Below are positions 1 to 55,825 of a stretch of DNA of 55,825 nt, one piece after another. This stretch comes from Candidatus Yanofskyibacteriota bacterium. GTDB taxonomy: Bacteria > Patescibacteriota > Minisyncoccia > 2-02-FULL-40-12 > GWA2-44-9. The stretch spans positions 1 through 55,825 of the forward strand of contig JACPNL010000010.1 of assembly GCA_016185505.1 (NCBI GenBank), written 5' to 3'. The position numbers and the translations under genes are program-made. The notes under the pieces were generated by a model. The model saw only the letters and a list, made by a program, of their open reading frames with translations. It ran no database searches and was not told the origin of the DNA. Within the stretch, counting starts at the first letter, position 1. Each line of letters starts with the position of its first letter.

Positions 1-442
1 AGGCGGGTTCATCAACTTCTTCTGTCTCGTCGTCTTCCCGCCCAAAAGTTGGGCGAGGCTCGCCCGCCTTTGGCGAGGCGGCTTCATTTAAATCGTCGTC
101 TAAGTCGTCGGCTTGGACGGCAACGGGAATAGCAACCGGCCTCTTCGGCTCAACGCGAGAAACAGCCCCGGCACGGTGGTGTTCAGTTTTGGTTGACAGC
201 ACGTCAAAGTTATATTTCTTCGCTAGCTCATTTACCTTTGGATTTGAACATAAAAAGGAGATAGATTTGTCCGAGTTCTTGGCTTCGTCCGCCAGTACTA
301 CAAAATGCTCCTCTGGCTTGAATGCTCTGGTCTGTTTAGGCAACACAAACACGACTTCCGAAGCGTCGGTTTCTTTAACGATATCCAAAAGTTCCTCAAA
401 TTTATCGTCTTTCAGAACATTGATAATTTTCGTCGCGCCCAT
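1..442 (-). CDS. Partial hypothetical protein, 3' end beyond window
   Basis: This reading frame is missing from the ORF track because it runs off the left edge. It opens at the ATG complementary to 440-442 (MGATKIINVLKDDKF) and stays open to base 1, about 147 residues. The first ~95 residues look like a folded alpha/beta domain (SEVVFVLPKQTRAFKPEEHF). The rest is acidic and low-complexity (DDLDDDLNEA, DDETEEVDEP). Two small GC-rich hairpins near bases 43-86 encode ASPKAGEPRPTFGRE and look like an in-frame repeat insertion. It lies 12 bp downstream of dus on the same strand, so the two are probably co-transcribed. I do not recognise the family. The + strand ORF 189-449 is its shadow. Confidence 0.7.
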   Translation of the reverse strand, partial: MGATKIINVLKDDKFEELLDIVKETDASEVVFVLPKQTRAFKPEEHFVVLADEAKNSDKSISFLCSNPKVNELAKKYNFDVLSTKTEHHRAGAVSRVEPKRPVAIPVAVQADDLDDDLNEAASPKAGEPRPTFGREDDETEEVDEPA

Positions 443-454
443 ATATTAAATGTA

Positions 455-1453
455 TCACAACTGATTTTGTAAAATATCAACAACCTCTTTTTTATTCTTG
501 ACGGTCATTAACTTAGCCCTTAATTCCTTCGCGCCGTCCCTGTCTGCCATGCCTGCCCTGCATGCGCAGGCATGGCAGACAGGGCAGGCAGGCCAACCAG
601 ATATATAAACCTTAAAAAACTTTTTCATCGTATCAAATCTTTTATCATCCCCCCATAATTTTTCAAAGTTATCTAAATGCTCTCTCAATAGTTCTATTCT
701 TTGTCCGGGTTTAATCTCCTTGATATCAACCTTTTCATTAAAAAACCAAGGATTGGCGAATATCCCTCGCCCGACCATAATACCATCGAGGCTATAGTCC
801 TTCGCTTTTTGTCTTGCGTCATCCATGTCGACGATATCTCCGTTGCCGATTATTAATGTTTTAGTATCTTTTGCCATTTCTGCCGCTTTGCCTATTTCTT
901 CCCAGTGGGCCGGAACTTGAGATATTTCTTTTCTTGTTCTACCGTGAACTATAATCGCGGCTAGTTCTGTTTCCAGTAAAATTGACACCCATTCCTTCGT
1001 GATTATTTTGTTATAACCGAGTCGTGTTTTAACCGAAACCGGTAAATCTCCCGCGCCTCTTTGGGTTTCTTTTACTATTTCTTGAGCCAGTTTATGATTC
1101 TTTATCAATGCTGCACCGGCGCCCTGCTTTTCAACGTTTCTATCCGGACAGCCCATATTTATATCTATGCCGTCAAATCCAAGCTCCCGCGCAAGTTGAG
1201 CGCATTTATAAAAATTCTCCGGCTTTGAACCAAAGAATTGAACGACAATCGGTTTCTCGGATTTTTCAAAATATAATTCTTTTTCAAATTTTGTTTTGTC
1301 GTGTAAGATTCCGTCGCAAGACAAAAACTCCGTATAAAAAACATTTGGCCGTCCGCACTTGGCGACTACTTTCCTGAAAGCCCAGTCGGTTACATTCGCC
1401 ATCGGCGCTAGGACAAAAAACGGCTTATTTAGTTTTTCCCAAAAATTTGACAT
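455..1453 (-). CDS. dus: tRNA-dihydrouridine synthase
   Basis: FMN-dependent reductase that turns uridine into dihydrouridine in the tRNA D-loop. Family motifs appear in order: APMANVTDWAFRK (FMN-binding start), DINMGCPDRNVEKQGAGAAL with the catalytic Cys, SVKTRLGY, IIVHGRTRKE, IIGNGDI and GIMVGRGIFANPWFF. The length of 332 residues is normal. Near the C-terminus, between VYISG and DGAKELRAKL, there are about 19 extra residues (WPACPVCHACACRAGMADR) encoded by a 47-bp palindrome at 538-584, an in-frame insertion that the enzyme apparently tolerates. The start at 1453 overlaps the 5' region of a small divergent gene. The protein family is certain; the subfamily (DusA, B or C) is not assigned. 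Confidence 0.93.
   Translation of the reverse strand: MSNFWEKLNKPFFVLAPMANVTDWAFRKVVAKCGRPNVFYTEFLSCDGILHDKTKFEKELYFEKSEKPIVVQFFGSKPENFYKCAQLARELGFDGIDINMGCPDRNVEKQGAGAALIKNHKLAQEIVKETQRGAGDLPVSVKTRLGYNKIITKEWVSILLETELAAIIVHGRTRKEISQVPAHWEEIGKAAEMAKDTKTLIIGNGDIVDMDDARQKAKDYSLDGIMVGRGIFANPWFFNEKVDIKEIKPGQRIELLREHLDNFEKLWGDDKRFDTMKKFFKVYISGWPACPVCHACACRAGMADRDGAKELRAKLMTVKNKKEVVDILQNQL
538..584. repeat. Palindromic element inserted in frame in dus
   Basis: An inverted repeat with perfect 19-bp arms (CCCTGTCTGCCATGCCTGC and its complement) around a 9-base loop. It lies wholly inside the dus coding sequence and keeps the frame. The Cys/Ala-rich peptide it encodes is foreign to Dus proteins. Confidence 0.85.
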
Positions 1454-1514
1454 GTCTAATGTGCATATGCTATCTTCAGAAGGGAAGATTTACAACAAGA
1501 ATAAGGACACGGAA

Positions 1515-1724
1515 ATGGACACGGAAATGTCAGACCCGGCAGATATTGTAGAACTGCGCAGAAAGGTTGAAGAAGAGATCAAAGATCATCCAAAATGGTG
1601 CGGTCCTAATTGTAAGCCGGGTAATACATTCTTGCCCTATGCATATCGCCAGGCGCGGCTGGTTCATGGACACAGCGCCAAAACAGTCCAAGACAATTAC
1701 GATCTCTGTCATATATTCAGATAA
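1515..1724 (+). CDS. Small hypothetical protein
   Basis: A short gene of about 69 residues, divergent from dus and followed directly by a strong terminator, which argues that it is expressed. ATG 1515 is preferred because AAGGA lies 8 bases upstream. The track start at 1359 lies inside dus, and ATG 1452 is a weaker alternative. The product is charged, with a helical N-terminus (DIVELRRKVEEEIKDHP) and a cysteine pair in CGPNC. I do not recognise it. Possibly a zinc-binding small protein, but two cysteines alone do not show that. Confidence 0.55.
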   Translation: MDTEMSDPADIVELRRKVEEEIKDHPKWCGPNCKPGNTFLPYAYRQARLVHGHSAKTVQDNYDLCHIFR

Positions 1725-1742
1725 GCCCCTTCGGGCTTTTTT
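1723..1742 (+). terminator. Rho-independent terminator
   Basis: AAGCCC/GGGCTT stem with a CTTC loop followed by six T, directly after the stop codon of the small gene. Confidence 0.85.
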
Positions 1743-1753
1743 GTTTCGACATC

Positions 1754-1781
1754 ATTCTCAAATTCTTGAGAATTTGAGAAT
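1754..1781. repeat. Palindrome at the 3' end of alaS
   Basis: ATTCTCAAATTCT and its complement separated by two bases, between the terminator of the small gene and the alaS stop. It may also end alaS transcription. Confidence 0.6.
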
Positions 1782-1784
1782 AGA

Positions 1785-3665
1785 TTATTCCACAGTTGCC
1801 CGAATTCGGCGGATTCCGGCGCTTACGGATTCTTCTTTGGTTATTTTGAACTTGCCTATCTCGGCAGTGTTTGAAACATGAGGTCCTCCGCACAATTCTT
1901 TAGAAAAGAATTGTCCTGAGCTGGTCGAATTAGAGAGTTCGCGGTTAAACGGCTCAACGGCTTTATCCGTTGAGCCGTTTATTGAATTATCGGTTGTTTT
2001 GGGACCGATCGTATAAACTGTTACGCGATCAGGATATTTTTCTTTGAAAAACGCTAAAGCGCCTGATTTTATCGCATCTTCATAAGACATTTCGGTTTTA
2101 GTAACCGGCAGTTCTTTTTTTACAGCATCGTTAACCATATCCTCTACTTGCTTGAGTTCCTCGAGTGTTAATTTACGCGGGAATGTGAAATCAAACCTCA
2201 ACCGTTCCGGGGTTATATCAGAGCCCTGCTGTTTCACCTCTTCTCCAAGAATTTTTCTCAATGCTGCGTGAAGCAAATGTGTAGCGGTATGAAGACGGGT
2301 TTTCTTTTTCATCTCTTCGGCATTGGCGGCGGTCAAATCCCCTTCCGTTATCATGCCATGTCCACCAAATTTTTTCTCCGCTCCGGCGCGGGATATTTCT
2401 TGATGTTTTCTAAATTCCTCATCGAAATTCTCACGAGAAAGCTCTGTTGTTTTTTCTTTTCCTAATTCTTTAATAACTTCAAAAGGTAGGCCGTAACTTT
2501 CGTATAGTTTAAAGGCGTTCTCGGCATTTACGGATGGCATCTTTCCAAGCTCCTTTAGCCCTTGAGATAATGTCTTTTCAAATTTTTCTTTTTCTCGGTC
2601 AAACTCATGAATTATTAAATCGGCATTCAGTTCGGGATAATATTGCCCATAGATCTCTAATATTTTCGCAAAAATATCATGCATTAAAGATAGGTCAGAC
2701 CTGTGGATAAACGACTTCGCAAGTCGTTTATCCACAGGTGGGGTGGATTGAGTGGCGGTATAAAAATAAGTTATCACTCTCCTCATTAGCCGGCGCAAAA
2801 CATAACCCTGCTCTTTGTTTGACGGCCTGACCCCGTCGGTGATAAGAAATGCGATGGCCCGTGAATGGTCGGCGATAATTCTTTTAGCTCTAATATCTAA
2901 CTCCGAGGGCGCGAGTTTGATTATCGGTTCCAAAAGATCCGTTTCAAAAATATTTTTAACTCCCTGTACAACCATAGCAAGACGCTCTAATCCCATACCG
3001 GTGTCTATGCCAGCTGGTTTTAAGTGTTTAAATTTTGAAGGGTCGGTTTCTTTGAGCATTTGCTCTCTATTCCCTTTATAATAAAATTCGTTGAAGACGA
3101 TATTCCAAATCTCAACTCCGTCCACATATATTTCTGTTGTCGGACCGCATGGACCCTCATTCCCGGTCGGGCCCCAGGTGTTATCCTCAATACCCATTTT
3201 CTTAACCTCAATTGCGACGTTGTTGTTTTTAGCTATTTCTTTCCATATCAATTCTGATTCTTCATCTGCGGGCATACCTTCCGAACCGCTGAAAACAGAA
3301 ACGTAGTCAACCTTGAGTCCCAGTTCTTTTGTAATAAATTCGTATGCCCAAGTGATGGATGCTTCTTTCCAATACCCACCAAAAGAAAAATTGCCAAGCA
3401 TTTCGAAAAAAGTGAGATGTGATTCGTCTCCAACTTCGTCTATGTCCGAAGTTCGCATTGATTTCTGAATTGAAACAGTATTCAAGGAACCGAAATCCTT
3501 CATCGCGTCGGCCTCGCCGGTATAGTAGGGCTTGAACTGTTGCATTCCGGCGGTTGTGAAAAGCACCGACGGATCAGTTGGCAAAAGAGAAGATGACTCC
3601 ACCCACTTATGGTTTCTCTTCTCAAAAAAATCTTTAAATTTTTTACGTATCTTTTGATGTGTCAT
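1785..3665 (-). CDS. alaS: Alanyl-tRNA synthetase, short form
   Basis: Charges tRNA-Ala. The N-terminal class II catalytic core is clear (FTTAGMQQFKPYYTG, HLTFFEMLGNFSFGGYWK, GPTGNEGPCGPTTE). It is followed by the tRNA-recognition helices and the editing domain with zinc-ligand motifs HTATHLLH and ELCGGPH. It stops soon after the editing domain at 626 residues, against about 870 in E. coli, so the C-terminal C-Ala/DHHA1 region is absent. The gene carries foreign in-frame stretches: PPVDKRLAKSFIHR from the 41-bp DnaA-box palindrome at 2699-2739, and a block near the C-terminus (GSTDKAVEPFNRELSN then STSSGQFF) from a 34-bp palindrome, a CTTCGA-type word and another small palindrome. Start: the ATG complementary to 3663-3665. 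Confidence 0.95.
   Translation of the reverse strand: MTHQKIRKKFKDFFEKRNHKWVESSSLLPTDPSVLFTTAGMQQFKPYYTGEADAMKDFGSLNTVSIQKSMRTSDIDEVGDESHLTFFEMLGNFSFGGYWKEASITWAYEFITKELGLKVDYVSVFSGSEGMPADEESELIWKEIAKNNNVAIEVKKMGIEDNTWGPTGNEGPCGPTTEIYVDGVEIWNIVFNEFYYKGNREQMLKETDPSKFKHLKPAGIDTGMGLERLAMVVQGVKNIFETDLLEPIIKLAPSELDIRAKRIIADHSRAIAFLITDGVRPSNKEQGYVLRRLMRRVITYFYTATQSTPPVDKRLAKSFIHRSDLSLMHDIFAKILEIYGQYYPELNADLIIHEFDREKEKFEKTLSQGLKELGKMPSVNAENAFKLYESYGLPFEVIKELGKEKTTELSRENFDEEFRKHQEISRAGAEKKFGGHGMITEGDLTAANAEEMKKKTRLHTATHLLHAALRKILGEEVKQQGSDITPERLRFDFTFPRKLTLEELKQVEDMVNDAVKKELPVTKTEMSYEDAIKSGALAFFKEKYPDRVTVYTIGPKTTDNSINGSTDKAVEPFNRELSNSTSSGQFFSKELCGGPHVSNTAEIGKFKITKEESVSAGIRRIRATVE
1892..1914. repeat. 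Small palindrome within alaS
   Basis: ACAATTCTTT / AAAGAATTGT arms with a 3-base loop, next to a TCCTGAGCTGGTCGAA word. Together they add residues just before the conserved FSKELCGGPH. Confidence 0.6.
1947..1980. repeat. Palindrome within alaS editing domain
   Basis: Perfect 14-bp arms (AAACGGCTCAACGG) around a 6-base loop, in frame. It encodes part of the extra STDKAVEPF stretch that interrupts the editing domain before the zinc-binding CGGPH motif. Confidence 0.75.
2699..2739. repeat. DnaA-box palindrome inserted in frame in alaS
   Basis: 19-bp perfect arms around a 3-base loop (CGC). Each arm holds TTATCCACA, the consensus DnaA box, in opposed orientation. Near-identical copies lie at 20371-20409 and 21188-21230 in mnmA. 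Confidence 0.9.
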
Positions 3666-3702
3666 AAATTAAATATATCAAAACCTTGTCACTTCAACAA
3701 AC

Positions 3703-3744
3703 AATGTTTCCTAAAACTATCATATGATAGTTTTAGGAAACATT
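3703..3744. repeat. Perfect 42-bp loopless palindrome
   Basis: Two 21-bp arms meet without a loop at ATCATATGAT, upstream of alaS. A second palindrome with the same length and centre but different arms lies at 46905-46946. Confidence 0.85.
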
Positions 3745-3785
3745 TCAAACTGTTTAATTTCGAATTTCGAATAAAGTCAAATAAA

Positions 3786-3808
3786 ATAAGAGCCGTAATG
3801 GCTCTTAT
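3786..3808 (-). terminator. Rho-independent terminator
   Basis: AAGAGCC / GGCTCTT hairpin followed on the minus strand by ATTTTATTT. It overlaps the stop codon of the 3805-5181 gene. Confidence 0.8.
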
Positions 3809-5181
3809 GCTAACTTTTCCAGAGTCAACATCTGTGTAAGGGTTGATGGAACTTTGGCCTTTCGCAGGACGTCGCCGAAGTGCGAGGTCAGCCCCACGTT
3901 TCCGCAGACCCGGATGCCGAGGTTCTCCGCCTGCGCCCGCAAGGTCAGCTCCCGGAGCGCTTCCAGGCCGGCTTCGGTATGGAACGTCAGCCAGTCCTTG
4001 GGGATTCCGGGATAGATAATGTTGCCGGCTGTTGCCGTTCTGCCGCGGTGCAACTGGACAACCCAGGCAAGACGGCCGTCGTAGACCCATTCAAAACGGG
4101 CCGGGCCGAGCTTCTCCTGGATCCTCTCGTGTAGGAAGGTAACTTCCCCCTGCACTTGGCTTGGCAGAGCTTCCGGCGCCCTATCGCCAGTCATGAACTT
4201 GTCACCATAACCTCGGCATCCTTCCAGAACCAAATTGTCTGTACTGTCGGTGATGGCCGAGCCGGAGTAGTGCGCTTTCAGGCCGTGCTGGATGATGATT
4301 GCCGCGATCTTACTGTTGTCGGGGTCGTCTTCCTGCATGATGGCGAAGGGGTCTTTCCAGCCGCGGATGGTCTGGAACTTGCCCGGGGTCTGGATCTTGG
4401 GAACGGTCCTGACCCAGTCGGGTTCCTCGCTGTGGATCTTCTTGCCGAAGTTGAACAACGGGATCATCCGGCTGACAACGGTCGTGTACGGGACCGGCAA
4501 GCCGATGACGGCAGCCATGAGCAGGCCATAGGCCTTGTCGCCCATCGCAGAACTCATTCTGTTGGGCCATTCAATTTCGGGAGCAGGCGGCAGAAGCGCG
4601 GGGTCATAGTCCTCGGCCTGCCAGATGATTTGCTTTTCCTGGGCATAGCCGACACGATGCGGATGCACCGAGAACTCCACTCGGTGTGTGCTGGTGAACG
4701 GCATGTGGAACGGGAATCCGTAGACGGCCTTGATGAGGTCAAAGCCGATAGTCCTCGGTAATCTCATGCATCCGGCTTTTTCCACACACCTGGGTGTGTC
4801 GCCGGGCGCGCCTTCCATCAGGTTGCCGAAGAGAACTCCCGAGAAGCCGCCGTCATCAATGCGAACGTTCTCGTTCACGATAACGTAAAGGCCTTGACTA
4901 AGAAATCCTTCAATCATGCCTTTCGCCTCAAGAACGTCGTTGAGGTTCATTTTGAAAGGATTTCCGTCGGGCTTGTCGAGCAGGAACGTTCTGATGTTGA
5001 TCCTGCCGTTGCCGGACTTGGACATGAGGGTGTCCAGCGCCGTATTGACGTCGTTGAACACCTGGTCGGGACTGGTCCCGTTTATGCGCGAGAACCTCTG
5101 GCCTTCAGGGCCGAAGCTCACGAACTGGGCGACGTTGCCGCCTTCTTGGGCGAGTTTGTCGAGAACTTCATCTTTGAACAC
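3805..5181 (-). CDS. GC-rich protein with PEP synthase/PPDK-like ATP-grasp half
   Basis: 458 residues from a GTG start with GAGG upstream, its own promoter and its own terminator. The C-terminal ~250 residues follow the order of the pyruvate,phosphate dikinase/PEP synthase nucleotide-binding domain: IGLPVPYTTV, then IIIQHGLKAHYSGSAITD with LEGCRGYGDKFMTGD (compare the SG.. and E..GLGE..V.G segments of PEP synthase), then FEWVYDGRLAWVVQLHRG (compare EW..DG.L..VQ.RP). No swivelling His domain or PEP-binding barrel follows, so it cannot be a full PPDK. The N-terminal ~200 residues are unrecognised. GC content is far above the neighbours, suggesting transfer. Function unknown; the family link is by motif reading only. 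Confidence 0.55.
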   Translation of the reverse strand: MFKDEVLDKLAQEGGNVAQFVSFGPEGQRFSRINGTSPDQVFNDVNTALDTLMSKSGNGRINIRTFLLDKPDGNPFKMNLNDVLEAKGMIEGFLSQGLYVIVNENVRIDDGGFSGVLFGNLMEGAPGDTPRCVEKAGCMRLPRTIGFDLIKAVYGFPFHMPFTSTHRVEFSVHPHRVGYAQEKQIIWQAEDYDPALLPPAPEIEWPNRMSSAMGDKAYGLLMAAVIGLPVPYTTVVSRMIPLFNFGKKIHSEEPDWVRTVPKIQTPGKFQTIRGWKDPFAIMQEDDPDNSKIAAIIIQHGLKAHYSGSAITDSTDNLVLEGCRGYGDKFMTGDRAPEALPSQVQGEVTFLHERIQEKLGPARFEWVYDGRLAWVVQLHRGRTATAGNIIYPGIPKDWLTFHTEAGLEALRELTLRAQAENLGIRVCGNVGLTSHFGDVLRKAKVPSTLTQMLTLEKLA

Positions 5182-5213
5182 AATATCCTCTGTTGTTAAA
5201 AATCGTTGGACAA

Positions 5214-5241
5214 ATTATACTAAAGAAGCGTTGACAGTCAA
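5214..5241 (-). promoter_or_regulatory. Sigma-70-type promoter
   Basis: On the minus strand TTGACT, 16 bases, TATAAT, about 30 bases ahead of the GTG start of the PPDK-like gene. Confidence 0.75.
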
Positions 5242-5263
5242 ATAAAAACGGCTAGTTAGCCGT
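5240..5263 (-). terminator. Terminator after the thioredoxin-like gene
   Basis: ACGGCTA / TAGCCGT hairpin followed on the minus strand by TTTTTATTT. The T tract abuts the promoter of the next gene. Between it and the stop at 5376 there is only AT-rich sequence and a small palindrome (TTTCAGCGATCGCTGAAA). Confidence 0.75.
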
Positions 5264-5375
5264 GTTCTAATCACTGATTGCAGATTTCAGCGATCGCTGA
5301 AAAATGCAATTATATTTTTTTCAAACTTCGAATTCGTATAATTCAATTTCTCCATTTCTTAATTTCTAAATATCT

Positions 5376-5636
5376 CTATTTCTTTTCTACCGCCCACGTT
5401 TTTAATTCCTCGTAAGTCGCCTCGCCGCAGATGGTCTTTTGAGTGTCGGTGTTCACAAAAAATGGTACGCCCATACAAATACCTCGGGCTTCGTCGGCCC
5501 ATTTTTTCTCATTGCTCTCGTCGTGCCAGACCTCCATTCGCTGAACTTTAACCCCAAGCTCCTGTTCCAGCTTGTCTATAAGCGGCTCCATCTTTTGGCA
5601 ATGGCCGCATTCTTTACCGTAGAATTCCATTAACAT
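5376..5636 (-). CDS. Small thioredoxin/glutaredoxin-fold protein
   Basis: 86 residues in a minimal thioredoxin-fold layout. A beta strand (LMEFYG) leads to the redox motif CGHC, followed by a helix (KMEPLIDKLEQELG), a second strand (VQRMEVW), and a GVPFF segment with the cis-Pro expected near the active site. A third cysteine lies in GEATYE context (KTICGEA). It probably acts as a small cytosolic disulfide exchanger. It is too short to be classical TrxA (~105 aa). It has its own terminator and is not tightly linked to a partner gene. Confidence 0.75.
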   Translation of the reverse strand: MLMEFYGKECGHCQKMEPLIDKLEQELGVKVQRMEVWHDESNEKKWADEARGICMGVPFFVNTDTQKTICGEATYEELKTWAVEKK

Positions 5637-5745
5637 GTTTCAAATTTAAAATTTAAAAATCAAAATTAAAAATGACAGTTTAAAATTCAAAATGATTTAG
5701 ATTTAAAATTTTAACATTTTTCATTGTCATTTTCCATTTTAATAT

Positions 5746-5774
5746 TTGCATTTTACATTATCTAACGCTATTAT
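5746..5774 (+). promoter_or_regulatory. Predicted promoter of the deaminase gene
   Basis: TTGCAT, 17 bases, TATTAT. The 5637-5830 spacer is otherwise AT-rich words (runs of AAATTTAAAA and TTCAAA) and a CTTCGA-type repeat. Confidence 0.5.
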
Positions 5775-5800
5775 ACCACCCAATAGTTTTTTGAAAAAGT

Positions 5801-5822
5801 CCTTCGATAAACTCAGGGCAAG
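5801..5822. repeat. CTTCGATAAACTCAGGG-type repeat word
   Basis: CCTTCGATAAACTCAGGGCA followed by AGG. It lies just upstream of the deaminase start and joins directly into the AAGGAG ribosome-binding site. Related words occur in alaS, near the starts of other genes and at 46102-46125. Confidence 0.6.
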
Positions 5823-5830
5823 GAGCAACT

Positions 5831-6943
5831 ATGCCAGTGATGAAACACAGGCACCTTGATGGCGATAGAACGATGGTTGAGGCAATGCCTCTTCTTCATT
5901 CCGCAACCCACGACGATTTTTTATTGAAGGCATATCCTTTCGATACGAACCGGTGGTCTGGTCACGCCGAAGCAATATCCCATTGGTTTTTGGAAGGCGG
6001 ACTTCATAAGAACTTAGTCGAAAAATTCAAAGTTACCACCGGCGTAATGCAGAATCCATTCACGATATTTTATGCGGTTAAAAATTTTGTTGTGATAAAC
6101 GGCAGACGAGGATTTTGCGGCGAATTTATAATTGCGCCGCAATATCATGTTTTTGGAGACGCCTGCTGTCCGCAAGGAACGCTTACAGAAAAAGATGTAA
6201 TGAATATTGTGATAAAAGGCATTAAGGCGGGCGAAAAGCAACTGAAAAAAGAGGGCGTGAACACTACGTTTAATGTCTGGTGGGGAATCGGAAGAGAGGT
6301 CTCTCCGGAGGAAGCAGTACGCCTTACTCGAGTAGCGCTGGAGTACGACCCTGATGATGTTCTCGGCATATCACTTGTATGCCATGAACCAAGCGCTCCT
6401 CCGGAGAAATTTGTTGATGCTTTCCGACTCGCCAAAAGAGAAAAGCGGAAGACTGCTTGTCATGTTGAATGGGTTAAAGACAGAAAAGAAAATGAAAAAG
6501 ATACACCCGATAAAATACATAGAAATTTTCAGGAAGATTTGCCGCAACTAACTAAGAATTTAACGACAGCCATTTTTGATCTGGATGTTGACCAGATAGA
6601 CCATGGCTTTGGCCTTGCCGAAAACCCCGAACTCATGAAAGTTGTCGCCGATAAGGGCACAGTAGTTACGGTTTGCCCGGGTTCGCTTCTGACTACTCGG
6701 CTTATTAATAACATCAAAATGCTCAAGATAAGAGAAATGCTTGATGCCGGAATTTTACTTTGCTGGGATGTTGACGATGATATTTGTATGCCCGCTTACA
6801 ACCAACTGGAACAAATGTATAGAGAGGCCTATGCCAAACCGCCTTCAGCCGAAAACCTGGACCGTCTGAAAGAAGACCTTGATAAACTTGAAAGAAATGC
6901 CGAACTGGCATTATTTGGGAACAGAAAAGAACACAAGTGCTAA
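5831..6943 (+). CDS. Adenosine-deaminase-family amidohydrolase
   Basis: 370 residues with the metal-dependent TIM-barrel layout of adenosine/AMP deaminases. Seen are HRHLDGD near the N-terminus (compare H.HLDG, metal ligands), ISLVCHEPSAPP and an AFRLAKREKRKTACHVEW strand ending in the third metal-ligand His region (compare T.HAGE), and DQIDHGFGLAENPEL followed by TVVTVCPGSLLTT (compare RIGHG and EVCPTSN). CWDVDDDICMP stands where the catalytic DDP motif sits. The glutamate of HAGE appears as E in HVEW, so catalysis is plausible. Substrate is uncertain: adenosine, adenine or another purine. ATG 5831 has AAGGAG 6 bases upstream. Convergent with the next gene. Confidence 0.75.
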   Translation: MPVMKHRHLDGDRTMVEAMPLLHSATHDDFLLKAYPFDTNRWSGHAEAISHWFLEGGLHKNLVEKFKVTTGVMQNPFTIFYAVKNFVVINGRRGFCGEFIIAPQYHVFGDACCPQGTLTEKDVMNIVIKGIKAGEKQLKKEGVNTTFNVWWGIGREVSPEEAVRLTRVALEYDPDDVLGISLVCHEPSAPPEKFVDAFRLAKREKRKTACHVEWVKDRKENEKDTPDKIHRNFQEDLPQLTKNLTTAIFDLDVDQIDHGFGLAENPELMKVVADKGTVVTVCPGSLLTTRLINNIKMLKIREMLDAGILLCWDVDDDICMPAYNQLEQMYREAYAKPPSAENLDRLKEDLDKLERNAELALFGNRKEHKC

Positions 6944-6952
6944 AAAGAAAAT

Positions 6953-6973
6953 CCCCGCTTAAGGCGGGGTTAA
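6953..6973. terminator. Hairpin shared by convergent genes
   Basis: CCCCGC TTAAG GCGGGG followed by TTAATTATT. It lies between the stops of the deaminase gene (+) and the secreted protein gene (-). Confidence 0.75.
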
Positions 6974-7731
6974 TTATTGCATGCCGGAGCAATATTGTAT
7001 GGGTGCTGGAATTTACCTATATCATGATCATAGACCCACGAACTGTACCAATAAAAGCAATTTATTGGTACGGCAAAATCAATATTTTCGGGAGTACTTT
7101 CACGAGGCACATCGGATGTTCGATATAAACAAAGTTTAAAAGCCAGAGACGTGTTCTTGGCATTGTTATTCATATGAAACGCAACGCCCGGTATATCAGT
7201 GATATATAGCTTAGGATAACTTGGTTTTTCAATACCGTAGAATCTTTCTGTATTTCTACTGACGGACCCTCGTTTGGTATTCCACTTATAGTTGAAATGG
7301 CGTGATTGTGGAGTTGAAAAATATATAGGGTCTGTATCAATCGATTCAACCGTCCAATCTTTATAATTAAAAAAGGACATCTCGCCAAAGTTAATATGAA
7401 CAACTGATTTGGGAAATACTTCCCCGGTATCATGGGAATAATATTTGCACCCCTTAATAAACTGCACAAACGCATAATTCTCAAGATTTTCTACTGTATC
7501 AGTGGTATAATGAGCAAAAAACCGGGTCCCGTAATTCATGCCTCCGCCGACTAGAATCTCATAATCTTCGGCCAAATAGCGTATTTGTGTCAGGTCGCAT
7601 GTGTTTGTGGCGGCGCAGTCGGTGTTATTAAACACCTTCCCGGAACGACTGGTTATTCTTGGATTTCCGCCATATTGGGCCGTTACTGCAACTGACGCTA
7701 AAAGAAACAGCACCACAACAACTTGTTTCAT
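6970..7731 (-). CDS. Secreted hypothetical protein
   Basis: 253 residues starting with a clear signal peptide (MKQVVVVLFLLASVAVTAQ), so probably exported. The mature part is rich in aromatic residues and beta-prone stretches, with about six cysteines (DCAATNTCD, KGCKYY, FKLCLY, NCFYWY, APACNN) that could form disulfides outside the membrane. No catalytic motif was recognised. The gene ends in the shared terminator with the deaminase gene. The start codon follows a weak GAGA ribosome-binding site. Confidence 0.7.
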   Translation of the reverse strand: MKQVVVVLFLLASVAVTAQYGGNPRITSRSGKVFNNTDCAATNTCDLTQIRYLAEDYEILVGGGMNYGTRFFAHYTTDTVENLENYAFVQFIKGCKYYSHDTGEVFPKSVVHINFGEMSFFNYKDWTVESIDTDPIYFSTPQSRHFNYKWNTKRGSVSRNTERFYGIEKPSYPKLYITDIPGVAFHMNNNAKNTSLAFKLCLYRTSDVPRESTPENIDFAVPINCFYWYSSWVYDHDIGKFQHPYNIAPACNN

Positions 7732-7803
7732 TGTTTAATTCTCAAGGTGCAAACTATTTACAGTATAGATTCTCACAAATCATTCCGTTAAGCAACTCAA
7801 AAA

Positions 7804-7842
7804 AAACCGCCCTGACTTTATTCATTGAATAGGCGGTTTTTA
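7804..7842 (-). terminator. Terminator after tRNA-His
   Basis: AAACCGCC / GGCGGTTT stem with a long loop and a run of T on the minus strand. Confidence 0.7.
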
Positions 7843-7845
7843 CTT

Positions 7846-7879
7846 GTCTCAATTTTCCTCGTACGAGGAAAATTGAGAC
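7846..7879. repeat. Perfect 34-bp loopless palindrome
   Basis: GTCTCAATTTTCCTCGT followed immediately by its complement, between tRNA-His and its terminator. Confidence 0.8.
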
Positions 7880-7889
7880 CAATTGTTCC

Positions 7890-7965
7890 TGGGGTGCCCG
7901 ACCGGGATCGAACCGGCAACCGCTCGGACCACAACCGAGTGCTCTACCATTGAGCTACGGGCACC
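7890..7965 (-). tRNA. tRNA-His (GTG)
   Basis: Cloverleaf with a GTGCCCG acceptor stem, anticodon stem CTCGG/CCGAG, loop TTGTGGT (anticodon GTG) and T-loop TTCGATC. The 3' CCA is encoded, and the extra 5' G expected of tRNA-His is present. Confidence 0.95.
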
Positions 7966-8007
7966 ATTAAGTGTATATATTTTACACTAAAACGACGCTA
8001 TTGTAAA

Positions 8008-8868
8008 TCATTCTTCATATACCTTCTCGTTCGCCGAGAGCATTAGATCCAGATTATGCAGCAACTCTTCAAATTCATTGTCATCGGCGAAATTTGGATT
8101 TGACCTTATCTTGTCTCTGACTAGTTTTATCGCCTCTTTGTGGCCCTTTTTACCCCTTCGTCTGAAGGCATCGTATTTGTCCAGTATGATTATGAGTTTT
8201 TCGGCTCTGTCAAAAAACACGTTGTCTCCGAAATATTTGGTGAACCTGCCGTCTTTGTCTACTATTTCTTCCGGATTTATACCTTCCAGCATATGATGAG
8301 TTGCCGCAGCGGCGACTGCTTCCGGCGGCACACCGTCACCGCTGATTATTTCAAGCGTCCATTTCGGATGAAGATTATAGAATTCTCGCATTGATATCTC
8401 TCCGTCTATTCCCATTTCTTTCAGCATTGCCAATCTGTCAGTTGCGTCTTCCGCGAAATTATCGTTGATGAATTGCTCCAGCGTTACTTTTGTGGGATCT
8501 ATAATGCCTTCTATCTCGTAAATATCCAGCATGAGTTTCTCCTGTTCCGATGTGGCATTCCGAGGACCGGTCTTACCAATATCCGTGAACATCGTGCCTA
8601 TCAAAACAGTTCTCTGCTCTGTGTCGGTAAATTTTTCATCAGGTAAATTCTTTTCATAATATCTGAACAGTGCCCGAGCTACGTGAACAGACCGCTCCTC
8701 GTCCTTGAACGTTTCTGTTCTGTCATTCAGAAGAAGAAGTTTTCTGACAATATTCGGATTCATTTTCTCCACATCAAGGCCGAGCTCTTCAAAAAGTTCC
8801 CTCATGTGGTCTCGTTCGGCCTCAAATCCAGTTTGTGACGTTGTCATATGTTCTTTGATCATCTTCAT
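8008..8868 (-). CDS. HD-domain protein (HD-GYP-like hydrolase)
   Basis: 286 residues. The HD metal site can be followed: HVARALFRYY, then TMFTDIGKTGPR in the place of the HDIGK motif (the His is replaced: TDIGK), then HPKWTLEIISG, then THHMLEGINPE, which resembles the HH..DG.GYP segment of HD-GYP domains. ILDKYDAFRRRGKKGHKEA matches the D.YDA.t..R.Y segment that follows in this family. Because the first HD His is missing, phosphodiesterase activity is uncertain and the protein may be a sensor or pseudoenzyme. Single gene, tRNA-His downstream. Confidence 0.7.
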   Translation of the reverse strand: MKMIKEHMTTSQTGFEAERDHMRELFEELGLDVEKMNPNIVRKLLLLNDRTETFKDEERSVHVARALFRYYEKNLPDEKFTDTEQRTVLIGTMFTDIGKTGPRNATSEQEKLMLDIYEIEGIIDPTKVTLEQFINDNFAEDATDRLAMLKEMGIDGEISMREFYNLHPKWTLEIISGDGVPPEAVAAAATHHMLEGINPEEIVDKDGRFTKYFGDNVFFDRAEKLIIILDKYDAFRRRGKKGHKEAIKLVRDKIRSNPNFADDNEFEELLHNLDLMLSANEKVYEE

Positions 8869-8925
8869 TATTTTAATACTTGGGATGAAAATTTAAAGAC
8901 CCCTATTGGGGCCTCTTGTATCTTA

Positions 8926-9172
8926 TCACGAAAAACAAACTCCGTATTTTTCACAAGCTAACACAAAATCTCTGATAAAAGGACCCTCTATCATGTCTAA
9001 TAAATTATGCCGTCTTCCTTGTGTTTTTATCCATGCCCCCGTCTTTTTTAAGAAAGAGGAATTCGGAGAATTTATCCCACGGATAGCGACTTATTACGGA
9101 TAACCGCTCAAGGTGTTCGGGGCCTTGCATAGATAAAAATCGTCCATCAAAAGACACCCGCAACTTTCTCAC
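8926..9172 (-). pseudogene. Small gene broken by a frameshift
   Basis: A GTG at 9172 opens a frame reading RKLRVSFDGRFLSMQGPEHL that stops at 9005. From an A6 run onward a second frame continues the protein-like sequence as KTGAWIKTQGRRHNLLDMIE ...LACEKYGVCFS and stops at 8926. The join needs one A fewer in the run. The combined product would be about 81 residues. Neither part reached the ORF-track length cut-off in the right frame; the + strand ORF 8906-9103 is its shadow. It is either a decayed gene, a sequencing error in a homopolymer, or a frameshifting site. A GACCCC/GGGGCC hairpin lies just beyond its end at 8899-8914. Family unknown. Confidence 0.5.
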
Positions 9173-9316
9173 TTAGCGCTCCGTATACACCCCATAAAAC
9201 AAAAGGTCAACGAGTGTTGATAAGATCATTGACTTTTCACATACCATTTGCTATTCTTACATCATAAACGGCTTCGGCCTCGAAACACCCGCAAGGGTGT
9301 TTCAGACTTTTAGGGC

Positions 9317-9430
9317 TTAAAGAGCTTTTACCGCCTTATCCAGTTTATTGAATTGGTCTTCGGGCAGAGTGGCTATTTTATCTAATCCATCATCTGATTT
9401 TCTTGCGTCCCCCTTTGTGACGAATTCGGC
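9317..9430 (-). pseudogene. C-terminal remnant of an unknown gene
   Basis: The minus strand reads EFVTKGDARKSDDGLDKIAT then LPEDQFNKLDKAVKAL and a stop at 9317. It has good protein character but no start codon; upstream it runs into a stop and then a tRNA-Pro fragment. The stretch between this remnant and the frameshifted gene (9173-9316) holds a GAAACACCC hairpin at 9282-9303 and nothing else I can name. Confidence 0.4.
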
Positions 9431-9438
9431 CTATAATT

Positions 9439-9477
9439 TCGGGCCGCCCAGAGTCGAACTGGGTCTAACTGGTCCCA
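9439..9477 (-). pseudogene. 3' half of a second tRNA-Pro
   Basis: Matches the intact tRNA-Pro at 9712-9782 from the anticodon (TGGGACCAGT) through the T arm to the acceptor CGGCCCG. The 5' half is replaced by unrelated sequence. The downstream flank (TAGGCC.AATTC) is also shared with the intact copy, so this is a duplicated piece. Confidence 0.7.
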
Positions 9478-9504
9478 CCCTGAAGTAGAATTTTGCGAAT
9501 CTTG

Positions 9505-9538
9505 TCGGACTGCCCGGATTCGAACCGGGACTAACCTA
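9505..9538 (-). pseudogene. 3' half of an interrupted tRNA
   Basis: T arm CCCGG TTCGAAT CCGGG followed by acceptor strand CAGTCCG and discriminator A. The matching 5' acceptor strand CGGACTG with a D arm lies about 370 bases upstream at 9884-9907. No canonical anticodon arm joins them; instead a 14-bp hairpin (CCTGCGACTTGACC...) lies directly 5' of this piece. Confidence 0.55.
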
Positions 9539-9584
9539 CAACTTTGACCTCTTTCCGTCGGTCAAGTCGCAGGCCCGCCTCATG

Positions 9585-9613
9585 GCTGAAAATCGCCGAT
9601 TGCGATTTTCAGC
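9585..9613. repeat. Palindrome in the tRNA region
   Basis: GCTGAAAATCG / CGATTTTCAGC arms, 7-base loop. Confidence 0.7.
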
Positions 9614-9625
9614 ATCGCTCCGGCA

Positions 9626-9677
9626 CTTGAATCGTAAAGAAAACATAAAGCAGTTTATGTTTTCTTTACGATTCAAG
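9626..9677. repeat. Long palindrome in the tRNA region
   Basis: Perfect 24-bp arms (CTTGAATCGTAAAGAAAACA...) around a 4-base loop. Confidence 0.85.
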
Positions 9678-9711
9678 CATCCCAACCTATGGTAGAATTT
9701 GGCCTAATATG

Positions 9712-9782
9712 TCGGGCCGCCCAGAATCGAACTGGGTCTAACTGGTCCCAAACCAGTCGTACCACCATCATACGCCGGCCCG
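9712..9782 (-). tRNA. tRNA-Pro (TGG)
   Basis: CGGGCCG/CGGCCCG acceptor, D arm GTAT/GTAC, anticodon stem ACTGG/CCAGT with loop TTTGGGA (anticodon TGG), T arm CCCAG TTCGATT CTGGG; 71 nt, no encoded CCA. Positions 8-9 read GC instead of the usual T-purine. The gene is flanked by perfect 19-bp inverted repeats at 9685-9703 and 9790-9808 (ACCTATGGTAGAATTTGGC), so the precursor could fold into a long stem that holds the tRNA. Confidence 0.85.
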
Positions 9783-9825
9783 ATTAAGAGCCAAATTCTA
9801 CCATAGGTCAAGAACGTCTCGCCTG

Positions 9826-9884
9826 CCCCGCACCAACCCCGCCCCCTTTTTGAATGGCGGTCAGCGGATAAGGTTGGTGCGGGG
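9826..9884. repeat. GGTCAGCGG-core palindromic element interrupting a tRNA
   Basis: 13-bp terminal inverted repeats CCCCGCACCAACC with a core GAATGGCGGTCAGCGG. It sits directly against the D arm of the interrupted tRNA. A related, nested element lies inside the glycosyltransferase gene at 52754-52876. Confidence 0.7.
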
Positions 9885-9907
9885 TGCTACCGTTACACTA
9901 CAGTCCG
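9884..9907 (-). pseudogene. 5' half of the interrupted tRNA
   Basis: CGGACTG TA, then D arm GTGT AACGGTA GCAC, in perfect tRNA register. The sequence then runs into the GGTCAGCGG element. The acceptor strand is fully complementary to CAGTCCG at 9506-9512. Confidence 0.6.
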
Positions 9908-9944
9908 GTCTTAACGCAAAATTCACTACGAAACTTAATTTTTG

Positions 9945-10016
9945 TCTCCTCGCGAGGAATCGAACCTCGATTCGCGGCTTAGAAGGCCGCTGTTTTATCC
10001 GTTAAACTACGAGGAG
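9945..10016 (-). tRNA. tRNA-Arg (TCT)
   Basis: CTCCTCG/CGAGGAG acceptor, D stem GTTT/AAAC, anticodon stem GCGGC/GCCGC with loop CTTCTAA (anticodon TCT), T arm CGAGG TTCGATT CCTCG; 72 nt, no encoded CCA. Its 5' end overlaps the last codons and TAG stop of the HNH gene. Confidence 0.93.
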
Positions 10017-10336
10017 GTTGATTTTTTGCCTAAATTTAAAAACTGATTATAACTTTTACGTCTGTGACAATTGGCACATCGTATCTTGCACTTTTTAATT
10101 TCTAAGAGTATAGATCTCCAGGAATTATGTCCCGATAACATTTTTGCAATCGGCCTTCTTTTCCGACTAGGATTTATATGATCAAAATCTAGAACTCTAG
10201 GATCTTTTTCCCCACAATCAACACATTTTTTATTTGATAAAAAAGCTGCCATTTGCTCTCTTATCCTAATTCTGTATCTCTTTTGTGCTTTATATAATTG
10301 TTCCCTGTATTTGTATGGCATTTTTGGGTTATACAC
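10007..10336 (-). CDS. HNH endonuclease next to tRNA genes
   Basis: 109 residues. The HNH signature is complete: CVDCG and CANCHRR as zinc-ligand pairs framing LDFDHINPSRK, where the His acts in metal-dependent DNA cleavage. The N-terminal half is basic (REQLYKAQKRYRIRIREQ), suited to DNA binding. Start is GTG 10336 (or ATG 10321); no strong ribosome-binding site. The stop codon lies inside tRNA-Arg, and the start lies just after a truncated tRNA 5' half, so the gene fills the gap between two tRNA pieces. It may be a free-standing homing nuclease that inserted in a tRNA locus; no group I intron core was recognised. Confidence 0.85.
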   Translation of the reverse strand: MYNPKMPYKYREQLYKAQKRYRIRIREQMAAFLSNKKCVDCGEKDPRVLDFDHINPSRKRRPIAKMLSGHNSWRSILLEIKKCKIRCANCHRRKSYNQFLNLGKKSTSS

Positions 10337-10364
10337 TACCTATTCTAACCCGACTTTGATTGCA

Positions 10365-10402
10365 TTACAAGCTATCTGTTCTGTCCATTGAACTACGAGG
10401 GG
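10365..10402 (-). pseudogene. tRNA 5' half ending at the anticodon loop
   Basis: CCCCTCG TA GTTC AATGGACA GAAC A GATAG, then loop CTTGTAA: 38 nt in exact tRNA register with T33 and A37/A38 in place. The apparent anticodon is TGT. The 3' half is missing: GATAG has no clean partner, and the HNH gene follows. It resembles the adjacent tRNA-Arg over the acceptor and D arm. Confidence 0.55.
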
Positions 10403-10493
10403 AAATTTTTGTGTTAATTTTACCACATTTTGCCTCGTATATCAAAATTTATGGGGTTTTACTTATTTCATAAAATATGATAAATCATTGTAC

Positions 10494-11849
10494 ATGTCGT
10501 ATCCCTTTGAGCCGTATAAAATAAAGGTGCTAGATTCTATAAAGATCTTGAGCGAAAGCGACCGCGTTCAAATTTTAAAGTCGGCTGCTTATAATCTTTT
10601 TAAAGTTCCTTCCGAAAAAATAACCGTTGACTTGCTCACCGATTCCGGTACATCGGCTCTTTCCCAGGAACAGCTGGCTCAAATGATGCTGGGCGATGAA
10701 TCCTACGCATCGGCAAAAAGTTGGGAGAGATTTGAAACTGCAGTTAAAAATTTTACCGGCAAAAAAGAAGTTATCCCCGTGCATCAGGGCCGAGCGGCAG
10801 AAAAAATTATTGCTGAAATTCTTCTGGAAAAAAACGACATTGCTTTCTCAAATAGTTTTTTTGATACTACAAGGGCGAATTTTGAACATCGAGGAGCGGT
10901 GTGCTTGGATGTCCCTACGGAAAAATCGGCCGATCTTTTGAGGCCAAAATTATTCAAAGGCGATGTTGACACGAAAAAACTTAAAAAGCTTTTAAGCCGC
11001 TATAAAAAACGGGCAAAAATAATCTTAATGACATTAACCAACAATACCGGCGGCGGACAGCCGGCCTCTCTCAAAAATATAAATTCTGCCGCCGCTATAG
11101 CGTCTAAAACAAATCTGACTTTTATTATTGATGCTTGTAGAATCGCTGAAAACGCCTATTTTATTTGGCTTCACGAACAAAAGAAAAAAGGCAACATTAA
11201 ACAAATAATCCGCAATCTTTTTGCACTGACTGACATTGCTTACATGAGCGCTAAAAAAGACGGTTTGGCAAATAGCGGCGGTTTTATCGTTACTAACGAT
11301 AAAATTTTAGCCGCAAAATTAAGAGAGTTGGCGGTACTCTATGAAGGGTTCATTACTTATGGCGGAATGGCGGGCAGAGAAATGGAAACGATAGCTCGCG
11401 GTCTTGAGGAGGTTGTTAGTCCGGCTTATCTTGAACACAGAATCGGTCAAATTGCCTACCTTCATACTGAACTGGCTAAAATTGGCGTTCCGCTGATTCA
11501 TCCTCCTGGCGGACATGCTGTTTATGTTGATGCCGGTAAATTTTTCTCCCACATACCACGAAACGAATTTCCCGGCCAAGCGCTAGTTGTTGCTCTTTAT
11601 CGGGAAGGCGGCATAAGAAGCGTAGAGATCGGCTCTTTAATGCTTGATAAAGCATCCAAATCAGAATTAGTTCGTCTGGCAATCCCGAGAAGAACTTGTA
11701 CTCAATCGCATTTTGATTATGTCGTTGAAATATTTAAAAAAATTCTAGTTAATAAAAAACAGTACAAAGGATTCAAAATAGCTTGGCAACCGTCAACCCT
11801 AAGGCATTTCACGTGTAAATTAAAGCTCACAGAAAAGAAATTCCGGTAA
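10494..11849 (+). CDS. tnaA: Tryptophanase / tyrosine phenol-lyase family enzyme
   Basis: A PLP-dependent beta-eliminating lyase of about 451 residues, near the family norm (~460). Seen are TDSGTSALSQEQLAQMM, VIPVHQGRAAE (compare PTHQGRGAE), NNTGGGQPASLKN, FIIDACRIAENAYF with the cofactor-binding Asp, and YMSAKKDGLANSGG with the Schiff-base Lys. GIRSVEIGSLML matches the E. coli tryptophanase segment (VEIGS) rather than the tyrosine phenol-lyase one (MERG), so indole-forming cleavage of tryptophan is the better guess. The track start is a TTG; ATG 10494 is preferred. No tryptophan permease is nearby. Monocistronic. Confidence 0.8.
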   Translation: MSYPFEPYKIKVLDSIKILSESDRVQILKSAAYNLFKVPSEKITVDLLTDSGTSALSQEQLAQMMLGDESYASAKSWERFETAVKNFTGKKEVIPVHQGRAAEKIIAEILLEKNDIAFSNSFFDTTRANFEHRGAVCLDVPTEKSADLLRPKLFKGDVDTKKLKKLLSRYKKRAKIILMTLTNNTGGGQPASLKNINSAAAIASKTNLTFIIDACRIAENAYFIWLHEQKKKGNIKQIIRNLFALTDIAYMSAKKDGLANSGGFIVTNDKILAAKLRELAVLYEGFITYGGMAGREMETIARGLEEVVSPAYLEHRIGQIAYLHTELAKIGVPLIHPPGGHAVYVDAGKFFSHIPRNEFPGQALVVALYREGGIRSVEIGSLMLDKASKSELVRLAIPRRTCTQSHFDYVVEIFKKILVNKKQYKGFKIAWQPSTLRHFTCKLKLTEKKFR

Positions 11850-11891
11850 ATGATAAATAAGTTATGTAATATGATGTTTTTGTTTAGGAAT

Positions 11892-11915
11892 TAAAAAACG
11901 GAATTAAGATTCCGT
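11892..11915 (-). terminator. Terminator of the dCMP deaminase gene
   Basis: ACGGAAT CTTA ATTCCGT then TTTTTT on the minus strand, directly after the stop. Confidence 0.85.
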
Positions 11916-12353
11916 CTATGTAAATAGTTTTAGTTTTACTCCTGCTTCTTCAAATTGTTCTGTGGCCAACTTGAAGTCTTCTGCCCAGCGGGGGTTATCG
12001 GAAAAAGGAGCAACCGCTTCAATAATCCCAGCCTGTATCATCATTGACGCGCAAGGAGAGCAGGACATAAACGGCCAAGTATATAAACGACATCCTTTTA
12101 CGGATTCGTGGGCAAATATCAACGCGTTCCGTTCACAGTGAACGGTCAGTTTATATTTGAGTTCGCGATTGTTAAGCCGCTCCGGAAGATCAGCAACTCC
12201 TTGCGGAAAACCATTATACCCAACGGATACTATTCTGTTTTCGGGATCAACAATTACGGCTCCGGTTTTTGTTGAAGGATCTTTACTCCACTGCGCAATA
12301 AATTCAGCGAGAGCCAAAAAACGCCTATCCCATTTCTCTGTTCTTGGCGACAT
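11916..12353 (-). CDS. Deoxycytidylate (dCMP) deaminase family protein
   Basis: 145 residues of the zinc-dependent cytidine/deoxycytidylate deaminase fold. The zinc site is complete: HCERNAL supplies His and the catalytic Glu, and SCSPCASMM supplies the two Cys. The N-terminal DPSTKTGAVIVDPENRIVSVGYNGFP is typical of dCMP deaminases, which feed dUMP for thymidylate synthesis. RLNNRELKYKLTVH replaces the longer insert of some relatives. Single gene with its own terminator. Confidence 0.85.
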   Translation of the reverse strand: MSPRTEKWDRRFLALAEFIAQWSKDPSTKTGAVIVDPENRIVSVGYNGFPQGVADLPERLNNRELKYKLTVHCERNALIFAHESVKGCRLYTWPFMSCSPCASMMIQAGIIEAVAPFSDNPRWAEDFKLATEQFEEAGVKLKLFT

Positions 12354-12502
12354 CGTTGCTCGTTTGTGTTTGTTTAAGTTCTAACCGACATTATTATCAA
12401 AACCAAAAAGAAAGTCAACATTCTTAAAAATTATTTGCGTTGCCGTAGTAAATAAGATAATCTATCAGATAAATAGTTGTTTAAAAACGAAAGGAGACTA
12501 AA

Positions 12503-13645
12503 ATGAATCAGTTTTTGGTTTTGTTTTTTCTGGTCTTTAATTTTGCTTTTATCGATACGGCATGCCAACCTGACACATCGGACAAACAGACAATTCAAGT
12601 CATTTACGGCAAACCGGATTTTAATAAACTCACCAACATAATCTCTGAAAATGATGCCCGCAGTCTTGTTGAATTGTTAACTCATCCCGTATTGGAAGGC
12701 CGCTTTGCCAATAGCGAAGAATTTGATTTTGCGGCTAGATTTACAGAACGAGAACTCAAGCTTCTGGGGTATAAGCCGGTTTTTAAAGATACGGCTTCCC
12801 TGCTGAATAATTTCCGATACAGAAACGTAATATATGACTATGATCCGGAAAAAGATAATTATGCTAATCCAAGAACGGTGTATCAAAAAAGCAATAATGT
12901 AATCGGCTGGATTCCCGGCACCACTAATGAAATTGTCGTAATAAGCGCCCACCTGGATCATGTCGGACGCGATATGAAAACTGGCGCCTATTTCCCGGGC
13001 GCGGATGATAACGCTTCCGGAACCGCCGCTGTTCTTCAGATTGCCAGAGCGTTTTCTTCAATACACAAAACCGGCTATCGATTAAGACGAGGTGTTGTTA
13101 TTGCTCTTTGGGGCGCGGAAGAACTCGGCTTGTTTGGATCAAGGGATTTTGTAAAAAATATTGAAAACGGAAACTTACCATTTAAGATGGAGAATATCGT
13201 TTTAGTAGTAAATCTGGATATGGTCGGCAGAAAATTTGAGCATGACAGCCAACTCAAAGATGGCCCCAAAAGCGTACTGATCGTAGGGGCTGACGAAGTG
13301 AGCACTGCTCGGGATCTTCAGGAGAAAAATCCGATTCTTATAGACAACTTGGACAAAATCATAGCTACAACAGACCCATCAATGTCTCTTCTTTTTGATG
13401 ATGGAGGCAAGCATTTTTTCCGCCGCACAGATACTTTTTCTTTTGTTTCCGCAAAACCGGATGTTGCTACTATTTTCTTTACTGGACCGGAACATAAAGA
13501 TTATCATGCTATAACTGATACGGCCGAAAAGCTGGATTATAACCGCTTGGCTCGCATAGCCAAAATAGCCTTTCTTCTGTCAGCAAATTTTGCGGATTCA
13601 GATCTAACGCCAAGGTGCGCCGATTGTTTTGTTCCTAAAGAATAA
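12503..13645 (+). CDS. Secreted M28-family zinc peptidase
   Basis: 380 residues with an N-terminal signal peptide (MNQFLVLFFLVFNFAFIDTA). The two-zinc site of M28 aminopeptidases is complete and in order: SAHLDHVG (His/Asp), GADDNASGTAA (bridging Asp), WGAEELGLFGS (catalytic Glu and ligand), VNLDMVGR (Asp) and DYHAITDTAEKLDY (final His). It should trim peptides outside the membrane, which suits an organism living on external peptides. A strong AAAGGAG ribosome-binding site precedes ATG 12503. Confidence 0.9.
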   Translation: MNQFLVLFFLVFNFAFIDTACQPDTSDKQTIQVIYGKPDFNKLTNIISENDARSLVELLTHPVLEGRFANSEEFDFAARFTERELKLLGYKPVFKDTASLLNNFRYRNVIYDYDPEKDNYANPRTVYQKSNNVIGWIPGTTNEIVVISAHLDHVGRDMKTGAYFPGADDNASGTAAVLQIARAFSSIHKTGYRLRRGVVIALWGAEELGLFGSRDFVKNIENGNLPFKMENIVLVVNLDMVGRKFEHDSQLKDGPKSVLIVGADEVSTARDLQEKNPILIDNLDKIIATTDPSMSLLFDDGGKHFFRRTDTFSFVSAKPDVATIFFTGPEHKDYHAITDTAEKLDYNRLARIAKIAFLLSANFADSDLTPRCADCFVPKE

Positions 13646-13668
13646 TTACGCGTCAGATTATTAATCAG

Positions 13669-13693
13669 TATGGCTTAAAAAGCCATATTTTTA
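13669..13693 (+). terminator. Rho-independent terminator
   Basis: TATGGCT / AGCCATA stem followed by TTTTTATT after the M28 gene. Confidence 0.85.
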
Positions 13694-13714
13694 TTGGCGC
13701 CGGAGAATGGTGGT

Positions 13715-13788
13715 TGGAGCGGGTAAGGGGATTTGCACCCCTGCCAATTGCTTGGAAGGCAATTATACTACTACTATACGATACCCGC
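13715..13788 (-). tRNA. tRNA-Gly (TCC)
   Basis: GCGGGTA/TACCCGC acceptor, anticodon stem ATTGC/GCAAT with loop CTTCCAA (anticodon TCC), T arm AGGGG TGCAAAT CCCCT, encoded CCA. Confidence 0.93.
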
Positions 13789-13849
13789 GGATAAATCTTA
13801 TTTTACCACATAAAGACCCTCTTTAATAGAGGGTTTAATTGCAAAAAGA

Positions 13850-15139
13850 TTATCGAGTGTGATTTAAAATTTGAATTGCTTGGAGACAATCGCCATTGGT
13901 TCTTATAAACGGGATCCCTTTTATATTCAGCCCGAGCTCTTTGGAGATTTTCAGAACGGCATTGTGGCCGGAACGCATCAAATGGGCCGCTTGAGCTTGA
14001 GTAAAGTTGGTGAAGTCGAAAGGAATCGCTTGTTCCGGATTAGAGATCATCACTCTTTGCGGCGCGTGCTTGTCATGAAGACGCAAGCGACCATAATTCA
14101 TATCATCGAGTATGCCGTCTAAAAGTTTTAAAACAACATCTATGTCTTCGGGACGGCTAGACAACTGCTTGGCTTTTGCCAATTCCTCTCTGGCAACGGC
14201 AATCTTGTTTTTTGTGTTTATCTCTGCGTCAATTCGATCCTGTACGTTGAGGATTAACCGATCATGAGTCGTAGACCGTATTGATAACGCTCTTAAAATC
14301 CTCGTGAGAATGTCGTAATGAGTATTTATGTCAAAATCGCCGATCTGCACTCCTTGGATGTCAAATATAAATATGACATTATAACCGATCGGCTCTCTTA
14401 TGGCCTCGTCTATAAGAAGACCGGAGCTATATCCCCCATCTATCAGAAGGAGGTTATCAAAATCCGGATGAGTTTTGTCAACAAGTTTCAGTTCTTTTGG
14501 ATGATCAATGGTCGTGGCTGGAAATTGAGGCACAAGCCCCATCGAACCTAGAATGGCCGGAAAAAGCCAATCCTTATGCTCCGGAATTTTATTGGAGAAG
14601 ACAACCTGTTGACCTGTCCAAAAGTCTGTCGCCCCGATTTTCATCAAAATAGCGTCCGGCCCAAATATTCTATCCAGGTACGGCCAGGTGTGTTTTATGA
14701 GAAGAGCGCATAGAACTTTATTATCGATAATATGGCCCGCTTTGATCTTTTCCAATAGTTCTTTGGTTTTACCTAGGTCCTGGAATAAACCCTTTCTTTC
14801 TTGAGCCAAAGCTTTCCACTCTAGAATGCCAGCCCCCTTAAGGTGCAAAATCATGTCGATCACTTTGGAGAGGTGTTTTACGCTCTTGAAATCCTCCATA
14901 TTGCCGACAATGTCTTGCGGGGTAATTCTTAACAGAATGTCACAAAGTTTTCTTTCTTCGCCTATGCAACTCAAAACGGCGACAGGAGAAGGGCCGGATA
15001 CGGCATATATACCGGCAAGATCATGTCCATTTAGACGAAGGATTTTTCTCAAAGTTCGAACCGCCTGCCCACAGAAAAATAGATTATCAGGTCCGCCGCG
15101 ACAAACGGCGGCGAACAGAGCGCCTTCTTGAAATTGCAT
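13850..15139 (-). CDS. Patatin-like phospholipase
   Basis: About 429 residues from the ATG at 15139, which has GGAGAG just upstream; the track start at 15232 adds an unlikely 31-residue leader. Patatin features are the nucleophile segment YAVSGPSPVAVLS (GPS in place of the usual GxS, the second Gly of GxSxG being changed) and the Asp of the catalytic dyad in LLLIDGGYSSGLL. Between them comes a helical stretch and GATDFWTGQQVVFSN, as in bacterial patatins. An acyl hydrolase acting on lipids is the family expectation; the altered nucleophile elbow makes activity less certain. No signal peptide. A single gene between tRNA-Gly and HU. Confidence 0.75.
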   Translation of the reverse strand: MQFQEGALFAAVCRGGPDNLFFCGQAVRTLRKILRLNGHDLAGIYAVSGPSPVAVLSCIGEERKLCDILLRITPQDIVGNMEDFKSVKHLSKVIDMILHLKGAGILEWKALAQERKGLFQDLGKTKELLEKIKAGHIIDNKVLCALLIKHTWPYLDRIFGPDAILMKIGATDFWTGQQVVFSNKIPEHKDWLFPAILGSMGLVPQFPATTIDHPKELKLVDKTHPDFDNLLLIDGGYSSGLLIDEAIREPIGYNVIFIFDIQGVQIGDFDINTHYDILTRILRALSIRSTTHDRLILNVQDRIDAEINTKNKIAVAREELAKAKQLSSRPEDIDVVLKLLDGILDDMNYGRLRLHDKHAPQRVMISNPEQAIPFDFTNFTQAQAAHLMRSGHNAVLKISKELGLNIKGIPFIRTNGDCLQAIQILNHTR

Positions 15140-15188
15140 ATTCTCTCCAATTGTCAAAGACCCGTATACTCTTGCTATACAACAAATA

Positions 15189-15222
15189 ACAAAAAACCGC
15201 AACCGTAACGGTTGGGTTTTTG
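15189..15222 (-). terminator. Terminator downstream of HU
   Basis: AACCG TTA CGGTT stem extended by AAAACC/GGTTTT, ending in a T run on the minus strand. A small ATTTCAGATCTGAAAT palindrome lies just before it. Confidence 0.7.
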
Positions 15223-15285
15223 TTAAAAACAATATTTCAGATCTGAAATATTCGTATGTGCCTATTCGTTAAGGCTATTCGCATA

Positions 15286-15567
15286 CTACTTAATTGCTTC
15301 TTTGAGCAACTTACCGGCGGTGAATCTCGGCTTCTTGGAGGCTTTGATCTGAATGGTCTCGCCTGTTCGAGGATTTCTGCCCTCTCTGGCTTTCCTGTCG
15401 GCAACCTTGAAGATACCAAAACCGGTAATGTTGACCTTGTCGCCTTTTCTCAAAGCGTCGGTGACCATGTCAACAAAAGCGTCTAACCATTCCACGCCCT
15501 GTTTGTTGGTAACACCCATCTTTTCAGCCAACATTTTGGCTAATTGTCCCTTTTTTACAGTTTGCAT
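15286..15567 (-). CDS. hup: HU-family DNA-binding protein
   Basis: 93 residues, the usual size of HU. The dimerising helices (KGQLAKMLAEKMGVTNKQG, WLDAFVDMVTDALRKGDKV) are followed by NITGFGIFKVADRKAREGRN, the GFG.F signature, and the beta-arm RNPRTGETIQIKASKKPRF with the DNA-intercalating proline region, closing with FTAGKLLKEAIK. It binds and bends DNA non-specifically. The spacer upstream (15568-15920) holds only AT-rich TAATTACC words and a hairpin. Confidence 0.95.
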   Translation of the reverse strand: MQTVKKGQLAKMLAEKMGVTNKQGVEWLDAFVDMVTDALRKGDKVNITGFGIFKVADRKAREGRNPRTGETIQIKASKKPRFTAGKLLKEAIK

Positions 15568-15764
15568 TTATTTATATGTAATTAAGTAATTGATAATTGG
15601 GTAATTTATTGCCTCTAACCTCTGACCATAATTACCTAATTACCTAATTACTTAATGACTATCTTGTTTATTTAACTATTCTTAAATGACCTCTCTATTC
15701 GACCCCTAGGGAGGACTATTTACTTACTTTTTGTATTCTCTAGGTTTTATGCGGAAAATGCAAG

Positions 15765-15803
15765 CCCCGCCTATCAACAGGGCTTGATTGTTGATAGGCG
15801 GGG
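15765..15803. repeat. Palindrome upstream of HU
   Basis: Perfect 15-bp arms CCCCGCCTATCAACA around a 9-base loop. Upstream of HU the 15568-15920 spacer otherwise shows repeated TAATTACC words and GTCGCTTTCAGCGAC. Confidence 0.75.
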
Positions 15804-15920
15804 TTTAATATTTCCTTAATTTTGTCGCTTTCAGCGACCATGGGACTTTTCCATAAACCTCGGAAACGCGAGAAAAATTTAGTCACTCAGGATTCGTTAA
15901 TTAAGATTATCAACAATTTC

Positions 15921-15950
15921 TTGACTTTCTATGCTTAAGCATGCTATATT
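15921..15950 (+). promoter_or_regulatory. Promoter of a candidate small RNA
   Basis: TTGACT, 18 bases containing the palindrome ATGCTTAAGCAT, then TATATT. Confidence 0.65.
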
Positions 15951-15956
15951 TAATGT

Positions 15957-16042
15957 GTGCTTGCGGAGCGTAAGCTCCTATCAACATCAGAGTTGATAGC
16001 AAGCATACTAAAAAACCGCCTTTTACGGCGATTTTTTAGTAT
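15957..16042 (+). ncRNA. Candidate small RNA with three-way junction
   Basis: About 86 nt between the promoter and a terminator. GCTTGC pairs with GCAAGC and encloses two perfect hairpins, GGAGC GTAA GCTCC and TATCAAC ATCAGA GTTGATA, an exact three-way junction with no unpaired bases. It is followed by ATACTAAAAAACCGCC with its near-perfect complement, a strong terminator that also serves the convergent gene at 16023. No start codon with a frame of useful length lies in it. Promoter, compact fold and terminator together suggest a real transcript; class unknown. Confidence 0.5.
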
Positions 16043-16421
16043 CTTTTTGCATTATGCTGTAGAAGTGTTTATTGCCGTTGCCGACTTGTCTGATTATTAA
16101 CTTTATAGTGATTATCCCGAAAGTATTTATGAGAGCCCATTCTTTTATAATCTTGCCTTTCTTTTTCTTCTCTCTATAATCTTCTATTACTTTAGATTCT
16201 AATATTATTCTCTTGGCAAACGGTATCAACCCAAATCTTCTTTTTTGTTCGTTTCTCGATCTGATCTTTAGTTTTCTGATAAGATGCCCGAAGCCAGTGG
16301 CATTGAAATATATCTTTTCACTATCTAATATTGGACAAACAACTTCCCCAATTTTCTTATAGATAGATTTGGCTATTCTTTTTGTTCTTTTGTATCCAAA
16401 ACTTTTCGGTATTTTCTTCAT
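16023..16421 (-). CDS. Small basic protein, possible nuclease-toxin fold
   Basis: 132 residues, strongly basic (KRTKRIAKSIYKKIG, KIRSRNEQKRRFG, EDYREKKKKGKI). The pattern YFNATGFGHLIRK, then FAKRIILESKVIEDY, then FGIITIKLIIRQVGNGNKHFYSIMQK resembles small barnase/EndoU/colicin-like nuclease domains found in mobile elements: an early His, a basic middle, and a late R.....KHF.SI strand. This is a motif impression only. It starts 15 bp after the rny stop, so it is likely co-transcribed with rny. Its last codons run into the terminator of the candidate small RNA on the other strand. Confidence 0.55.
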   Translation of the reverse strand: MKKIPKSFGYKRTKRIAKSIYKKIGEVVCPILDSEKIYFNATGFGHLIRKLKIRSRNEQKRRFGLIPFAKRIILESKVIEDYREKKKKGKIIKEWALINTFGIITIKLIIRQVGNGNKHFYSIMQKDTKKSP

Positions 16422-16435
16422 AACTTGAAAATCTA

Positions 16436-17968
16436 CTACCTTGCGTATTCTATCGCCCTCGTTTCGCGTATGACATTAACCTTTATTTCTCCCGGATATT
16501 TCATTTCTTCCTCTATTTTCTTAGCAATGTCTTTAGCCATTTTCAGGGCGCTCAAGTCGTCTATTTTAGTAGGTGTGACGAATATTCTTAATTCTCGGCC
16601 TGCTTGTATGGCGTAGGATTTATCCACTCCATCAAAAGAGTTGGATATTCTTTCCAAGTCCTCCAAACGCTTTAAATATATCTCTACCGTATCGCGCCTT
16701 GCCCCCGGTCTTGCGCCGGATATGGCATCTGCCGTTTGTACCACTCTTGATTCAAGAGTTACATACGGGTATTCCTCGTGATGAGCTTCCATTCCCTGAA
16801 TGGCTCTTGGATCAATTCCGAATTTTTGGAGTATCTTCCTCCCTATTTCCACGTGAGTTCCCTGCACTTCATGGTCAACCGCCTTGCCTATGTCGTGGAA
16901 AAGCGCCGCTTTTTTAGTGATAGGAACATCCAGCCCCAATTCCGCGGCAAGCATTCCCGCTATGTGAGTCATCTCTATAGAGTGAAGAAGTACATTCTGC
17001 CCGAAACTGGTCCTGAACGCTAATCGACCAAGCAAGTACGTTAGTTTTGGATCCATCGGACCGACGCCGGTCTCGAATAGCGCCGCCTCTCCCGCCTCCT
17101 TTATCTTTTCGTTTATCTCGCTTTTTGCTTTTTCAACCATCTCTTCGATCTTCGCCGGATGTATCCTCCCGTCGGCTATCAGTTTGTCTATCGCCAATTT
17201 CGCTATCTGTCTCCGGACGGGATCATAACCCGAAACCACCAGCGCTTCGGGGGTATCATCTATAATGATATCAACGCCGGTAAGCCGCTCTATTGTCTTG
17301 ATATTTCTCCCCTCCTTGCCGATTATCTTTCCCTTTACTTCATCGGAAGGCAAACTAACCACCGTTGTTGTTACATCGGCTATATGAGAAGCCGCGTAGC
17401 GTTGAATAGCCGTGGTCAATATCTCGCGGGCCTTCTTGTCTAATTCTTCCTTATTCTCCTGCTCAAGCCGTTTGAGCTGCTTGTACAGATCGTCTTTATA
17501 TTCCTCTTCAACTCTGGACAGCATCTCGCCTCTGGCTTGATCTCTGTTCAGACCGGATATTTTTTCCAGTTCTCCGAGTTGCTTTGACTTAACCTGTTCA
17601 AGTTCGGTTTTCGCGGTTGCAAGCTCGGTGTTTTTGGCTTTTAAGGTTTCTTTTTCTTCGGTTAGTTCTTTTGCTCTTGATTCAAGCTCACTTTCTTTCT
17701 TGGTCAAAATATTCTCTATTCTTGAGAGTTGGACATTGCGTTCTTTCTCTTCTTTTTTAGCATCTTCTAAAACCTTAATAGCCCTGTTTTTGGCTTCAAG
17801 GAGTATGTCCTGCGACTTTGATTTTGAATCGTTGAGTATTGCCTCGGCCTTTGACTCCGCCGAGCTTACGCTCTTACTTGCTAGAAGTTGCCTGACAAGG
17901 TACCCGATTATTATACCAGGTAATAACGCTGAAACTGCCGCTACGAGAGGGCTTAGTTGTGAAAACAT
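16436..17968 (-). CDS. rny: Ribonuclease Y
   Basis: Membrane-anchored endoribonuclease that starts mRNA decay. 510 residues in the standard order: an N-terminal membrane helix (LVAAVSALLPGIIIGYLV), a long coiled coil (residues ~35-190), a KH RNA-binding domain (SDEVKGKIIGKEGRNIKTIE with GKEGRN), and an HD domain whose metal site is LLHSIEMTHIAG ... ALFHDIGKAVDHE. The C-terminal EIKVNVIRETRAIEYAR is typical. It leads a two-gene unit with the small basic protein downstream. Confidence 0.96.
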   Translation of the reverse strand: MFSQLSPLVAAVSALLPGIIIGYLVRQLLASKSVSSAESKAEAILNDSKSKSQDILLEAKNRAIKVLEDAKKEEKERNVQLSRIENILTKKESELESRAKELTEEKETLKAKNTELATAKTELEQVKSKQLGELEKISGLNRDQARGEMLSRVEEEYKDDLYKQLKRLEQENKEELDKKAREILTTAIQRYAASHIADVTTTVVSLPSDEVKGKIIGKEGRNIKTIERLTGVDIIIDDTPEALVVSGYDPVRRQIAKLAIDKLIADGRIHPAKIEEMVEKAKSEINEKIKEAGEAALFETGVGPMDPKLTYLLGRLAFRTSFGQNVLLHSIEMTHIAGMLAAELGLDVPITKKAALFHDIGKAVDHEVQGTHVEIGRKILQKFGIDPRAIQGMEAHHEEYPYVTLESRVVQTADAISGARPGARRDTVEIYLKRLEDLERISNSFDGVDKSYAIQAGRELRIFVTPTKIDDLSALKMAKDIAKKIEEEMKYPGEIKVNVIRETRAIEYAR

Positions 17969-18138
17969 GTTGTTTGATTAGTGTCATTAAGTATGTAGAA
18001 TGCGGTATGTTGAATGTAGTATTTTTATAAAATTTTGATGTCCTTACGACATTCCACTTTCTACTCTCTACACTCTTAAAATTGAACTAAATTAAAACTT
18101 CTCTTTCATTATAGCAGAGAATAAAATATAATGCAAAT

Positions 18139-19707
18139 ATGAAACCTGTCGTTCTAACAATTCTTGACGGCTGGGGATACTCGCCGCAAAAACACGGCAA
18201 TGCTATTTTATACGCGCGGACGCCTTTTGTTGAGCTCATTCAGCGCAATTATCCTTCTTTGCTTTTACAGGCCTCGGGAAAAGCGGTGGGGATGACTTGG
18301 GGCGAGGCGGGCAATAGCGAGGTCGGCCACTTGACTATCGGCGCGGGCAGAACCATATTTCAATATCTAAGCCGGATAAATAAAGCCATAAGCGACGGCA
18401 GTTTTTACCAAAACGAAGCGCTATTGGGAGCAGTCAAACACGCTAAGGAAAATTATTCTACTCTCCATGTTGCCGGTCTTTTGACATCCGGCTCGGTACA
18501 TGCCCACATCAGTCATTTATTGGCGCTAATAGACCTGGCTGCCAAGAATGATTTTGCTAACATCAGAATTCATCTTTTTACCGATGGCAAGGACTCTGGA
18601 CTGAAAGAAGCGCCGTTCTTGATCAAAAAGTTCCAAGATCATGCCTCTAAGGTTGGAGTTGGGGTGATAACGACGCTTATTGGCAGGGATTACGCGATGG
18701 ATAGGGCTAAGAATTGGGATGACACAAGAAAAGCATACGATCTCCTCGTCCGCGGAGCAGGAGATCCCGTAAAATCACAAGGCGATAACGGGGCAGGAAA
18801 AACAGACGATATCTTTTCAAAAATAGAGACGGCATACCAGATGGGATACATTGATTCTAATTTGCCCCCATTGATAACCGACAAACAAGGCGTCATTAAA
18901 GACGGCGACGCGTTGATATTCTTCAACTTCAGAGAGGACTCGATGCGCCAGCTCACAAGAAGTTTCATAGAAGATGACTTCCAAATTTTTCCGGTGGAAA
19001 AATTTGGCAATTTATATGTCGTTACCATGACCCAATACCTTGATGATCCCCGCCTAAAAGTCGCCTTTCCTTTGCCGGAAATAAAAAACGGCCTTGCGGA
19101 AGTTTTAGCCTTGAACGGAAAAACTCAACTGCATATTGCTGAATCGGAAAAGTACGCCCACGCCACGTATTTCTTTAATGGCTTGAATAACACGCCTTAT
19201 TCCGGCGAAACGGATATATTTATAGAATCATTAAAAGACCACGCTCTTAATCCGGAAATGAGAGCTCCTGACATAGCGGATAAAGTAATAGAATATCTAA
19301 AACAGGATCAGTATGACTTTTATATCATAAATTTTGCCAATCCGGACGTTTTGGCGCATACCGGAGACCTGGAGACGACAATAAGAGGAGTAGAGACGAT
19401 AGACGAAGCGTTAAAACAAATAACAGAAGCCGTCTTGAACAAAGAAGGTATGATGCTCATTACAGCCGACCACGGTAACGCGGAGTCAATGGTGTATGAG
19501 TCCTCGGGTGAGAAAAAGTCAAGACACGAAGAAAGCCCTGTGCCTTTCTATCTAATAGGCAAACAGTTCGCGAGAGAACGCGAAATAGAAGAGGTTGAAA
19601 AGTCCTTCTCGCAAGTCAGTGGCATATTGAGTGATATCGCGCCCACCGTGCTGGAATTAATGGAAATACCAAAACCCGAAGAAATGACAGGGAACTCTCT
19701 TTTGTAA
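18139..19707 (+). CDS. gpmI: 2,3-bisphosphoglycerate-independent phosphoglycerate mutase
   Basis: Interconverts 3- and 2-phosphoglycerate in glycolysis using two Mn ions. 522 residues, the usual length. VLTILDGWGYSP gives the first metal ligand, GEAGNSEVGHLTIGAGR holds the phosphorylated Ser, GRDYAMDRAKNWD lines the substrate site, NFANPDVLAHTGDLE and LITADHGNAE supply the remaining ligands, and SRHEESPVPFYL precedes the C-terminus. Monocistronic. The 17969-18138 spacer upstream is AT-rich with no clear signal other than a TATAAT-like box near the start. Confidence 0.96.
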   Translation: MKPVVLTILDGWGYSPQKHGNAILYARTPFVELIQRNYPSLLLQASGKAVGMTWGEAGNSEVGHLTIGAGRTIFQYLSRINKAISDGSFYQNEALLGAVKHAKENYSTLHVAGLLTSGSVHAHISHLLALIDLAAKNDFANIRIHLFTDGKDSGLKEAPFLIKKFQDHASKVGVGVITTLIGRDYAMDRAKNWDDTRKAYDLLVRGAGDPVKSQGDNGAGKTDDIFSKIETAYQMGYIDSNLPPLITDKQGVIKDGDALIFFNFREDSMRQLTRSFIEDDFQIFPVEKFGNLYVVTMTQYLDDPRLKVAFPLPEIKNGLAEVLALNGKTQLHIAESEKYAHATYFFNGLNNTPYSGETDIFIESLKDHALNPEMRAPDIADKVIEYLKQDQYDFYIINFANPDVLAHTGDLETTIRGVETIDEALKQITEAVLNKEGMMLITADHGNAESMVYESSGEKKSRHEESPVPFYLIGKQFAREREIEEVEKSFSQVSGILSDIAPTVLELMEIPKPEEMTGNSLL

Positions 19708-19782
19708 TTACTGACATAATCGCAAAAGAACAAATTTTTGAGTTTGTTTAGAATTTACCAATTGACGCGTTAAAGTCTGCTA

Positions 19783-20190
19783 TTAATCTTCGTATGTTTT
19801 TTTATATCCACTAATTTGTCCGGATATTGCTAAGAGATTCGAGCCAATGATTTTTAATAAAGCGGCCACTTTGGTTGTATTCGGATTAGCCGCATACCGT
19901 TTGATAACTTCATTTATGGCTTCTCCCGCCTCCCATTCATCTTGCGCTTCTGAAACAACAAATTCAAAATTTACAACTTGCTGAAGTTGGCTGACTGTAT
20001 CTGTATCTTTGATTTGCTTATCTCTAAGAAGCATCCTTATCCCCACATCTGCTTTTAAGAGAGTCTTATTATCTTTCTCCAATTCAAAGAACCGTTCGCC
20101 TTCTAGATTATACATATCTTGAAACTCTTTGCTGATTTCATCTGTTTCGGCGGTGTTAGCAGGCGGTAATTTTTCTTTTATATTTGTCAT
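19783..20190 (-). CDS. Hypothetical protein downstream of mnmA
   Basis: 135 residues, acidic and helical, without membrane segments or cysteines. It reads as a soluble helical bundle (EISKEFQDMYNLEGERFFEL, TVSQLQQVVNFEFVVSEAQD, NTTKVAALLKIIGSNLLAIS). I do not recognise it. It starts 12 bp after the mnmA stop on the same strand and is probably co-transcribed with it. Confidence 0.6.
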   Translation of the reverse strand: MTNIKEKLPPANTAETDEISKEFQDMYNLEGERFFELEKDNKTLLKADVGIRMLLRDKQIKDTDTVSQLQQVVNFEFVVSEAQDEWEAGEAINEVIKRYAANPNTTKVAALLKIIGSNLLAISGQISGYKKTYED

Positions 20191-20202
20191 AGTATATTTA
20201 TC

Positions 20203-21360
20203 TTACAATATTATTCCCCCTCCGAGAAGCTGCTGACCTTTATAAAATACGGCTGATTGACCGGGGGTTACGGCTGACTCTGGTTTTTTGAACACGATTT
20301 CGCCACTATTTTTTACAACCGCTTTAGACAACGGCGCCCTATAGCGCGTCCGCGCATCCAACTCCTCGCCCCTGTGGATAAACGACTTGCGAAGTCGTTT
20401 ATCCACAGGTTGAGCTATTGGATTTATCCAGTTTATAGCGGTTAATTTGAAATTTTGAGAGAGTAGATCTTTCTTCGAACCGACGTAAATGATGTTATTT
20501 TTGATATCTTTCCTAACAACAAAATAGGGGCCCTTGCCGTTCTTTATATCCAGACCGTGCCTTTGGCCGATGGTATAGTAGAACACGCCATCGTGTTGTC
20601 CAACAACACGCCCTGAGCGAGCAAAACGAGTCGAATGGGCAACATCCAACAAGATAATATTTCCGATCTTTGGCTTGATATAATTTTTTAAAAATTCTTT
20701 CATGTTTAACGGCCCGATGAAGCACACTCCCTGGCTATCTTTCTTGTCAGCCGTCGACAGGCCGAATTTTTTAGCCATTCTCCTAACCTCCGGTTTTGTA
20801 TAGTCACCAATCGGAAAGAAGCAATGTTTCAACTGCCTCTGGGTTAAGGTCCAGAGAAAATAGGATTGATCTTTGTTCTGGTCAACAGCTTTTAATAATT
20901 TATAGTCATTAATTTTTAATTTTTCATTTTTATTTTTTAATTTTCTTATGTAGTGTCCCGTCGCAATGTAATCCGCTCCTTCTTCCAATGCCTTCTCCAA
21001 AAATAGCCCGAACTTGATATGCTTATTGCACATTACATCCGGATTAGGCGTTTGACCGGTTTTATATTCTCGTATCATGTAGTCAGCCACTTCTTTTTTA
21101 TATTCTTGTGAAAAGTCCCACGTCAAAAGAGGAATGCCAATTTTTGCCGCTACCCGCATCGCGTCTTCTCGGTCTTGCTTCCAAAGACACCTGTGGATAA
21201 ACGACTTCGCAAGTCGTTTATCCACAGGTGGGCTCCATGGTTTCATAAAAACACCGGTTACATCGTAACCTTGTTTTTTCAACAGAGCAGCAGCCACAGA
21301 AGAGTCAACTCCTCCGGACATAGCAACATAAATCTTTTGTTTTTTAACTTGACGTTTCAT
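20203..21360 (-). CDS. mnmA: tRNA-specific 2-thiouridylase MnmA
   Basis: Puts sulfur on wobble U34 of Lys, Glu and Gln tRNAs. AMSGGVDSSVAA is the PP-loop; MCNKHIKF and GVCFIG carry the two catalytic cysteines; FYTIGQRHGL is present. At least four foreign in-frame stretches occur: PPVDKRLAKSFIHR after the MKPW segment and QPVDKRLRKSFIHR near the C-terminus (both DnaA-box palindromes, opposite orientation), VAHSTRFARSG from a CTCAGG-type word, and a Lys/Asn-rich stretch KNKNEKLKINDYKL from AT-rich spacer words. All keep the frame and avoid the catalytic motifs. Confidence 0.95.
   Translation of the reverse strand: MKRQVKKQKIYVAMSGGVDSSVAAALLKKQGYDVTGVFMKPWSPPVDKRLAKSFIHRCLWKQDREDAMRVAAKIGIPLLTWDFSQEYKKEVADYMIREYKTGQTPNPDVMCNKHIKFGLFLEKALEEGADYIATGHYIRKLKNKNEKLKINDYKLLKAVDQNKDQSYFLWTLTQRQLKHCFFPIGDYTKPEVRRMAKKFGLSTADKKDSQGVCFIGPLNMKEFLKNYIKPKIGNIILLDVAHSTRFARSGRVVGQHDGVFYYTIGQRHGLDIKNGKGPYFVVRKDIKNNIIYVGSKKDLLSQNFKLTAINWINPIAQPVDKRLRKSFIHRGEELDARTRYRAPLSKAVVKNSGEIVFKKPESAVTPGQSAVFYKGQQLLGGGIIL
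20371..20409. repeat. DnaA-box palindrome in mnmA (copy 2)
   Basis: CCTGTGGATAAACGACTT GCG and complement, 18-bp arms. The loop is GCG on the + strand, so the copy is inverted relative to the other two. It holds two opposed TTATCCACA boxes. Confidence 0.9.
21188..21230. repeat. DnaA-box palindrome in mnmA (copy 1)
   Basis: 20-bp perfect arms CACCTGTGGATAAACGACTT around CGC; two opposed TTATCCACA boxes; in frame. Confidence 0.92.
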
Positions 21361-21423
21361 AGATTTTAAATTATAGTATGAAAAGCATTTTTTGACAATT
21401 CAATCGAAAAAAGGGGGGGCTTG

Positions 21424-21918
21424 ATGATTGATATTTTTACTATCATCGGAGCACTTTTGTTTTTCAGCGTCACACCTTTTCTCGAAGAAAATATAAGAGG
21501 GGGGAAATGGCTAATATTGCTTTGTACTCTTTTTATTTTGATGGCCATATTAAGAATTCCGCTATCAGGAGGAATTTCCGAATTTACTCAAATTATAAAA
21601 ATTGGCGTAATTGCAATTCTTTTATTGCTATGGTTTAAAAACAAAACCCAACTAGGATTCCTTGTAATAAGTATGGGGCTGGCCAGCAATACTTTGGTGA
21701 TATTTGTAAACGGGGGCATGCCTGTATCCTCTGATTTTAGCGGTGATTTTATTCTCCCGACCGGGTACCTAATAGCGAACGACCAAACTGTTCTTACGGT
21801 TTTGAGCGATTGGATTCCGGGGTTGTTTTGGGAAGAATATGTTTCTCCGGGTGATTATTTATTGTCTTCAGCGTTTTATATTTTTTGGTTCCAAAATAGA
21901 AAAAATAAACCGGCCTGA
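21424..21918 (+). CDS. DUF5317-like integral membrane protein
   Basis: 164 residues from ATG 21424, with a G-run upstream that may act as ribosome-binding site; the track start is the preceding TTG. Four or five hydrophobic helices (IFTIIGALLFFSV, WLILLCTLFILMAIL, IIKIGVIAILLLLW, LGFLVISMGLASNTLVIF). Then comes NGGMPVS and a C-terminal SDWIPGLFWEEYVSPGDYLL segment; NGGMPVS plus W/F..VSPGD is the DUF5317 pattern. Function unknown. Divergent from mnmA. Confidence 0.65.
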   Translation: MIDIFTIIGALLFFSVTPFLEENIRGGKWLILLCTLFILMAILRIPLSGGISEFTQIIKIGVIAILLLLWFKNKTQLGFLVISMGLASNTLVIFVNGGMPVSSDFSGDFILPTGYLIANDQTVLTVLSDWIPGLFWEEYVSPGDYLLSSAFYIFWFQNRKNKPA

Positions 21919-21930
21919 CGGCCGGTATTT
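21909..21930 (+). terminator. Terminator overlapping a stop codon
   Basis: CCGGCC TGAC GGCCGG then TATTTAATT. The TGA stop of the DUF5317-like gene forms the loop. Confidence 0.8.
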
Positions 21931-21935
21931 AATTA

Positions 21936-21975
21936 GCCCAACAACTCAATGGACGCGCCCATTGAGTTGTTGGGC
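21936..21975. repeat. Palindrome between convergent genes
   Basis: 17-bp arms GCCCAACAACTCAATGG, 6-base loop, between the DUF5317-like gene and the 3' end of the transglycosylase-like gene. Confidence 0.8.
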
Positions 21976-21989
21976 ATAAAAGACTCTGT

Positions 21990-23357
21990 TTAATCAAATA
22001 TTTTCAGCTCTCTTATCATTCTAAATTTCCTTAAAAAGTCCCTAGTTTCGGGCACCGCTCCGCGAGAGTTTAAGTCCAACCCGCCGGTAGTTAAATTATA
22101 CTTACTTGGACCGCCGTTATATATCATTCCCCTTACTTCATTTAGTTGATCCGGGGTTAAACCGTTAAACACCGCTCTGGCCCGTGAACCCCCGTTTTGA
22201 ACTCTATTTACAACGGTAGCCATGTGGTCGTCAAATACAAGAATTTGGGCCTTTATGGAATTTTTTATATCAATCCTGCCGATATCGGTATCTTTTATTA
22301 AATTGGCGGAAAGAAAACCGACAACCATGCTGTCATAAGTGCGGGGCATAATTTGGTTGGCGCCGGAGGCGCCGGTCTTAGAAACGGTATATCGAAACGC
22401 TTTTTCTCCATTGGCGCCGAAACGCCACAAAACTCTTTCAGCCTGTTCTCGGCCGCCATCCTCCGATGCAAACATCAGTTTGGGATCTGTTTGTTCGGTT
22501 AGGGTAATTTCTTTAACGAATTTCTGGGTCATCGTGTCGGTAACTAATTTACCCGGAAAAGCCTTGGATTCAACTCCGGCTTTTTCTAACTCCTCAAACG
22601 CTTGCGCGACATGAATATCTAGAAAGTCCTTACCGGAATCAACTATCGCGGGATCGCGTACTGACTTAGAATAAGGCGCGTATACAACATCAGAATATTT
22701 AGGGCCGGTCTTATCTTCGAGATATGCCAGACCGTCGTTACTCATCAAGAACTTATTGCCGATAACAATATATCTTGCCGGCTCACTAATCTTAACCTCA
22801 TCTGACTCAAGAACCGATCCAACAACGCCTAGATCAGAATTAAAATTATTCCACCAATATACAACAACCGATAGCTCGTCTTGATCATCCACGGGTTGAA
22901 AATAAGGCATACTTGTAGGATTCGGTTCGTAGTTTCTTCTCATTCTGTTGGCAATTTGTATCTCTTTTTCGTCCAGCCAATAGCGTCTAAGAAAGACCGC
23001 GCCCGCATCCGCGCTTATATTTGTATCAAGAATAGCTAACTCAATTTCTTTGCCGGTTAATCTGTTGTTTTTTTCTTCGAATTGAAGAGAAGGAGATTGT
23101 TCAAGATATGTTTTTGCCAATTCCATTTGATCAGCCAGAGTCCAGACGGGCATTTGAGGCAAAGGCGATACTTCAAGGTCAATAGTCTTACTCGGCAACG
23201 CCTCGGATATTTGAGCGGCTATTTGCGCGGATAGTTGAGTATATTTGGCGCCCAAAACAAATGCTGATATCACGAGAACTGTTAAAACAAGGAGAAGAAT
23301 TTTGCCGGGAAATTTTTTGAGTTGCATTTTGAGTTGCCTTAGTTTATCAAAGGACAT
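21990..23357 (-). CDS. Membrane-anchored SLT-like (lytic transglycosylase) protein
   Basis: 455 residues. An N-terminal membrane helix (ILLLVLTVLVISAFVLGA) is followed by a long extracellular region and a C-terminal goose-lysozyme/SLT-like segment. There, SKTGASGANQIMPRTYDSM matches the S..GA.G..Q..P.T signature and IYNGGPSKYN the AYNAG-like motif. It should act on peptidoglycan. The first residues (MSFDKLRQLK) are a CCTTTGATAAACTAAGGCAA repeat word, so the true start may be the ATG at 23327, which has AAGG upstream. It follows another transglycosylase-like gene on the same strand. Confidence 0.7.
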   Translation of the reverse strand: MSFDKLRQLKMQLKKFPGKILLLVLTVLVISAFVLGAKYTQLSAQIAAQISEALPSKTIDLEVSPLPQMPVWTLADQMELAKTYLEQSPSLQFEEKNNRLTGKEIELAILDTNISADAGAVFLRRYWLDEKEIQIANRMRRNYEPNPTSMPYFQPVDDQDELSVVVYWWNNFNSDLGVVGSVLESDEVKISEPARYIVIGNKFLMSNDGLAYLEDKTGPKYSDVVYAPYSKSVRDPAIVDSGKDFLDIHVAQAFEELEKAGVESKAFPGKLVTDTMTQKFVKEITLTEQTDPKLMFASEDGGREQAERVLWRFGANGEKAFRYTVSKTGASGANQIMPRTYDSMVVGFLSANLIKDTDIGRIDIKNSIKAQILVFDDHMATVVNRVQNGGSRARAVFNGLTPDQLNEVRGMIYNGGPSKYNLTTGGLDLNSRGAVPETRDFLRKFRMIRELKIFD

Positions 23358-23369
23358 AGGAGTAAATTA

Positions 23370-23580
23370 ACATAATTAACCTAATTATTCTAATTAACCT
23401 AATTGACCTAAATAAATCCTCCCGATTTTGTCTGCTTCGCAGAAACAAAATCGAGGATCCTCGATATTCGCAAGCGAATATCGGGACAATGACCTAATAA
23501 CCAATGCCTGAAGGTTTTAGACATTAAAAATTAGGTATTATTTAGAATAATTAGAGCAATTAGAATAATTAGAATAATTT
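23370..23580. repeat. AT-rich dispersed repeat, copy A (interrupted)
   Basis: TTAACCTAATTATTCTAATT...GACCTAAATAAATCC on the left and TTATTTAGAATAATTAGAGC on the right, forming a long imperfect stem between minus-strand genes. Copies at 42899-43040 and 46272-46416. This copy contains the 67-bp element at 23420-23486. Confidence 0.75.
23420..23486. repeat. Double-hairpin element with TCGAGGATCCTCGA core
   Basis: TCCCGA, a hairpin arm pair (TTTTGT...ACAAAA), core TCGAGGATCCTCGA, a second hairpin (TATTCGC/GCGAATA), TCGGGA. The uninterrupted repeat at 46272-46416 reads straight through this point, defining the element ends exactly. Confidence 0.85.
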
Positions 23581-23581
23581 T

Positions 23582-24913
23582 CTATAGGTTCTTTTCTATC
23601 TCATCAGCCTTGTTCAAAACAGTTCTTGAATAATAGTTACATATGCTTGATGAGCACTTCGTGCTGCCTCCGATATACGCGCGGGCCGCGCCGCTTTCGG
23701 CTGTCCTTGTTTTTTTGTCTGCTCCTCCATTAGCTAATTTGATTGCCGAGGCCATAAAAGCATCCTCTATACTCCACGGATTTGGCGGATTGTGGCCGGT
23801 CAGGCGCGCTACTTCTTCCGCGTAAGCAAGCCACGTTGACGGTATGAATTGGGCCGGCCCCATCGCTCCGCCGCAACCGTAATTTGGTTCGCGGGATACC
23901 TTAACGGAGTTAGGATCAATGCCCAGTTGGCTGGTTATCTTTAGAAAGGCTGCTTCCTCCGTGGCCGCTCTCTGATAGTAATAAGTTCTCCTGTGCGGAT
24001 ACCAGATATCGCCTAAACGCCTGTAGCAAAGGACCATATCGTCCTGCCAATTGCCGGAGCCAACATTCTGTCCAAGACGGGACTCTATTTCCAAAATGGC
24101 AAGCAGGAACGCCGGCCTTATACCGGCTCTGATAGCGGCAAGTTGAGCATACCTTACCGCGTCTTCAGCGGTAATTCCGTGTTGGGTAAGAAAGGTCAGC
24201 TGTTCCCTGATTTTTTCTATATCTCTCTGCGATTTTTGGATCAGTTCCTGAAATTTTGATTCTTGCCCTTTTGTTTCTTTCAGTATGGTATCCTTTTCTT
24301 TTTTATTGATGTCCAAACTCCTTTTCTGAACCGCTTGGATCCCGATTAAATGTTCCAAGTCGGTCTTTTTCCCCTCCAACGAGATTTGGCGGTCTTCCAG
24401 ATCAGTTTTCAGTTGCCTTATGTTCTGGATGGCAATCTTTAGATTATCCTGGGTATTCGCAAGGTCATTAAGATAATTAAAAAAATCGGATAGATTTTCA
24501 TTATTGAATAAAATTTCAGTCAGCGTGATCTGATCGTTCTGATAGGCAATTTTTAGGTATTGAGCCAGAGCGTTTTTGTGTTTTTCTAGCGCTTGTTCCG
24601 ATTCGCCTATTTGTTTTTCTGTCTCCCCTATTTCTAATTTTGTTTTACTTACGGAGAGCTCAAGCCCCCTGATCTCAAGGGTTATTTGGTTAATCTTCGC
24701 GTTCAATTTCCCTATCTCGTTTTCAAGAGTTCTTGATTGTCCCCGAGTTATGTCTATCTGGCTTTGGTATTCATTAATCTGCCTCTGCAGCTCTTCTATC
24801 TGCCTCTGGCGTTCGGCTATCTCATCCTGCACGCCTGCTTTTCCATCCGATACAAAAATTGACAACGACAAAACTACCAAAAAAATAATCAGAAATTTTA
24901 TATATTTTTTCAT
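23582..24913 (-). CDS. Coiled-coil lytic murein transglycosylase
   Basis: About 443 residues from ATG 24913; the track start adds MWYVVSSKE, which is spacer-word sequence. Signal peptide or membrane anchor (FLIIFLVVLSLSIFV), then ~230 residues of coiled coil with the RQRQIEELQRQINEYQSQ heptads typical of EnvC/NlpD-type regulators. The C-terminal transglycosylase domain has AILEIESRLGQNVG (catalytic Glu) and CGGAMGPAQFIPSTW. It cleaves peptidoglycan, perhaps for division or for assembling the pilin-like secretion apparatus encoded nearby. Same strand as the SLT-like gene, 224 bp apart. Confidence 0.8.
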   Translation of the reverse strand: MKKYIKFLIIFLVVLSLSIFVSDGKAGVQDEIAERQRQIEELQRQINEYQSQIDITRGQSRTLENEIGKLNAKINQITLEIRGLELSVSKTKLEIGETEKQIGESEQALEKHKNALAQYLKIAYQNDQITLTEILFNNENLSDFFNYLNDLANTQDNLKIAIQNIRQLKTDLEDRQISLEGKKTDLEHLIGIQAVQKRSLDINKKEKDTILKETKGQESKFQELIQKSQRDIEKIREQLTFLTQHGITAEDAVRYAQLAAIRAGIRPAFLLAILEIESRLGQNVGSGNWQDDMVLCYRRLGDIWYPHRRTYYYQRAATEEAAFLKITSQLGIDPNSVKVSREPNYGCGGAMGPAQFIPSTWLAYAEEVARLTGHNPPNPWSIEDAFMASAIKLANGGADKKTRTAESGAARAYIGGSTKCSSSICNYYSRTVLNKADEIEKNL

Positions 24914-25010
24914 TTCTTTACTACTCACTACATACCACACTCTACTTACCGCTATCTCACTGTTGATTATATCACATGACTCTTAAAGCGATATATCGTA
25001 TAATTTGATT

Positions 25011-27044
25011 ATGATGTTACTCAATAAAAAAGCAACGCGTTTTTTAACTATTTTAATACTCTTGGTTATTTCTGGAGCTTATTTAACTTCAGATATTTCT
25101 GCCGCCCCAAACGAAGAATCAACCGTCATTCAAATAAACAATCAAAACCCCGGCCTGATAAGCAGCACTCCGGATATTTTTACCAACCTTGTTGCCTGCG
25201 CTCTGTGGCAAAAAGACAGCAACTGGGGACGAAACGGCAAACGAGGCAATCCTAACGATTTAAGCAATGACGCTATCGCCTATAAAAATTCTGCCAGCAT
25301 CGGCCTTGGCGGAGTGGATATTATTGATATTATAGGCGGCGTTGACGGACCCGACCCCCAGCCCGGTTGGATTGATGTCACCCAGCCGGGTGTTGCCGGC
25401 GTTTGGGTCAAGCCAGATCCCTGTAGCGGCGCCGGAGGGCCGCCCGGTCCGGGCGGTGGAGGCGGCGGTGTTCCAGTCGGCTCAAATCTTGGTATTAGCG
25501 GTGATACATTCACTATCGGCGGAGTTTCTAAATTTTTGGTTCTAGCTTCATATTTTGACGCCTTAGACGCTTCTAACCTCGGCGGCGATTTAGATTATCT
25601 AAAATCAAAAGGAATTGACGGGATAAGAATATTCCCGAACTGGTGGGATTTTGATCCGGATAGCCAGACCTTTAATCCCGGAAACACCCTAATGGACGTA
25701 AATGGGAATATTAGTAGTAGCCGCATGAGCGATCTGTTAAGCGTTTTAAGCGCGGCAAAGAGCAGAAACATGATAGTAGACGTAACTTTTGCCAGAGAAA
25801 CAGTGCCCGGACCATGCGACGGGGACAGAATCCCAAATGTAATGTGCATGTCCGAATTTATGGAAGGAACAGAATCGGCAGTAAGACAGATTAACTCGGC
25901 CGGATACGGCAATGTGTTTTTTGACATCCAAAACGAATTTGAACAATTCAACTTTTCAAATTCTGACTTAATAGCGATTAAAAATAGAATTAAAAGTGTA
26001 AATTCAAATTTTATAGTTTCCGCTTCAGAAGTCGGGGGCGGTTCCGGCATCGCGGTGAGCACCGGCATGGACATAGTGAACACTCACGAACCCAGAGACA
26101 ATTGGCCCTCAAGTGTCTCTAGCGTCGTCTCCTCTGCGACTTCAACCAGAAAGCCAATTTATCTTGGCGAGTCGGCCAGAGTTGGCGATGGAGCCGACAG
26201 TACTCAAGAGTTCATCACCGCTGTAAGCGATACAAAAAGAGCCGGCGGAGCGGCTTGGACTTTTCATAGCCGAGCTAATTTTAATCTGGACAACTCATCT
26301 TTACAGAACAATTATAACCAAATAGAGAAAGATTTTCTTGACCAGTTTTTGTCTTCATTAAACAGGGTCACTTGGGGCGCAACGGGAATAACGAGCGGAG
26401 GCGGAGGAACCCTACCACCCCCCGGTCCCGGCCCGGGGCCAGCGCCAGAACCATCCGGCCCTCCAATTATTAACGGCATTAGCCCGCAAAAAGCGGTCGT
26501 GGGAGAAACGGTAGAAATTATCGGTTCTAATCTGACAACATCCGTAAAACTAGAAAATCTTGAAAACGAAAATTTCTATACAATTACCGCGTTTGTTCGT
26601 CAAAATAATACGATTGCTTCCTTTCAAGTACCTGATCTTTCAGGCGGTGTTTACAAAATTTTTAGTTTAAGTCCGCAAGGAGACACGGAAAGTCCGCAAA
26701 ATCTTACAATCAGGTCAGGCGGCAATCCTTTCGGTCAGTCGGTCCAGCCCACCATCCCAACTGAAGGACTATTGGGATTCGGTCAACTTATAGCAATGAT
26801 CTTCACCTGGTCTCTCAATATTCTGGGCATTGTTGTTTTCGTAATGATATTCTTTGCCGGATTTCAGTGGTTCACCGCCGCCGGCAATACGGCAAAAGTA
26901 AATGAGGCCAAGTCCAGAATAACCAATGCGATCACCGGAGCTCTTATCCTTCTGGCGGCGTGGATAATATTATATACGATAAACCCTGATCTGGTCGGGG
27001 GCACGTTCACTTTGCCGGGGGCAGGGATAGAAAATAGTAATTAA
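25011..27044 (+). CDS. Secreted glycosidase-like protein with IPT and pilin-like tail
   Basis: About 677 residues; ATG 25011 lies just after a TATAAT box. Order: signal peptide; a Gly/Pro-rich linker (GGPPGPGGGGGG, ~145-155); a TIM-barrel region like GH5 cellulases (DYLKSKGIDGIRIFPNWWDF, FFDIQNEFEQFNF with NE as candidate acid/base, PIYLGESARVGDG with candidate nucleophile E); a Pro-rich linker; an IPT/TIG-like beta domain (PIINGISPQKAVVGETVEII); and a C-terminal tail with two membrane helices (LIAMIFTWSLNILGIVVFVM ... ALILLAAWIILYTI) matching the VirB2/TrbC pilin layout. The tail is nearly identical in DNA to that of the next gene. Confidence 0.7.
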   Translation: MMLLNKKATRFLTILILLVISGAYLTSDISAAPNEESTVIQINNQNPGLISSTPDIFTNLVACALWQKDSNWGRNGKRGNPNDLSNDAIAYKNSASIGLGGVDIIDIIGGVDGPDPQPGWIDVTQPGVAGVWVKPDPCSGAGGPPGPGGGGGGVPVGSNLGISGDTFTIGGVSKFLVLASYFDALDASNLGGDLDYLKSKGIDGIRIFPNWWDFDPDSQTFNPGNTLMDVNGNISSSRMSDLLSVLSAAKSRNMIVDVTFARETVPGPCDGDRIPNVMCMSEFMEGTESAVRQINSAGYGNVFFDIQNEFEQFNFSNSDLIAIKNRIKSVNSNFIVSASEVGGGSGIAVSTGMDIVNTHEPRDNWPSSVSSVVSSATSTRKPIYLGESARVGDGADSTQEFITAVSDTKRAGGAAWTFHSRANFNLDNSSLQNNYNQIEKDFLDQFLSSLNRVTWGATGITSGGGGTLPPPGPGPGPAPEPSGPPIINGISPQKAVVGETVEIIGSNLTTSVKLENLENENFYTITAFVRQNNTIASFQVPDLSGGVYKIFSLSPQGDTESPQNLTIRSGGNPFGQSVQPTIPTEGLLGFGQLIAMIFTWSLNILGIVVFVMIFFAGFQWFTAAGNTAKVNEAKSRITNAITGALILLAAWIILYTINPDLVGGTFTLPGAGIENSN

Positions 27045-27070
27045 GTAATTAGGTAATTGTGTAATTTTTT

Positions 27071-29221
27071 ATGAAAAAATATTTACCCATCGGCTTCTTT
27101 TCTCTCCTTTATCTTTTTAGTATCTCTCCTGTAGCCGTTGCAAATACTTTGCCCGCGCCTAACCACTCTATTTTTTTTGGTTACTATCATGCGGACGCTC
27201 AATACGGCGATTTTAAAAATGAAGTCAAAGATTACACGAACACTCAAATAATTATCGGCGATAGCTGGATCAGGCCGCCTGATGTCGCGGAATCGGATAT
27301 CCAGAAATTAAACGAAGCTCTTAGCGAAACCGCCGCTCTCGGCCAAAAAATTGTTCTTATTCCTTCGGGTGATTTAGATATTATACTGAATGCGGCTGCG
27401 CCATTTTGGGATAATGTCGCGTTTATTTATTTTGCCGATGAACCGAATTGGGATAAAGCCACAACCGAGGAAAATATCGGCTCATTTAAAAATAAAATTC
27501 GCAGGGCCGGGCTTTCTCAAAAAGAAATTGCCATAAATTATACTCCTGAACAGATACTTTCAGGAACGGGGTACCAAGCCGGTAATTTGAATATAGTCGG
27601 ATTTGAAGCATATGTTGACCCCGCGCAACAAAATAACCAGGATATCGTCGCTGACTTAAACGCGCAGATAGACAATCTCAAACAAAAAATAGGCAATAAA
27701 CAAATGTTCATCGTAATTCAGGCCTACGACAGAAATGGGGATTGGAAAAATATAACCTCACTCCAAAATATTCAAATACCGCCCTATCTGGCCGCTTATA
27801 ATGACGAACGTGTCATCGGATTGCTGATGTTCTCTTATGCCAGACCGGGAGGCACGCGGGATAACCCTATCTTAGCAGAACAGCATCGTTTGATCTGGCA
27901 AGCGATGCAAGGATTAACTGTTGACGTTGATCCTAAGAATATACCGGCCGTTGCGCCTACAAGCGTCTGGAGTCCTTCTCAAACCAATAACGGCTGGTGG
28001 CCGTCTTTGTCCCCGGACGGCAAATACGTTGCCTATGGTAATTTCGGCGAGAGCTGGGTAACTGACCTTTCAACTGGACAAAACTATGACCTTTCAAAGC
28101 CAGCAGGCCTGCCAGATGGAGCCCGTTGCAGGGGCGGACAATGGATAACATCAAGCAAGGTCACTTTTATTTGCGACAGCATTCCGGGGATAACTGGATT
28201 TTACCGATATGAAGCAGCCATTGGCGAGTGGATAGCGAGAAAAACCGATGACGACCCGAACAACGTAGTGAGCAGTATATTTGTCGCAAAAGACGGCCAC
28301 TGGGCATCTTTCTTAGCTCTAACCAGAATTATTAAAGACAACACAGTCCTTACCGATAACCAACCCGGAGGGGCAATAGCCATAAGCGGTGACTTGCTAG
28401 TAAACGCCTGCACCAACGAGAACCAGCAGATCTGCGTATGGGACAGGACTAACCTTTCTACGTCTTACGATGTCAGAACTCCCTTATTTGAAATGGATAT
28501 GGAAGATGGATATATTACTTATGGCGGATTTGGACCGATCCGAGGTATAGACCCGAGCGGAAAAGATATTGATCTGACGGCAACTGCCTGGAAACGAGAA
28601 GGATCGCCAAGAGTATTAATGGTCAACGGACAACCTTGGGTCGCCACTTATACTTGGGACGACACGTTGGGAGTTTCCAACGTATTGATCCGGCCGTGGG
28701 GAGAAAGAAAAAGTATCGTCTTGCAAATGGATGCGGCATCTTTAAGCGTGGTTTACACAAACGGAAACTTCATAGTTGCGGCTAATAACGATCGGGGCGG
28801 ATTAATAGTTCAAACCATCCCCGCGGATTCGCCAAGAGTTGATCTATCAGGCGGCTTGCCGTCAGAAACACCGGGGTTAAGTCCTGCAAACAAAAAGAGC
28901 TTTTCAAGTCCGGTTTTACCCGTTATCCCCACTGAAGGCCTCCCTTCTTTCGGCCAACTTATAGCCACGATCTTCACCTGGTCTCTCAATATTTTGGGCA
29001 TTGTGGTTTTTGTCATGATATTCTTTGCCGGATTTCAGTGGTTCACCGCCGCCGGCAATACGGCAAAAGTAAATGAGGCCAAGTCCAGAATAACCAATGC
29101 GATCACCGGAGCTCTTATACTTCTTGCGGCGTGGATAATATTATATACGATAAACCCTGATCTGGTCGGGGGAGTACTTACGCTACCGGGGGTAGGAACG
29201 GAAACAGAAACTGGAAATTAA
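27071..29221 (+). CDS. Secreted barrel/propeller protein with pilin-like tail
   Basis: 716 residues. Signal peptide; a ~260-residue TIM-barrel-like region (FFGYYHADAQYGDFKNEV, FIYFADEPNWDKA, FEAYVDPAQQ, LLMFSYARPGG) that recalls glycoside hydrolases; then a beta-propeller-like region (WWPSLSPDGKYVAYGNFG and further blade-like repeats); a linker; and the same two-helix VirB2/TrbC-like tail as the preceding gene. The gap is 26 bp, so the pair is an operon. The tail probably holds the enzyme at the membrane or in a fibre; catalytic residues are not assigned. Confidence 0.65.
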   Translation: MKKYLPIGFFSLLYLFSISPVAVANTLPAPNHSIFFGYYHADAQYGDFKNEVKDYTNTQIIIGDSWIRPPDVAESDIQKLNEALSETAALGQKIVLIPSGDLDIILNAAAPFWDNVAFIYFADEPNWDKATTEENIGSFKNKIRRAGLSQKEIAINYTPEQILSGTGYQAGNLNIVGFEAYVDPAQQNNQDIVADLNAQIDNLKQKIGNKQMFIVIQAYDRNGDWKNITSLQNIQIPPYLAAYNDERVIGLLMFSYARPGGTRDNPILAEQHRLIWQAMQGLTVDVDPKNIPAVAPTSVWSPSQTNNGWWPSLSPDGKYVAYGNFGESWVTDLSTGQNYDLSKPAGLPDGARCRGGQWITSSKVTFICDSIPGITGFYRYEAAIGEWIARKTDDDPNNVVSSIFVAKDGHWASFLALTRIIKDNTVLTDNQPGGAIAISGDLLVNACTNENQQICVWDRTNLSTSYDVRTPLFEMDMEDGYITYGGFGPIRGIDPSGKDIDLTATAWKREGSPRVLMVNGQPWVATYTWDDTLGVSNVLIRPWGERKSIVLQMDAASLSVVYTNGNFIVAANNDRGGLIVQTIPADSPRVDLSGGLPSETPGLSPANKKSFSSPVLPVIPTEGLPSFGQLIATIFTWSLNILGIVVFVMIFFAGFQWFTAAGNTAKVNEAKSRITNAITGALILLAAWIILYTINPDLVGGVLTLPGVGTETETGN

Positions 29222-29227
29222 GAAATG

Positions 29228-29258
29228 GACTTCGCAAGTCCGTTGGACTTGCGAAGTC
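29228..29258. repeat. GACTTCGCAAGTCC palindrome, copy 1
   Basis: 14-bp arms around GTT. The same element, with flank TTAACG, lies at 43790-43820. Its arm GACTTCGCAAGTC is also the tip of the DnaA-box palindrome. Confidence 0.8.
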
Positions 29259-29277
29259 GTTAATTCTGGTTGCTAAC

Positions 29278-29721
29278 ATGGTCTACATACTCAGCTTGAT
29301 ATTGGTTCTGAGTCTGATTTTTTCGGCTACAACCGGGGTGAGTTTTTTCGGCGATATTTGGAATAAACTGACGAGCAATATAAGCGAATTCGCTTTCCCG
29401 AAGTCCCAGAGAGAAATAGTGATAGACAACTTAAAATCACAATCAAATCTACTGGACAGGTTTTTCTCTGACACAGCGCTGGACTTGCTTCAAGACGAAA
29501 ACGTCTCTCCTGAAGATAAAAAAGCAATTCAAAAAGCCATCCAATCCTTTGGCGAATCCAAAAACCTCGTCTCCCAAATAGAAAATTTAACCAAGAACGA
29601 CAAGAGCATAACCAAGGCCCTTATTGAGAAAGTATTCGACCTGAATACCGAACCCTCACCGGCTAGCGAACCCGATCCCACCAGCATCCCCCCGAATTGC
29701 AACTTAGTGTGTGGTGAGTAG
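29278..29721 (+). CDS. Exported hypothetical protein of the pilin-tail operon
   Basis: 147 residues: an N-terminal hydrophobic segment (MVYILSLILVLSLIFSATTG), then a soluble helical domain (LLDRFFSDTALDLLQDEN, EDKKAIQKAIQSFGESKN) and a Pro/Ser-rich end with two cysteines (PPNCNLVCGE). It follows the two pilin-tailed genes by 56 bp on the same strand and probably belongs to the same transcript. Function unknown. Confidence 0.65.
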   Translation: MVYILSLILVLSLIFSATTGVSFFGDIWNKLTSNISEFAFPKSQREIVIDNLKSQSNLLDRFFSDTALDLLQDENVSPEDKKAIQKAIQSFGESKNLVSQIENLTKNDKSITKALIEKVFDLNTEPSPASEPDPTSIPPNCNLVCGE

Positions 29722-29729
29722 ATATGAAA

Positions 29730-29960
29730 AGGCCTCGCAATCACGGGGCCTTCCGGTATAGGTTACCGGATTTTGTCAGACGGCGGTGACCGCCTGAATC
29801 TGGCGGCGCCGGATGCGGGACAGACGGAGGTTTTCCGTCTTCTCGGCCGAACGCTGCCGGTTGGAACGGGGGCTGCCCCGCCCCGGTGGAACCGGCGGTG
29901 TGTCTTCTCGTATGGAGGCGGACAGGCACCCGGCTGGGTCGTTTAGCGCCTAAACCCGCC
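29730..29960 (-). other. GC-rich patch with terminator and possible short gene
   Basis: About 65% GC against AT-rich surroundings. On the minus strand an Arg-rich frame (SNRQRSAEKTENLRLSRIRR) ends with TGA near 29778 and is followed by a hairpin AAGGCCCCG/CGAGGCCTTTT (29730-29752), a good terminator. No ATG or GTG opens this frame, so a leaderless or CTG start or an RNA would be needed. The track ORF 29741-29962 reads through the terminator stem and is less likely. Confidence 0.35.
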
Positions 29961-30153
29961 AATCAGATGGCGTATTGAATTTTATAATATGCTCGTACGA
30001 TAGCTTTATAAAAACTATATTTCTAGGTGGTAGGTCAAGCCTTCCAGGGAGCGAAACTGAGCTTGGTGAATAATCCAATTATCCCATTCATCCCCCTAAT
30101 TTTACTTAAAGATCTTCTTTTGCGTTAGTTTCTTGAACTCACTATCTCTCAGT

Positions 30154-30182
30154 TTGACACAGATGTCAAAATATATTATATT
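30154..30182 (+). promoter_or_regulatory. Promoter of pncAB with operator-like palindrome
   Basis: TTGACA, 17 bases, TATATT. The -35 box lies inside an inverted repeat TTTGACA CAGA TGTCAAA, a possible repressor site. The rest of the 29961-30153 spacer shows no gene. Confidence 0.65.
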
Positions 30183-30211
30183 ATAAGGGCAATCCGAAAG
30201 GAGTTGGCACC

Positions 30212-30825
30212 TTGAAAAAAGCACTGTTGATAGTCGACGTTCAGAGAGACTTTTGTCCGGGTGGAGCGTTGGCCGTGCCAAACGGCGATGAGGTCATTGA
30301 GCCGTTGAACAGAATGGTTGACTTTGCTACCCAAGACGAACAACATTGGGCTGAATGGACTATTTTTGCTTCAGGCGATCAGCATCCGAGAAAAACAAAA
30401 CACTTTAAAAAGTGGGGCGGTCTTTGGCCGATCCACTGCGTAGCGGGTACGCCTGGTGCCGAGTTTCACCCCGAACTAAAACTGAATACCCGGAATTCGG
30501 CGTTATTGCTGTTTCAAAAGGTACTGTACCTAACGAAAACGGGTACTCGGCATTTGAAGCAAGAACGAGTTGGGGTCAATCGTTCGAAAAATATTTCAGG
30601 AGCTGCTGCATTCAAGAAGTTTATATCGGCGGCCTTGCTACCGATTACTGCGTCAAGGCGACGGTGTTGGATGCAATCAAATTAGGGTTCAAGACATATC
30701 TGCTCATCGATGCCTGCCGAGCAGTCAACGTGAATCCGGGAGATGATGTTCGCGCATTGAGCGAAATGGCAAATGCCGGTGTTAAATTCATCACCACTGA
30801 CGAGGTGATCTATGGCACCGTCTAA
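30212..30825 (+). pseudogene. pncA: Nicotinamidase gene, frameshifted
   Basis: Deamidates nicotinamide to nicotinate. Two overlapping frames together give a full-length PncA. Frame one starts at TTG 30212 after AAAGGAG and reads LLIVDVQRDFCPGGALAVPN (catalytic Asp), FASGDQHP and WPIHCVAGTPGAEFHPEL. The second frame continues PEFGVIAVSKGTVPNENGYS, then IGGLATDYCVKATVLDA with the nucleophile Cys, to stop 30825. The change of frame (a -1 step) falls near CTAAAACTG at about 30478-30488. All catalytic residues are retained across the two frames, so a sequencing error or very recent mutation is as likely as decay. Overlaps pncB by 14 bases. Confidence 0.8.
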
Positions 30826-32056
30826 GGCCCGTCTGCCACTCGAAACATTCGATATTCCCGTTCATAAGCTTCGCCAAGGAAGTTTTAGCGCCAAATATTT
30901 TGTGCGAACAAAAGAATTGCTGGAAGCGCTGAATTATTCCAGAACCGTTCTAATGCAGGTCTTCCAAAAGAAAGACGCTGTTCTGTGCGGGACCGATGAA
31001 GTAATCGCTGTACTAAAACTCTGCAGCGGATATTACATCCAACCGGAAAAGGCTAAACAGTTGTTCAAGAAGTGGGAAGAATTGGATAAGAAAATCAGAA
31101 ATCTAAACTACATGTCCCGCATAATTCCAGTACAAGAGCTGGTTGACGCTGTAAACGAACAAGTTCAATTGGAAATCCGACTTGATTCACTTTGGGTCAA
31201 CGTTTTTGAACGTTTAGATGTCCGCGCTCTCCGCGACGGATGGATGATCTCGCCTTGGGAGACGGTTATGACAATTAAGGGACCACCTCAATATTTCACT
31301 CATCTTGAATCAATTTATCTCGGTATCCTTGCTCGCTCAACAATGGTTGCAACAAATGTCAGAAAAGTTGTTGAAGCCGCTCAAGGCAAACCGGTTTTGT
31401 TTTTTGCTGACAGATTTGACCACTATAAGATGCAGCCCAACGACGGCTATGCCGCGACAATAGGCGGCGTTCAGGCCGTAGCAACTGACGCGCACGGTGA
31501 ATGGACGGGAAAAGAGGGTTCCGGCACAATGCCTCACGCGCTGATTGCTTGTTTTGACGGTAATACTGTTTGGGCAACTCGCGCTTTTGCTATGAAATAT
31601 CCGGACGTTCCTTGTATATCGCTTGTGGATTTTGGAAACGATTGCGTGAAAACGGCGTTAGAAGTTGCTGACCACTTCCGGCTTAATGGTTGGAAACTCT
31701 GGGGAGTCCGCCTAGATACGTCAGAAAACATGGTTGACCAATCACTGACAGAGCTCAATCGGCTTGGCAGCGATAAACCAACCGGCGTTAATCCGATCTT
31801 AGTAAACAATGTTCGCCGTGTTCTGGATTCTCACGGCCATCAAGATGTGAAAATTGTCGTCTCCGGCGGGTTTACCGCAGAAAAGATAGAATATTTCGAG
31901 AAAAATAAAATTCCCGTTGACGCCTACGGCTGCGGCAGTTCTCTGATAAAGGACGGAGGCGACTTCACGGCCGATATCGTCAAAATTGACGGAAAACCCT
32001 GCGCCAAGAAGGGGCGCCGGGAGAGACCGAATGTAAGATTGCAATTAGTTCAATAA
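30812..32056 (+). CDS. pncB: Nicotinate/nicotinamide phosphoribosyltransferase
   Basis: Joins nicotinate and PRPP in NAD salvage. 414 residues of the type II phosphoribosyltransferase fold: FSAKYFVRTKELLEA, then GDGWMISPWETVMTIKGPPQ-like region (RDGWMISPWETVM), IGGVQAVATDAH, SLVDFGNDCVKTALEV, WGVRLDTSENMVD and IVVSGGFTAEKI (PRPP/phosphate-binding end of the barrel). The start overlaps the pncA stop, so the two are translationally coupled. Whether nicotinate or nicotinamide is the substrate is not decided by motif, but the pncA partner points to nicotinate. Confidence 0.88.
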   Translation: MAPSKARLPLETFDIPVHKLRQGSFSAKYFVRTKELLEALNYSRTVLMQVFQKKDAVLCGTDEVIAVLKLCSGYYIQPEKAKQLFKKWEELDKKIRNLNYMSRIIPVQELVDAVNEQVQLEIRLDSLWVNVFERLDVRALRDGWMISPWETVMTIKGPPQYFTHLESIYLGILARSTMVATNVRKVVEAAQGKPVLFFADRFDHYKMQPNDGYAATIGGVQAVATDAHGEWTGKEGSGTMPHALIACFDGNTVWATRAFAMKYPDVPCISLVDFGNDCVKTALEVADHFRLNGWKLWGVRLDTSENMVDQSLTELNRLGSDKPTGVNPILVNNVRRVLDSHGHQDVKIVVSGGFTAEKIEYFEKNKIPVDAYGCGSSLIKDGGDFTADIVKIDGKPCAKKGRRERPNVRLQLVQ

Positions 32057-32058
32057 AG

Positions 32059-32081
32059 ACCGCATACGCGGTCTTTTATCT
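32059..32081 (+). terminator. Terminator of pncAB
   Basis: AAAGACCGC ATA CGCGGTCTTTTAT, straight after the pncB stop. Confidence 0.9.
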
Positions 32082-32090
32082 TTGAGCGGT

Positions 32091-33614
32091 CTATGGCCTG
32101 CTATAAAATTTTGTTTTGTCTCCCTTATGAAGTTGGACTGCTAATTTGAATATTTTGAGATACTCTTTGGCTGATTTTCCCCAAGAGAAGTCCTTAGCCA
32201 TAGCTCTTTTCATAAGTTTTTCCCACTCTTTTTTTTGTTTGAATATTTCAAAAGCTCTGACGAAGGTTATTATAAATGCCAAAGAGTCGTATCTTTCAAA
32301 AACAAAACCTGTTCCCTTATTGTTCTGCGGGTCAAAGTCGTCAACAGAGTCAGCTAGTCCTCCAACTTTTCGAACTATCGGAATACACCCATATCTCATC
32401 GCTTCCAGTTGAACAAGGCCGGACGGTTCATACTTAGACGGTATCAGAACCGCGTCAGCCCCGCCGAATATCAATCTTGGGAGCACGGAATCAAAAGTAT
32501 AGTGAGTCCCGATCCTATCAGGATATTTGATCTTCAGATCATCTATAACCTTTCGGTATTTTGATTCGCCTTCGCCGACAAGAACAAACTGAAAGTCAAT
32601 ATTTTCCATCAGCGATTCCATGCTTTGTTCAAGAAGATCAAATCCTTTTTGACCAGTTATCCTGGTTACCATTCCAACGATAAATTTATCTTTATCCACC
32701 GGCAAACCAAATTGTTTTTGAAGGGCAATCTTGTTTTCAGAACGTTTTTCTAACAATTTCAGAGAATAGTTTGAAGCCAATGTCTCGTCAGTTTCCGGAT
32801 TAAAGGACTCCACATCAATCCCGTTAAGAATGCCGAAAACACGTTCTTTGCGTTCGCTTAGCAACTTGTCTAATTTCTCCCCGAATTCTTCAGTTACAAT
32901 TTCTCGAGCGTAAGCCGGTGAAACCGTAATCATAGCATCGGCATACTTAATTCCTCTTCGCATACCATTCATATATTTCATACGAGAGTCAAAAAACTCC
33001 GGAACCGGACTCTGGCCGGCATCAAGATCCATTTCTGACACCAAAGCTGGATCAAAAGTACCTTGATGTTTCAAGTTGTGTATTGAGAAAACATCGGTAA
33101 TTTCAGAAATAACTGGGTCGTCTTTGTATTCCGTATGCATTAAATTTGGGATGAATCCCGTTTGCCAATCGGCCGCAACAATAATGTCCGGTTTCCAGTC
33201 GGAAACCTTAATAAACTCCAAAGCTCCCCGAGAAAGCAAGACCCACCTGGTCGTATCGTCCCCATAGCCGTAGACATTGGCGCGTTTCTCGTAGTACTCC
33301 ATATTTTCAAGAAAATATGTAATCACCCCATCCTCTGCCCCCTCATGTTTCAAAACATTTGAAACAAGTAATCTATTAGGGTCGTTATTTTCTTTTTCCA
33401 GCGTAAGCCCGTGGTATTCCAAATGAACCGGAAATTTATCAATATCCATCGTGGCATATTTAGGTATCATAACTCTTGCGTCATAACCAAGTTCACGCAT
33501 GGCTTTAGGCAAAGAGTACATAACTTCACCAAGCCCGCCGACTTTAACAAAAGGCGCCGCCTCCGATGCGACAAAAAGTATTTTGTATTTTCCTGTTTTA
33601 TTAAATAAGCCCAT
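32091..33614 (-). CDS. glgA: Glycogen/starch synthase (GT5)
   Basis: Adds glucose from ADP- or UDP-glucose to an alpha-1,4-glucan. About 507 residues from ATG 33614; the track start at 33650 is a TTG inside the upstream gene. FVASEAAPFVKVGGLGEVMY carries the KxGGL substrate loop (V for the usual T). GFDLLEQSM and FVLVGEGESKY lie in the second Rossmann half, and LIPSKYEPSGLVQLEAMRYG holds the catalytic Glu region. Starts 4 bp after the GH13 stop, so they form one unit for storage-glucan metabolism. Confidence 0.9.
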   Translation of the reverse strand: MGLFNKTGKYKILFVASEAAPFVKVGGLGEVMYSLPKAMRELGYDARVMIPKYATMDIDKFPVHLEYHGLTLEKENNDPNRLLVSNVLKHEGAEDGVITYFLENMEYYEKRANVYGYGDDTTRWVLLSRGALEFIKVSDWKPDIIVAADWQTGFIPNLMHTEYKDDPVISEITDVFSIHNLKHQGTFDPALVSEMDLDAGQSPVPEFFDSRMKYMNGMRRGIKYADAMITVSPAYAREIVTEEFGEKLDKLLSERKERVFGILNGIDVESFNPETDETLASNYSLKLLEKRSENKIALQKQFGLPVDKDKFIVGMVTRITGQKGFDLLEQSMESLMENIDFQFVLVGEGESKYRKVIDDLKIKYPDRIGTHYTFDSVLPRLIFGGADAVLIPSKYEPSGLVQLEAMRYGCIPIVRKVGGLADSVDDFDPQNNKGTGFVFERYDSLAFIITFVRAFEIFKQKKEWEKLMKRAMAKDFSWGKSAKEYLKIFKLAVQLHKGDKTKFYSRP

Positions 33615-33618
33615 CCCG

Positions 33619-34806
33619 TTAATTATACCATCTTTTATTTTTTCTTTCAAAAATAAGTTGCTTATAAAAATTTAAGGCGTCTTCATTAATATTATTCCAA
33701 GGCATCGGCCGCCTTATATCAGCATCGCTGTATTCTGCTTGACCTCTCGCCATGTCTTGAGAAATGCCCGCCTCTGACCCGTAGAAAATATTAACTGGAT
33801 TATTCTGTTCTAACTGGAAGCGTACTATTTGTTTTACTTTATCCCAATCGTGACCACATTCAAAAATTAATCTATTAAAGTCAGGGTTATCTACTACGGA
33901 AATTAACGGATAATCTTTGGGGTAAAACTTATAGTGAAGTTTGGTTAAAAATTTAGCAAAACCCCAATTTGGTTTTTTCTTTTTTGCTATCTGGCTGACG
34001 ACGATGTCCCTAAATCTAAAGTCCAGCATAGCATCAAAATGTTTTATATAATGATGTATTAACATCTCACTAGGATTGAATTTAAGAAGTGAAGAGAGGT
34101 AGAGAAAATATTTAAACTTAATTTTTAGAGTGGGGAGTTCTGTCCGCTTAAGTCCTTGTTTGACCGCTTCGCCGACCAAGATCACACCCGGAAATTCTCT
34201 TCTGACAAAATCCGTGAATTCTTTCCAAAAATTATGGGAAATTCCTAGAACGTGATCTAACCGCATCCCGTCAATTCCTTGCTTTAACCAAAATCGAGTT
34301 GCTTCAAATATATACTCACTTACCGGCGGATATTCTAAGTTTAATTTCGGTAAAGTCGTAATTTCCAGAAAACTTTTGTAGCTATCAGAAGATTTATAAA
34401 AATAAAACCACTTGCGGTATTCACTATCCTCGTTTTGTAAAGCGTCAACAAAATACGGATGTTTCCAAGAAACATGATTTATCGTCCAGTCCATTATCAC
34501 CTTCATCTCTTTTTTGTGGGCTTCCGATATTAAATTTTTAAGATCGTCTAACGTTCCGAATCTAGAGTCAACCGCGAAAAAGTCGGTTATATGATAGCCG
34601 TGATATTCTATGCCTTTGTTAAAAGGAGTCAGTAGTAAAATATCTACTCCTAGATCTTTTAGATAGTCCAAACGCTCTGTAATCCCTTTTAGATTACCGC
34701 CACAGAAATTAGGACCATCACAAATCCAAGGCTCTTTGTCTAGTTCTTTTCCTCTGGAAAAACGATCAATGAGTATATTGTAAAAAACGGCGTTTTTAAG
34801 GTTCAT
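33619..34806 (-). CDS. GH13 alpha-amylase-family enzyme
   Basis: 395 residues, short but with all GH13 landmarks: LLLTPFNKGIEYHGYHITDF (region V/I area), MDWTINHVS (region I, DxxxNH), GIDGMRLDHVLGI (region II with the nucleophile Asp), GVILVGEAV (region III, acid/base Glu) and SVVDNPDFNRL (region IV with Asp). No signal peptide, so it acts inside the cell, either breaking or rebuilding the glucan made by GlgA, its immediate neighbour. Substrate specificity is not readable. Confidence 0.9.
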   Translation of the reverse strand: MNLKNAVFYNILIDRFSRGKELDKEPWICDGPNFCGGNLKGITERLDYLKDLGVDILLLTPFNKGIEYHGYHITDFFAVDSRFGTLDDLKNLISEAHKKEMKVIMDWTINHVSWKHPYFVDALQNEDSEYRKWFYFYKSSDSYKSFLEITTLPKLNLEYPPVSEYIFEATRFWLKQGIDGMRLDHVLGISHNFWKEFTDFVRREFPGVILVGEAVKQGLKRTELPTLKIKFKYFLYLSSLLKFNPSEMLIHHYIKHFDAMLDFRFRDIVVSQIAKKKKPNWGFAKFLTKLHYKFYPKDYPLISVVDNPDFNRLIFECGHDWDKVKQIVRFQLEQNNPVNIFYGSEAGISQDMARGQAEYSDADIRRPMPWNNINEDALNFYKQLIFERKNKRWYN

Positions 34807-34818
34807 AACCGAAACTGA

Positions 34819-35421
34819 TTAAAGAAGAAGGCGCAATTTTTCTTCGACCTTTTTATCGTCTTTGTATTGCATTGCTCGCCACCCTCTGACTTCGGCAGTT
34901 TCTACATTTTGCTCACTATCATCAATAAATAAATATTCTTCGGGTTTATGACCCAACTCTCCTTCTACATATTTCCACGCTTCCGCGTCCTTTTTTGTTT
35001 TACCGATTTGATATGAAAGAAATACCTTATCAAAGACATCATAGAGACCCCTCGCGTTCATGCGCGCCGATAACGCTTCAGAGACGTTTGAGAAACAAGC
35101 GATCTCGTATTTATCTTTTAGGTTTTTTATGAGGTTAATCAGCTCGTTGTTCACTATCAAAAACTCATCATCCCAAGAGTTTAAATCTTTTTCGAGATCT
35201 TTAGCGGTACAGTGGAGATTAAAATAAGCGACGATATCGTCTATGAATTGGCTCTCTTCTTTTTCACCTGTATCTAGCCCGACCGCGGCTTTGTTGACAA
35301 AAATACCCCACTCTTCTTTGTTAATGGAGTATTTATTAAGCAACGCCTCGCCTGTTTGCTGAGGAAAATTATTTACCACTACACCAAAAAAATCAAATAC
35401 GATGACTTTAATATCTTCCAT
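34819..35421 (-). CDS. HAD-superfamily hydrolase
   Basis: 200 residues with the HAD order: VIVFDFFGVVV (motif I; the Asp of DFFG is the nucleophile, the second Asp is changed to F), CFSNVSEALSARM (motif II Ser), KTKKDAEAWKYV (motif III Lys) and YLFIDDSEQNVETA (motif IV). The alpha-helical cap between motifs I and II fits subfamily IA, as in epoxide-hydrolase-N-like or sugar-phosphate phosphatases. The loss of the acid/base Asp weakens the case for phosphatase activity. It precedes the GH13 gene by 12 bp, so a role with sugar phosphates is plausible. Confidence 0.82.
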   Translation of the reverse strand: MEDIKVIVFDFFGVVVNNFPQQTGEALLNKYSINKEEWGIFVNKAAVGLDTGEKEESQFIDDIVAYFNLHCTAKDLEKDLNSWDDEFLIVNNELINLIKNLKDKYEIACFSNVSEALSARMNARGLYDVFDKVFLSYQIGKTKKDAEAWKYVEGELGHKPEEYLFIDDSEQNVETAEVRGWRAMQYKDDKKVEEKLRLLL

Positions 35422-35467
35422 AATCTTAATTAAAATATACTATTTTCTATCTCAAAAATCAATTAGT

Positions 35468-35517
35468 AAACAAACCGCCGTAAAACTAGCAATTGCTAGT
35501 TTTACGGCGGTTTGTTT
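35468..35517. repeat. Perfect 50-bp palindrome between divergent genes
   Basis: 25-bp arms meet without a loop at AGCAATTGCT, between the HAD gene (-) and the C39-like gene (+). Confidence 0.85.
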
Positions 35518-35553
35518 CAAAATAGCCGATTTTCTGATATACTTTCACAAATA

Positions 35554-36390
35554 ATGAGAAAAATATCACTATATTTAATACTACTAATAACGGCTCTTGG
35601 GGCCGGTATTTTTATTTCTTTCATTGCTTTAAGGTCAATAAATAGGCCCGCTATCCGCCCTAGCTCGCTACCGGGGTTTGAATCAGACCCAAACGTCCCG
35701 ACTTCGTCTCCTTCGGAGCAACGAAGTCGAGGATCCTCGATTTCTCAGCCCCGCCAAGGCGGGGGAGAAATCGGGACGACTCAAACTCCAACAAAGACAC
35801 CTGGTCCCAACACAATAATTTATGACGTCCCCTTTACTCCCCAAGCGCCTTTCAGCGAATGGAGTAATCCCAAACTAAGCAACGGCTGCGAGGAGGCCTC
35901 AGCTCTTATGGCTATGTCGTGGGTAAGAGGTACAACGTTCACGCAAGAAGAAGCAAGGCGAGAAATTATCGCCGTTTCCGACTACGAATTGGCGAATCAC
36001 GGCGTGTATCTGGATACATCTTCCCAAGATACCTTTGATTGGATATTCAAAGAATATTACGGATATAACAAGGTAGAACTTTTCTACGATATTTCCGTTG
36101 AAGACATTAAAAAAGAATTGCGCGGCGGCAATTTGGTCATCGTGCCCGTGAACGGGCAGGAACTGCATAACCCCTACTACACACAGCCCGGGCCTCTGCG
36201 CCACAAAGTCGTAATAATCGGATACGATCCGGACAACAAAGAATTCATCACCAATGACCCCGGCACCCGGCTCGGAAAGCAGTACCGCTACCCGGAACAA
36301 GTGTTATTCAACGCGATACACGACTATCTGACCGGCAATGACCTCCCGTTGCCGCCAAAGCGCACCGCGATGATAGTTGTAAAAAAATAA
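35554..36390 (+). CDS. Exported C39-like cysteine peptidase
   Basis: About 278 residues from ATG 35554; the track start at 35512 is a TTG inside the palindrome. N-terminal membrane helix (LYLILLITALGAGIFISFIA), a Ser/Pro-rich linker, then the peptidase C39-like domain: YDVPFTPQAPFSEWSN, NGCEEASALMAM (catalytic Cys), LRHKVVIIGYD (His) and FITNDPGTRLG (Asn/Asp). The linker contains an 81-bp in-frame double-hairpin element (35696-35776, encoding RGSSISQPRQGGG). Probably anchored with its enzyme domain outside. Convergent with the AlbA_2 gene, only 3 bp apart. Confidence 0.8.
   Translation: MRKISLYLILLITALGAGIFISFIALRSINRPAIRPSSLPGFESDPNVPTSSPSEQRSRGSSISQPRQGGGEIGTTQTPTKTPGPNTIIYDVPFTPQAPFSEWSNPKLSNGCEEASALMAMSWVRGTTFTQEEARREIIAVSDYELANHGVYLDTSSQDTFDWIFKEYYGYNKVELFYDISVEDIKKELRGGNLVIVPVNGQELHNPYYTQPGPLRHKVVIIGYDPDNKEFITNDPGTRLGKQYRYPEQVLFNAIHDYLTGNDLPLPPKRTAMIVVKK
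35696..35776. repeat. Double-hairpin element, copy 2, in frame in the peptidase
   Basis: TCCCGA, hairpin CTTCGT...ACGAAG, core TCGAGGATCCTCGA, hairpin TTTCTC..CCCCGCC..GAGAAA, TCGGGA. Length 81 bp (27 codons). Same ends and core as 23420-23486, with unrelated hairpin contents. Confidence 0.88.
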
Positions 36391-36393
36391 AAC

Positions 36394-37119
36394 TTACTTT
36401 GACCACCACGAGGAAATATAGGTGGCGACTTCGCTCATTTTGAGAGGGGTGGTGGCATTGCCGGTGCGAATGTAAAAATTCTCGCCGTCCCCCGTTTTCA
36501 AGTACACCGGCTTATAGCTTGGCTCAATGCTTGCCAAACAAACTATCTTGTCGCCTACGCTATCAAATTTTAACTTAACAAACCGCCTGAATTCAGCCCC
36601 GATCATGTTGTTAAAAAGGTTATTGAAATGATTTTCAAATCCGTCAGCATCTTGTTTAACAAGAGTAACGATGTCATTTTCCAGCCCCACCGTTTCACCA
36701 CCATCATCTACGCCGATCAATAAATGCCCGCCGTCTGAATTTAAAAAAGCGGCAATGGTCTTCATAACCGCTTTTTCCAGCTCCTTATTTACCGTGCCCC
36801 GTTTTACATCCCAACGAAGAGATGCCTTGAATTCTAACTTTTCGTGCTCGCCGGATTTAATTACTTCTTCAACATTTTTTTCTTCATTCATGGCCTTGGC
36901 AAAAACAAAAATGATCAACCCCAGTTGAGACAAGATAAGCAAAAAGAACTCAACCACTTCAAATCTAATGTAGCCGGATACGGCAAGACCCTCATATACA
37001 TCTCCCCAGTCAGCAGCCAAAGCAAGAACCAAAAAAGTTAAATAAAACAGCGCCTCAATGACAATAAGATTCCTGAAAACTACAAATAATTTATCGTGCT
37101 TTAAGACCCGCCATTTCAT
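36394..37119 (-). CDS. Membrane protein with Schlafen AlbA_2 domain
   Basis: 241 residues. Two hydrophobic helices at the N-terminus (LIVIEALFYLTFLVLALA, FEVVEFFLLILSQLGLIIFV), then an AlbA_2 (divergent AAA-4) domain: EHEKLEFKASLRWD, then KTIAAFLNSDGGHLLIGVDD and VGLENDI, then a C-terminal strand FYIRTGNATTPLKMSEV. AlbA_2 proteins bind nucleic acid or nucleotides, often in regulators or defence genes; here it is tied to the membrane. No partner gene can be named. Confidence 0.82.
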   Translation of the reverse strand: MKWRVLKHDKLFVVFRNLIVIEALFYLTFLVLALAADWGDVYEGLAVSGYIRFEVVEFFLLILSQLGLIIFVFAKAMNEEKNVEEVIKSGEHEKLEFKASLRWDVKRGTVNKELEKAVMKTIAAFLNSDGGHLLIGVDDGGETVGLENDIVTLVKQDADGFENHFNNLFNNMIGAEFRRFVKLKFDSVGDKIVCLASIEPSYKPVYLKTGDGENFYIRTGNATTPLKMSEVATYISSWWSK

Positions 37120-37186
37120 ATAATTAAGTGTAGGATTATTTATACTTTTTTCAAGTAGACCAACCTTGCGCTATTTATGCTTATGC

Positions 37187-37222
37187 AACATTAAACCTCG
37201 CGTACATGCGAGGTTTAATGTT
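37187..37222 (-). terminator. Terminator of the DUF4214-like gene
   Basis: Perfect 15-bp arms AACATTAAACCTCGC around 6 bases, just beyond the stop at 37231. Confidence 0.75.
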
Positions 37223-37230
37223 GTTTATCT

Positions 37231-37854
37231 TTATGGGGTTGGAGTTGGGGTGGGACTCTCACTAGTGGTAGGTGTAGGAGTCACACACTTAGATTCAGCT
37301 TTTAGTAACCTGGGTTTCCCTAAATGTTTTAAGGCATTGAATATCCCTTTTTCAGCCGCAGCTTTTGCTTCCGGACTCATATTGTCATAAGCGGCCTGTA
37401 TGGCATTTCTTGCTTCAACGGCTCCAACCGTAGCCTGACAAGCATCCTGGTCCGGTAAAGTTGATACCCAAGCCAGCAGATTAGACAAAGCAGAATCTAT
37501 AAGGTCTAAATGATTCTGTTTTTCTTCTTCAGTTAACGTACCCGGCGCGCGCTGTGCTTCCTCATAAGACTTCACCGCCTTAAATAAGGCTCCGTAATAT
37601 CTCATTTCTTGAGAATTCCTGAAATCCCTAAGCACGTCCTTTAAGCGGCGGCCCAAATGAAATCCCCGACCCTGAAGATCCGCGGGGCGATGGAATACGG
37701 CATCATAAAGAGAGTCTAATGTGTCACTGTCAACGGTTGCATCATTATCAGCGAATACGGTGGTTGGCCCTCTCGACACTAAAAAACCAACTAGCATACC
37801 GAACGAAAGAACACTCACGACTCCGACAGCCACTATTTTTTTTGATATATTCAC
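37231..37854 (-). CDS. Secreted DUF4214-like protein
   Basis: 207 residues with a signal peptide (VAVGVVSVLSFGMLVGFLVS). The segment LYDAVFHRPADLQGRGFHLG followed by LKDVLRDFRNSQEM fits the DUF4214 pattern (a Y..v..R..d..G...w stretch, then an F..S.E helix) found in surface proteins. A helical domain follows, and the protein ends in a Thr/Pro repeat (TPTPTTSESPTPTPTP) that looks like a wall-spanning or glycosylated tail. Function unknown. Confidence 0.55.
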   Translation of the reverse strand: MNISKKIVAVGVVSVLSFGMLVGFLVSRGPTTVFADNDATVDSDTLDSLYDAVFHRPADLQGRGFHLGRRLKDVLRDFRNSQEMRYYGALFKAVKSYEEAQRAPGTLTEEEKQNHLDLIDSALSNLLAWVSTLPDQDACQATVGAVEARNAIQAAYDNMSPEAKAAAEKGIFNALKHLGKPRLLKAESKCVTPTPTTSESPTPTPTP

Positions 37855-38020
37855 AAGTTTTTTGTCAGCAATAAATTTTGCTTATTTTGCTAATAATATT
37901 AGCCAAATACGTAAAATTTTGCTTTTATTTAAAACTTTCTTGTAATTAACTGAACTGTACACAAATTATACTTTTTAATCAATCTCCTCAACCCACAGAC
38001 AAATATGGCCTGATTTCCGG

Positions 38021-38061
38021 AACAAGACAAAGGCCGCGTGATACGCGGCCTTTGTCTTGTT
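38021..38061 (-). terminator. Strong hairpin downstream of the subtilase gene
   Basis: 18-bp perfect arms AACAAGACAAAGGCCGCG around TGATA. Between it and the stop a TTAGGGATTGGTCTGATT direct repeat occurs twice. The 37855-38020 spacer holds nothing else clear. Confidence 0.75.
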
Positions 38062-38095
38062 CTTTCCCTCTTAATCAATTTAGGGATTGGTCTGA

Positions 38096-39400
38096 TTAGG
38101 GATTGGTCTGATTTCCGGTAATACTCTCTTCTGCGTCAACTAATCCATAACCATAGAAGTTGTCAAATCCGTCTCCATTAACGTCGTCGGCTGTAGCGAT
38201 AAGGTTTGCTCTTACTTCTACTGGATCCCAGACTCCGTCGCTATCTGTATCATAGGCAACAGGAATGGCTGTTCCAAGAATTAAGACAACCGTCCCAGCA
38301 ACATGCGGTGAAGCCATAGAAGTCCCGCTGATGGTATAGTATGAGCCATCATTCCATGTTGAGCGAATACTCACTCCGGGAGCAGCTAACTCAACTTCTG
38401 CGCCTTCTGAACTCCAATAAGGAGTAGAGTCGTCAGAAGCAGTCGCGGCTACGGCAATGACCGAAGAATATTTTGCAGGATAACTTATTTCATTGGTTGT
38501 ACCGTCACCGTCACCGGAATTTCCAGCCGCGGCTACCAGCACTACACCGGCGGCATATGCCGCATCCACGGCATCATGAAGCGCTTGAATATCGCTTGTG
38601 GTGCCTAAACTCATGTTTACGACGTCTATATCGTTGTTCATGGCCCAAGTGATACCTTCAATAACATCACTCGTATAACCCGAGCCGTTTCGATCAAGAA
38701 CCTTTACCGCATAAAGGTAAGCTTCCGGCGCAACGCCTACAACTCCAAATGTATTATCTGAAGCCGCTATAATACCGGCAACATGAGTACCGTGGCCATT
38801 ATCGTCGTTCCAGTTATTGGGATCAGCAGGTTTGCGGGGGCCCTTTGAAACAAAATTTACTCCGCCTTTTAAGTTGCCGACTAAATCAGCGTGGTCTTGA
38901 TCTATACCAGTATCAACTACCGCAACTTTGACAGCAGCGCCTCGGCTTGTTCCCCAAGCTAATTCAGCGTCAATCCTATCAACACCCCATTCAAGTGATT
39001 GGGGATCTGGCGTCGGTTCCGGGGTTGGATCTGAACCTCCACCCGGTCCGCCGTTGTGGCCTTCTCGATGATGCAAAGCAAGTACTCTTGCGTCCGGCTC
39101 GACTCTTTTAACGCCGGCCAATGTCCCTACGCCAGGCACCATAGCTTCGTCTGGAAGAAGAACTACTGCGCCGTCTACTAATGGTAATTCTTTTAGTATT
39201 TTTCCGCCCTTGTTTTCAAGAGCTTCTCGCGCGCTCTCATTTACCGGGTCCTCAAAGGTTACAATGACCCGATAAGGATTTCCGGCGTGAGCCGAGTTTG
39301 ACTCGGCCGCCTGCGAGACTAAACCGCTTACTCCGACTGAACCTAAAACCAAAGCAATGACGGTTAAGCTTGCAGACAAAAATTTAAATTTATTTTTCAT
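38096..39400 (-). CDS. Secreted subtilisin-like serine protease (S8)
   Basis: 434 residues. Signal peptide; an I9-type inhibitor propeptide (YRVIVTFEDPVNESAREALE ... GVKRVEPDARV); a short Gly/Pro linker; then the S8 domain with all three catalytic motifs: VAVVDTGIDQDH (Asp), NGHGTHVAGI (His) and SGTSMASPHVAG (Ser). The oxyanion Asn is in AAAGNSGDG. Near the C-terminus DTDSDGVWDPVE and DVNGDGFDNFYG look like calcium-binding loops. It should degrade proteins outside the cell. It has its own promoter and terminator. Confidence 0.94.
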   Translation of the reverse strand: MKNKFKFLSASLTVIALVLGSVGVSGLVSQAAESNSAHAGNPYRVIVTFEDPVNESAREALENKGGKILKELPLVDGAVVLLPDEAMVPGVGTLAGVKRVEPDARVLALHHREGHNGGPGGGSDPTPEPTPDPQSLEWGVDRIDAELAWGTSRGAAVKVAVVDTGIDQDHADLVGNLKGGVNFVSKGPRKPADPNNWNDDNGHGTHVAGIIAASDNTFGVVGVAPEAYLYAVKVLDRNGSGYTSDVIEGITWAMNNDIDVVNMSLGTTSDIQALHDAVDAAYAAGVVLVAAAGNSGDGDGTTNEISYPAKYSSVIAVAATASDDSTPYWSSEGAEVELAAPGVSIRSTWNDGSYYTISGTSMASPHVAGTVVLILGTAIPVAYDTDSDGVWDPVEVRANLIATADDVNGDGFDNFYGYGLVDAEESITGNQTNP

Positions 39401-39536
39401 ATATATTTAATTTAATTTTTTATTACTAATTTTGAAATCGACCTGCCACCACTAAGATTTGAGTCTTAGCGAGACTAATTCAGCAATTTTATCAATATCT
39501 GAATCCTGGTCAAGCGTGGCCTAGTTTATACTCTAT

Positions 39537-39565
39537 ATGTTAACACAAAATATGATTTAAGTCAA
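39537..39565 (-). promoter_or_regulatory. Promoter of the subtilase gene
   Basis: Minus strand TTGACT, 17 bases, TAACAT. This leaves a 5' leader of about 130 bases in which I see no riboswitch. Confidence 0.55.
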
Positions 39566-39661
39566 GGAACCACTGGGCTTGGCTTTGTCTGAATTTCTGA
39601 TTTGATCACATACAGACTTACCGAAGCAAGTCTATATGACTGCGAGCCGTAGCGCGCTACG

Positions 39662-40141
39662 CTATAATATTTTGCGCCAAATTTGGCCGGGTTCGCCGTC
39701 AGGAGCTATCACCTCTCCGACTCTTTCAAAATCTAATTTATCATGAAAACCCCATGATTCCTTGTGCGAGTTGGGGCTATAAAATACGGCTTCAGTAAAT
39801 CCAAGCTTTTTCGCTTCTTCAATCCTTTTTAATCTTAGAGCCTTGCCAATCTCTCTGCCTTTATACTTTGCCGCAAGAATATAAAATTCTACGGGATTGT
39901 TTGTTTTTGCGTATAGTTTTATGTGGCTTGGCGCACTCCTGAAACCCGCAATTCCCACAACTTCACCCTTTTCTTCTGCCACAAAGAATCTGTATTTTTC
40001 ATTAATATATTCGTCGGTCTTATCAATACACATCTTTAGTTTAAGCGAAAGTTTTTTTAGAAATTCTGGGTCAGTCCAATATAGAGCAAAAATTTCTTCT
40101 ACCGCTTCCAAGTCATCTTTTTTAAAATCTCGTATAATCAT
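39662..40141 (-). CDS. GNAT-family N-acetyltransferase
   Basis: 159 residues. The GNAT fold is recognisable: IIRDFKKDDLEAVEEIF at the start, FFVAEEKGEVVGIAGFR (central strands), FYILAAKYKGREIGKALRLK (strand and the acetyl-CoA pyrophosphate loop, here KGREIG for the usual RGxGIG), and AVFYSPNSHKESWGFHDKL with the helix that follows. Substrate unknown. It precedes no gene closely; tRNA-Gln lies upstream. Confidence 0.82.
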   Translation of the reverse strand: MIIRDFKKDDLEAVEEIFALYWTDPEFLKKLSLKLKMCIDKTDEYINEKYRFFVAEEKGEVVGIAGFRSAPSHIKLYAKTNNPVEFYILAAKYKGREIGKALRLKRIEEAKKLGFTEAVFYSPNSHKESWGFHDKLDFERVGEVIAPDGEPGQIWRKIL

Positions 40142-40191
40142 GCGTTTAATAAATTATTGGCTGCCGGGTCAAGAGTGTATTCCGGCTTGAG

Positions 40192-40262
40192 CTGGGGGGA
40201 TAGGATTCGGACCTATATAGACGGTACCAAAAACCGTAGTCCTACCATTAGACGACCCCCCA
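40192..40262 (-). tRNA. tRNA-Gln (TTG)
   Basis: TGGGGGG/CCCCCCA acceptor, D stem GTCT/GGAC, anticodon stem ACGGT/ACCGT with loop TTTTGGT (anticodon TTG), T arm ATAGG TCCGAAT CCTAT; no encoded CCA. The acceptor stem is extended by 8 further perfect base pairs (GCTTGAGC at 40185-40192 and its complement at 40263-40270). Confidence 0.9.
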
Positions 40263-40353
40263 GCTCAAGCAAGAATTATTTTTTTAAACCCATTTCCCCT
40301 CATTTGTCCCACCTCGACACAGTCCCGCAATATTCGCTAATTTTACAATAAAA

Positions 40354-40448
40354 AACGGCGTTTTACAATCGGGTAGTGAAATTTCCTGAATTTAAAAATG
40401 CGGCTTAATTAGCCGCAACAGGAAATTCTACTACCCGACAATGCCGTT
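40354..40448. repeat. Compound nested hairpin
   Basis: AACGGC/GCCGTT, then CGGGTAGT/ACTACCCG, then GAATTTCCTG/CAGGAAATTC (one bulge), then a closed inner hairpin GCGGCT/AGCCGC. About 95 nt between tRNA-Gln and the MFS gene end; it may terminate the MFS transcript. Confidence 0.7.
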
Positions 40449-40474
40449 ATGCTTCTTGATATAAATAAGGTCCT

Positions 40475-41701
40475 TTATTTCTTTATCGTGAAAAGAAGCG
40501 CTAATATGGCAACGACTGAAAGACCAAATCCGTAGGTAAAAGGATATGCAGGATTCATGTTCCACAGAAGTCCGGCCATAAGACCGGCAGGAATCAGTGC
40601 CAGGCCTGTAGATGTTTCAAACGCGCCGAGCGATGTAGCTCTGTCTTGGACCGGCGACAGGTCGGAGACAAAAGCCCTTTGGCTCGCGTCTATGAATGCT
40701 TTGAACGCGCCATAAAGCGCGAATAAACCCAGAAGCGCAAATAAACTGTCTGCAAAAACAAAGCCAAGGGACGTAACCGAGAACAAAGAATAACCGATAA
40801 GCACAACCGGCTTTCGGCCTATTTTATCGGACAATCGCCCGGCCGGAACTGATAGAGACGCGTCAAAAATATTGTAAAAAATGTAAAGCAGTATCGGCAA
40901 ACCAATGGCTAGTTTTTCCGGTTCGAATGAAGTTACAAAAAATCTTAAGAATTGATACGAAGCCAAATTACCTAAGTCCTTGAACCCTTCGCTGGCTTTA
41001 AGGATAAAGAACATAAAATTAAAATTCGCCAGATGAAATAAAGTGGCAACAACCATAAATTTCTTTAATGGCGGGGATAAATTTTTAAAACTCAGTTTTT
41101 TGTGATTTACTCCCTTTTCTTTCAGTGATTTGGGCTCTCGAACAAATACTAAAGGAAGAAGCGCGGTAACGGCTATAATGGCGGCGATTAAAAATATAAC
41201 TCGGAAGGAAATATCAAAATCAACAAAAAGAATATATACGACGATAGACCCGATGATAGCCCCCGCGCCATCCATTGCTCTTTGAACACCAAATCCAAGG
41301 CCGCGTCTTTTATCGACTATACCGGTCTGATCGGTATAGTCGGCCGACTCGGAGACAATCGCATCTCGCGGGGCATCGCGAAGTCCCTTGCCAATTCTTT
41401 CAACCGGACGCAAGACCAAAATATGCGACCAGGTTCTCGCCAATGGAAAGAAAAACTTAGCTAAAGCCGAAAAACCATAACCCCAAAAAACAAACTTCTT
41501 ATATTTCTTACTCTGATCAGCCCAATGGCCGGAAAGGACTTTGAAAATTGAGGCAAGGGCATCACCGCCTCCGCCTACCAAACCAACGGCAATCCCCGCT
41601 CCGCCAAGAGCGGTAATGAAGAAAGGCAGTAGCGGCTGTATCATCTCGCTTGAAAAATCAGCCAATAAAGAAGTAAGACCGAGAAGAATAATGTTCTTCA
41701 T
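40475..41701 (-). CDS. Major facilitator superfamily transporter
   Basis: 408 residues, about 11-12 hydrophobic helices. The N-terminal LTSLLADFSSEMIQPLLPFF, the loop GHWADQSKKYKKFVFWGYG (MFS motif A area) and GRLSDKIGRKPVVLIGYS (the repeat of motif A, GxxxDRxGRR) identify the family. RPVERIGKGLRDAPRDAIVSES is characteristic of a prokaryotic MFS branch with unknown substrates. Follows dnaX on the same strand with 52 bp of AGCTTATTAGC-type repeats between. Confidence 0.88.
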   Translation of the reverse strand: MKNIILLGLTSLLADFSSEMIQPLLPFFITALGGAGIAVGLVGGGGDALASIFKVLSGHWADQSKKYKKFVFWGYGFSALAKFFFPLARTWSHILVLRPVERIGKGLRDAPRDAIVSESADYTDQTGIVDKRRGLGFGVQRAMDGAGAIIGSIVVYILFVDFDISFRVIFLIAAIIAVTALLPLVFVREPKSLKEKGVNHKKLSFKNLSPPLKKFMVVATLFHLANFNFMFFILKASEGFKDLGNLASYQFLRFFVTSFEPEKLAIGLPILLYIFYNIFDASLSVPAGRLSDKIGRKPVVLIGYSLFSVTSLGFVFADSLFALLGLFALYGAFKAFIDASQRAFVSDLSPVQDRATSLGAFETSTGLALIPAGLMAGLLWNMNPAYPFTYGFGLSVVAILALLFTIKK

Positions 41702-41753
41702 AAATTTAGCTGGTAAGCAAATAAGCCAACTAGCTTATTAGCTTATACGCTTA

Positions 41754-42893
41754 CTAGCTCGTTAATTCGATGACTGCCAACTCTAACGGCAACTGCGGGA
41801 CGGGAGAGTGTTTTATCTCATTTCGAGCATTGGAAAAACTAACTATCATTTTAATCAACCGTTGGCTATCTACGCTTTGCCCCAGCGTTGAGATATTTTT
41901 TGTTTCCTCGTCGTTCATACCGCTTACGGAAGCAAGCACGGCCGGATTTATTTTTGCCATCAGAACGTTTCTTAGATACTCCACCAAATTGCCGGTGAAA
42001 TTTTCCATATCAGCCCCGGACATATGAATTTTTTGGATAACTTCCATAGAGCCAACCCTGTCATTATTTAAAAGACGGCCAAGAAATTCTGGGTAATATT
42101 TATACGAAACCAAACTCAATATTTCGTTCACGTCTTCAGCGGAAACCTCTTTGTTCGGATCAACGGAAGCATGGATTTTAGTCAGAGCCACTTCCGCGTC
42201 ACGCAACGCTCCGTCGGCAGACATGGCTATGGTTTTTATCGCTTCGTCATTTATCTTAATCCCCTCTTTACCGGCCATCATTTTTAATTTTTCAGAAATT
42301 TGGCCATGATTTAACCGTTTGAAATCAAATCTTTGCACACGGGATAATACCGTCGGCAATATCTTGTGCGGTTCGGTCGTAGCAAGAATAAAAATAACAT
42401 GCGCCGGCGGTTCTTCAAGCGTTTTTAATAAAGCGTTAAAAGCAGATTTTGAAAGCATGTGAACCTCGTCAATGAGAAATATTTTGTATCCCCCGCCCGG
42501 CGCGGCAACCATCGCCGAATCGTTCAGCTCCCGGATATCATCAACCCCCGTCCGCGAAGCGGCGTCTATCTCAATGAGGTCAAGTGAATTCCCCTGACTC
42601 GCGGCAAGACAAAAATGGCAGTTATCACACGGCTCCGTTAACACAGCTTCCGGCCTTCGGCTATCTGCTTTCAGCTGATTGCCGATTACTGGTTGCTGGT
42701 TGCGACGATAGTCACAGTTAAGCGCTTTAGCAAAAATACGGGCCAAAGACGTTTTGCCGGTCCCTCGAGAACCGGTGAATAAATAAGCGTGGCCCACCCG
42801 GCCGCTCTCTAATGCTCCTTGCAGGGTCTTTACTACATGCTCTTGACCCACTATTTCCGAGAATTTTTGCGGACGATACTTACGATATAACAT
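41754..42893 (-). CDS. dnaX: DNA polymerase III subunit gamma/tau
   Basis: Clamp-loader ATPase. 379 residues, lacking the long tau tail. MLYRKYRPQKFSEIVGQEHV is the hallmark start; GSRGTGKTSLARIFAKALNC is Walker A; EPCDNCHFC belongs to the zinc module; FLIDEVHMLSKSAFNALLKT is Walker B; ATTEPHKILPTVLSRVQRFDF holds the SRC-like arginine finger (SRV here). A foreign stretch (YRRNQQPVIGNQLKADSRRP) lies inside the zinc module, in frame, from a GGTTGCTGGTTGC/CAGCTGA spacer word. Confidence 0.95.
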   Translation of the reverse strand: MLYRKYRPQKFSEIVGQEHVVKTLQGALESGRVGHAYLFTGSRGTGKTSLARIFAKALNCDYRRNQQPVIGNQLKADSRRPEAVLTEPCDNCHFCLAASQGNSLDLIEIDAASRTGVDDIRELNDSAMVAAPGGGYKIFLIDEVHMLSKSAFNALLKTLEEPPAHVIFILATTEPHKILPTVLSRVQRFDFKRLNHGQISEKLKMMAGKEGIKINDEAIKTIAMSADGALRDAEVALTKIHASVDPNKEVSAEDVNEILSLVSYKYYPEFLGRLLNNDRVGSMEVIQKIHMSGADMENFTGNLVEYLRNVLMAKINPAVLASVSGMNDEETKNISTLGQSVDSQRLIKMIVSFSNARNEIKHSPVPQLPLELAVIELTS

Positions 42894-42898
42894 AAAAA

Positions 42899-43040
42899 AT
42901 TAACCTAATTATTCTAATTGCTCTAATTGACCTAAATAAACCCTAATGACCGAATAACTAATGACCAAAGGTTTGAGGATTAGACATTAGAAATTGTGAT
43001 TTATTTAGAATAATTAGAATAATTAGGTTAATTAGAATAA
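42899..43040. repeat. AT-rich dispersed repeat, copy B
   Basis: Same TAACCTAATTATTCTAATT...GACCTAAATAAA start and TTATTTAGAATAATTAGAAT end as copies A and C, between the GtrA-like gene and dnaX. Confidence 0.75.
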
Positions 43041-43041
43041 T

Positions 43042-43695
43042 TTATTTTCGGAATACTGTCATCTTGACTCCTATAAAACTTACCACTAACGCCGCTGCCG
43101 AACCGGCGATTCCGCCGGCATTGGCCCACTGATCACTGCTCAAGTCGAACATTGGATCTAAAAAATTTACTAAACCAGAAGCTATTCCAATATTCACAAG
43201 TCCGGCGATAATGTAAGCAGTAAAAAATTTTCCCAACTCTGCGGCGTTAATTTTGTTTTCCTCGCCAGAGGCGTTAACGCCCACCAGAGGCGGGTCAACC
43301 TCTGGTTGAGAAAATACCCAGAATTTGTTCCAAAAATAACTGTGAAATGTTGCTATAATAAACGCCGACGCGACGAAAATTGAATACCATAATCCCTTAT
43401 TTATATCCGACCAAGATATTAAAACATTCAAAATCCCAAAATATACCGCCGCGTTGGTAAAACCAACAGCAGAAAATTTGCCGAACTGACCGAAGAATGC
43501 CAGCCACCGCCCCAAAAAATATCCAAGATTTACCCCCAGTATCCAAAGAATGGGAACAAAAATAATCAACCAAGCATAAGATACACTGACAAATTCCGGC
43601 AATTCAAGAAAAACAAATATCCGCCACGCGATCAAACCGGTTATGAGTCCGGTTATTACTGAAAAATAAAAATCTTTGCGAGAAAATTGATGCAC
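43042..43695 (-). CDS. GtrA-like polytopic membrane protein
   Basis: 217 residues with about six membrane helices. FGKFSAVGFTNAAVYFGILN and SYFWNKFWVFSQ match the two signatures of GtrA-like proteins (FlippASe candidates for lipid-linked sugars). An extra pair of helices precedes this domain. PPLVGVNASGEENK is probably an in-frame insertion made of two CCAGAGGCG words. Lies between the ATPase gene and dnaX on the same strand. Confidence 0.7.
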   Translation of the reverse strand: MHQFSRKDFYFSVITGLITGLIAWRIFVFLELPEFVSVSYAWLIIFVPILWILGVNLGYFLGRWLAFFGQFGKFSAVGFTNAAVYFGILNVLISWSDINKGLWYSIFVASAFIIATFHSYFWNKFWVFSQPEVDPPLVGVNASGEENKINAAELGKFFTAYIIAGLVNIGIASGLVNFLDPMFDLSSDQWANAGGIAGSAAALVVSFIGVKMTVFRK

Positions 43696-43789
43696 ATTGT
43701 TACATTGTTACGTTGCTACATTGCTAAAAACAATTTAACAATATAACAATTTAACAATACGATAGATTCTCTTAGTTTCTATAATTAAC

Positions 43790-43820
43790 GACTTCGCAAG
43801 TCCGACGGACTTGCGAAGTC
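43790..43820. repeat. GACTTCGCAAGTCC palindrome, copy 2
   Basis: 14-bp arms around GAC. Flanks match the reverse complement of copy 1 at 29228-29258 over ATTAAC as well. Confidence 0.82.
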
Positions 43821-43830
43821 CTCTACTGCG

Positions 43831-46266
43831 CTACCCACTACTACCTACTGCGCTGAATTTAGATTTTATCTCCTCCTCTACCTCTTCCCTTGGCCGGCCG
43901 TATTTTAATTTTGACATTTTGTTTATTTCCAGAGCCAATTCTCTGTCACCGGCGCCAAATACCTTTTCGGTATCAACTTTAATATTGAAAGGGCGGGTCG
44001 TCTGGCCACCAACCAATAAACTAGCATAAGCGTTTAAGTTGTCTATGTTGACGAGATCTTGCGGAGTGAAAACCGGTTCAAATTTATTCTTCATAAACTC
44101 GGCGTCATCCGGACCAATCCTGAAAGAAATAATGGAGCCGACATTGCCGAAAACAGCGTCTCTAATCCCTTCCTTAAGTTGTTTTATAAATTGATGGGCA
44201 ATAACCAGATCGAGGCGATACTTTCGCGCTTCCGATAATATCGTTGAAATACTGTCAGTAGTGAAATTCTGAAACTCGTCAATGTAAAGATAAAAATCCT
44301 GGCGCGTTTCATCCGGAATATCCACGCGCGATAAAGCCGCCATCAAGAGCTTGCCGACAATGATCATACCGAGGAGATCTGCGTTCAGAGCGCCTATTTT
44401 GCCCTTGGACAGATTAACCACCAGAATTTTCCTGTTATCCATCGATTCCCGAAAATTTAACGCGCTCTTTTTCTGATTTATAATCGGACGCAAAAATTCG
44501 TTGTAAACAAACGAGGTTATTTTTGAAGAAATATAAGGGGCCATGTTTGCCAAACTTTGCTCGCCTTGCGCTTTCTGCGCTTCAAGTTCCCAGAATTCTC
44601 TAACCAAAGGATTTGTCTCGCGAGAAAGTTTGTCTTTTCTGTAAGCGTCGTCAACCAAAACTCGTGAAATATCAGCCAATACAGGAATTTCATAACGATA
44701 ATCGTCAAGCAAAAGCAAAGCGGAATTCTTGAAATATTTTTCAAACATCGGTCCGCCGGTTGTTCTTAAGTCATACAATTTATTAAATATCTCAAAGAGT
44801 TCGTCTATAACCATTGTTTTTTGCTCGGGATGATCAGGGTTTATCTCAAGCATATTCAAACCCATCGGCCGGGAAATATCACCGGGATCAAAATAAACAA
44901 CATCATTAGTTCTGTCTTTGGGAATAATAGATAAAACAAATTCAGCAAATTCTCCGTGCGGATCAATCACGCAAACCCCTTTGCCGTTCTCTATGTCCTG
45001 CCGAATCATTGACTCCATAAAAACCGACTTGCCCGTGCCGGTCTGACCGATAATATACAAATGCCTTCGCCTGTCGGCATCACTCATTTTGACTAATGTT
45101 TCAACGCCTCGAAAAATATTTTTGCCTAAAACAATCCCCTCCTGTGGCAGATTCGGCGGTGGTTCGGCCGGCTTAGAACGCAAGAATTTTATCCTCGGCG
45201 CAAGAGTGGACGCCAACGGAAAGTGATATAAACTGGTTATTTCTTCCGAGGACAGAAACGTAGACTGCGAATTGTCAAAAAGCCGGAAAGAAAAATTAAA
45301 TAATAACTTTTTTAGCGTTCTGGACGACATATTGATTATTTTTAGACTGTTCATCTCGCCGGCCGCGAACTGCGCTAGTGAACCGTCTATGTCCCCAAGC
45401 AGTTGTTTAGCCCTCATCTCGCTACCAGCCGAAACAACCACCCTTATATTTGTATCAAAAAGCGGCTTCGTCGCCTTGGACTGAATGTTTTTGATTATCT
45501 CCTCGTCAAATGGCGTAACAACACGAAGTTGTTGGTTGTCAGTTGTTGGTTGTTGGTCTTTCTTCGGCTTATGCTTAGCTCGAGACAACGCCTCTGAAAA
45601 CTTATACCCCGATTGCATTTCACGAGCTGTTTTTTGAGCAAGTTTCCGCATATCATCCCGATGCGACGGCCGCATCAATATCTGAACAGCCGCACCTTCG
45701 CCTTCTTTTTCAAGTTTGGACAAAGAAGTGGCTATCTCGCTTAATGGATCGGCCTGCAAATTCTGATATGTCTTGAAGGGTAATAGTGGAATTTTGGACA
45801 GTTTCACATACGCGCCCAGCGCGACGCCGTCAGGATTGAATATATTATAGTCCTTAACTTTCTCCACCTCCGCGGTAGGGAAAAATCCATGAACTTGTTT
45901 TTCAAATACCTGCTCATACGTCTTGGGAACAGCTATGTAGAAAAATATCTCCTCGCCAACATGATGAACCGCCATTTCAAGGGAAATATACGGCTCGCCA
46001 TAAATAAATTTATTCCAACCCCTTGAGTGGATATTGGAAAAAGACGAATACAATTGCTCCATTACGGAAATAAGGTCTTTTTCGGTTTTCTGTTGCGCTT
46101 GCCCTGATCCTGTCGAAGGATCGCGCGGAAGAGTTATCAAAAAAAGTGACATATTGAGCGCCCTTGCTATGTGACCCTTGGTCCTCAAGGAACCAAACAA
46201 CACCAAAGCGGCGACAAAGATAATGGCGATGACAACTAAGTAAGTAATTATCAAAAACAGAGACAA
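43831..46266 (-). CDS. VirB4/TraC-HerA-type conjugation ATPase
   Basis: 811 residues. N-terminal membrane helix (FLIITYLVVIAIIFVAALVLF), ~350 residues of upstream domain, then a P-loop ATPase: YIIGQTGTGKSVFMESM (Walker A), GVCVIDPHGEFAEF, DFYLYIDEFQNFTTD (Walker B) and LDLVIAHQFIKQL (sensor/Gln motif). This fits the type IV secretion coupling/VirB4-like family used by these bacteria for pili or DNA transfer. Two in-frame word insertions: RDPSTGSGQAQQ near residue 50 and KKDQQPTTDNQQLR near residue 230. The 46407 gene lies just upstream. Confidence 0.82.
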   Translation of the reverse strand: MSLFLIITYLVVIAIIFVAALVLFGSLRTKGHIARALNMSLFLITLPRDPSTGSGQAQQKTEKDLISVMEQLYSSFSNIHSRGWNKFIYGEPYISLEMAVHHVGEEIFFYIAVPKTYEQVFEKQVHGFFPTAEVEKVKDYNIFNPDGVALGAYVKLSKIPLLPFKTYQNLQADPLSEIATSLSKLEKEGEGAAVQILMRPSHRDDMRKLAQKTAREMQSGYKFSEALSRAKHKPKKDQQPTTDNQQLRVVTPFDEEIIKNIQSKATKPLFDTNIRVVVSAGSEMRAKQLLGDIDGSLAQFAAGEMNSLKIINMSSRTLKKLLFNFSFRLFDNSQSTFLSSEEITSLYHFPLASTLAPRIKFLRSKPAEPPPNLPQEGIVLGKNIFRGVETLVKMSDADRRRHLYIIGQTGTGKSVFMESMIRQDIENGKGVCVIDPHGEFAEFVLSIIPKDRTNDVVYFDPGDISRPMGLNMLEINPDHPEQKTMVIDELFEIFNKLYDLRTTGGPMFEKYFKNSALLLLDDYRYEIPVLADISRVLVDDAYRKDKLSRETNPLVREFWELEAQKAQGEQSLANMAPYISSKITSFVYNEFLRPIINQKKSALNFRESMDNRKILVVNLSKGKIGALNADLLGMIIVGKLLMAALSRVDIPDETRQDFYLYIDEFQNFTTDSISTILSEARKYRLDLVIAHQFIKQLKEGIRDAVFGNVGSIISFRIGPDDAEFMKNKFEPVFTPQDLVNIDNLNAYASLLVGGQTTRPFNIKVDTEKVFGAGDRELALEINKMSKLKYGRPREEVEEEIKSKFSAVGSSG

Positions 46267-46271
46267 GGTAA

Positions 46272-46416
46272 AATTAAATTATTCTAATTTCTAATTAACC
46301 TAATTGACCTAAATAAATCCCAATGACCTAATGCCTAAAAACTTATTTCGCTATTTGGGTATTAGACATTAGTCATTATTTAGAATAATTAGAGCAATTA
46401 GAATAATTAGGTCAAT
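46272..46416. repeat. AT-rich dispersed repeat, copy C (empty site)
   Basis: Reads AAATAAATCC directly into CAATGACC, the uninterrupted form of the site that in copy A holds the 67-bp double-hairpin element. Confidence 0.8.
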
Positions 46417-46853
46417 TTTTCCAGTTTCTTTCTTTCCACTAACATATTATAAAGTTCATCCACCAAAACATCATGGAACGCGTCTATGAGAGCGGGATTA
46501 TTAGACCTTACGGCTTCTTTGACGCCGTCGTCCAGTCCTTTATTGAAAACCATATTAATAAGCGCCTGAACTTTTTCTTTCAACTCCGGCAAAACATAAC
46601 TTAACGCGCTGTCGTCAAGTCCAACTTGGCCGTCGTCCTGTTGCGGCCGAGTCGAACTGGGCTGGGGCTTGGTTGGCGACGGTTGATACTGTGGGATTTG
46701 CTGTTGAATTTTTTCTCCGATAATTTCACGCAGGGTTTCTTTTTCGTGTGGCGATTCCGGCGCCACCTCGCCATGTCCCAAAGCCGCGCGCTTTTCGGCG
46801 ATCTGTTGTTCCAGTTGCGCTATCTCTTGTTCAATAGTCGGCTGATTTTCCAT
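46407..46853 (-). CDS. Hypothetical partner of the conjugation ATPase
   Basis: 148 residues: N-terminal coiled coil (IEQEIAQLEQQIAEKRAALG), a Pro/Gln-rich linker (QQQIPQYQPSPTKPQPSS) and a C-terminal helical domain (LPELKEKVQALINMVFNKGL, ALIDAFHDVLVDELYNMLVE). No membrane segment. It directly precedes the ATPase gene, separated only by the dispersed repeat, and probably works with it. Family not recognised. Confidence 0.65.
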   Translation of the reverse strand: MENQPTIEQEIAQLEQQIAEKRAALGHGEVAPESPHEKETLREIIGEKIQQQIPQYQPSPTKPQPSSTRPQQDDGQVGLDDSALSYVLPELKEKVQALINMVFNKGLDDGVKEAVRSNNPALIDAFHDVLVDELYNMLVERKKLEKLT

Positions 46854-46904
46854 ACTAACATTTTAACATAAATAAATTTACATTAATCAACAATGCGCAT
46901 AACT

Positions 46905-46946
46905 ATAATTCTACGAAATTATCATATGATAATTTCGTAGAATTAT
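46905..46946. repeat. Perfect 42-bp loopless palindrome, second copy
   Basis: 21-bp arms meeting at ATCATATGAT, as at 3703-3744, but with arms ATAATTCTACGAAATT. Upstream of the 46407-46853 gene. Confidence 0.85.
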
Positions 46947-46984
46947 TCCGAGATTAATACAAAACAAATTATCAAGTTTGAAAT

Positions 46985-47012
46985 CAAAAACCGCCTCCGA
47001 TGGGCGGCCCAG
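46985..47012 (-). terminator. Terminator of the GC-rich secreted protein gene
   Basis: Minus strand CCGCC CATCGGA GGCGG then TTTTTG. CTTCGACGATGCTCAGG and GC-rich words fill the gap to the stop at 47062. Confidence 0.65.
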
Positions 47013-47061
47013 TCAAGCTGGGCTCGCCCTCGGGGCGGTCGCCCTTCGACGATGCTCAGGG

Positions 47062-47511
47062 CTAGCTGCGCTCGGGGCCGCAGGGCGGAATGTTGACCGC
47101 CCTTTCGATCGGCCGACGCGGGTTGATCTCCAGATACTCCGCAAACCAATCCGTCCCGAACCCATGACCCTCTACACTTTCACTGAAAACGAGTTCACGG
47201 TCTAACCTGATACTTCCTTTCGGAAGTGTCGGGTCGTTGGTAACGACCCGCAGTGTCCGCCGACCGAAGTTATCGTGACGGGCGACGAACTGCGCCCGCC
47301 GCGACCGATCGGCTCCACCGAAATGGACATCGTAGACCGTCGAACCGTCCGACATCCGACAGGTGTGAAAATCGTGATACGCCACGACCTCGCCAATGGT
47401 GATGTCGGTCACACTAACCGTCGTCGAGAGACTACTGGATACGGAAAACGCGACCACGACGGCAACGACGGCGACAACGGCAACAACGGCGACGTAGTCG
47501 ATTGCTCTCAT
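47062..47511 (-). CDS. GC-rich exported hypothetical protein
   Basis: About 149 residues from ATG 47511, which has AGGAGG 7 bases upstream (the track start at 47559 is less likely). A striking Val/Ala helix (YVAVVAVVAVVAVVVAFSVS) anchors or exports it. The outside part is beta-rich with two cysteines (FHTCRMSDG, NIPPCGPE). Codon usage and GC content differ sharply from the neighbours, like the genes at 3805 and 55046. It has a consensus promoter. I do not recognise it. Confidence 0.6.
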   Translation of the reverse strand: MRAIDYVAVVAVVAVVAVVVAFSVSSSLSTTVSVTDITIGEVVAYHDFHTCRMSDGSTVYDVHFGGADRSRRAQFVARHDNFGRRTLRVVTNDPTLPKGSIRLDRELVFSESVEGHGFGTDWFAEYLEINPRRPIERAVNIPPCGPERS

Positions 47512-47571
47512 TTTTTTCCTCCTGATGCTCTGGATTGGCTGCCAGAGTGCTGCTCTCAACTGGATACTTTA

Positions 47572-47601
47572 ATTATAACATATCCGGCACAGATTTGTCA
47601 A
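47572..47601 (-). promoter_or_regulatory. Consensus sigma-70 promoter
   Basis: Minus strand TTGACA, 18 bases, TATAAT, about 60 bases before ATG 47511. Confidence 0.8.
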
Positions 47602-47653
47602 TAGTTCGACGGATTCGACGAACTCACCGCAGGCAAGCTCACCATAATATCTT

Positions 47654-47679
47654 AAAAATCGGCCTAAAAGGCCGATTTT
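47654..47679 (-). terminator. Terminator of the L,D-transpeptidase gene
   Basis: AAAATCGGCC / GGCCGATTTT. A near twin ends the DksA-like gene at 55370-55397. Confidence 0.8.
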
Positions 47680-47701
47680 CGTATCATTTACCAAGTATAA
47701 A

Positions 47702-50230
47702 TTAAGATGCTGACCTCCATGATTCTCCGTTTGCAGAACTAATTTTAATCTTGGAAACACCTGTTCCTATATATTTTTCCAAAACCTTAACATCCTCTCT
47801 GTCTAGCCGAATACACCCATGGCTAGGATGAAGAATATTATCTGAATCGGTCGGGTTTGAGTGTATTAGTTCAGCACGTCCCGCTAATCTATACGATATC
47901 GGCCCAAACGGATTTTGGTCCCAACGCTCCATCAACCCGCCCATTGTGTAAAAATCCAGCTTGGCAAGCGGCGACTCTCCCCTTGACCTTTCTTTCAAGT
48001 GCCTAAGATGCTCCTCTGATTTATTGGGTTGAATTTTGTTGCCTTGATCAAAATATGTTGCCTCCGGACCGGTTGCCGGATACCATTTGTCATGATACTT
48101 ATATTCAACCTCTCCGGATCCTCCCAAACGTATCTCGGCGCCATAAGGCAAGAACGAATCTTTCCAGCGCAAAGTTGAATAGCCATATTCAACGGAGGAT
48201 ATCGTAAATATTCCGTCCGGCGTACGCCCATATCCGAGGGACTTGAAAGCCGGCCCGCCATCCTTCGGCACATTCATAAACCCAGCTCTTGAGGCGTAAG
48301 TGTCTATAAGATGACCATTGTGAACGACATTAAAAATTCCTTCTTCCTGGTTAAAGTAAATGCTCGATTTGCCGGCCGCTTTCCTTAAAATAAGCTCCCA
48401 TTTCTTTAAATCCTTTTTAGATAAGTCAGCCAATTTCGGCGAGAGATCTTCTTCCGAAGTAATTTTCAAAGCAAACTCGTATGCTTTTGCCGCTCCGAAG
48501 TTTGCCTCGAGAAAATTGCTAAATTTCTGATATGTTTCGAGAGCAGAACCGGTTTGTTCCTGTCCAGAATAAAGCTGGACAAAAGCATCCATATAATTTC
48601 TCACGGTATGTTTATCAAGAGTAGTAAAACGGTTATTGCGGCGTATTTCCGAAAAATTATTTATATAATCACTGAGGGACTCTTCATACATTTTTTCCGC
48701 CTTATCTTCCAACCCCAAGACATCCGCCGCTTTGATTGCTTCTAATTGAAAATAGTCATCAGAACCCACATATCTTGCCGCAAGATATGGTTTGACGCTA
48801 TATCTGGCCGCTTCTTTTGCCATCATTGTCGGTAACTCGGTTGGAACATCGATATCGGGAACCCTATCCAATATATTCGCTATCATATCCGGCGCTTTCG
48901 GTAAATCTTCATAGACCTCACCTTTCCACGCTCCTAATGTCAACAGTCCGGCGCCAACATAGATGAGAGCTTTTTTTCTCACACGGTCTCGTATTTTTTG
49001 TAAAAATGTTTTTCTCTCTGGGATTTTTATTTCGGGAATGATATCTTCAGGGACTACTTTTTCGGTTTTGGGGATTATTGTTTTAATCTCCGACTCAGAG
49101 GGTGTTTCTTTGGGTACTTCTTTAATTTCTGACGCAACCTCTTCGGTAACCGTTTCGCCAGCCTCCAATGAAGTCCCGAGAGTAAGTACTGCTTGATCAA
49201 TCGCGTCGTCTATAGTAGCTCTATCTTCTTCCACAACTTCTATTTTTTGAACAGGGACTGAAAGTTCTGACGACTCCTCTTCGACGCCTTCCAAAAACAG
49301 ACGGTCAATCTCATCTTTTTGCTCAATAGTAATGACTGGCACAAATTCCTGTTTTGACCTCTGCGCAATTTCTGGCTTGGATTTCGGCTCTGTTTTCGGC
49401 TCCGTTTCTGGTTTTAATTCTGTCTCAACGCTTTCCTTCGCCCCCGTCTTTCTGCTTTTTCCAAGACGTGCTTTTTCTTTCTCTAAAGCCTCGATCTCCT
49501 CCTCAAGCGGCCGACGGTTAATAACGCCCGCTTCTTGGCGCAATATTTTGTATTTCTCCAATAGTTGGCTATCAATTTCTTTGATCCTGTCAGGAACGTC
49601 TTCGGTCTTCTTTATAGCCGCTTTTGCTTCCCAATAAGCAAGCTCAAGGGGTTTTCCTGTGTCTATAGAGTAATCAATCATTCTATCAATCTCGGCGTTT
49701 ATTGTGTCTTTTCTTTCCTTGCGCCTTTCTTGAAATTCACGCCTCTTGTCCTCCCAATAAGCCGACTCCAATGGCCTTGCTGTGTCTTTGGCATATTGAA
49801 GCATCTTTTCAATCTCATCTAGGGTTGCTTCTTTTTCTGTTTCTGGTGTTTCGATCCCAAATCGTAATCGTTTCTTCTTGTCCTTAGTTTGTTGGCCAGA
49901 AGAAAGCTCCGCTTCAATCTTACTTAAACTTGTAGTTTGGTTAGTTTTTTCTTTATCTTCATCAGATAATTTTTCAAAGGATCCTAAGAAGAGTTTTCTT
50001 TTCCGGTCGTATTCCCTTCCGATTCTTTCATATTCAACAACTTGCGGGTCTGTCTTAAGCTTGCTTTCATCCATGTTGTCTATGCGCTTGTTGATCTCGC
50101 GGCGGATCGAATCCATTTCGGTTTTAGACAATAAAACATCCCTCTTCAGTCTAAGAGTGTCTGCGTAAAGTTCTTCACGGCTTCTCTCCGGCGCAACAGG
50201 CCATTCTTGTTGTTTCATACGTTCCGTCAT
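47702..50230 (-). CDS. L,D-transpeptidase (YkuD) with long cytoplasmic region
   Basis: 842 residues. The first ~420 are charged and coiled-coil-rich, with repeats (SAYWEDKRREFQERRKERKD and LAYWEAKAAIKK preceded by similar ARPLE/GKPLE stretches). One membrane helix follows (KKALIYVGAGLLTLGAW), then ~200 helical residues, then the YkuD catalytic domain: GYGRTPDGIFTISSVEYG and HPSHGCIRLDREDV with the nucleophile Cys. It cross-links peptidoglycan stems outside the membrane; the long internal part could sense or scaffold. Own terminator. Confidence 0.88.
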   Translation of the reverse strand: MTERMKQQEWPVAPERSREELYADTLRLKRDVLLSKTEMDSIRREINKRIDNMDESKLKTDPQVVEYERIGREYDRKRKLFLGSFEKLSDEDKEKTNQTTSLSKIEAELSSGQQTKDKKKRLRFGIETPETEKEATLDEIEKMLQYAKDTARPLESAYWEDKRREFQERRKERKDTINAEIDRMIDYSIDTGKPLELAYWEAKAAIKKTEDVPDRIKEIDSQLLEKYKILRQEAGVINRRPLEEEIEALEKEKARLGKSRKTGAKESVETELKPETEPKTEPKSKPEIAQRSKQEFVPVITIEQKDEIDRLFLEGVEEESSELSVPVQKIEVVEEDRATIDDAIDQAVLTLGTSLEAGETVTEEVASEIKEVPKETPSESEIKTIIPKTEKVVPEDIIPEIKIPERKTFLQKIRDRVRKKALIYVGAGLLTLGAWKGEVYEDLPKAPDMIANILDRVPDIDVPTELPTMMAKEAARYSVKPYLAARYVGSDDYFQLEAIKAADVLGLEDKAEKMYEESLSDYINNFSEIRRNNRFTTLDKHTVRNYMDAFVQLYSGQEQTGSALETYQKFSNFLEANFGAAKAYEFALKITSEEDLSPKLADLSKKDLKKWELILRKAAGKSSIYFNQEEGIFNVVHNGHLIDTYASRAGFMNVPKDGGPAFKSLGYGRTPDGIFTISSVEYGYSTLRWKDSFLPYGAEIRLGGSGEVEYKYHDKWYPATGPEATYFDQGNKIQPNKSEEHLRHLKERSRGESPLAKLDFYTMGGLMERWDQNPFGPISYRLAGRAELIHSNPTDSDNILHPSHGCIRLDREDVKVLEKYIGTGVSKIKISSANGESWRSAS

Positions 50231-50340
50231 ATTTAACTAATTTTAAACTTATCAAACAATTTTTACAACGGAAGAGCAGGATTCAAACTATCCACATTAG
50301 CCGTGCCCATTTGACGCTATTTTTGCTACAATGTATTTAA

Positions 50341-51432
50341 ATGTCACGAGGCAAATGTATCTTGGTATTAATAATTGCCGTTGCTATCCTTACACGACTG
50401 TACGGCTTGGATTTTGAATTGCTTTCGCTTGAACAAAAAACGTCTGTTCTGCTTTCCGTTTCGGCGGGAGTGCTATCAGTTGTCGGACTCTATTTTTTAG
50501 TCAAAGAGTTATTTGATGAAAAATTAGCCGCAATATCTTCTTTTCTCCTTGCTGTATCTTTCTGGCACGTCCTCGTATCCAAACTTGGCGCTAAAGATAT
50601 CTTCACGTCTTTCGCTCTCATATTCGCATTTTATTTTATATGGCACGGATTGAAATATAATCGTATTTTTAACTTCTTTTTGGCGGGTTTATTTCTGGGA
50701 GCGGGATTTTATGCCGGCAAAGGATTCTTCTTGGCGCCGGTAGTTGTTTTACTGGTATTCTGGAACTACTGGGACTACATTAAGAAAGACTTCTCGCTCT
50801 CAAAATACGAGCAAACCAAAAGCGAAGTTCTCGCCGGTTTTTCGCTGTTAATGCTGACAACTCTAGCGGTTGCTCTGCCCGTTGGATTTTACTTATGGCA
50901 AAACCCGCCACTTTTGCTGTCCGCGGACAACTCCATATTCGCGAGGCCAAATCCTTTCACTCAAATACGCGACAATCTCGGATGGGTAGTCGACAAAATT
51001 CTGCTCATAGAATTCGGTTCGCCAACTAGCAGAGCAAATTTAATATCGTGGCCGTTGAGCATATTCTTCGCCATAGGATTTATCAAAGAACTCATCCACT
51101 GGCTGAAAAGAAAGCACGGCCACTTCTCGGTAGCTCATACTTTTATTTTCTCGTGGTTATTTGTAATGCTGATACCAACCCTATTATCTTCCAACCCGCT
51201 TGCGGTGAACGGAGTCGAACCGTCGGTTATTGGCTTGAGCATAATACTGCCACTCATAATGCTCTTGTCAGCAAAAGGTCTCTGGTGGGTTATAGAAAAA
51301 TTGAACAAGTGGGATAGGGCGCTTTATCCCCTCTATACGAAACACTGGGGCGGTCTTGATACCGGACCGTTCCTGGCAATGATTGCTTTGCTGTTATCGA
51401 TAGCGATATTGGAGATAGCTAAGCTAATATAG
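50341..51432 (+). CDS. Polytopic GT-C-like membrane protein
   Basis: 363 residues with about nine hydrophobic helices. VVGLYFLVKELFDEKLAAIS, ISSFLLAVSFWHVLVSKLGAKD and FYFIWHGLKYNRIFNFFLAG follow the PMT/ArnT glycosyltransferase pattern (R..r....LF and the S..W....r...D stretch). The N-terminal first luminal loop with its DE motif is short or missing, so the protein may be truncated or divergent. The start lies right after a TTGACG-17-TATTTA promoter. The next gene is a fuller member of the same superfamily. Confidence 0.6.
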   Translation: MSRGKCILVLIIAVAILTRLYGLDFELLSLEQKTSVLLSVSAGVLSVVGLYFLVKELFDEKLAAISSFLLAVSFWHVLVSKLGAKDIFTSFALIFAFYFIWHGLKYNRIFNFFLAGLFLGAGFYAGKGFFLAPVVVLLVFWNYWDYIKKDFSLSKYEQTKSEVLAGFSLLMLTTLAVALPVGFYLWQNPPLLLSADNSIFARPNPFTQIRDNLGWVVDKILLIEFGSPTSRANLISWPLSIFFAIGFIKELIHWLKRKHGHFSVAHTFIFSWLFVMLIPTLLSSNPLAVNGVEPSVIGLSIILPLIMLLSAKGLWWVIEKLNKWDRALYPLYTKHWGGLDTGPFLAMIALLLSIAILEIAKLI

Positions 51433-51676
51433 ACAGGAAAATAGTTAAGAGAGAATAGAAAATGGTATAGAAACATAGAAATAGGTTGTTGGAAATTGGA
51501 AAATGGTATAGAAAGTGGAAAATGGAAAAAGGGTTAAGAAAAAGGGAGGAAAGAAGATGAAAAAACGGTTAATTTCTATTTTCTTATTTACTAACCAATT
51601 TCTAATTTCTATCTTCCATACCAACTTCCATTTTCCATATCACCAATTTCTGGATTGCGCGTGGCGCCAACGAATA

Positions 51677-53560
51677 ATGTCATATAAAAAACTCTCCATA
51701 TTAGTAATATTAGTTGCGCTGGTTTTGTCCATAACAAGCTTGTGGGACGACTCTTTCATCGTTGATGAGGTACCTCATGTCGGAGCCGGATATTCATATA
51801 TTACAAAAGGCGATATGCGGTTAAATCCCGAACACCCACCTCTGGCAAAAGATATAGCCGGAGCAGCTTTATCTTTTCTGGCTATAGATCAAACGGTATT
51901 TTCAACACAATATTGGGTTACTGATATAAATGGACAATGGAATTTCGGAAGAATTTTGATATATAACTCATCAAATGACGTTAATGCTATCACGAGAACC
52001 GCTAAAACGACGATGCTCATATTTTTCGTATTATCGGCTATCCTGATATACCGGTGGACGCGAGAACGATATGGAGATAGGGCGGCCTTCATCGCAACTT
52101 TGTTGTTTTCTTTCTCGCCCACGGTTCTGGCCCACTCGCGTTTTGTCACCACCGATATGCCGGCGCTGTTCGGAGTGCTTCTCGGTACTTACTTTTTTAT
52201 CAAATATTTACAGAAGCCGTCTCGAAGAACATTCTGGCTCGCGGTTCTGGCATTCGGCGTTGCCCAACTAACCAAATTTTCCGTTGTGCTTCTCGCGCCT
52301 CTATTCATATTGATGGTAATCGCGTGGTGCATAGCAAATTCATTATCTTTCAGAAAGTCGGCTGTTTTAGCCACTCGCTCACTGGTGTTGATGACGACGG
52401 GAATCATTCTTGTTGTCTGGCCGGTTTACGCTCTCCATACGATGAATTATCCGCCGGAGAAACAAAGCGCCGACACGGAATTTCATCTTGGTTCTTACGG
52501 CAACCGTTTATTTGCTGATCCCGTTGTATGGGCGTCAGACAAACCAGTCATAAGACCACTCGCCTATTATGCCACCGGAATTCTTATGGTTAATCAGAGA
52601 GCCATAGGCGGCAATAACACATTCTTTCTCGGCGAAGTAAGAAACTATGCCTGGAAACATTATTTTCCCGTCGTGTATGGGATAAAGGAACCAATTGCGT
52701 TTTGGGGATTGGTGGTAATCGTACTTTTGGCTTTGAGCCTGAAGGTTAAAAATTGCCCCGCACCAAACTTTTCCGCTGACCCCGCAGGAAGTTTTCCCGC
52801 TGACCGCCAATCAGATAGAGGGCGGACTTCCAGCGGGGCAGGCCGCCATTCAGAAAAGAGGCGGGTTTGGTACGGGGTTAGTTTTTGTTTCCAATCGCTT
52901 CGCTCTTGGACAAAAACTAACTTCGTTGAGTTCTCAATGCTGTTGTGGCTCGCGATATATTGGTATTTAAGTATTCGTGCCAATTTGAACATCGGGGTTA
53001 GGCACCTACTGCCCACTTACGGGTTTGTATTTATATTACTGGCTGGCCAGCTAGAGCGTATTACGTATTACGTATTACGTATTAAGAGGAAAATAGTCCT
53101 TACTACTTACTGCTTACTACTTACTGCTTTGCTTGGTTGGTATATCGTAGATGTCGTCCGAGTACACCCCTACTATTTAACTTATTTCAATCAACTGGCG
53201 GGCGGACCGGCGGGTGGCCACCGATACGCCGTTGATTCTAACTTGGACTGGGGACAGGACTTAAAGCGGTTAGCAGACTGGGTTGAAAAACGAGGGATAA
53301 ATAAAATTCACTTGGATTATTTTGGTTGGGCTGACCAAGGTTATTATTTAAAAGACAAACTTGTATGGATAAACGCAGGAACATATAAAGACGCTCGTGA
53401 CTTTCTCGCTCAAAATCCTAATGGTGGGCATATCGCCGTATCGGCTTCATTCTACACGGGTTCACGAGGCGACCCGGTCAACAACTACATCTGGCTGGAC
53501 GCGTATCGTCCAATAGCAACTATCGGGAACTCTATATTTGTGTGGAAAATTAGACCTTGA
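51677..53560 (+). CDS. Dolichyl-phosphate-mannose-type (PMT-like) glycosyltransferase
   Basis: About 627 residues from ATG 51677. The 54 residues upstream in the track ORF are translated spacer words (ILTNQFLISIFHTNFHF-like). GT-C features: SFIVDEVPHVGAGYSYITKG with the DE motif of the first outer loop, NPEHPPLAKDIAG (EHPPL, typical of the family), ERYGDRAAFIATLLFSFSPT, and the C-terminal YFNQLAGGPAGGHRYAVDSN. Two in-frame insertions occur: a ~165-bp nested palindromic block at 52754-52920, and TAYTACGTATTACG-type words giving RITYYVLRIKRK. Transfers a sugar from a lipid carrier outside the membrane. Confidence 0.82.
   Translation: MSYKKLSILVILVALVLSITSLWDDSFIVDEVPHVGAGYSYITKGDMRLNPEHPPLAKDIAGAALSFLAIDQTVFSTQYWVTDINGQWNFGRILIYNSSNDVNAITRTAKTTMLIFFVLSAILIYRWTRERYGDRAAFIATLLFSFSPTVLAHSRFVTTDMPALFGVLLGTYFFIKYLQKPSRRTFWLAVLAFGVAQLTKFSVVLLAPLFILMVIAWCIANSLSFRKSAVLATRSLVLMTTGIILVVWPVYALHTMNYPPEKQSADTEFHLGSYGNRLFADPVVWASDKPVIRPLAYYATGILMVNQRAIGGNNTFFLGEVRNYAWKHYFPVVYGIKEPIAFWGLVVIVLLALSLKVKNCPAPNFSADPAGSFPADRQSDRGRTSSGAGRHSEKRRVWYGVSFCFQSLRSWTKTNFVEFSMLLWLAIYWYLSIRANLNIGVRHLLPTYGFVFILLAGQLERITYYVLRIKRKIVLTTYCLLLTALLGWYIVDVVRVHPYYLTYFNQLAGGPAGGHRYAVDSNLDWGQDLKRLADWVEKRGINKIHLDYFGWADQGYYLKDKLVWINAGTYKDARDFLAQNPNGGHIAVSASFYTGSRGDPVNNYIWLDAYRPIATIGNSIFVWKIRP
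52754..52920. repeat. Nested palindromic insertion in the glycosyltransferase gene
   Basis: Outer arms CCCCGCACCAAAC...GTTTGGTACGGGG with the core CTGAATGGCGG/GGTCAGCGG. An inner copy of the same design lies inside (CCCCGCAGGAAG...CTTCCAGCGGGG). A separate hairpin TTAGTTTTTGT...ACAAAAACTAA follows. Frame is kept throughout. Related to 9826-9884. Confidence 0.75.
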
Positions 53561-53635
53561 TTTATAGAAATAGGTTGTCAGAAATTAGAAAGTGGTATGG
53601 AGAATGGAGGATAGAAACTGGTATTCGTATACAAG

Positions 53636-54037
53636 TTAGTCATTCTCATGAAAATTTTTCCATACTTCACGAAGACGAAATAGCTGACGCGAAGAACTAT
53701 CATAAGAATCTATAAGTTCACTGCAAAGTTTAATATCAATATTGTTAAAATAAACATCACGACACACAGACAGGTGGTTAATCATTTCATTACACTCACC
53801 GATTGCGTCATCAAGATATTTTTGCCAATTTTTTCTTTGGTAGCGTTTAGCGAATCCTTCCGCTAAAAGAGCGCATGGCGCTTTACAAGATCTTCTCATT
53901 TGAGATGCTAGATCATATTTTTCCTCTTTTGGCAGACGGGGAACAACCTGTGTCAAAATAATAATCTGATTTTTATAAAGTTGCTGATATACCCGCAAAT
54001 CTTGAAAACTCTTAATGGTTTTATTACCGTTATCCAT
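53636..54037 (-). CDS. Four-helix-bundle protein (23S intervening-sequence family)
   Basis: 133 residues. IKSFQDLRVYQQLYKNQIII, LPKEEKYDLASQMRRSCKAP, LLAEGFAKRYQRKNWQKYL and the C-terminal FNNIDIKLCSELIDSYDSSSRQL match the S23/four-helix-bundle family, whose members are often encoded in rRNA intervening sequences. The role is unknown; the fold forms pentamers in known members. Here it is not in an rRNA operon but directly downstream, on the same strand, of the large structured RNA-like region. Confidence 0.88.
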   Translation of the reverse strand: MDNGNKTIKSFQDLRVYQQLYKNQIIILTQVVPRLPKEEKYDLASQMRRSCKAPCALLAEGFAKRYQRKNWQKYLDDAIGECNEMINHLSVCRDVYFNNIDIKLCSELIDSYDSSSRQLFRLREVWKNFHEND

Positions 54038-54081
54038 TTTCTAATTTCTATACCATTTTCTATTTTCTAGCAACTACTTTC

Positions 54082-54490
54082 TAAAACAAAAGGTCCTCCA
54101 GCTCCGACTATAGCCGGAACGAGGACCGTGGGTGTTTGTACCCCTTGATTCCACCATTTCCAAGGGGCTCACTTCGCCTAGGGGCGAGAGTGAGAGCGCC
54201 GAAACCGCCAGGCGATCTGGGATTTTTAGGCCCCAGGAATTTTCAATTCGCCTCGCCTCGCGCGGTTTCGGCAATTTGGGGGGGTCACGCCATTCGGTCT
54301 CCAGTTTTTAGTGGGTCGCCCCGACACGCACCTCGCGCGCCGGACCCCGGACCTATTGACCACCGTTTTTATCGGTGGCTGGCGTGACCTTCTCGGTGGC
54401 TGAGGGACAGTGCGATTACTGGCCGGGAACTCATCATCGCCGGTGCTTCATCGTTGCACCGCCTTCAGCCATCTTTTTGGGCCCTACAAT
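54082..54490 (-). ncRNA. Candidate structured RNA, 3' domain with terminator
   Basis: No convincing protein frame. Perfect or near-perfect helices nest in order: GGTCACGCCA/TGGCGTGACC (54283-54292 with 54380-54389), CCGAAACCGC/GCGGTTTCGG (54199-54208 with 54262-54271), CTCACT/AGTGAG (54168/54189), CCCCTTG/CAAGGGG (54141/54161), CCACCG/CGGTGG (54360/54373), CGGTGC/GCACCG (54441/54456), TGGCTGA/TCAGCCA (54397/54465). The minus strand then ends in a GGTCCTC/GAGGACC hairpin followed by TTTTGTTTT (54082-54127). The RNase P GAGGAAAGTCC and tmRNA tRNA-like end were looked for and not found. Confidence 0.5.
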
Positions 54491-54539
54491 TATTTTTTAG
54501 AAATCCTCCCCGAAGAGAGTTGTATTTGAATGGGCCCGA

Positions 54540-54990
54540 GAGAAACCAATAAAACTTTAAGGCGATATCGTCCTTCGATCCTGTCAGACCATTAGTATCT
54601 TACTTGAATGTCTGGATTACAATGCTTTATTGGCTTGTCTCGAGCCCGTTGCCGAGCCCAAGTCTTATATAAGGTACTTGAGATATATGTTATCACATCT
54701 ATCCCTTTCTGTAAACCCTTATTCAAGGATTCACGGAAAGAGATGCTGGTTTTTTGCCGGACCAGCAAACCGTGGGAATTTGTGCTCGCGGGGGTCCCCC
54801 GCCAGTTTTATCGTTTCAAGCCCTTTTCACCTATTCCTTTCTGCCGGCTAACATATGGGAGCGCGGGCAGTACACGAACCCCGCTCCGGGTGAAAACGAG
54901 CCGCAGAACTTTTTTTACTAGCGCTTTACGATGCGCCAGCGTCCGCGGCGGTGGCATCAGTAAACCCTACGCTTAACAATGATGCGGAGG
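54540..54990 (-). ncRNA. Candidate structured RNA, 5' domain
   Basis: Further dense helices: TTTTCACC/GGTGAAAA enclosing GGAGCG..CCCC/GGGG..CGCTCC; TGCTGGT/ACCAGCA within CACGG/CCGTG; GCGGGGG/CCCCCGC; GATGC/GCATC. Probably one transcript with the 3' domain (total ~0.9 kb), starting after the GC-rich small gene. The + strand 122-residue ORF here has no protein character. A TTGAAACGATAAAACTGG stretch faintly recalls a tmRNA pseudoknot region, but other tmRNA hallmarks are missing. Confidence 0.4.
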
Positions 54991-54996
54991 GCCTCT

Positions 54997-55020
54997 GGAG
55001 GGTACAGTCCTGTACCCTCC
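54997..55020 (-). terminator. Hairpin after the GC-rich small gene
   Basis: GGAGGGTACAG TC CTGTACCCTCC, perfect 11-bp arms, between the 55046 stop and the structured region; no T tract, so termination is uncertain. Confidence 0.4.
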
Positions 55021-55045
55021 TCTGACGAAAGGAGTCGAGGTTGGC

Positions 55046-55288
55046 CTAGAGCCGAGCATTCCGTGCGTGGTTTGCCCAGCGCCGCCCGGCTAGCCGGCCG
55101 ATGGCGGGTACGTCCTCGATGGGAACGAATCGCCGAAGCGGGTCGCGTCCGAAGACGCGCTCGTCTTCCTCACGCGCCTCCTCGCATCCGAAATAGGACG
55201 CAAGGACCGCGCCGTCGTTTCGACTGTTGTCGAGGACGAACGTGCCGCCGAATTGAGCGAAATTCTGCTCCGAACCTACTCTTGCCAT
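55046..55288 (-). CDS. GC-rich small hypothetical protein
   Basis: 80 residues with GGAGG ahead of ATG 55288 and a promoter upstream, so probably expressed. Acidic middle (ASYFGCEEAREEDERVFGRD) and a basic end (IGRLAGRRWANHARNAR). GC content and codon use match the 3805 and 47062 genes rather than neighbouring genes. Not recognised. It lies between the DksA-like gene and the structured RNA region on the same strand. Confidence 0.6.
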   Translation of the reverse strand: MARVGSEQNFAQFGGTFVLDNSRNDGAVLASYFGCEEAREEDERVFGRDPLRRFVPIEDVPAIGRLAGRRWANHARNARL

Positions 55289-55336
55289 TTTTGCCTCCGC
55301 GAAAAGGGTGTTAATAAGAACAAACTCGTACCCTAT

Positions 55337-55365
55337 CTTATAACATACCCCAAAAATTTTTGCAA
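55337..55365 (-). promoter_or_regulatory. Promoter of the GC-rich small gene
   Basis: Minus strand TTGCAA, 17 bases, TATAAG, placed just after the terminator of the DksA-like gene. Confidence 0.5.
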
Positions 55366-55369
55366 TAGG

Positions 55370-55397
55370 TCAAAAATCGGCCTTTTAAGCCGATTTT
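55370..55397 (-). terminator. Terminator of the DksA-like gene
   Basis: AAAATCGGC/GCCGATTTT hairpin overlapping the end of the coding sequence. Confidence 0.75.
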
Positions 55398-55762
55398 GGG
55401 TGTTGTTCTGTCTTTTCCTCGCAATCTTTACATCGAACCGCAAAAGGCATGGCTATCAAACGCTTCTGGGATATATCCTCTCCGCAATCAACACAAAGGC
55501 CATATTCGTCTTGTTCAAGACGTTCTAGCGCCATCTCGACTTGCCTTAACTCCGTATTTCTTATTTCAATTAAACGAGCGGTAAGCTCTGGATCAAAGTT
55601 TTCTACATCGTCACTTTCTCCATTACAACTACAACTCATCCGCGCTATTCTTGACAAACCTTGGCCTTCTTCTCTAAGCTCTTGGAGCTTGCTTTGAATT
55701 TCGGTGACAATTTGTCTTTTTTGTTCTAGGAGTTTTTCTTTGATTCCATTTTTTGATTCCAC
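55385..55762 (-). CDS. DksA/TraR-family zinc-finger protein
   Basis: 125 residues. An N-terminal coiled coil (KEKLLEQKRQIVTEIQSKLQ and LIEIRNTELRQVEMALERLE) is followed by the C4 zinc finger CVDCGEDISQKRL ... RCKDCEE. The layout LERLEQDEYGLCVDCGEDIS is typical of DksA/TraR proteins, which enter the RNA polymerase secondary channel or act as general regulators. The DksA tip DxxDxA is not evident, so ppGpp synergy is not implied. A short CSCNG stretch in the coiled coil is unusual. Bases 55763-55825 hold no feature. Confidence 0.85.
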   Translation of the reverse strand: MESKNGIKEKLLEQKRQIVTEIQSKLQELREEGQGLSRIARMSCSCNGESDDVENFDPELTARLIEIRNTELRQVEMALERLEQDEYGLCVDCGEDISQKRLIAMPFAVRCKDCEEKTEQHPKSA

Positions 55763-55825
55763 TTATTTTCCCCTCTTGTTAAAGGCCATTCTAAATCTAG
55801 GCACAGAATACATGATAACTCTTAA

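Follow-up and report, generated by a model that had tools for sequence, protein, structure and literature searches.

The window, a 55,825-nucleotide stretch of DNA from a Candidatus Yanofskyibacteriota bacterium, contains a cluster of intact and broken tRNA genes together with palindromic structures, an RNA element (E) and a short open reading frame (ORF). Every part of this locus lies on the minus strand; coordinates are those of the whole window, and X denotes an outer tRNA gene whose parts are separated by the other features.

10366–10402, minus strand: 5′ half of a broken tRNA, preceding the HNH-like ORF
10007–10336, minus strand: HNH-like ORF of 109 aa, directly upstream of tRNA-Arg; a separate insertion system
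9944–10016, minus strand: intact tRNA-Arg(UCU) (anticodon TCT in DNA), from a tRNA call; the order Arg then Pro also occurs in relatives
9915–9929, minus strand: inverted-repeat arm GTAGTGAATTTTGCG upstream of X, read from the sequence; pairs with 9497–9485 except at 2 nt
9884–9907, minus strand: 5′ part of X, CGGACTG and D arm (the “type 2” outer tRNA-Pro(UGG), read as native from its orthologues at L048, L060 and L036)
9821–9884, minus strand: dispersed palindromic element of ~60 bp between the D arm and anticodon arm of X; more copies in G000:C6, C17 and C19 and in genomes of the family
9812–9820, minus strand: GAGACGTTC, 5′ strand of the X anticodon arm by comparison with relatives; break in the anticodon loop near T33/T34
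9790–9808, minus strand: left arm, inverted repeat enclosing the inner tRNA-Pro
9711–9782, minus strand: intact inner tRNA-Pro(UGG), “type 1” (anticodon TGG in DNA), from a tRNA call
9685–9703, minus strand: right arm, inverted repeat enclosing the inner tRNA-Pro
9675–9684, minus strand: TGGGATGCTT, 3′ part of the X anticodon loop and 3′ strand of its anticodon stem, by comparison with relatives
9626–9677, minus strand: helix A of element E, TTGAATCG...CGATTCAA (P0/P1), with the guide in its 3′ arm
9535–9628, minus strand: core of element E, helices B and C (model R1, 97.4 bits)
9505–9534, minus strand: 3′ part of X, comprising the variable region, T arm and acceptor CAGTCCG, by comparison with relatives
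9485–9497, minus strand: inverted-repeat arm CGCAAAATTCTAC downstream of X, read from the sequence
9440–9477, minus strand: 3′ half of an outermost “type 1” tRNA-Pro, whose first base is the anticodon T34; 5′ half missing

Most of the parts named in the original prediction were recovered. tRNA-Pro and tRNA-Arg were both called as intact genes, the two halves of X match at 7/7 acceptor pairs and form a perfect T stem (CCCGG/CCGGG), and the intact tRNA-Pro and the palindromes were all located between these halves, as had been described. The additional tRNA-Pro 3′ half starting at the anticodon and the tRNA 5′ half at the far end of the locus were likewise present. The inverted structures comprise a 24-bp perfect hairpin (9626–9677), a 12-bp hairpin (9585–9613), the palindrome with its 13-bp arms (9826–9838/9872–9884) and a 19-bp perfect inverted repeat (9685–9703/9790–9808) that encloses the intact tRNA-Pro. 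The claimed HNH nuclease stood in part: the ORF exists and has a CxxC..H..CxxC layout, but Pfam does not score it as HNH. The two decayed genes said to border the area were not borne out; positions 8890–9450 contain no long ORF, and two tested fragments gave no Pfam match.

Because X shares its D arm, anticodon stem and 3′ part with the ordinary tRNA-Pro(UGG) of relatives (e.g., CGGGCTGTGGTGTAACGGCAGCACGAGACGTTTGGGACGTTTTAGTCCCGGTTCGAATCCGGGCAGCCCGAC at L048), it is, on sequence comparison, the native type 2 tRNA-Pro(UGG) gene, now broken. This agrees with the earlier proposal of one tRNA split by insertions, the ordinary genes at L048, L060 and L036 being orthologues of X. Three inserts interrupt X: following the D arm, the 60-bp palindrome; in the anticodon loop, the type 1 tRNA-Pro(UGG) with its inverted repeat; and ahead of the T arm, element E. 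The inner copy was the sole tRNA-Pro(UGG) among 36 tRNA matches, the other proline tRNAs having anticodons CGG and GGG; in this genome (681 kb, 32 contigs, 95% complete), “only” means the only one found. With no other tRNA-Pro(UGG) found, X appears to have decayed and been replaced. The original prediction had likewise held decay to be likelier than joining in trans, and the genome-wide tRNA check that it proposed placed the intact copy of the same isoacceptor inside X itself. X is flanked by an imperfect inverted repeat (9929–9915 and 9497–9485), and the order of the parts can be read as a three-layer stack, with a lost outermost type 1 tRNA-Pro, then X, then the intact inner type 1 copy.

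Comparison with sister genomes, also proposed at the outset, revealed the same arrangement elsewhere. When 95 relatives were searched at the DNA level, the order X, palindrome, tRNA-Pro and element E turned up again in another genus (G011, locus L032) at 83% identity; there the outer acceptor is CGGGATG/CATCCCG, and the inverted-repeat arms around the inner tRNA have changed in sequence yet still pair. At a second locus in the window's own genome (G000:C25, L064), an intact tRNA-Val(CAC) lies in the anticodon loop of a broken outer tRNA whose orthologue in relatives is the native tRNA-Val(CAC) of the same locus. In a systematic scan, an outer acceptor and D arm before an intact tRNA, with the matching T arm and acceptor after it, were found in 6/434 contexts versus 6/2162 re-paired controls; the G011 case was left out of these six, its outer T stem being incomplete. 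The inner tRNA was proline in four of the six cases. Nesting of tRNA-Pro within tRNA-Pro occurred in G011, G033 and G003, and in G033 the two types have changed places, with type 1 as the outer and type 2 as the inner tRNA. Plain random decay was rejected on the recurrence in G011 together with the nested tRNAs in G033 and G003. The description of the locus as a scrap yard was thus partly right: the broken tRNA pieces are real, but they are not random, since they include a conserved structured-RNA copy and a nested isoacceptor that recur elsewhere.

Several other loci contain related arrangements. At L009 (G000:C29), the two halves of an outer tRNA-like gene (GCCCCCG ... CGGGGGC) enclose a tRNA-Thr(CGT), and a hairpin follows the D arm as in X. 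At L001/L018 (G000:C7), a tRNA-Lys(CTT) occupies the loop of a palindrome (TCCCGATAA..TTATCGAGGATCC), possibly a further nested case, as judged by eye only; a broken tRNA-Lys-like 5′ half, interrupted in the D loop, directly precedes this palindrome. Three loci (L055, L057 and L259) share a second motif, CGGGAATGC..GCATTCCC CGGCGCGAAGCG, which follows the nested tRNA-Pro within the outer tRNA's anticodon loop and maybe represents a separate anticodon-loop element.

The segment after the inner tRNA (9677–9535) is one copy of the structured-RNA family E, for which a first covariance model was built from nine copies. Covariance-model searches revealed 6 matches in the window's own genome, copies in 51 of 95 relatives with at most 7 per genome, and copies in 33 of 379 genomes of a phylum-wide sample. 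Among the matches listed in an exact-pattern scan of 84,980 species, those that were confirmed by the model and had a named phylum belonged to Patescibacteria, plus three to Elusimicrobia, and listed pattern matches in other named groups failed the covariance model; on the matches listed, E is nearly confined to Patescibacteria. A phage origin was rejected, as three pattern matches in IMG/VR were unconfirmed by the model and a phage collection gave zero matches. No Rfam family matched E, whereas the same search found a group I intron and a tmRNA in other E-carrying loci, and the literature searched, which leaves out most subscription journals, contained no description of it. Relative to Rfam 15 and that literature, E is an undescribed RNA element.

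E is ~150–200 nt long, with no room for a gene, and consists of three helices: A, which carries the guide; B, with a GGA/GA internal loop; and C, often with a GGAA loop. In 48 aligned copies, standard pairs occupied 94.6% of cells compared with 69.9% in shuffles, 24 of 26 pairs were changed on both sides compared with 17.1 in shuffles, and covariation was 0.597 compared with 0.198. Since this alignment had been fitted to the covariance model, an unguided fold test was run with MAFFT and RNAalifold on 28 copies; it recovered the same helices B and C, plus one in which the guide pairs with the downstream repeat, with compensatory double changes in 26 of 31 pairs. The strong covariation supports the predicted three-helix RNA fold.

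For most copies of E, an intact tRNA, which can be of almost any isotype, lies ~20–150 nt upstream. A tRNA or tmRNA was called within 420 nt upstream of 90/110 copies and none for the other 20, and some of this roughly one-fifth lie at the ends of protein genes. One host in the window's own genome is tmRNA. From their translations, we take the hosts at four loci (L147, L211, L220 and L202) to be the zinc-finger C terminus of topA, and others presumably are the ends of rpsR, rpsI or Xer-like genes. At the four topA-like loci the zinc-finger end is repeated beyond E in a partly diverged form, as if it were another allele's. One further locus (L134, G002:C1, 600–1250) carries a tRNA-Met with a group I intron in its anticodon loop (RF00028, E-value 4.6e-10) and a copy of E downstream.

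After E there is usually a second copy of the host gene's 3′ end, a repeat of about 5 to ~60 bp. Statistics on flanking repeats were set aside, since masked neighbours (N) had matched one another and the loci had been picked for containing E. The repeat after helix C commonly corresponds to the tRNA from T-loop C56 to about C74, sometimes through the terminator; a second class, found in Kaiser- and Nomurabacteria, lies at the tRNA 3′ end and is accompanied by a few repeated bases only. In most copies the host gene is already completed by the upstream sequence. The ~10 nt before the E core form the guide, which is complementary to the start of the repeat, and in a fixed register its match to its own host exceeded that to other hosts (0/5000 permutations). 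The helix between guide and upstream copy also covaries (60 vs 21 double-change cells), and at tmRNA and C14 the upstream copy is mutated and the guide has changed to match. Because the guide can pair with either copy of the gene end, two exclusive folds exist. The covariation of the guide with mutated upstream copies (tmRNA at C32, C14 and C25) suggests selection in place, and it counts against a purely dead insert.

The distribution of E at one conserved locus was uneven. Downstream of a gene ending GPHEK...LG[LI], the tRNA-Val(CAC) is followed by E in five genomes (G000, G001, G014, G032 and G013); in other genomes the same locus contains an intact tRNA and an unrelated trailer, and E is absent. 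Tandem and truncated copies also occur, and among the genomes compared none showed a near-identical empty site. From this patchy presence at a conserved place and the tandem and truncated copies, we infer the behaviour of a mobile element. No association was detected between E and the protein families considered. Reverse transcriptase occurred in 27/51 E-positive and 22/44 E-negative genomes (p 0.84), Y1 transposase in 29/51 and 23/44 (p 0.68), and tyrosine recombinase in 45/51 and 40/44 (p 0.75), most genomes having just one of the last. E as a retroelement needing a resident reverse transcriptase was rejected, PF00078 being absent from 24/51 E-positive genomes, as was an origin from IS200/IS605, since 22/51 lack the Y1 transposase (PF01797); twelve E-positive genomes lack both. 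A reverse transcriptase supplied from outside might still serve E. An integrase-driven element with its own recombinase was rejected as well, as no gene fits and there is no tie to tyrosine recombinase.

In terms of identity and architecture, as distinct from mechanism, the locus is probably best explained by insertions stacked within the native tRNA-Pro(UGG) gene that follows tRNA-Arg(UCU), the structured element E being one of them. E itself would be small, encode no protein and be mobile, or have been so once; it would enter conserved genes in their 3′ parts and leave them whole, because its upstream flank supplies the same 3′ end or that end is duplicated. The nested-tRNA form would be a harsher version, in which insertion destroys the native tRNA and its role passes to a cargo tRNA of the same isoacceptor, so that loss of the insert would become costly; the outer X in the source genome would be a dead remnant. 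As for mechanism, it is conceivable, if somewhat doubtful, that E is RNA-catalysed or RNA-guided, its structured RNA directing the element's own insertion at the 3′ ends of tRNAs and other conserved genes through a host-matched guide that swaps between the copies of the gene end, and with E in some lineages carrying a replacement tRNA that prevents its loss.

E might instead be an immobile, functional 3′-end RNA domain of tRNA and other genes, acting in processing, stability or termination. Its position on the host strand at gene 3′ ends, the terminator-like character of helix A and the covariation of the guide with mutated upstream copies are consistent with such a role; however, the patchy presence at the same conserved locus, the different hosts in sister genomes, the tandem and truncated copies and the repeat of the host gene end argue against it, and we regard it as unlikely. 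Excision of E as a self-splicing, intron-like ribozyme in the T loop, joining the tRNA body to the downstream copy, appears decidedly unlikely. Folded transcripts of L082 and C25 are predicted to form a tRNA with the downstream or outer tail, the two ends of the inserted E coming together; tertiary structure is suggested by the GGAA loop and the internal loops, and group I introns in tmRNA use T-loop sites (PMC11915505). However, splicing is unsupported because the host gene is completed by the upstream copy in all cases that allow a judgement, including the clear ones; in addition, E has no group I core, while a true group I intron scores, the base before E is not U at topA and acceptor-end sites, and helix A is often terminator-like. 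Splicing could still occur at X and C25, where the downstream part alone completes the outer tRNA; each of these loci also has an intact tRNA of the same isoacceptor, so the outer tRNAs need not function.

The remaining alternative concerns X itself as a working split tRNA whose halves are joined in cis or in trans. Its 7/7 acceptor pairing, maintained by compensatory changes in G011, would fit such a gene, but the acceptor differences may predate the insertion, X of G011 lacks the 5′ strand of the T stem, the anticodon loop of X is broken and an intact tRNA-Pro(UGG) is present. A split tRNA is therefore very improbable.

The other inserted parts have distributions of their own. The ~60-bp palindrome (CCCCGCACCAA..TTATCCGCTGACCGCCATTCA..TTGGTGCGGGG; window 9884–9821, L061, L063 and L062) is dispersed in the family. 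It lies in frame within a Mur ligase (L061) and a GT2 glycosyltransferase (L063) of G000, where it adds a near-identical stretch of ~30 aa, PTTNPAPSLSADRHSERGRAWSGAGNRQPTT, and in the same genome it is also found beside or inside a 5S-like rRNA. In-frame entry into protein genes is common to this palindrome and the Rickettsia palindromic elements (PMC10969869). Homologues of the HNH-like ORF lie directly upstream of tRNA-Arg in four other genomes (G017, G043, G069 and G081) and at tRNA-Arg(TCG) in G000:C7; a broken tRNA 5′ half precedes the ORF both in the window and in G043. The ORF possibly encodes a homing nuclease tied to tRNA-Arg.

The E family is widespread and covarying, carries a host-matched guide and lies at tRNA genes of a large uncultivated lineage, and integrases of its own, group I introns and resident reverse transcriptases do not explain it. 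If E is mobile, it would point to protein-sparing or RNA-guided DNA insertion at gene ends. The nested tRNAs, in which an essential tRNA is destroyed and the cargo replaces it, make a selfish “tRNA replacement” testable. tRNA halves in Patescibacteria should be checked for nested copies before they are read as split tRNAs.

Split or permuted tRNAs are known from archaea and algae. X resembles them in having halves that lie apart in the genome; unlike them, it is broken by inserts, its anticodon loop is not intact and an intact copy replaces it, and with this broken loop and intact replacement a split or trans-joined tRNA was rejected as the main reading. Integrative elements and genomic islands insert at the 3′ ends of tRNA, tmRNA and conserved genes. 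E shares with integrative elements the 3′-end site, the intact host gene and the repeat of the 3′ end on the far side, but it has no gene, a single core across many hosts, a host-matched guide and a covarying RNA fold. The tmRNA gene has been noted as a site of integrative elements (PMC11915505). Casposons (PMC6977970) also target tRNA 3′ ends and have a repeat on both flanks; they carry Cas1, terminal inverted repeats and a 14–15 bp duplication, whereas E has no gene and its repeats, unlike a fixed target-site duplication, vary from about 5 to ~60 bp.

Like E, the group I introns of the tmRNA T loop (PMC11915505) are structured RNAs at T-loop sites, but E has no group I core, is not always preceded by U and leaves its host gene whole without splicing. 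RF00028 gave no match at an E-value ≤1 at L082, L107, L120 and L199 and none in the window core, and with the positive control matched (L134, E-value 4.6e-10), E as a group I intron was rejected; E also departs from the preceding U and terminal G of these introns, as A or G precedes it at topA and acceptor sites and many copies end in C. MITEs and Rickettsia palindromic elements (PMC10969869) are short, protein-less and dispersed, as E is; E, in contrast, is no simple palindrome, has a conserved multi-helix fold and lies at the 3′ ends of genes.

Follow-up and report, generated by a model that had tools for sequence, protein, structure and literature searches.

A precise 67-bp insert in an AT-rich palindromic repeat

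The window analysed here, a 55,825-nt stretch of a Parcubacteria, Yanofskybacteria-like genome, contains two double-hairpin elements, one within an AT-rich palindromic repeat and one within a coding sequence (Table 1). The initial annotation had described the first as a 67-bp insert, beginning TCCCGA and ending TCGGGA, that sits precisely in one copy of the repeat without a target duplication. This description was borne out: the locus reads AAATAAATCC, then the element (TCCCGA...TCGAGGATCCTCGA...TCGGGA), then CAATGACC, and its junction is precise by comparison with empty copies of the repeat. A search for further empty sites, as had been proposed, yielded about 28 distinct copies that are unbroken across AAATAAATCC/CAATG. 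The repeat, of about 146 bp and present in tens of copies, three of them in the window, belongs to a large multicopy palindromic family represented by 96 BLAST pieces in the same genome. Two copies only are filled, the one in the window and one on contig 25 (L037). Element and insertion point agree between them, and these two copies probably descend from one insertion. As about 28 copies are unbroken and only two are filled, we regard the filled state as derived, in a comparison between paralogous copies within one genome.

Table 1. Elements, their parts and their hosts in the window
Feature	Position	Strand	Remarks
Mini double-hairpin element 1	23420..23486	.	67 bp
Half-hairpin 1 of element 1	23420..23457	+	TCCCGA, 6-bp stem, inner stem, 2-nt bulge, stem, TCG(A)GGA
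Half-hairpin 2 of element 1	23458..23486	-	Inverted version of the half-hairpin 1 architecture
Palindromic core of element 1	23451..23464	.	TCGAGGATCCTCGA
AT-rich palindromic repeat, filled copy	23374..23581	+	Recipient of element 1
AT-rich palindromic repeat, empty copy	46275..46420	+	About 28 others in genome
AT-rich palindromic repeat, third copy	42895..43044		
Mini double-hairpin element 2	35696..35776	.	81 bp, in frame in coding sequence
Palindromic core of element 2	35727..35740	.	
Host gene of element 2	35512..36390	+	Secreted Peptidase_C39-like protein

In-frame insertions in protein-coding genes

Element 2 has the same ends and core as element 1 and different hairpins, as had been noticed from the window itself. 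It occupies a variable linker of its C39-peptidase-like host protein, to which it adds about 27 residues. Whether such an insert is ancestral at its site was examined on this gene, and a same-genus orthologue was found to lack the element and to have a different linker. At least eight elements of this genome lie in frame, and the eight counted with both ends all have lengths divisible by 3; the count, taken from reading frames of at least 200 codons on the longer contig stretch, is partly so by construction, as an open frame was required. Their hosts include TGT (tgt), NusA (nusA), a tRNA ligase (aminoacyl-tRNA synthetase), an exonuclease, a SpoU methylase and the C39 protein.

Other palindromes also lie in coding sequences of the window. 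The palindrome TGTGGATAAACGACTTCGCAAGTCGTTTATCCACA, which contains the DnaA-box-like TTATCCACA, is in frame at 2702-2736 in a predicted alanyl-tRNA synthetase (ORF 1785-3665) and twice, at 20373-20407 and 21192-21226, in a predicted mnmA (ORF 20203-21360); these copies encode PVDKRLxKSFIHR. The same palindrome family occurs three times around a RAYT gene (L043), while a second RAYT gene (L042, G000:C29) is flanked by a differing palindrome, CCTGTGGAGGGCGGCCCTCCACAGG. Another short protein-lengthening insertion, an in-frame CCTGATCCTGTCGAAGG-like repeat encoding DPSTGSGQ, is found at about 46100-46160 in ORF 43831-46266.

A conserved frame with exchangeable hairpins

The elements share the frame TCCCGA-hairpin 1-TCGAGGATCCTCGA-hairpin 2-TCGGGA. 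Exact TCGAGGATCCTCGA cores occur 28 times in the 681 kb of this genome, for which we worked on stretches around matches, and a reversed-pattern control occurs 0 times; a chance origin of the core was therefore rejected. Likewise, 60 exact TCCCGA-N-TCGAGGA halves were found in the genome and none with the reversed pattern, four of these exact halves lying within the window against 0.04 expected. The whole elements of the window fold with z-scores of -6.7 and -7.4 relative to shuffled sequences.

Each half-hairpin has TCCCGA at one foot and TCG(A)GGA at the other. Between these feet, an outer stem of about 6 bp encloses the inner stem with its loop and, next to the returning arm, a 2-nt bulge. 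The bulge lies on the core side and is most commonly TT or CT, and TCG(A)GGA contributes a single bulged A. Among 204 distinct halves, selected blind to pairing, the first five stem positions are paired in 93%, compared with 38% when arms are shuffled between halves, and the same set contains 67 different stem sequences. As the ends are mutually complementary and the core is self-complementary, we infer that the element could form a four-way junction.

The ends are conserved together with the core. Both ends are exact at 23 of the 26 distinct cores of this genome, and at 15 of 20 cores from relatives that were found by the core alone. The suggestion that the element is modular, with exchangeable hairpins, gained support from hairpins that have been swapped as units; its alternative, a structure-specific copying process, is conceivable. 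In six copies, all enclosed by one and the same outer palindrome (CCTGTGGATAAACGACTT...GAAGTCGTTTATCCACAGG), the left hairpin is constant and the right hairpin is of two kinds. Further, 13 halves of at least 24 nt recur with different partner halves. In addition, some loops hold another copy of the element. When ends with matching stems were sought within 900 bp of each of the 183 distinct cores that the fetched loci contain, 148 elements with both ends were obtained, with a median length of 84 bp (range 42-406).

Distribution and target sites

Further elements were sought by scans blind to cargo, using core plus TCGGGA in the contig collection (genome_contigs) and the core alone in relatives. 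The former pattern is present in at least 117 stretches, mostly from Patescibacteria and Bacteroidota among the matches listed, the Patescibacteria including Yanofsky-, Sung-, Magasanik-, Azam- and Portnoybacteria and others; a few G+C-rich matches lack paired ends and appear chance-like. The core is patchily distributed, being present in 27 of 113 relatives, and the genome studied here has the most copies. Viral carriers were considered and rejected, as two IMG/VR core matches have G+C-rich flanks and non-pairing interiors and thus resemble chance matches. No 16S or 23S rRNA insertion site was found in the 700-bp flanks of the 183 cores.

At 112 sites of mini-elements, the flanking bases are G before and C after the element in 36%, against a background of 4%, and TTG/CAA is matched at four or more of six positions in 42%, against 5.5%. 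Many insertion sites are loops, namely those of tRNA arms and palindromes and the AT-rich repeat.

Hairpin loops carry GIY-YIG genes and tRNAs

Twenty-four half-hairpins exceed 70 nt. Nine of these contain a GIY-YIG ORF alone, ten a complete tRNA and one, nested, both, four being unexplained; for the long halves of L100, L108 (with two cores) and L200, we identified no cargo and counted none. The element L190, for example, is laid out as TCCCGATTTTGT-AAATTTTAATCTTTC-(GIY-YIG ORF)-GAAAGATTAAAATTT-AA-ACAAAA-TCGAGGATCCTCGA-hairpin-TCGGGA. In two elements, L216 (400 bp) and L228 (406 bp), nuclease and tRNA occupy opposite hairpins. The genome containing the window has 36 tRNA genes for 36 anticodons, each represented once in an assembly that is 95% complete, and its tRNA-Lys(CTT) and tRNA-Glu(CTC) were found only as cargo.

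The cargo ORF encodes a compact GIY-YIG nuclease (Pfam 5e-18; PF01541 in four of four) with invariant Y, YxG, R, H and E columns and an AF2 pLDDT of 92. Among solved structures, UPF0213 and SLX1, a nuclease of branched DNA, are nearest to it, and I-TevI follows. Related GIY-YIG genes are present in 96 of 113 relatives, and a tRNA is found no more than 300 bp away at 16 of the 30 best loci, compared with 0 of 20 RAYT controls; because the search profile was built from element-linked proteins, its top matches are biased towards elements. Across the 113 relatives, presence of the nuclease and of cores gave no clear signal, cores being found in 25 of 96 genomes with and two of 17 without the nuclease. 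The genome containing the window has no GIY-YIG gene of the element family, its sole PF01541 match lying in a 479-codon frame, presumably uvrC, and the nuclease is therefore not currently supplied there.

Several neighbouring arrangements were also seen. GIY-YIG genes beside tRNAs that lack a recognisable double-hairpin frame were found at L217, L220-L224, L229, L231 and L234-L236, several of them with partial tRNA repeats on both sides, and these genes may represent a wider tRNA-homing family in Patescibacteria. At L114 and L157, both from Bacteroidota, a GIY-YIG ORF comes immediately after a truncated tRNA 5' piece whose D-loop contains a mini-element, an arrangement suggesting that tRNA-homing GIY-YIG genes occur in Bacteroidota, too. 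The split tRNA-Lys at L028 has an additional two-hairpin insert in its D-loop, to the right of the element. The ends of this insert differ from those of the element (CCCCGAC..GTCGGGG and AGCCGAC..GTCGGCT), and it may belong to a second, similar family.

Cargo-bearing elements split genes and carry or adjoin replacements

Rejoining the flanks of tRNA-carrying elements yielded a tRNA with the anticodon of the cargo in all six cases that fold (Glu CTC at L036 and L218; Thr CGT at L076 and L086; Ala CGC at L216; Ala TGC at L228). At L028 (Lys), L096 (Ser) and L204 (Glu), the rejoined tRNA did not fold, and the anticodons agree by eye. The elements enter the split tRNAs in the D-arm (after positions 22-24) or in the anticodon loop (34-35). 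Cargo and split copy are only 67.6-78.9% identical (cargo divergence 21-32%) and thus are not recent duplicates. At L028, L228 and the related L216/L219, the split copy is nearest to ordinary tRNAs of related genomes (86-96%), and the cargo is nearest to cargo or variant tRNAs of other lineages (about 87%). The exception is L036 (G000:C25:22560-22725). There it is the cargo that comes closer to the intact tRNA-Glu found in genomes of the same genus, with 84% identity to that of genome G013 against 70% for the split copy. Either gene conversion or the capture of the native gene could account for this case.

Elements that carry the nuclease also split conserved protein genes: gatB after 'YEPVIGI/L' (L102 and L045), tpiA after 'VANW' (L148) and a Zn-ribbon gene after 'CQNC' (L199). 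In all of these, gatB being hit twice, an intact, diverged gene start follows about 10-16 nt past the element. The L190 element splits its gene close to the 3' end.

As read from these loci, the full form shows a predicted nuclease in one loop and optionally a complete tRNA in the other, inside a split gene. Judged in the same way, the split gene appears replaced, either by a cargo tRNA whose anticodon matches or by a complete start of the gene that lies directly downstream.

Alternative explanations

Four other readings of the elements were weighed. In the first, the element is REPIN-like and is mobilised in trans by a RAYT/TnpA-REP or an IS200/IS605-like HUH transposase acting on single-stranded hairpins. 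Such an enzyme would agree with the lack of target duplication, the bulged subterminal hairpins, the defined target and the preference for hairpin loops, and several element copies do lie within a palindrome flanking one RAYT gene. The search for a RAYT/TnpA-REP or other HUH enzyme that the initial annotation had called for turned out unfavourably, as the two PF01797 genes of the genome are flanked by palindromes other than the element. Moreover, a TCCCGA..TCGAGGA half was found at none of 22 RAYT loci (these two and 20 others), and five of 12 element-bearing genomes, which are drafts, gave no PF01797 match. The invariant feet are TCCCGA and TCGAGGA and the GT[AG]G foot is missing, and this reading leaves the GIY-YIG and tRNA cargo unexplained. 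We therefore consider it unlikely, if the best of the four.

The second dispenses with a dedicated enzyme and has replication template switching at foldback DNA make, swap and copy the hairpins and palindromes. Stems that are perfectly paired yet variable, swapped hairpins, nested copies and insertion into palindromes are what it would produce. Template switching alone, however, would not give identical ends and core across at least two phyla, and neither a shared target preference nor specific functional cargo would be expected from it; we hold it to be improbable.

A third reading, an RNA-level insert (intron-like or an RNase III-type intervening sequence) that is cut out of transcripts and so leaves the split tRNAs functional, draws on the six split tRNAs that fold once rejoined and on reports that rRNA genes of CPR bacteria contain inserts, some encoding GIY-YIG proteins and others short and uncharacterised (PMC11270868). 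It would render the rescue tRNA or gene start needless and sits poorly with in-frame elements in TGT, NusA and an aminoacyl-tRNA synthetase; furthermore, an Rfam search of six element loci returned only tRNA matches at gathering thresholds and no intron match. It thus appears very unlikely. A conventional MITE descended from a DDE transposon whose terminal repeats are TCCCGA, suggested by the inverted short ends, the internal deletion derivatives and the many copies, is hardly credible, given the lack of target duplication relative to the paralogous empty site and interiors of tRNA or GIY-YIG, with no transposase between the paired ends of the long elements read.

A homing-and-rescue model

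Our preferred reading, which we judge somewhat better than even, is that the 67-bp insert is a cargo-less mini-element of a homing-and-rescue family, whose hairpins are cargo slots. The nuclease, a relative of the structure-selective SLX1/UPF0213 enzymes, would cut uninterrupted alleles at TTG/CAA-like sites, and repair of the cut allele would copy the element in. Cells would then survive only through the rescue borne by the element, which would also hinder its loss. Mini-elements would arise by loss or exchange of loop contents and would persist at harmless sites, such as AT-rich repeats, palindrome loops and in-frame protein positions.

In the least certain step, the same nuclease may move mini-elements in trans to non-homologous sites. 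This step is the weakest because the genome studied here has many mini-elements, which predominate there, and no such nuclease. Homing normally requires flanking homology, and homing therefore leaves mini-elements at unrelated sites unexplained; they may have spread through a past or transiently supplied nuclease or through another system.

Taken as a whole, the family has perhaps an even chance of being a new class of mobile element, with a four-way-junction-like frame and two interchangeable slots, that would act in Patescibacteria, and possibly in Bacteroidota, as a natural drive of the homing-and-rescue type. A structure-selective GIY-YIG nuclease would disrupt essential genes for tRNAs and proteins, the element would furnish their replacements, and mini-elements would spread through genomes and extend proteins without loss of frame. 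Provisionally, it appears to be undescribed, as we found no description in the open full-text literature, with preprints and subscription journals outside the scope of that search.

If the model is correct, bacteria hold a natural counterpart, of about 400 bp, of engineered cleave-and-rescue drives, and an element that replaces essential tRNA genes would impose foreign tRNAs on its host. In Patescibacteria, the model would also account for tRNA genes that are split, for lone foreign isoacceptors and for palindromic insertions that keep the reading frame, and it may be relevant to the GIY-YIG inserts and the short inserts in patescibacterial rRNA genes, for which an explanation is lacking. Finally, the elements would provide a compact system in which to test structure-specific insertion of DNA with exchangeable cargo.

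Comparison with known systems

IS200/IS605 single-strand transposons have subterminal hairpins, make no target duplication and use a short preferred target, and the elements share all three features. Unlike these transposons, they contain no Y1 transposase, and their hairpins are cargo containers that abut in the core. Rickettsia palindromic elements are small, palindromic and inserted in frame in protein genes of a reduced genome, and the mini-elements described here likewise lie in frame in coding genes. The two appear to differ in sequence and architecture, and no cargo genes are known from Rickettsia palindromic elements.

REP and REPIN sequences associated with RAYT resemble the elements in consisting of inverted pairs of bulged hairpins in many copies with no obvious target duplication. 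A GT[AG]G foot defines canonical REPs (PMC6006769); the elements have neither this foot nor a linked RAYT, and differ further in their variable stems, gene-bearing loops and cross-phylum occurrence.

CPR rRNA genes contain GIY-YIG inserts that match no intron and many short, ORF-less inserts near stem-loops (PMC11270868). The host group is the same as that of the elements, and no hairpin frame or rescue is described for these inserts (PMC11270868). That the two are identical is only a suggestion, no fetched element lying in 16S or 23S.

The seg family of phage T4 comprises free-standing GIY-YIG homing endonuclease genes, SegB being located near tRNA genes (PMC13096335). Like these, the family presented here places a small nuclease gene at a split target, including tRNA genes, and would spread among alleles. 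A nuclease gene lies inside the interrupted gene at L045, L102, L148, L199, L216 and L228, and not in the mini-elements. In contrast to free-standing genes, the gene resides in a hairpin loop, within a structured element whose ends and core are conserved, a second cargo slot is available, and nuclease-free mini-elements occupy many sites.

Cleave-and-Rescue and home-and-rescue systems are engineered gene drives (PMC7951863, PMC7968924). They share with the elements a nuclease, here predicted to cut, that disrupts an essential gene, and a linked, divergent functional copy. Both a nuclease and a replacement lie within the disrupted gene at L216 and L228, where the function of the replacement is taken from the predicted intact tRNA. 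Unlike the engineered drives, the elements are natural, bacterial and about 400 bp long, have no guide RNA, and usually provide rescue by a tRNA with the same anticodon.
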